Assembly: GCA_002104895.1 (NCBI GenBank)
Contig: MCFG01000095.1
Span: forward strand, 130,001-150,000
DNA length: 20,000 nt
Reading direction: 5' to 3'
Source of the DNA: Anaeromyces robustus
Taxonomy: Eukaryota; Neocallimastigomycota; Neocallimastigomycetes; Neocallimastigales; Neocallimastigaceae
Made by a program: the position numbers and the translations under genes. Position 1 is the stretch's first letter, and each line of letters opens with the position of its first letter. Under the pieces are notes generated by a model. That model saw only the letters and a program-made list of their open reading frames with translations. It did not search any database and had not been told where the DNA came from. Positions 1 to 20,000 of the stretch are shown here, in pieces.

Positions 1-109
1 TTATTAATATTATTATCATTAATAAGTATTATACTAAAAATAGTTAAATTGTATATTTAATTATAATAAACAAAAAATTTTATATTGTGTATGTATCATA
101 CTGAATAAA

Positions 110-124
110 ATGGCTGATATAGAG
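110..124 (+). CDS. Possible first coding exon of the F-box gene
   Basis: ATG at 110 in the context AAAATGG opens MADIE, then meets GAG|GTTAAT. Splicing from 125 to an acceptor TTGTAG ending at 278 joins it in phase to 279-326, which is open and leads into ATG 327 (LNGTIIYKVLKLATKG, then M). The in-frame TAG at 276-278 would be the acceptor itself, which is the usual sign of a hidden intron. An ATTAAT that could serve as branch point lies about 20 bases before it. The weak point is the donor GTTAAT, which is not the preferred GTAAGT/GTATGT form. Without this exon the gene starts at 327; with it, the protein gains 21 residues. Confidence 0.45.
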
Positions 125-326
125 GTTAATGAAAGAAAAAAAGATTTTATATTTTAATGATTATAATAATAATAATAATAATAATAATAATCTATAAATT
201 ATTATAATTATAATAATATATAATATATATCTTATATATACTTTAATATATCAATTATTAATTATAATAATATTGTAGTTAAATGGAACAATTATTTATA
301 AGGTTCTAAAGTTAGCTACTAAAGGT

Positions 327-551
327 ATGCTATCAATTCCTTATACTTATCAAAATTGTGAAATACAATGGGCTTTAACAGCATCTTTATTTTTATTGGA
401 TTATTTTAAAAAAATGTTAAATATTGGGGAGGGTATTCTTCCTTTTATTGAAAATCATAATTATAATTTCAATAAAAAAAATTTAAAATTAATAAAAGAA
501 TACGAAAATAATAATGAGAGGAGGGATATGGAAGAAAAAATTTTTTCTAAC

Positions 552-591
<40 letters not shown>

Positions 592-3500
592 GTAATAATA
601 AAAATATAATAAAATCAATGACAGTAAAATATTTAATTGAAACTTTATATCAACATTTTAAAATGGATGATACACTAATTAATGATGAAAATGATTTAAA
701 TTATTTTCTTTATAATACTTTAAAACATTTTTTATTTAATAACTTTAATAATAATTATAATAATAATAATAATAGTAATAATAATAGTAGTAATAATAAT
801 AATAAGGAAACACCATTAAGTTATAATACACATTTACATCATTTACTGAATCCCAATCAAAATAGTATTACTAATAATAATAGTTATAATTATTTTCATG
901 AAAATAGAAATATGACAAAATATTCATTTCATCCTTTAATTAAAACAAATTATTACTGTCAATTAGATCCTCTGACTGGATATACTATAATTTATCCTAT
1001 AAACCATTTATTAACATTATCATCACCATCCTTATCATCATCAAATATATTGAATAAAATTTCATCCATGTCGAATTCTTCTTCAACTATTAATAATGAA
1101 AAAAATACAAATAAAAATACATCTAATTGTTCTATTCGTTGTATATCAGGTGAAGAAATACAACTTGGATTAAATACAATTACCTATAATTATCATTCTC
1201 ATCATCACAACTCATCATTAAATAAATCAAAAAATGAAACTTTAAATAAAAAAACCCCATCTTATCATTTACTATATAATAACCAAATTATAAGTAATCA
1301 AAAGGAAAATAAATTTTATCCTACTACATCAGGAAGAAATAATAAAAATAATATTAATAATATTAATATTAATAATAATTCTATGAGTTATTCTGAATTA
1401 TATAATATCTATATGAATTGTAAAAGAGATAATATTAATATTAATGATAATTTATCAGATGTTCAAGTATTAAATTGTTTTAAAGATGATTTTATTTTTG
1501 ATAAAGATTATGATCATAATCAAAATTATGAAAATCATTTAAAAAAAAATAATTCCTTTGGTTTACCTATAGAATTATTAAAAAAAATATTTACTTATTT
1601 TAACTCTAAAGATTTTTCTTCCATTGTTTTAGTATGTAAACAGTGGTATATTTTAGGAACATTATGTCGTTATAAAATCTTAAATTTAAATCTTTCAAAA
1701 CCTTGGGATTGTTTTTATTTCTTATTAGAATCTCATCAATTTCCTAATTTAACAAAACAACTCTTACTTTCTAAAAATCATTATAAAGAATTATATTATG
1801 AATTAAATGAAAATAATGTTGGCAATTATTATAATAATAATGATTCTGATAATACTAATAACATTAATAATTGTATATTACCTATAATCAGGAATATACA
1901 TAATCCACTAACTTATAGCTATCAAAGTAACAATTTTCAATATATATATACTAATTTATATATATGTATATAAAATTATTAACATTTTTTATGTATATTT
2001 TATTATGTTCTAATATTTTTTATTTTAGTAAATAATAATTTTAATTTTATTCCTAGATATGTGGAAGAAATAAAATTTTCTTCTTCTGGTCCTACTACAA
2101 ATTTAAATTTTCAAAAATATATATTAAATTTATTAGCAGAAAGTTGTTCAAATATTAAACGATTAACTATTATTCAACGTTCATTATTTTGGCATTTAGA
2201 TAAAATTGTATTGATGTTCATTAAAAAATGCTCTATACTTGAAAACTTACAGTAAGTGAAAAAAAGTTTTATTCCATTAATTAATAAAAACTTATATAAA
2301 TATATATAATTTAATCTTTTTTTTTTAAAAAAATAAAATAAAATTAAATTAATTATTTAATAGGTTATTTTTTTTATTAAATCATTTAACTTTTTTTTTT
2401 TTTTAATAAATTGTTGACTTAACCTTTAAAATTTTATAATCATTATTTTTTTAAAAATATTATATATATTTTATATATATATTGTATATTCATGTTTAAT
2501 AATCCTTTATTTTTTTTTTTTTTAATGTATTTATAGTTTAGTAGGTCAATGGTACCAACCTGAAAAAACTTTATTATCTATTTCATATGAATGTCCTAAT
2601 TTAAAAATATTAAGATTATGCCAAGTTCAATTTATACATTCTAATAAATTATTACAGGAAGCTTTCAATCATTTTAATCATTTTCAAAAATTAGAATTAG
2701 TTAATGTAAATATAAATGATGAAGTTTTAACTATCATTCTTATTAATAATTATAAAACTTTAGAAAAATTAAAAATTAATAATTCTATCAATCTATTCAT
2801 GAATCTTTGGAATTCTAAAAATAATAATTATGATGAAATAATTAATAATTCCATAAATAATTTTTCTAATATTTATAATACAACTAATATGACTGATAAT
2901 AATATAAATAATAATGATAATATTAATAATGATAATAATATACTATCATCAATGAAATTTTTAAAATTAAATTATTTAGATTTTAAAGGTTGTCATAACC
3001 TTTCCAATTCATTTATTTGTTTCCTCTTAGAAAAATCACCTTCTCTTAAAAAATTAAGATTAAATAATATAATGGATATAGATAATTTTGTTTTAAATAA
3101 AATATTATTTTATTGTCCAAAATTAAATTCTTTATCTTTAGCTCATTGCCATTCTTTATCAGACGAAATGATTATTAATTTTTTAAAACAAAAAAAGGGA
3201 AAAAATGGTAATTATATAATATATATATATATATATATATACTTATTATTATTAAATAACTTTTATAACCTTTATATAATTTATAAATAATTATTAATTA
3301 TTACATGGATTAATTAATTAGTTAATTTTGTTATATTTTTTTTATTTAATTGATCTTTTTATTACTATATATAATTATAGATGGACATTTAAACTATTTA
3401 AATCTTTCTGGAAATCCTTTATTAACAGAAAGTATATTAGAAGCTATAGCTAGATATTGTAAAAACCTTTTTAGTTTAGATATATCGGATTTATCATTAA

Positions 3501-3880
3501 AATATACTATTATTAATGATAAATATATTCTAAATATTATTAAAAATAATAAAAATTTAACCAATCTTATTATATCTAATATTAAATATGAAGATATTCA
3601 AAAAATTAATAGTAATAGTAATGATAGTAGTAGTAATGATAGTAGTAATAGTAGTAATAGTAGTAATAATAACAATGATAATAATCATGAATTAAAAAGC
3701 AATAATAATAATAATAACTATTACTATACATATAATAATAGAATAGATTCTATTTATGATGATAATTATATCAATTACCCTAATAATAATGATAATATTT
3801 ATGGTTATTCACGTTATTTATTAAATCATATATCAAATAAATATACACAAAAAAGAAATGAATTTGATATGATGTTTTAA
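327..3880 (+). CDS. F-box / leucine-rich-repeat protein, four exons
   Basis: Exons read from the sequence are 327-1926, 2029-2251, 2537-3207 and 3381-3880. All three junctions keep phase, giving about 997 residues ending in TAA. Residues 1-410 are mostly low-complexity Asn/Ser-rich sequence, with Asn runs near 75-88 and 139-159. An F-box follows at about 411-455: LPIELLKKIFTYF, then VCKQWY, the usual L-P-x-E-(I/L)-L start and W at the end. From about 540 to 900 there are leucine-rich repeats of the GRR1/FBXL cysteine-containing type, such as CPNLKILRL, CPKLNSLSLAHCHSLSD and LNYLNLSGNPLLTE. An Asn-rich insert interrupts them at the start of exon 3. The tail is Asn/Ser-rich. In known families the F-box binds Skp1 in an SCF ubiquitin ligase and the LRRs choose the substrate; the substrate here is unknown. 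The 410-residue N-terminal extension is long for the family. The frame is open upstream of ATG 327 to 279, so the true start may lie in an earlier exon. Confidence 0.88.
553..592 (+). repeat. AAT microsatellite coding for an Asn run
   Basis: A run of AAT codons, opening with an AAC-AAT step, encodes about 14 Asn in a row inside exon 1. Similar shorter runs lie at about 745-805 and in the last exon at 3690-3720. Such tracts are prone to length change and are probably disordered in the protein. Confidence 0.9.
1927..2028 (+). other. Intron 1 of the F-box gene
   Basis: The reading frame must change here because it stops at 1971-1973. The acceptor TTATTTTAG ends at 2028, with a branch-like TTCTAAT about 20 bases upstream. 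The downstream frame starts NNNFNFIPRYVEEIKF, well before the codon that would otherwise start the exon. Two donors fit the phase: GTAACA at 1927 and GTATAT at 1966. The first removes a stretch that looks intronic (alternating AT); the second would add 13 residues and leave a 63-base intron. The choice is open. Confidence 0.7.
2252..2536 (+). other. Intron 2 of the F-box gene
   Basis: The donor is a consensus CA|GTAAGT and the acceptor TTTATAG ends at 2536, after a long T tract. The intron is 285 bases. Splicing joins LENL-H to LVGQWYQPEKTLLSISY, and the open frame continues without a break into the next LRR block. This exon has no start codon until 2799, so its first 262 bases are coding only because of the splice. 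Confidence 0.9.
3208..3380 (+). other. Intron 3 of the F-box gene
   Basis: Donor GTAATT at 3208; acceptor AATTATAG ending at 3380; 173 bases. It contains an (AT)n run at about 3218-3241. Phase 1 is kept (G|AT gives Asp), and an LRR is continued across the junction (KKGKN-D-GHLNYLNLSGNPL). Confidence 0.88.
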
Positions 3881-5124
3881 ATATATTTCAATTAAAAAGT
3901 GTATTTAATTATTATAATTATTGTATAATAATAAGAAACAATAATATTAACAATATAATAACAATTGTAATTGTAATATAAATATAAAATAAAAAATATT
4001 TTAAAACAAGTTTAATGTTTCATATTAATTAGATTTATATAAAAAGAATAGCAATAAAAAATTTATTTTAATTATCATATTTCTTTATTAATTAAAATTT
4101 TGAAGAAAAAAAAAGTCTTTTTTTCTTGCAAAAATAAAAACATATATACAAAAAAAAAAAAAAAAATAAAGAAAAATAGGGTATTCAAAATATATATTAC
4201 AAATTATATATAAAAAAATATATTTAAAAAAATTAAAAATTTCATTAATTAAAAATGTTAAAAGAATAATAAATAAATAAAAATATTTTTATAAAAAAAT
4301 ATTTATAAAAGTAACCAAAACAATTTTTAATATTTTTATATATAATTATTTAAGTAAAAATATATGTACAATAAAAAAATGTAAAATGGTATATATTTTT
4401 TTATATATCTCTTTTATGAAAAAAAATAAAAAAGATATAATAAAAAAAATTAAGTGGTATATAATATTAATATTAATAAATTTTTTAACATTAATATTTT
4501 AATAAATAAATCAAAATTATTTCTAATTCAATAACTTTTTTTTTTTTCAAATATATTATTCCAAAAAATTTTTTGTATATTAATTCTATTAGTCTATTTT
4601 TTTTCTATATATATATATTATTTTTAATATTATTTTTTATATCTGTATATAGAAGAAAGGATCAGATCAATACTATAATTAAGGGTCTTTTCATCCATAT
4701 TATATTATTATGAAAAAGAATAAATTAAAAATATATTAAATTATATTGTTGGTATCATTTGTCATATTATCATCTTTATAAATCAGTTATAACTAGAATT
4801 ACGAAGATCCAAATATTTATTATTACTATTATTATTATAATGATAATTATTATAATAAATTGTATATTTTAACAATAAGTATATAAATGAACTTTTTTCT
4901 TTGGTATATTGACTTTTGCTTCTTATTTTTGAGGTATCATCTTTTTTTTTTTTTTTTTTTTTTTTTTTGAGCATCTTTTATAAATATTGATTTATATTAT
5001 TAAAAATAATGTTTTTTATTTTAAATAATAAATAATGAATATTTTAATGAAAGTAAATAAAAGTGGTAAAAAGAATATTTATAAATGAGATAAAGAAAAA
5101 AAAAATTTTTTTTTTCTTTTCTTC
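3881..5124. other. Convergent intergenic region, no gene seen
   Basis: This lies between the 3' ends of the F-box gene and the minus-strand disordered-protein gene, so it should hold both 3' untranslated regions. It is nearly all A/T with several AATAAA-like strings, none of which can be singled out as a poly(A) signal. An A9/T7 near-palindrome (GAAG-A9-GTC-T7-CTTG) lies at about 4102-4128. A slightly less A/T-pure patch at 4750-4975 includes a short minus-strand open frame that starts with a Lys run; it shows no credible protein signature. Confidence 0.7.
4942..4968. repeat. Poly(T) run of 27
   Basis: Uninterrupted T27 on the plus strand (A27 on the minus strand), downstream of the minus-strand gene that ends at 5125. 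It could be a simple homopolymer or the trace of a poly(A) insertion. No target-site duplication or element body was seen. Confidence 0.9.
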
Positions 5125-7368
5125 TTATATAAATAAGTTTTGGTATACACCAGATTTTTTACTTTCAGAAGAAGAATATTTCTTACTACCATAATTTTTA
5201 ATTTTATTCATTTCATTCATTTTCATAGAAGATTTAGAATTAGATGAACTATTCTTTTTAACCATATGATATTGTTGTTGTGGTAAAGATATTTTATGAA
5301 GTGGAGTTTGATTATTGAAAGTATGACGATGAACATAGGTTGGATGTTGAGCATTCATATGACTATAACCTGGATATGAATTACTATAATTAATAGATTC
5401 ATAATGTGGATTAACTTTATTATAATAATGAGATGATGTAGTAGTAGTGGAAGGAAGATTTCCATTCAAATTCATATTCATTCTATCATTAATATCATAT
5501 CTATTATACATAGTAGAATTAGTAGCATTAGCAGCATTTGCTGCTGTAGTATAATATCCACCATTTATAGATGGATTAACGGTTGGTGCCATTTTATCTA
5601 CTACAGGTCCAAAACCATATTCAGGATAATTTGCCATTGTACCATTTGGAGAAGTTGAATTATTAGATAAATGGAATGCCATATCATTCATATTTATATT
5701 CATATTCATATTCATGTTCATATTCATATTCATATTAGTATTAATATTCATATTCATATTCATTTCTGGTCTTTTTAACATTGAAGCAGAAGAATGAATC
5801 ATGGATGCTGCTTCTGGATCATCATATGGTAAGACAGAAGTAAATATTCCCATATCTATTGGAACTTGTGGATTTACTATATTATTAGTAGTAGTAGTTG
5901 TTGTTGTTGTTATAGCTGCTGTGGCAGCAGTTACTGTAGTAGTAGTTGTTGAAGAATCTTTGTTGGTATCACTTGCTGTTGTTATTTCTGTTGTAGTTTC
6001 TTTAATTTCCTTTTTAATTTCTTTATTTTCAGTATTTATTTCATCCTTTTCAGACTTAATATTATATTGTTCTTCAGTTTTGACTTTAGTATCTTTATTT
6101 TTTTCATCATCATCAATTTTAATATCATTATTATTATTATCTACATTAATAACAGCATTTTCTTTTGTTACTATATTCTCCTTTTTATTATCATCTTTTT
6201 TTAATTCATTTGAAATAATATTTTCTTTTTTAATTTCTTTTTTTTCATCTTCTTTTTCTTTTTGTTCATTAATTTTGTCTTTATTATCATTATCAATATT
6301 CTTGGTATTTTCCTTTTCTTTTTCTTCTTCTATTTCATTTTCCTTTTTTTCTTCTGAATTCTTTAAAGTGGAATCATTTGTAGTTGTTGTTGTTTTTGAA
6401 ATAGTAGTATCAGTGGAAGTTTCAATCTTCTTTTCTTCTGTTTTAGTTGGATAATCAATATCCATATCATTAGAAGAAGAAGCTTCAGTATTTAAATTAG
6501 TAATAGAAGTGTTATTATTAGTGGCTAAAGTAGTAGTAGAAGTAGTAGTAGTAGTAGTAGAAGTAGTAGTAGATGGAATTGGATTTTCCATTCCATTAAA
6601 TTGTGGTGGTGGTGGTGGTGGAATATTCATTAAATGATGAGGAAATGGAGTAGTCATGGTATCAAGATGAGCTGGATATGAATTTGAAGGTATCATAGTA
6701 GATGGATGATTTTGAAAGTAATTTGGATGAGAAGGAAGGGTGGTGTTAATCATTTCTGAAGTAGTACCTTGATTACCATTACTATTAAATCCATAAAAAT
6801 CAAGTGGAGGAGGAGGAAAAGTTGTATTAGAAGATGAAGTTGGATCTATATTACCAGTAGCAAAAGAAGAATTTGAAGAAGATGAATGACTTAAAGTACC
6901 ATAAGGTGGAGTTAAAGGATTTCCAGCCATTCCTCCAATAGCAGAACCAGAAGTTAATGAAGTAGAAATTGGTATTGAACCATTATCCGTAGTATAAGGC
7001 ATAGGAGAAGTAGGGGAAGGAGGAGTAGTTTGTAAAAAAGGATGTTGATGAAGTGGATAATTTATTGAAGAAGCAGATGATGATGATGATGATGGAGATG
7101 TTGAATTATTATTTTGAAAAGGAATACTATGACCTAAACCATAACAACCTGTTTGAAGAAATTTTAAGTTTAGCAAATAATATTGAAATCTACTAAAAGT
7201 TTGTAAAAATTGTTTAGTACCAGCTAATTCTACCAAAGTTTCAAAAGTTTGAAATAAATTAGAATCCATTTGAATATCTAATTCATATACTAATTTTGCT
7301 AAACTTTCTATTTCAAGTACATCTGAAGTATGACGAGCATCTGAAAACATTTTTGGTGGTTCTAACAT
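5125..7368 (-). CDS. Low-complexity, probably nuclear protein of unknown function
   Basis: An intronless frame of 747 codons. The start at 7368 follows an A-rich leader (ACTTTATACC then ATG), and no other upstream ATG is in frame nearby. Residues 10-80 look folded and helical (for example LAKLVYELDIQ, FETLVELAGTKQFLQTF, FQYYLLNLKFLQTG); I do not recognise the domain. The rest is compositionally biased: Ser/Pro/Thr-rich with short poly-Pro runs (85-260), poly-Thr (266-280), a Lys/Glu-rich charged block (308-458), a second Thr/Ala block (457-495), a Met-Asn repeat (536-562), then a Tyr/His/Asn-rich region. The end is basic and Ser/Lys-rich, from 704 to 740. This pattern resembles fungal transcription co-regulators or RNA-binding scaffolds, but that is inference. 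No zinc finger, homeodomain, kinase or membrane segment was seen. It converges with the F-box gene and is followed upstream by a gene desert. Confidence 0.82.
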   Translation of the reverse strand: MLEPPKMFSDARHTSDVLEIESLAKLVYELDIQMDSNLFQTFETLVELAGTKQFLQTFSRFQYYLLNLKFLQTGCYGLGHSIPFQNNNSTSPSSSSSSASSINYPLHQHPFLQTTPPSPTSPMPYTTDNGSIPISTSLTSGSAIGGMAGNPLTPPYGTLSHSSSSNSSFATGNIDPTSSSNTTFPPPPLDFYGFNSNGNQGTTSEMINTTLPSHPNYFQNHPSTMIPSNSYPAHLDTMTTPFPHHLMNIPPPPPPQFNGMENPIPSTTTSTTTTTTSTTTLATNNNTSITNLNTEASSSNDMDIDYPTKTEEKKIETSTDTTISKTTTTTNDSTLKNSEEKKENEIEEEKEKENTKNIDNDNKDKINEQKEKEDEKKEIKKENIISNELKKDDNKKENIVTKENAVINVDNNNNDIKIDDDEKNKDTKVKTEEQYNIKSEKDEINTENKEIKKEIKETTTEITTASDTNKDSSTTTTTVTAATAAITTTTTTTTNNIVNPQVPIDMGIFTSVLPYDDPEAASMIHSSASMLKRPEMNMNMNINTNMNMNMNMNMNMNINMNDMAFHLSNNSTSPNGTMANYPEYGFGPVVDKMAPTVNPSINGGYYTTAANAANATNSTMYNRYDINDRMNMNLNGNLPSTTTTSSHYYNKVNPHYESINYSNSYPGYSHMNAQHPTYVHRHTFNNQTPLHKISLPQQQYHMVKKNSSSNSKSSMKMNEMNKIKNYGSKKYSSSESKKSGVYQNLFI
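5683..5763 (-). repeat. Hexanucleotide repeat coding for Met-Asn
   Basis: Repeats of ATTCAT on the plus strand, with scattered changes (ATTAGT, ATTAAT), encode alternating Met and Asn with a few Ile and Thr at residues 536-562 of the disordered protein. Slippage of the 6-base unit keeps frame, so length is probably variable between strains. Confidence 0.9.
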
Positions 7369-8534
7369 GGTATAAAGTTTTTTTTTTTCTTTTTGTTTTT
7401 TTTTTTTTTTTAATTTATAATTTATTTTATTTTATACTATTTTTTCTTTTATTTTTTTTTAATTGTATATATTATATATTTAATTAAACTTCTTTTTTTA
7501 ATTCTTTTAATTTTTTATGTTTATATATATATATATATATAATTAATTTTTTATTTTGTAATAATTTTATTAATTTTTTTTATATATTTTTTATTAATTA
7601 TTGTTTTTAATTTGTATTTTCATTGATACTAAATTTAATATTTTTTCTTTTTAATATTTATTAATAATTAATTCTATTTATTGATTTTTTTTTTATTTTA
7701 TATTATTTGATTTTTATTTCAAAATTTTATTTTATTTTTACTTTTTAACCATGTACAAATGAACCAAAAAATTATTGAAAATACATATATATGTAATAAA
7801 TTTAAATACAATTATATATTTCCAATTTTTTTTTTTATATTTAAAATTAAAAAAAGATTTTATTCTTTCTTTTAACTATAATTTTAATATATTACATAAA
7901 ACAATTTGTATTATTCTTTATTTTCTATTTATATTTTACTTTAATTAAATAACTTTTTTTACTATAATTTTTTAATATTAATTACTTTTTTTTTAAGTAA
8001 AAAAATGGTATATAAATTAATATTTAATTCTTATATATATAAAAAAGTTGTTTTATTTAAATTTTGGTATGGTTTATAAAAAAATTTTTTTTTGCTTATA
8101 AATTAAAAAAAGAAATATAGAAAAATAAAATATAATGAGAATGTAAATGCGAATTCAAAAATGTTTTTTATAATAAAAAAATTAAAAATATTAAATAAAA
8201 ATAATGTTTAAATCGCTTTAAGAAAAAAAAATAAAATGAAAAGTAAGAAAGTTCGATAAAATATTATAAATTATTTTAATAAAAAAATATAAGAATAATT
8301 GATTATTTATAAAAAAAATTATCAATATATTTTTATATTTTTTTCTTACTATTGGATTTTTTTCCAAGATTTTATAATATTTTATCAAATCTATTTTTAT
8401 TTGTGTTTTTTTTTTTTTTTCTTTAAAAACTACCAAAATTTTTGTTTTACTTTTAAATTTTAATGAAAAAAAATTTTTTTGAAAAAAAAAAAAGTGGTTC
8501 TTTAATATTTTATTTATATAAATTAGAAAAAAAT

Positions 8535-8582
8535 TTATATATATTAATATTATATAATATTTTATAATATTAATATATATAA
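8535..8582. repeat. Perfect 20-bp inverted repeat, 8-base loop
   Basis: Bases 8535-8554 are the exact reverse complement of 8563-8582, all A/T. The structure could form a hairpin or cruciform. The low complexity raises the chance expectation, but 20 uninterrupted pairs around an 8-base loop is long even here. Confidence 0.85.
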
Positions 8583-9130
8583 TATTATTTTTATTTTTTA
8601 AAAAAAAAAAAAAAGATTATTCGCAGGTAATCAATAGAAAATAATTAAAAAAAAAAAAAAACAAATTTTTAATATATAAAAATATTATTTATTATAATTA
8701 TTAAGATATATCAGTAATTTTTTTATATTAAATTTGAAAAAATTGTTTTTATTTTATGAAATTAAAAACCTTGATTATTATTCATTTTTAATATATATTA
8801 GTTTAAATAGATAATATATCTATATAATAAAAAAAGAGTTTTTATTATATTTTATTCTAATAAAATAATATAAAACTACTGCTTTTATGTTTTAAAGTCT
8901 ATTTTAATATATTAATTAATTTATTATTATAATTATTAAATATTATTAATGAAAAATGAAATACCTTAAAAAGCTTATTAGTCTTTATTCCTTTTACATT
9001 TATTACTATTATTTTTAATTGATTTTCTTTATTCTACCATATATATTACATCTTAATTTATTTAATTTAATTTTTTTATTTTTTAAATTTAATACTTTAT
9101 TTTTTTATTTTTAATATTTTATTTTTTTGT

Positions 9131-9165
9131 AAACTGCTGCTCTGCTGCAGTTATGAAAACTGGTC
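9131..9165. other. Small GC-richer island in the gene desert
   Basis: CTGCTGC occurs twice (9134-9140 and 9142-9148) with one base between. AACTGC (9132-9137) and GCAGTT (9147-9152) pair around a 9-base loop. Nothing comparable occurs for several kb on either side. I cannot assign it: it could be a remnant of an element, a protein-binding site or part of a small RNA. Confidence 0.55.
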
Positions 9166-9222
9166 AATATAATAATAATTAGAGTTTTTTATTATTTTTT
9201 TTTCATTTAATTCATTTTATTT

Positions 9223-9224
<2 letters not shown>

Positions 9225-9270
<46 letters not shown>

Positions 9271-9272
9271 TT
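9225..9272. repeat. (TTTA)n microsatellite
   Basis: About eleven tandem TTTA units, preceded by imperfect copies from 9211. Confidence 0.92.
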
Positions 9273-11597
9273 AAAGCATTATTTAATGTATAAATTTTTT
9301 TTATTAATACCATCTCATGAAAAATAGTTTACTTTTTACTTCAATTGGAAGTTTAAATACAATATCTATTATATTAAATTTTAATAAAAACGACATTATA
9401 TATATTAAATTTTAGATTTTAAACAAATTATATTATTTTAAATTTTAAAAACATATATTAAAAAGAAAACAATTTTTAACAAAAGTTATGATCAAACCAT
9501 TTTTATTGTTTTATAATAAATATTATTAATTTATAATTGCTATATATAGTCACTTTTTAAGTTAATCAAGAAATGTATTATATCTAAAATATATGTTACG
9601 ATTAAATTAAAAATTTTCAATAATATTATTCTTTATTTCAAAATATTAATAATTTTACCACATGTATATAAATATAATATATCTGAGCAATTTATAAAAA
9701 TTATGCATATTATAGTTAATCAAAATAAAAATAAAAAATTCGTTTAAATGAAATAATTTAAATAAATAAGATAAAGAATAAACTTAATTTTTTTTTTCAA
9801 TAATTTCAATTATTTCCTTATTTTATAAAAAAAAATAAACCTTATTATTTTTCAATGATTAACCATTTCTTTTATAAAAGTTAAAATATAATAGTATATC
9901 TTATAATGATATGTGGATTCACAATTAATTATTTTTCTCACAAAAAGAAATAGATTTACTATTATATAAAAATATAATTTAAAAAAAAAAAGCATACAAT
10001 ATTCCTTTTTATTTAACTAAAATAAATAAATAAATAAAATAATACTAGTGCTTTAGTAATGATGGATTGCCTTTTTTATTTCATGTCAAATATATATATA
10101 TACTTTAAATAATAAAATATCCAAGGATTGATAAATTATCAAAAAAAAATTTTTTTTTATCCACTAAATTTATTATAATAATTTTAATTAATATATATAT
10201 AATAAAAGTTAAAAAATTTTTTAGTTTTTTTTTTTTTTTTAATTAAAGTTCTTTTAAACTCAGTGTTTTGATAAATTATATATTCAATTTTTAATAGGTT
10301 TATATATAACTTATAATATATATCATTATTAAATATATAAACGGTATATTCATATTACTCATATTATTCATATCTTATGAATTATTTTTTATTTTTCTAT
10401 TCCTAATACTTCTATGCATTTAATTAAATCATATTTAAATGTACCGTTTAATGTCTTAAAAAAAAAAAAAAAACTGAATTTATTATAAACATAAAATCAT
10501 ATTATTAAAAAAATGTATCATATTACCCTTCATACATTTTTTTAAAAAAAAAATATTTGCATATGAATATTCAGAAGTAACCCTTTTTAATATTTATTGT
10601 GTTTTATTATAACTTTTTCATTTAAGTTTTAATCCATATTGACAAAAAATGTATTTTAATTACATATTCTTTAATTTACTAAAAAAAAAAAAACTATTCT
10701 AAATTATACATTAATATATAATTATAATAAAGTTTGATACATATATAATATATTATAAATTAAAAATAACAATATATAATATCATGTATTATAGAGAGAA
10801 AAATAAGCGTAATAAAATAAAAATAATAATTATATATATATATATATAAATACATTTATATGAAAATACAAATACAAATGACCATTCATAATTCATATTT
10901 CAACATGCATATATATGATTTCATTTAATTTATATATCAATAAAATAAATTAATTTATATAATTGTTTATAATTATGTTTATTTTTTTTTATCTAATTTG
11001 TTTATTTATTTGTTTGTTTATATAAATGTTTATTTTATCTTTTTTTTTTATTTTATTTTATTTTATTTTTTAAACTTTAAAATTTAATAAAAAATTAATA
11101 ATAAAAACTCAAATAAAATTTTTTTGTTTGATATTTTTTTAAACAAAAAGTTGTTAAACTTTTTATAACTCATAAAATTTTATAGTTTTTAATGTAGTTA
11201 TACTTTTTTAAAAAGAGTTAGTTTTATTTCTTTTATTTTATATCAAATAAAATATAATTTTAGATTTTAATATTTGAAATGAAATTCATAATATATTATA
11301 TCAATATATTATTAAACAATTTTATTAAAAAATGTTTTGTAATAAATAATAATATAAAAACATTGAATAAAAAAAATGAAATATTGCTGCGTAATATACA
11401 TGAACTTTTTTTATTATTATTTTGTTTTCATTACAATTAATAAAATGAAAAATTAATTATGAAATTTATATTTATTTTTTTTTTATCTTTATTCAAAGAT
11501 TAATAAAAATAAAATAAAAATAAAAAAACCATAAATTCAATTAATTTTATTAGAGCTTCTGATCATTTATTTTATGCAGTGTTGAAAATTTAAAAAT

Positions 11598-11622
11598 AAA
11601 ACAAAACAAAACAAAACAAAAC
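11598..11622. repeat. (AAAAC)5 microsatellite
   Basis: Five exact AAAAC units, a variant of the AAAAT pentamer that dominates the right end of the window. Confidence 0.92.
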
Positions 11623-11842
11623 GAAAAAAAGGAAAATAAAAGTAAACCAAATCTAAAATCTACAAATATAATTTATATAATTTATTTATTTATTATTAAA
11701 ATTAATATATTTTATAATCATTTCCATTTCCATAACTATCATTAGCATAAAAGTATGACTATTCTTATTATTAATTCCAAAATGATTTTATATGTATTTT
11801 AAAGAATATAATATAAAAAATAATTTTCTTTTTTTTATACTC

Positions 11843-11938
11843 TATTTTATTTAAAGATTAATTACATTAATAAAATGTTTATTTTTATTTTATTTAAAGA
11901 TTAATTACATTAATAAAATGTTTATTTTTATTTTATTT
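11843..11938. repeat. 43-bp tandem duplication, about 2.2 copies
   Basis: The unit starting at 11843 recurs without a mismatch at 11886, and a third partial copy ends at 11938. The core includes TTAAAGATTAATTACATTAA. Absence of differences points to a recent duplication. Confidence 0.92.
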
Positions 11939-12233
11939 TTTTTTTTTATCCTTTCTTTTATCTTGATAATAATTTCAAAAAAAAAATTAAGGTTATTATA
12001 TCATATCATATTATCAAAATATAGGATAAATTTACATTTATAATTTTAATAAAAAAAAAAAAAAAAATTCAATATTATAATATTGTATTTGTAAACAATT
12101 TTTTGTATATGAAATAAAAAGATTGAACCTTATCTTTATGAAAAAGAATTGATATATAATTACATCAAATTTTAAATGAAAGTATTATAATTTTCATAAA
12201 ACCCTTCTATGATTTATATTTTTTTATTTTAAC

Positions 12234-12264
<31 letters not shown>

Positions 12265-12361
12265 TTTATTTATTTTTTTTTATTTATTTATTTATTTATT
12301 TATTTTTTATTTATTTATTTATTTATTTTTATTTATTTATTTATTTATTTTTATTTATTTT
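12234..12361. repeat. Interrupted (TTTA)n array
   Basis: Several runs of TTTA separated by TTTTTA and longer T interruptions, about 400 bases downstream of the end of the minus-strand ankyrin frame. Confidence 0.9.
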
Positions 12362-12728
12362 CTTTATATTTAGTTAATTTAATATTTATTATTAATAGTT
12401 ATTATATAATTTGTTAATTAGTTATAATGTAAAAAAAAAAAAAACAGTTTTTTTATATTTTTATTTATTTAAAACTGTAATAAAAAGAATAAAAACAATA
12501 TAATTTATATATTATTAATTATATATATATACTTGATATATATACTTGACAATAGTAATAATATATAATTATTATTACTTATTGTTATTATTTATTATTA
12601 ATAAATAGATATATTGAAAAGTAAATTACTGTAATTGTAATTATTTTTATATATATATGAATGTTGGTTGATAAAAAAAAAAAGAAAAGAAAGATAAAAA
12701 AGATAGAAATAATTATGATAATAATTGT

Positions 12729-14297
12729 TCAGTCTTTTAATTCATTTATTCTTACACATGTTTTTTTCATTAAAAATTTCTTAATTCTACCATTATATAT
12801 ATAACCCTTTTCATTATAAATCTTTTTTAAATTCATTAATAATTTTTCTTCTTGAGAATTAATATTTTGAATATTGGTTAGATAATGAATAAGATATTGT
12901 ACAATTTCTAAATTTCTAGATTTAACAGCATATAATAAAGGAGTTTCACCTAAACAATTAATATTTGAAAGTGAAAGTTGATAATTTAATATAATTATTA
13001 ATAAATCTAAACGATGACGAAAAATAATTGATTTTATAAGTTCATCTTTGAATTTATATTTTTCAAAGGATGAATTTTGAACAATATATTCAAATATAGA
13101 AGGAATAGCTATACGAGATGCATATTCATAAATAGTTTCATTATAACTTTCTTTATTTTTATTTCTTTCATTAGGATTAGCTTTATATTTCAATAGAATT
13201 TTTACTATTGGTAAATAATTAGATTCAATACCATAAGCAAGAGATAATTTACCATTTTTATCTTTGATATCCGCTGGGGATCCCTTTATAAATAAATGTT
13301 CCATGAATATCACTTTTTGTTTATTTGATATAATATAATAAGGAACTTTTAAAAGTGTTATTAAAGGAATTTCACCATCTTGATTAATTTCCTTTACAGA
13401 TATATTTTTATGTTTTAATAAAGCTAATAAAATATCTTCATTACCTAATGTAATAACCATATCTAAAGCTGAATGTCTATAAATGGAATTCTTTGTCATC
13501 GGTGGTATTTCATTTGTTGTCATAGATAAATGGTTATCATCATTATGATTATTATTATTATTATTATTGTTGTTGTTGTTGTTGTTGTTGCTATTGTTAT
13601 TATTGACAATTTTTTGGTAATATACTTCAACACCTCTTTCAATTAAATAGTTTATCATTATGATATCTTCTTTAAAAATAGCATAATGTAAAAGAGAATA
13701 ACCAAAATTATCTACGGTATCGATAATATCTATAGTTAAATGAGAAAGAAGGGATTCAAATGATTTTTCATGGTTCTCTGTTTTTAATAAATAAATATAA
13801 ATTAATGGAGTAAAACCGTATGGACAAAAACATTTAGTAAAATATTCATATAAAGAAGAAGAAGAAGATATTTGATGAAGAATAGTATCAATATCATTTA
13901 ATTTATTTTGTTCAATCGCTTTAATTAATAAATGAAAATAATCATTATCATTATCTTTTATTGTTATATTATTCCTTATTCTCTTAATAATTTCTTGATT
14001 TTTTAATAAGTAATGAATAATACAATAATCATTATTTTTTAAAGCATCTATCAAAAGTGAATAATTATTTTGATTATCTAATAAAGTAGTAGTAGATGAT
14101 AATGATGATAAGTAGTAATTATCATTACAATAGGTAGAATAAATTATAGATTTCAAAATATCAAACATTTGATGATATTGTATATTATTATAAATAGGTT
14201 TCATAGATTTGAAAACATAATAAGCGATTTTTAATGATAAATCATTATTTTTATCTTTAATAGAATAATTAATGGTAAAATTAACATTATTTTCCAT
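12729..14297 (-). CDS. Ankyrin-repeat protein, C-terminal part of a split gene
   Basis: 522 codons from the first in-frame ATG, but the frame is open a further 53 codons upstream to 14456. Those codons read like the same protein (TYLFIPFLQQC, LIFNSILHLNNISLIKCF). The ATG is therefore probably internal, not a start. Ankyrin repeats are visible at about residues 196-225 (NFGYSLLHYAIFKED...YLIERGVEV), 273-300, 305-340, 346-376 (GKLSLAYGIESNYLPIVKIL) and 449-478 (GETPLLYAVKSRNLEIVQYL). An Asn run at 233-250 interrupts them, encoded by mixed AAC/AAT codons. Ankyrin repeats bind other proteins; no catalytic domain is seen. The frame ends in TGA after a short basic tail. It follows the 1352-codon frame on the same strand with a -1 frame relation. 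I read both as one gene. Confidence 0.8.
   Translation of the reverse strand: MENNVNFTINYSIKDKNNDLSLKIAYYVFKSMKPIYNNIQYHQMFDILKSIIYSTYCNDNYYLSSLSSTTTLLDNQNNYSLLIDALKNNDYCIIHYLLKNQEIIKRIRNNITIKDNDNDYFHLLIKAIEQNKLNDIDTILHQISSSSSLYEYFTKCFCPYGFTPLIYIYLLKTENHEKSFESLLSHLTIDIIDTVDNFGYSLLHYAIFKEDIIMINYLIERGVEVYYQKIVNNNNSNNNNNNNNNNNNNNHNDDNHLSMTTNEIPPMTKNSIYRHSALDMVITLGNEDILLALLKHKNISVKEINQDGEIPLITLLKVPYYIISNKQKVIFMEHLFIKGSPADIKDKNGKLSLAYGIESNYLPIVKILLKYKANPNERNKNKESYNETIYEYASRIAIPSIFEYIVQNSSFEKYKFKDELIKSIIFRHRLDLLIIILNYQLSLSNINCLGETPLLYAVKSRNLEIVQYLIHYLTNIQNINSQEEKLLMNLKKIYNEKGYIYNGRIKKFLMKKTCVRINELKD
13555..13610 (-). repeat. AAC/AAT run coding for Asn
   Basis: ATT and GTT triplets on the plus strand encode about 17 Asn inside the ankyrin protein (residues 233-250 of the second frame). 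Mixed synonymous codons make it less slippery than a pure AAT run. Confidence 0.88.
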
Positions 14298-14425
14298 GAA
14301 ACATTTTATTAAAGAAATATTATTTAAATGTAAAATGGAATTAAATATTAAAGTAAGATCTTGATTATCACATTGTTGAAGGAATGGTATAAAAAGATAT
14401 GTAAATTCTTGCTTAACGGATACAC

Positions 14426-14456
14426 CTAATAAAACTTCAATAATATATGATGAAGT
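14426..14456 (-). other. Frameshift junction joining two ankyrin frames
   Basis: The upstream frame stops at TAG 14428-14426. The downstream frame is open from just after TGA 14459-14457. In this 31-base overlap the first frame reads HHILLKFY and the second reads IIEVLLGVSVKQEF. Adding one T to the T4 run of the sense strand (plus-strand AAAA at 14431-14434) makes HHILLKFLLGVSVKQEF and one frame of 5757 bases, exactly 1919 codons. No intron explains it: between 14436 and 14777 the sense strand has no GT at all, so no standard donor exists. No good slippery heptamer for programmed -1 shifting was seen either. Confidence 0.75.
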
Positions 14457-17400
14457 TCATTAGCTTTTAATAATAATTTTTCAATATCAATAATTTGAAT
14501 TTTTTCATTAGAATTATTTATTAATAATTCATTTTCATCATTATTAGAAGGATGATTGTAATGATCATAATAATTTAAATCTAAATGAATATTATGGAAA
14601 GTAAAATAAATTCCATTTTTATCATTAATCTCTTCTTCTTTTGCTTTTGCTTTTTCTTTTTCTTCTGCTTCTTCTGCTTTATCTTCATTTTCTTCATTTT
14701 CCTTTTTATAATTCAAAAGTAAATTGAAAATATATTTCCATTCATAAATGTAGCCATTTTTCATATCATCTAATAAAACTTTCTCAAATGGAATATCTAA
14801 ATCAATTAAATTAAAAAGAGGATGATCAATAAATACTTCAATCATAGTTTTCAAAAGATAAGTACGATGATATTGAATAAGATATTGGAAAATTTTCTTG
14901 ATTAATTTTTCATCATAGGTATTATTTTTTGGATGTAAATGTTCCATTATCAATAATTCCATAATATAAATATCATTCCAATGATAATTTTGAATTAAGG
15001 ATTGATAAGGAATTAAATTAAGGTTTATATTAGATTGATTAAAGATTTTGTATTTAAGATAACCAAATAAAAAAAAATTAAAATTTTTTTTAATATCTAA
15101 AAGATATCTTAAATATTCAATATAGTCATTTTCTTCAGCATTAAAAGAGGAATGAGATATAGTTTGATCAATTACATACTTTGAAATATTTTTTAAACCA
15201 ATTATAGTATTTGAAATATTTTTTGAATAAAGTTCATTTAATTGATATAAAACTTCAATAAAGTTAGTTTTTTGAAATTGAAAAGATTCATGATTAAAAA
15301 TACATTCCAAAATTTCTTGTATTTCATCTTCGTCAAATTCTAAAATTCTCATCAAATATAATAGTTTATCTAAATTAATTTCATGATAATTAAAAGTAGG
15401 ATGAATACAAAATTGACAGAAAAAATAATGTATTACTGGTTTAAGATCTCTTGACATATATCTTTGTAAAATCTCAACACATTCATTAAAATTAACATTT
15501 TTTTGCAAATTGAAAGATGGATGCTTGAAAAATATTCTTAAAACGTACATTATTTGTTCCAAGTTTTTAAAATAACTGACACAATTCATTAAGCTATCTA
15601 AAACATCATAAAATATTCTTACATTGGTATTATTTAAATTAATTATTTTTCGACGAAAGCATTTTTTAATATAGTATTCATACAAATAATTTTCTTGAAG
15701 AAGTGGAAGAGCTCCATTTACAATATTATATATAGGTAAAGTTTGAAGATTGAAAGTAGGATGACACGTAAATTTTTTAATAATGTATTTTATAATATCA
15801 ACATCTTTATGGCATCTTTTTATCGCCTCAAATAATGTTTGTATATAATTTTTAGCTAAATCAAAATTTTCATACTCGAATAATTTTTTAATGAAATATT
15901 TTATAGTTCTAATGTTTTCTCGTTTATTAACCTTACGATCCAGACAAATAATACTATAAAAATCAAGATCATTGAAATAATTGTAATTTTGACAACTGAA
16001 CATTTTATCAATTAAGTCACGATTACCATATTCAATAGCTAAACTAAATGTTTTACAACGATGCGTATCAAGGTATTGAGATAATTCTCTAGCATCATAA
16101 TTTAAAAAAGTAAGAAGAAGTTTAAGGTTTGTAGTAGAGATAGCTTCATTATAAAAATCAAAATTCAATTCTTTATTATTATTATTATTAGGTAGTTCTT
16201 CTAATAAAAGTTTTCTTATGCCTTCATTAGAAAGAGGAATATTACCTTTTGAATAATTGATGAAATGATTAACATTTTGACAATGATAATAATATTTAAA
16301 AATTGGTATTAAAAAGGTATTATTTTGAATATTCCTTATATATTCTATGAAAAGAGCGTCAGTAATTGTTGAATAATGATGAAGAATATAGTATAAATTT
16401 TTAAAATTAAGTTTATTTTGTTTATATAAACATTGAGTTATATCATCTTTATCATCGCTTAGTGGATAATTTAAAGTAGCTCCCTTTTCAAGTAATAAAT
16501 TTGCTATTTGAAAATTGTTATGAGACAAAGCCATATAGAGAGGAGATTGATAATTATTAATGGTATAATTAAATTGATAGTAAGGAGTAGAAACTAGATA
16601 TTCTATAAAATCTAAAGGTGCTTCATGATCAATTGACAAAATTAAAATATCAAATATTGAATTTTTAAAGTAAAAGGGAATAATATGTTCATTTTTAAGA
16701 AATTGCATTAATTCATAATATTGATTTTTTCCAATTAAATCATTAATTTTATTTCTCTTTTTATCATAATTAGCGATAATATCTAAGAAATAAATTGGAA
16801 AGGAGAAACATATTTGATGATTTTTAACTTTTTCAATAAAGATAAATTTTTTATTGCTATTTTCATGATTTAAATCATCCTTTTCAAAAGCATGTAATAT
16901 ATTGTATAGGACTTTTAATTTATTTCTAGTATCATACCTATAATAAATATCTAATAATTTATAATTTTCTGATTCAACAGCATCAATATATTGAGATGGG
17001 GTAAAATTAATTTTATTAATTTCCTGATTAACCATATCTTGAAGTTGCTTTTTTGAAAGAGCATGATAATTTTTGTAATAAGAAAGAAGATTTAAAATAA
17101 AAGCATCATTATAAATATAATATTTAAAAATCATTTCTAAGCAGTTATAATTGGATTGTTGAATTAAATTATTAATATAATTATTAGAAATTTCTTTGAC
17201 ACAAGAACATTTTCTTAATAAATAATTTAAATTTTTAGTATTGAGGATATTATAATATTGCAAGTATTTAAATAAATTCATTCTTCCAATTTCAAAATTA
17301 ATATTAGCACCATGACGTATTAATATATCGGCAATTTGAAATTTGTTTTGAGCTAAAGCAGTAGAAAGAGGTGAACAACTTATAGTAACATAATTTAATG

Positions 17401-18484
17401 ATCTATAATGACAACATATATAATTAATCATTGGTAAAGAAACATTATTTTCAATAGCTGTAATTAACATATCCATAGTTTCCGTATTGAAAAAAGGAAT
17501 ATAAAAATGACGATCTTTTATAAAGTATTCAAATTCCAAAAATCTATTGCTTATTATCAATGGTAGAAGGATCATTCTTTCTTCTTCAATATGTTCTAAA
17601 TGATTTAAAAATATAGGATCAATATTTATTGATAAAATACCAGATTCTATAAGATTAATAAATTGAAATTTTTTACTGGTCCAATCTTTACCAGCAAATC
17701 CCTTTTTATCAAAAGCTTCAAAAATATCATATAAAATATCATTTAAATCTCGAATATGGATATCATAATCATAGATATGTTTTAGCGCAATATAATTTTC
17801 ATGACATATTGCTTCTTTATAAATATTTTTATTTATAATTATTTTTGAATCTTTATTAGTTATTATTGTTTCTAAATCTGAAGAAGAAATACCAATTTTT
17901 TGATGATAATAAAAAAGTAGTTTTAAAATAATATTTTGATAACATAAAGACTCATCGAATATAATTCTTAAATAGGTATTTTCCTTTTTATTTATCAATT
18001 TATTAATAAATTTAGAAGTGACAGTTGCACCATGCCGTATTAGATACTTTAAACTTTTAATAGTAAGATTGTTGGAACGATATAAAGATTGAAGAAGATT
18101 AAAGTAATGATCGTCGTCCTTATAGTCTATATTAGCATGAAATTCTAAAAGAAAATCCGCTATTGAAAAGTTTTCTTCTTTAATAGCATAATAAAGTGGT
18201 GAATAATATTTAAATCTCTTTGAATAATTTAAATCTTTATACTCTCCAATATCTATTATACATTGTAATAATTCTTGTGAGATATTATTTTGTATAGCTA
18301 TTACTAATAGATCAAAATCTTGTCCTTTAAAATTTTTCAATTTATATTTATTATCCCTTAAAAATTTTTCTAATAAGGATACATTATTCTTTTGTATTAT
18401 AGTAATAAATTTTTCTAATAAGGTTACATGATTCTTTTGTATTATAGTAATAAATTTTTCTATAATTTCGTTTGTTTCTGACAT
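14426..18484 (-). CDS. Large ankyrin-type repeat protein, N-terminal part
   Basis: 1352 codons from ATG in the context ACAAAAATG. Order of parts: a 15-residue tandem repeat (residues 9-40); three copies of a module of about 276 residues (about 58-337, 338-611, 612-830); a helical region with six H-P-x-F-N-like segments (900-1225); an acidic/basic Glu-Lys-Ala linker (1261-1290); and an Asn-rich end. Each module begins like DLLVIAIQNN, carries an ankyrin pair (SPLYYAIKEENFSIADFLLE, then HANID), then LKYLIRHGA and a set of degenerate helical pairs. This arrangement matches, from memory, a large ankyrin family of anaerobic gut fungi; I could not search. The role is probably protein binding, and neither location nor partner can be inferred; no signal peptide or membrane segment was seen. 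The stop at 14426 is probably premature, because coding continues in the -1 frame. Confidence 0.85.
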   Translation of the reverse strand: MSETNEIIEKFITIIQKNHVTLLEKFITIIQKNNVSLLEKFLRDNKYKLKNFKGQDFDLLVIAIQNNISQELLQCIIDIGEYKDLNYSKRFKYYSPLYYAIKEENFSIADFLLEFHANIDYKDDDHYFNLLQSLYRSNNLTIKSLKYLIRHGATVTSKFINKLINKKENTYLRIIFDESLCYQNIILKLLFYYHQKIGISSSDLETIITNKDSKIIINKNIYKEAICHENYIALKHIYDYDIHIRDLNDILYDIFEAFDKKGFAGKDWTSKKFQFINLIESGILSINIDPIFLNHLEHIEEERMILLPLIISNRFLEFEYFIKDRHFYIPFFNTETMDMLITAIENNVSLPMINYICCHYRSLNYVTISCSPLSTALAQNKFQIADILIRHGANINFEIGRMNLFKYLQYYNILNTKNLNYLLRKCSCVKEISNNYINNLIQQSNYNCLEMIFKYYIYNDAFILNLLSYYKNYHALSKKQLQDMVNQEINKINFTPSQYIDAVESENYKLLDIYYRYDTRNKLKVLYNILHAFEKDDLNHENSNKKFIFIEKVKNHQICFSFPIYFLDIIANYDKKRNKINDLIGKNQYYELMQFLKNEHIIPFYFKNSIFDILILSIDHEAPLDFIEYLVSTPYYQFNYTINNYQSPLYMALSHNNFQIANLLLEKGATLNYPLSDDKDDITQCLYKQNKLNFKNLYYILHHYSTITDALFIEYIRNIQNNTFLIPIFKYYYHCQNVNHFINYSKGNIPLSNEGIRKLLLEELPNNNNNKELNFDFYNEAISTTNLKLLLTFLNYDARELSQYLDTHRCKTFSLAIEYGNRDLIDKMFSCQNYNYFNDLDFYSIICLDRKVNKRENIRTIKYFIKKLFEYENFDLAKNYIQTLFEAIKRCHKDVDIIKYIIKKFTCHPTFNLQTLPIYNIVNGALPLLQENYLYEYYIKKCFRRKIINLNNTNVRIFYDVLDSLMNCVSYFKNLEQIMYVLRIFFKHPSFNLQKNVNFNECVEILQRYMSRDLKPVIHYFFCQFCIHPTFNYHEINLDKLLYLMRILEFDEDEIQEILECIFNHESFQFQKTNFIEVLYQLNELYSKNISNTIIGLKNISKYVIDQTISHSSFNAEENDYIEYLRYLLDIKKNFNFFLFGYLKYKIFNQSNINLNLIPYQSLIQNYHWNDIYIMELLIMEHLHPKNNTYDEKLIKKIFQYLIQYHRTYLLKTMIEVFIDHPLFNLIDLDIPFEKVLLDDMKNGYIYEWKYIFNLLLNYKKENEENEDKAEEAEEKEKAKAKEEEINDKNGIYFTFHNIHLDLNYYDHYNHPSNNDENELLINNSNEKIQIIDIEKLLLKANELHHILLKFY
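18362..18451 (-). repeat. 45-bp tandem duplication at the ankyrin gene start
   Basis: Two 45-bp units (18362-18406 and 18407-18451) differ at two positions. A third partial copy starts at 18452. In the protein this gives the 15-residue unit EKFITIIQKN-x-V-x-LL twice at residues 9-38, then EKFL again. The length is a multiple of three, so frame is kept. Confidence 0.93.
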
Positions 18485-19065
18485 TTTTGTTAATATATAT
18501 TTTTTTCAAAAAAAAAAAAATATATATATATATATATAAAAAATAAAAAAAGAAGAAGAAAAAACAATTTTAATATATATTTTTAATAGTAATTTTAATT
18601 TAAATGATAATTTTAAGTGATAAGTAGAATATTTTTTTTAGTTTTTTTTTGTTTTCTTAATATAATAGATTTTTGTGATAATTTTAAATTAATTAGGTAT
18701 AGTTTACACATAATAAAAATAAATTCTTATTAATAAATATGGAAAAAAAAAATTTTTTTTAAAGTGCTTCATTTTTGGCTTTTATATATAAATTTAAAAA
18801 AAATATATAAATATATTATAAATATATATACGTATAATATTATTTATTTAAAATATCCATTAGTTTTAGTACAATAATTGTATACTAAAACAGAAATTTA
18901 AAAAAAAAAATTTTTTTTTCTTTTGTTGTGGTTTTGTTAAAAATGATTAATTTATACTTGGTTCAGAAATTTAATTATTATTCATAAAAAATTTTTAATA
19001 AATTTAAAAAGAATACACGTAAAAATAAATTTTGTGACAGAGTGAGAAAATGAAATTATTTTTTA
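18485..19065. other. Upstream region of the ankyrin gene
   Basis: It begins with an A-rich leader and an (AT)n run at about 18520-18539. It should hold the promoter and 5' untranslated region of the minus-strand ankyrin gene. No single promoter element stands out from the A/T background. Confidence 0.6.
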
Positions 19066-19126
19066 TTTTTACACTTATTTTACATTTATTTTACATTTAT
19101 TTTATTTTATTTTATTTTATTTTATT
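19066..19126. repeat. (TTTTA)n array, complementary to the next array
   Basis: Starts with TTTATTTTACA-type units and ends in a pure TTTTA run at 19099-19126. It is the reverse complement of the AAAAT run at 19203-19250. The two could pair around a loop of about 75 bases. Confidence 0.88.
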
Positions 19127-19202
19127 AGTAAATTTTTTTGGTAATTTTTTTATATATTTTTTGTTAGATATTTTAAATTTTTAATTTATTAAAATGTAGA
19201 TG

Positions 19203-19485
19203 TAAAATAAAATAAAATAAAATAAAATAAAATAAAATAAAATAAAATAAATAGTAAATTAGAATAAGTTACAAGTACATATAAAATAAAATAAAATAAA
19301 TAGTAAATTAGAATAAGTTACAAGTATATATAAAATAAAATAAAATAAAATAAAATAAAATAAAATAAAATAAAATAAAATAAAATAAAATAAAATAAAA
19401 TAAAATAAAATAAAATAAAATAAAATAAAATAAAATAAAATAAAATAAAATAAAATAAAATAAAATAAAATAAAATAAAATAAAA
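19203..19485. repeat. (AAAAT)n arrays
   Basis: Three blocks of exact AAAAT units: 19203-19250, 19283-19299 and 19332-19485 (about 31 units). They are separated by a conserved 32-bp element. A short fourth block follows at 19521-19540. Confidence 0.93.
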
Positions 19486-19520
19486 CAAATAGTAAAGTAG
19501 AATAAGTTACAAGTACATAT
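19251..19520. repeat. Three copies of a 32-bp element between AAAAT arrays
   Basis: Copies at 19251-19282, 19300-19331 and 19489-19520. The shared core is AGAATAAGTTACAAGTA, preceded by ATAGTAAAT. Copy 2 has a T for C near the end and copy 3 a G for T. The AAAAT spacers are 17 and 157 bases long, so the whole is a higher-order repeat whose pentamer arrays have expanded separately. Confidence 0.9.
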
Positions 19521-19639
19521 AAAATAAAATAAAATAAAATTAAATTAAATAAATGTAAAATAAAACTTTAACTCTATTTTTCTAAATAATAAAATATAAT
19601 AATATAAAAAAAGGAAAATATGGTATTTATGAAATGTAA

Positions 19640-19710
19640 TGGTAGACAGGATGAAAATGTGAGATAAAGCGTAGCGACTCGTAGCATTGAGGACTAGTCG
19701 AGAATGAAAT
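19640..19710. other. GC-rich island, possible mobile-element or RNA remnant
   Basis: About 43% G+C over 70 bases, against a nearly pure A/T surround. It holds GTAGC twice (19671-19675, 19681-19685) and CGACT/AGTCG (19675-19679, 19696-19700), able to pair around a 16-base loop. No tRNA T-arm consensus or hammerhead core (CTGATGA with GAAA) was found on either strand. No open frame crosses it. A solo long terminal repeat edge or a structured RNA are both possible. Confidence 0.5.
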
Positions 19711-19723
19711 GTAATAAATACAT

Positions 19724-19753
19724 ATAGAATATTCTATTGTTCTATAACACGTG
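19724..19753. promoter_or_regulatory. 14-bp palindrome and CACGTG box, possible binding sites
   Basis: ATAGAATATTCTAT at 19724-19737 is a perfect palindrome, and CACGTG at 19748-19753 is the E-box bound by bHLH factors in many eukaryotes. Both lie just to the right of the GC-rich island. No gene start is seen nearby, so a regulatory role is only a suggestion. Confidence 0.3.
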
Positions 19754-20000
19754 ATATTTATGTATAAATATATAAAATTAATGATTATATGTAATTTTTA
19801 CATATATTTAAACAATATTATATATACACTTTAATAATATGGTCAAAAATAATTAATAAAACTATAAATTAGTTTTATTAGAAATTAAAGATTTTATATA
19901 GAAACTTAAAAAAATAAAATGAATCGATTGAACAATATAAAAGAGATTTTATGTATATACATTATATATATAATATATTATATATTATATATTATATAGA

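Follow-up and report, generated by a model that had tools for sequence, protein, structure and literature searches.

On the minus strand of the DNA analysed here, a window of 20,000 nucleotides from Anaeromyces robustus (C765:130001-150000; GC content 10 to 28% per kilobase), two long open reading frames overlap in a -1 relation (Table 1). This arrangement raises the question of whether they are two genes or one gene with a broken frame and, if the latter, what broke it. An earlier note on the same letters had read them as one ankyrin gene split by a one-base change in a run of four T residues, and had offered a homopolymer sequencing error, a fresh inactivating mutation, or an unusual -1 recoding site as the cause. 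Its description of the frames (1352 and 522 codons, 31 bases of overlap including the stop) is accurate, and so is its sum of 1919 codons from 18484 to 12729 with one base added (5756 bases plus one). Sequence comparisons within the genome (70,169,043 bases in 769 contigs) lead us to a reading to which we assign a probability of roughly 0.9: a long ankyrin gene was duplicated, the frame was kept, and the copy in the window was then cut by a 16-nt deletion and is probably now a pseudogene or a truncated allele.

Table 1. Features of the split ankyrin gene, in positions of the window.
Feature	Position	Strand	Remarks
Upstream frame, ankyrin-repeat gene	14426..18484	-	1352 codons; ATG at 18484, TAG at 14428-14426; Pfam ankyrin models above cut-off
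Downstream frame, same ankyrin-repeat gene	12729..14456	-	575 codons open before the stop; first ATG at 14297 (522 codons from there); Pfam ankyrin models above cut-off
Overlap of both open frames	14426..14456	-	28 bases without and 31 with the stop codon; no canonical -1 slippery heptamer
Site of 16 nt present in C360 and absent from the window copy	14448..14449	-	Frame-shifting; from the alignment to C360
Duplicated unit, about 7 kb	12338..19385	-	90% identity with C360:13389-20412; compared flanks not shared

Both halves of the putative gene score above the curated cut-offs of the Pfam models Ank, Ank_2, Ank_3, Ank_4, and Ank_5. For Ank_2 the scores are 53.3 and 69.3 bits against a cut-off of 27.3, which places both halves among ankyrin-repeat sequences. 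The gene thus resembles known ankyrin-repeat proteins in that each half matches all five models, but differs from them in being very long and asparagine-rich, with divergent repeats. A DNA search within the genome returned a single further long match, at C360:14269-20063 and 93% identical; the other matches listed were at most 250 bases long. This second copy is the same gene over its whole length, and it is read in one continuous frame that starts with an ATG at 14246, stops at 20038, and encodes 1930 residues. In the coding alignment, 5434 of 5669 aligned bases (95.9%) are identical; for the downstream half of the window gene, protein identity with the C360 product is 94%. The C360 protein matches the downstream frame from its third residue onward, so that the open codons ahead of the ATG at 14297 belong to the same protein, as had been supposed. 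The two copies probably do not represent an allelic haplotig: among the 40 longest matches listed, C360:1-50000 and C765:110001-180000 have in common just the 7-kb unit and weak matches of no more than about 1.1 kb (65-74% identity), which we take for AT-rich simple sequence.

More distant paralogues tell the same story. From the paralogue loci, 41 open frames with a length of 150 codons or more were compared with the C360 protein. Alignments of seven frames were inspected. Three distinct genes, on C31, C223, and C769, align in a single frame across the junction (residue 1338 of the C360 protein); in the other four the alignment starts beyond it. The three crossing alignments extend past the junction by about 12 to 27 residues on its upstream side, with 28-31% identity overall. 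At six places, L007, L016, L018, L024, L026, and L029 (on C239, C31, C748, C195, C36, and C167, respectively), parts of both halves are matched in one frame, a count to be read with the reservation that ankyrin repeats can match each other loosely. The other paralogue frames match one half alone; the loci are represented by segments of 3 to 5 kb, in which an absent half is uninformative. Because the 1930-residue duplicate is intact and three distant paralogues run across the junction, the two frames are, on sequence comparison, parts of one ankyrin gene, and the split that the earlier note had claimed is borne out.

The break itself has a different nature from the one proposed. Neither the T run nor the adjacent bases differ between the window copy and C360; instead, the window copy lacks 16 nt that the duplicate holds, about 14 bases ahead of the T run in the sense direction. 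The gap can be placed at four positions equally well, which corresponds to a microhomology of 3 nt. A single substitution separates the copies in the 40 bases to each side of the gap, which include the T run. In the C769 and C223 paralogues there is no gap at the residues missing from the window copy, and in the C31 alignment the gaps at those residues lie on the C360 side. For these reasons the 16-nt loss appears to be the derived rather than the ancestral state, a polarity that rests on few residues.

The other differences in length between the copies follow the reading frame. With one MAFFT alignment per region, 13 indels were counted between the coding sequences, of 3, 3, 3, 3, 6, 9, 12, 12, 16, 24, 30, 45, and 45 nt. 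Apart from the 16-nt one, all 12, which range from 3 to 45 nt, are multiples of three. In the non-coding flanks of the unit, by contrast, 16 of 24 indels are out of frame (9/14 upstream and 7/10 downstream; Fisher p about 0.0007 for coding against flank). This pattern shows that both copies kept their frame for most of the time since the duplication. One of the longer coding indels is a 45-nt stretch near the gene start (window 18418-18462) that is absent from C360. The protein shows a 15-residue near-repeat there, and the stretch is perhaps an in-frame tandem duplication.

Substitutions are distributed unevenly along the gene. By Nei-Gojobori counts, dN/dS between the window copy and C360 is 0.63 over 1880 codons, a value from two copies that cannot assign the changes to branches. 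Upstream of the junction the ratio is 0.92 (1309 codons) and downstream it is 0.28 (569 codons), and the underlying counts differ with a Fisher p of about 0.00015 (half counts rounded). The C-terminal part is therefore the more conserved one between the copies, and it is this part that the deletion would remove from the product. Along the N-terminal part (window 14456-18484 against C360:14246-18257), three of the initial four blocks of 200 codons have a dN/dS above 1.7, although with small counts. The N-terminal ankyrin part may be subject to relaxed or diversifying evolution.

Several other explanations of the split have to be weighed against a deletion. A one-base sequencing error in the T4 run has arithmetic on its side, as one extra base there yields the 1919-codon frame. 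However, the run is of equal length in both copies, the 40 bases after the gap are likewise the same in the intact copy, and what distinguishes the copies is the 16-nt gap before the run, so that hardly any likelihood is left for such an error. A guess of this kind can thus be overturned once an intragenomic duplicate is available for comparison. A programmed -1 ribosomal frameshift would suit the overlap and the -1 relation of the second frame. Nevertheless, a canonical 0-frame X XXY YYZ heptamer is absent from both the overlap and the preceding 30 nt, and the split is not conserved in the duplicate or the three junction-crossing paralogues, all of which are in one frame and need no shift. 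We regard programmed frameshifting as extremely improbable. Among the three causes that had been put forward, the inactivating mutation fits, albeit as a deletion of 16 nt and not as a one-base change, while the homopolymer error and recoding do not. The accompanying statement that a standard intron cannot repair the frame was too strong. With donors up to 700 nt before the stop of the first frame, acceptors up to 600 nt after it, and introns of at least 30 nt, 26 GT-AG pairs join the frames, from donors reading GTTATC, GTACTT, GTATTT, or GTTTTA. Each of these candidates would cut out 368 to 1145 nt. Since the removed sequence is mostly or wholly kept as coding in C360, an intron is unneeded, and we rejected it.

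The missing bases might also be an artefact of assembly or consensus, that is, 16 nt present in the organism and lost from the consensus of this copy. The fragmentation of the genome into 769 contigs and the existence of a 93% identical copy, which can trouble an assembler, lend this some plausibility. On the other hand, the 16 absent nt are mixed in sequence and do not form a homopolymer, and mixing with the C360 copy would add these bases, not remove them. Furthermore, the pair is the sole case of split adjoining frames among 29 open frames of 250 codons or more in 120 kb of C360 and C765; with just one such pair, the assembly is not full of such splits. An assembly error is accordingly unlikely. 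Gene fission would make the halves two working shorter ankyrin proteins, caught just after the event, with the second starting at the ATG at 14297 or another start. The low dN/dS of the downstream half between the copies and the lack of a second frame break agree with this idea, but the constraint is common to the intact copy and to the time before the deletion, and the match to the C360 protein continues on either side of the ATG at 14297. Fission is very unlikely as a result; if it were true, the intact duplicate would serve as a built-in control.

Duplication followed by a recent deletion thus remains our preferred reading. Barring an assembly error, the sequence comparison shows both the duplication and the 16-nt loss. 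A long, apparently intronless ankyrin-repeat gene gave rise, in a block of about 7 kb, to a copy elsewhere in the genome, and both copies then held their frame for most of the time since. The window copy subsequently lost 16 nt, probably through microhomology-mediated end joining or replication slippage, an origin suggested by the 3 nt of microhomology at the gap. The frame shift would bring in a TAG within about 20 bases, the protein would end at 1352 residues, and about 590 C-terminal residues, an ankyrin part, would be lost. The absence of a second frame break in the window copy suggests that the deletion is recent. Function would presumably be carried by the intact C360 duplicate. Small deletions are a common cause of breakage in duplicated genes, and the window copy carries such a frame-breaking lesion, a 16-nt loss set against an intact paralogue, as is found in duplicated pseudogenes. 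It resembles young duplicate pseudogenes in general in that a small deletion breaks the frame and an intact paralogue remains, but differs from them in having one lesion alone. Most likely, the window copy is a young pseudogene or a truncated allele. That it no longer works we infer from its sequence; the deletion may be polymorphic, or a truncated protein may retain function.

The deletion explains why a gene finder would call two ankyrin genes at this place, and it has little import beyond annotation. The whole genome has at least 247 Ank_2 matches (150 candidates scored of 3307), a number of which fall in open frames 1000 to 4875 residues long. Giant predicted ankyrin genes thus form a very large family in this genome, and the gene pair could be a small case study of how such a family turns over by duplication and loss. 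A passage of PMC8106346 mentions, for A. robustus and N. californiae, ankyrin proteins next to genes for polyketide synthases.

Other features of the genome and the window were recorded alongside. The dockerin/CBM_10 model (PF02013) has at least 150 matches (150 scored of 683 candidates), and none of 14 control genomes, those named being bacteria, was matched. Such dockerins are typical of the anaerobic gut fungi (Neocallimastigomycota), and their abundance here, taken together with the very low GC content, indicates a fungus of this group. According to a passage of PMC12341934, each of seven anaerobic gut fungi has 234 to 632 dockerin proteins. Within the window, a minus-strand frame of 747 codons (5125-7368) is rich in Thr, Asn, Glu, and Met-Asn repeats and lies in the part with the highest GC content; it has no Pfam match at E 0.01. 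On the plus strand, three frames occupy 327-3880, with an F-box match in 327-1973 followed by leucine-rich-looking sequence, and they probably form one F-box/LRR gene with introns.
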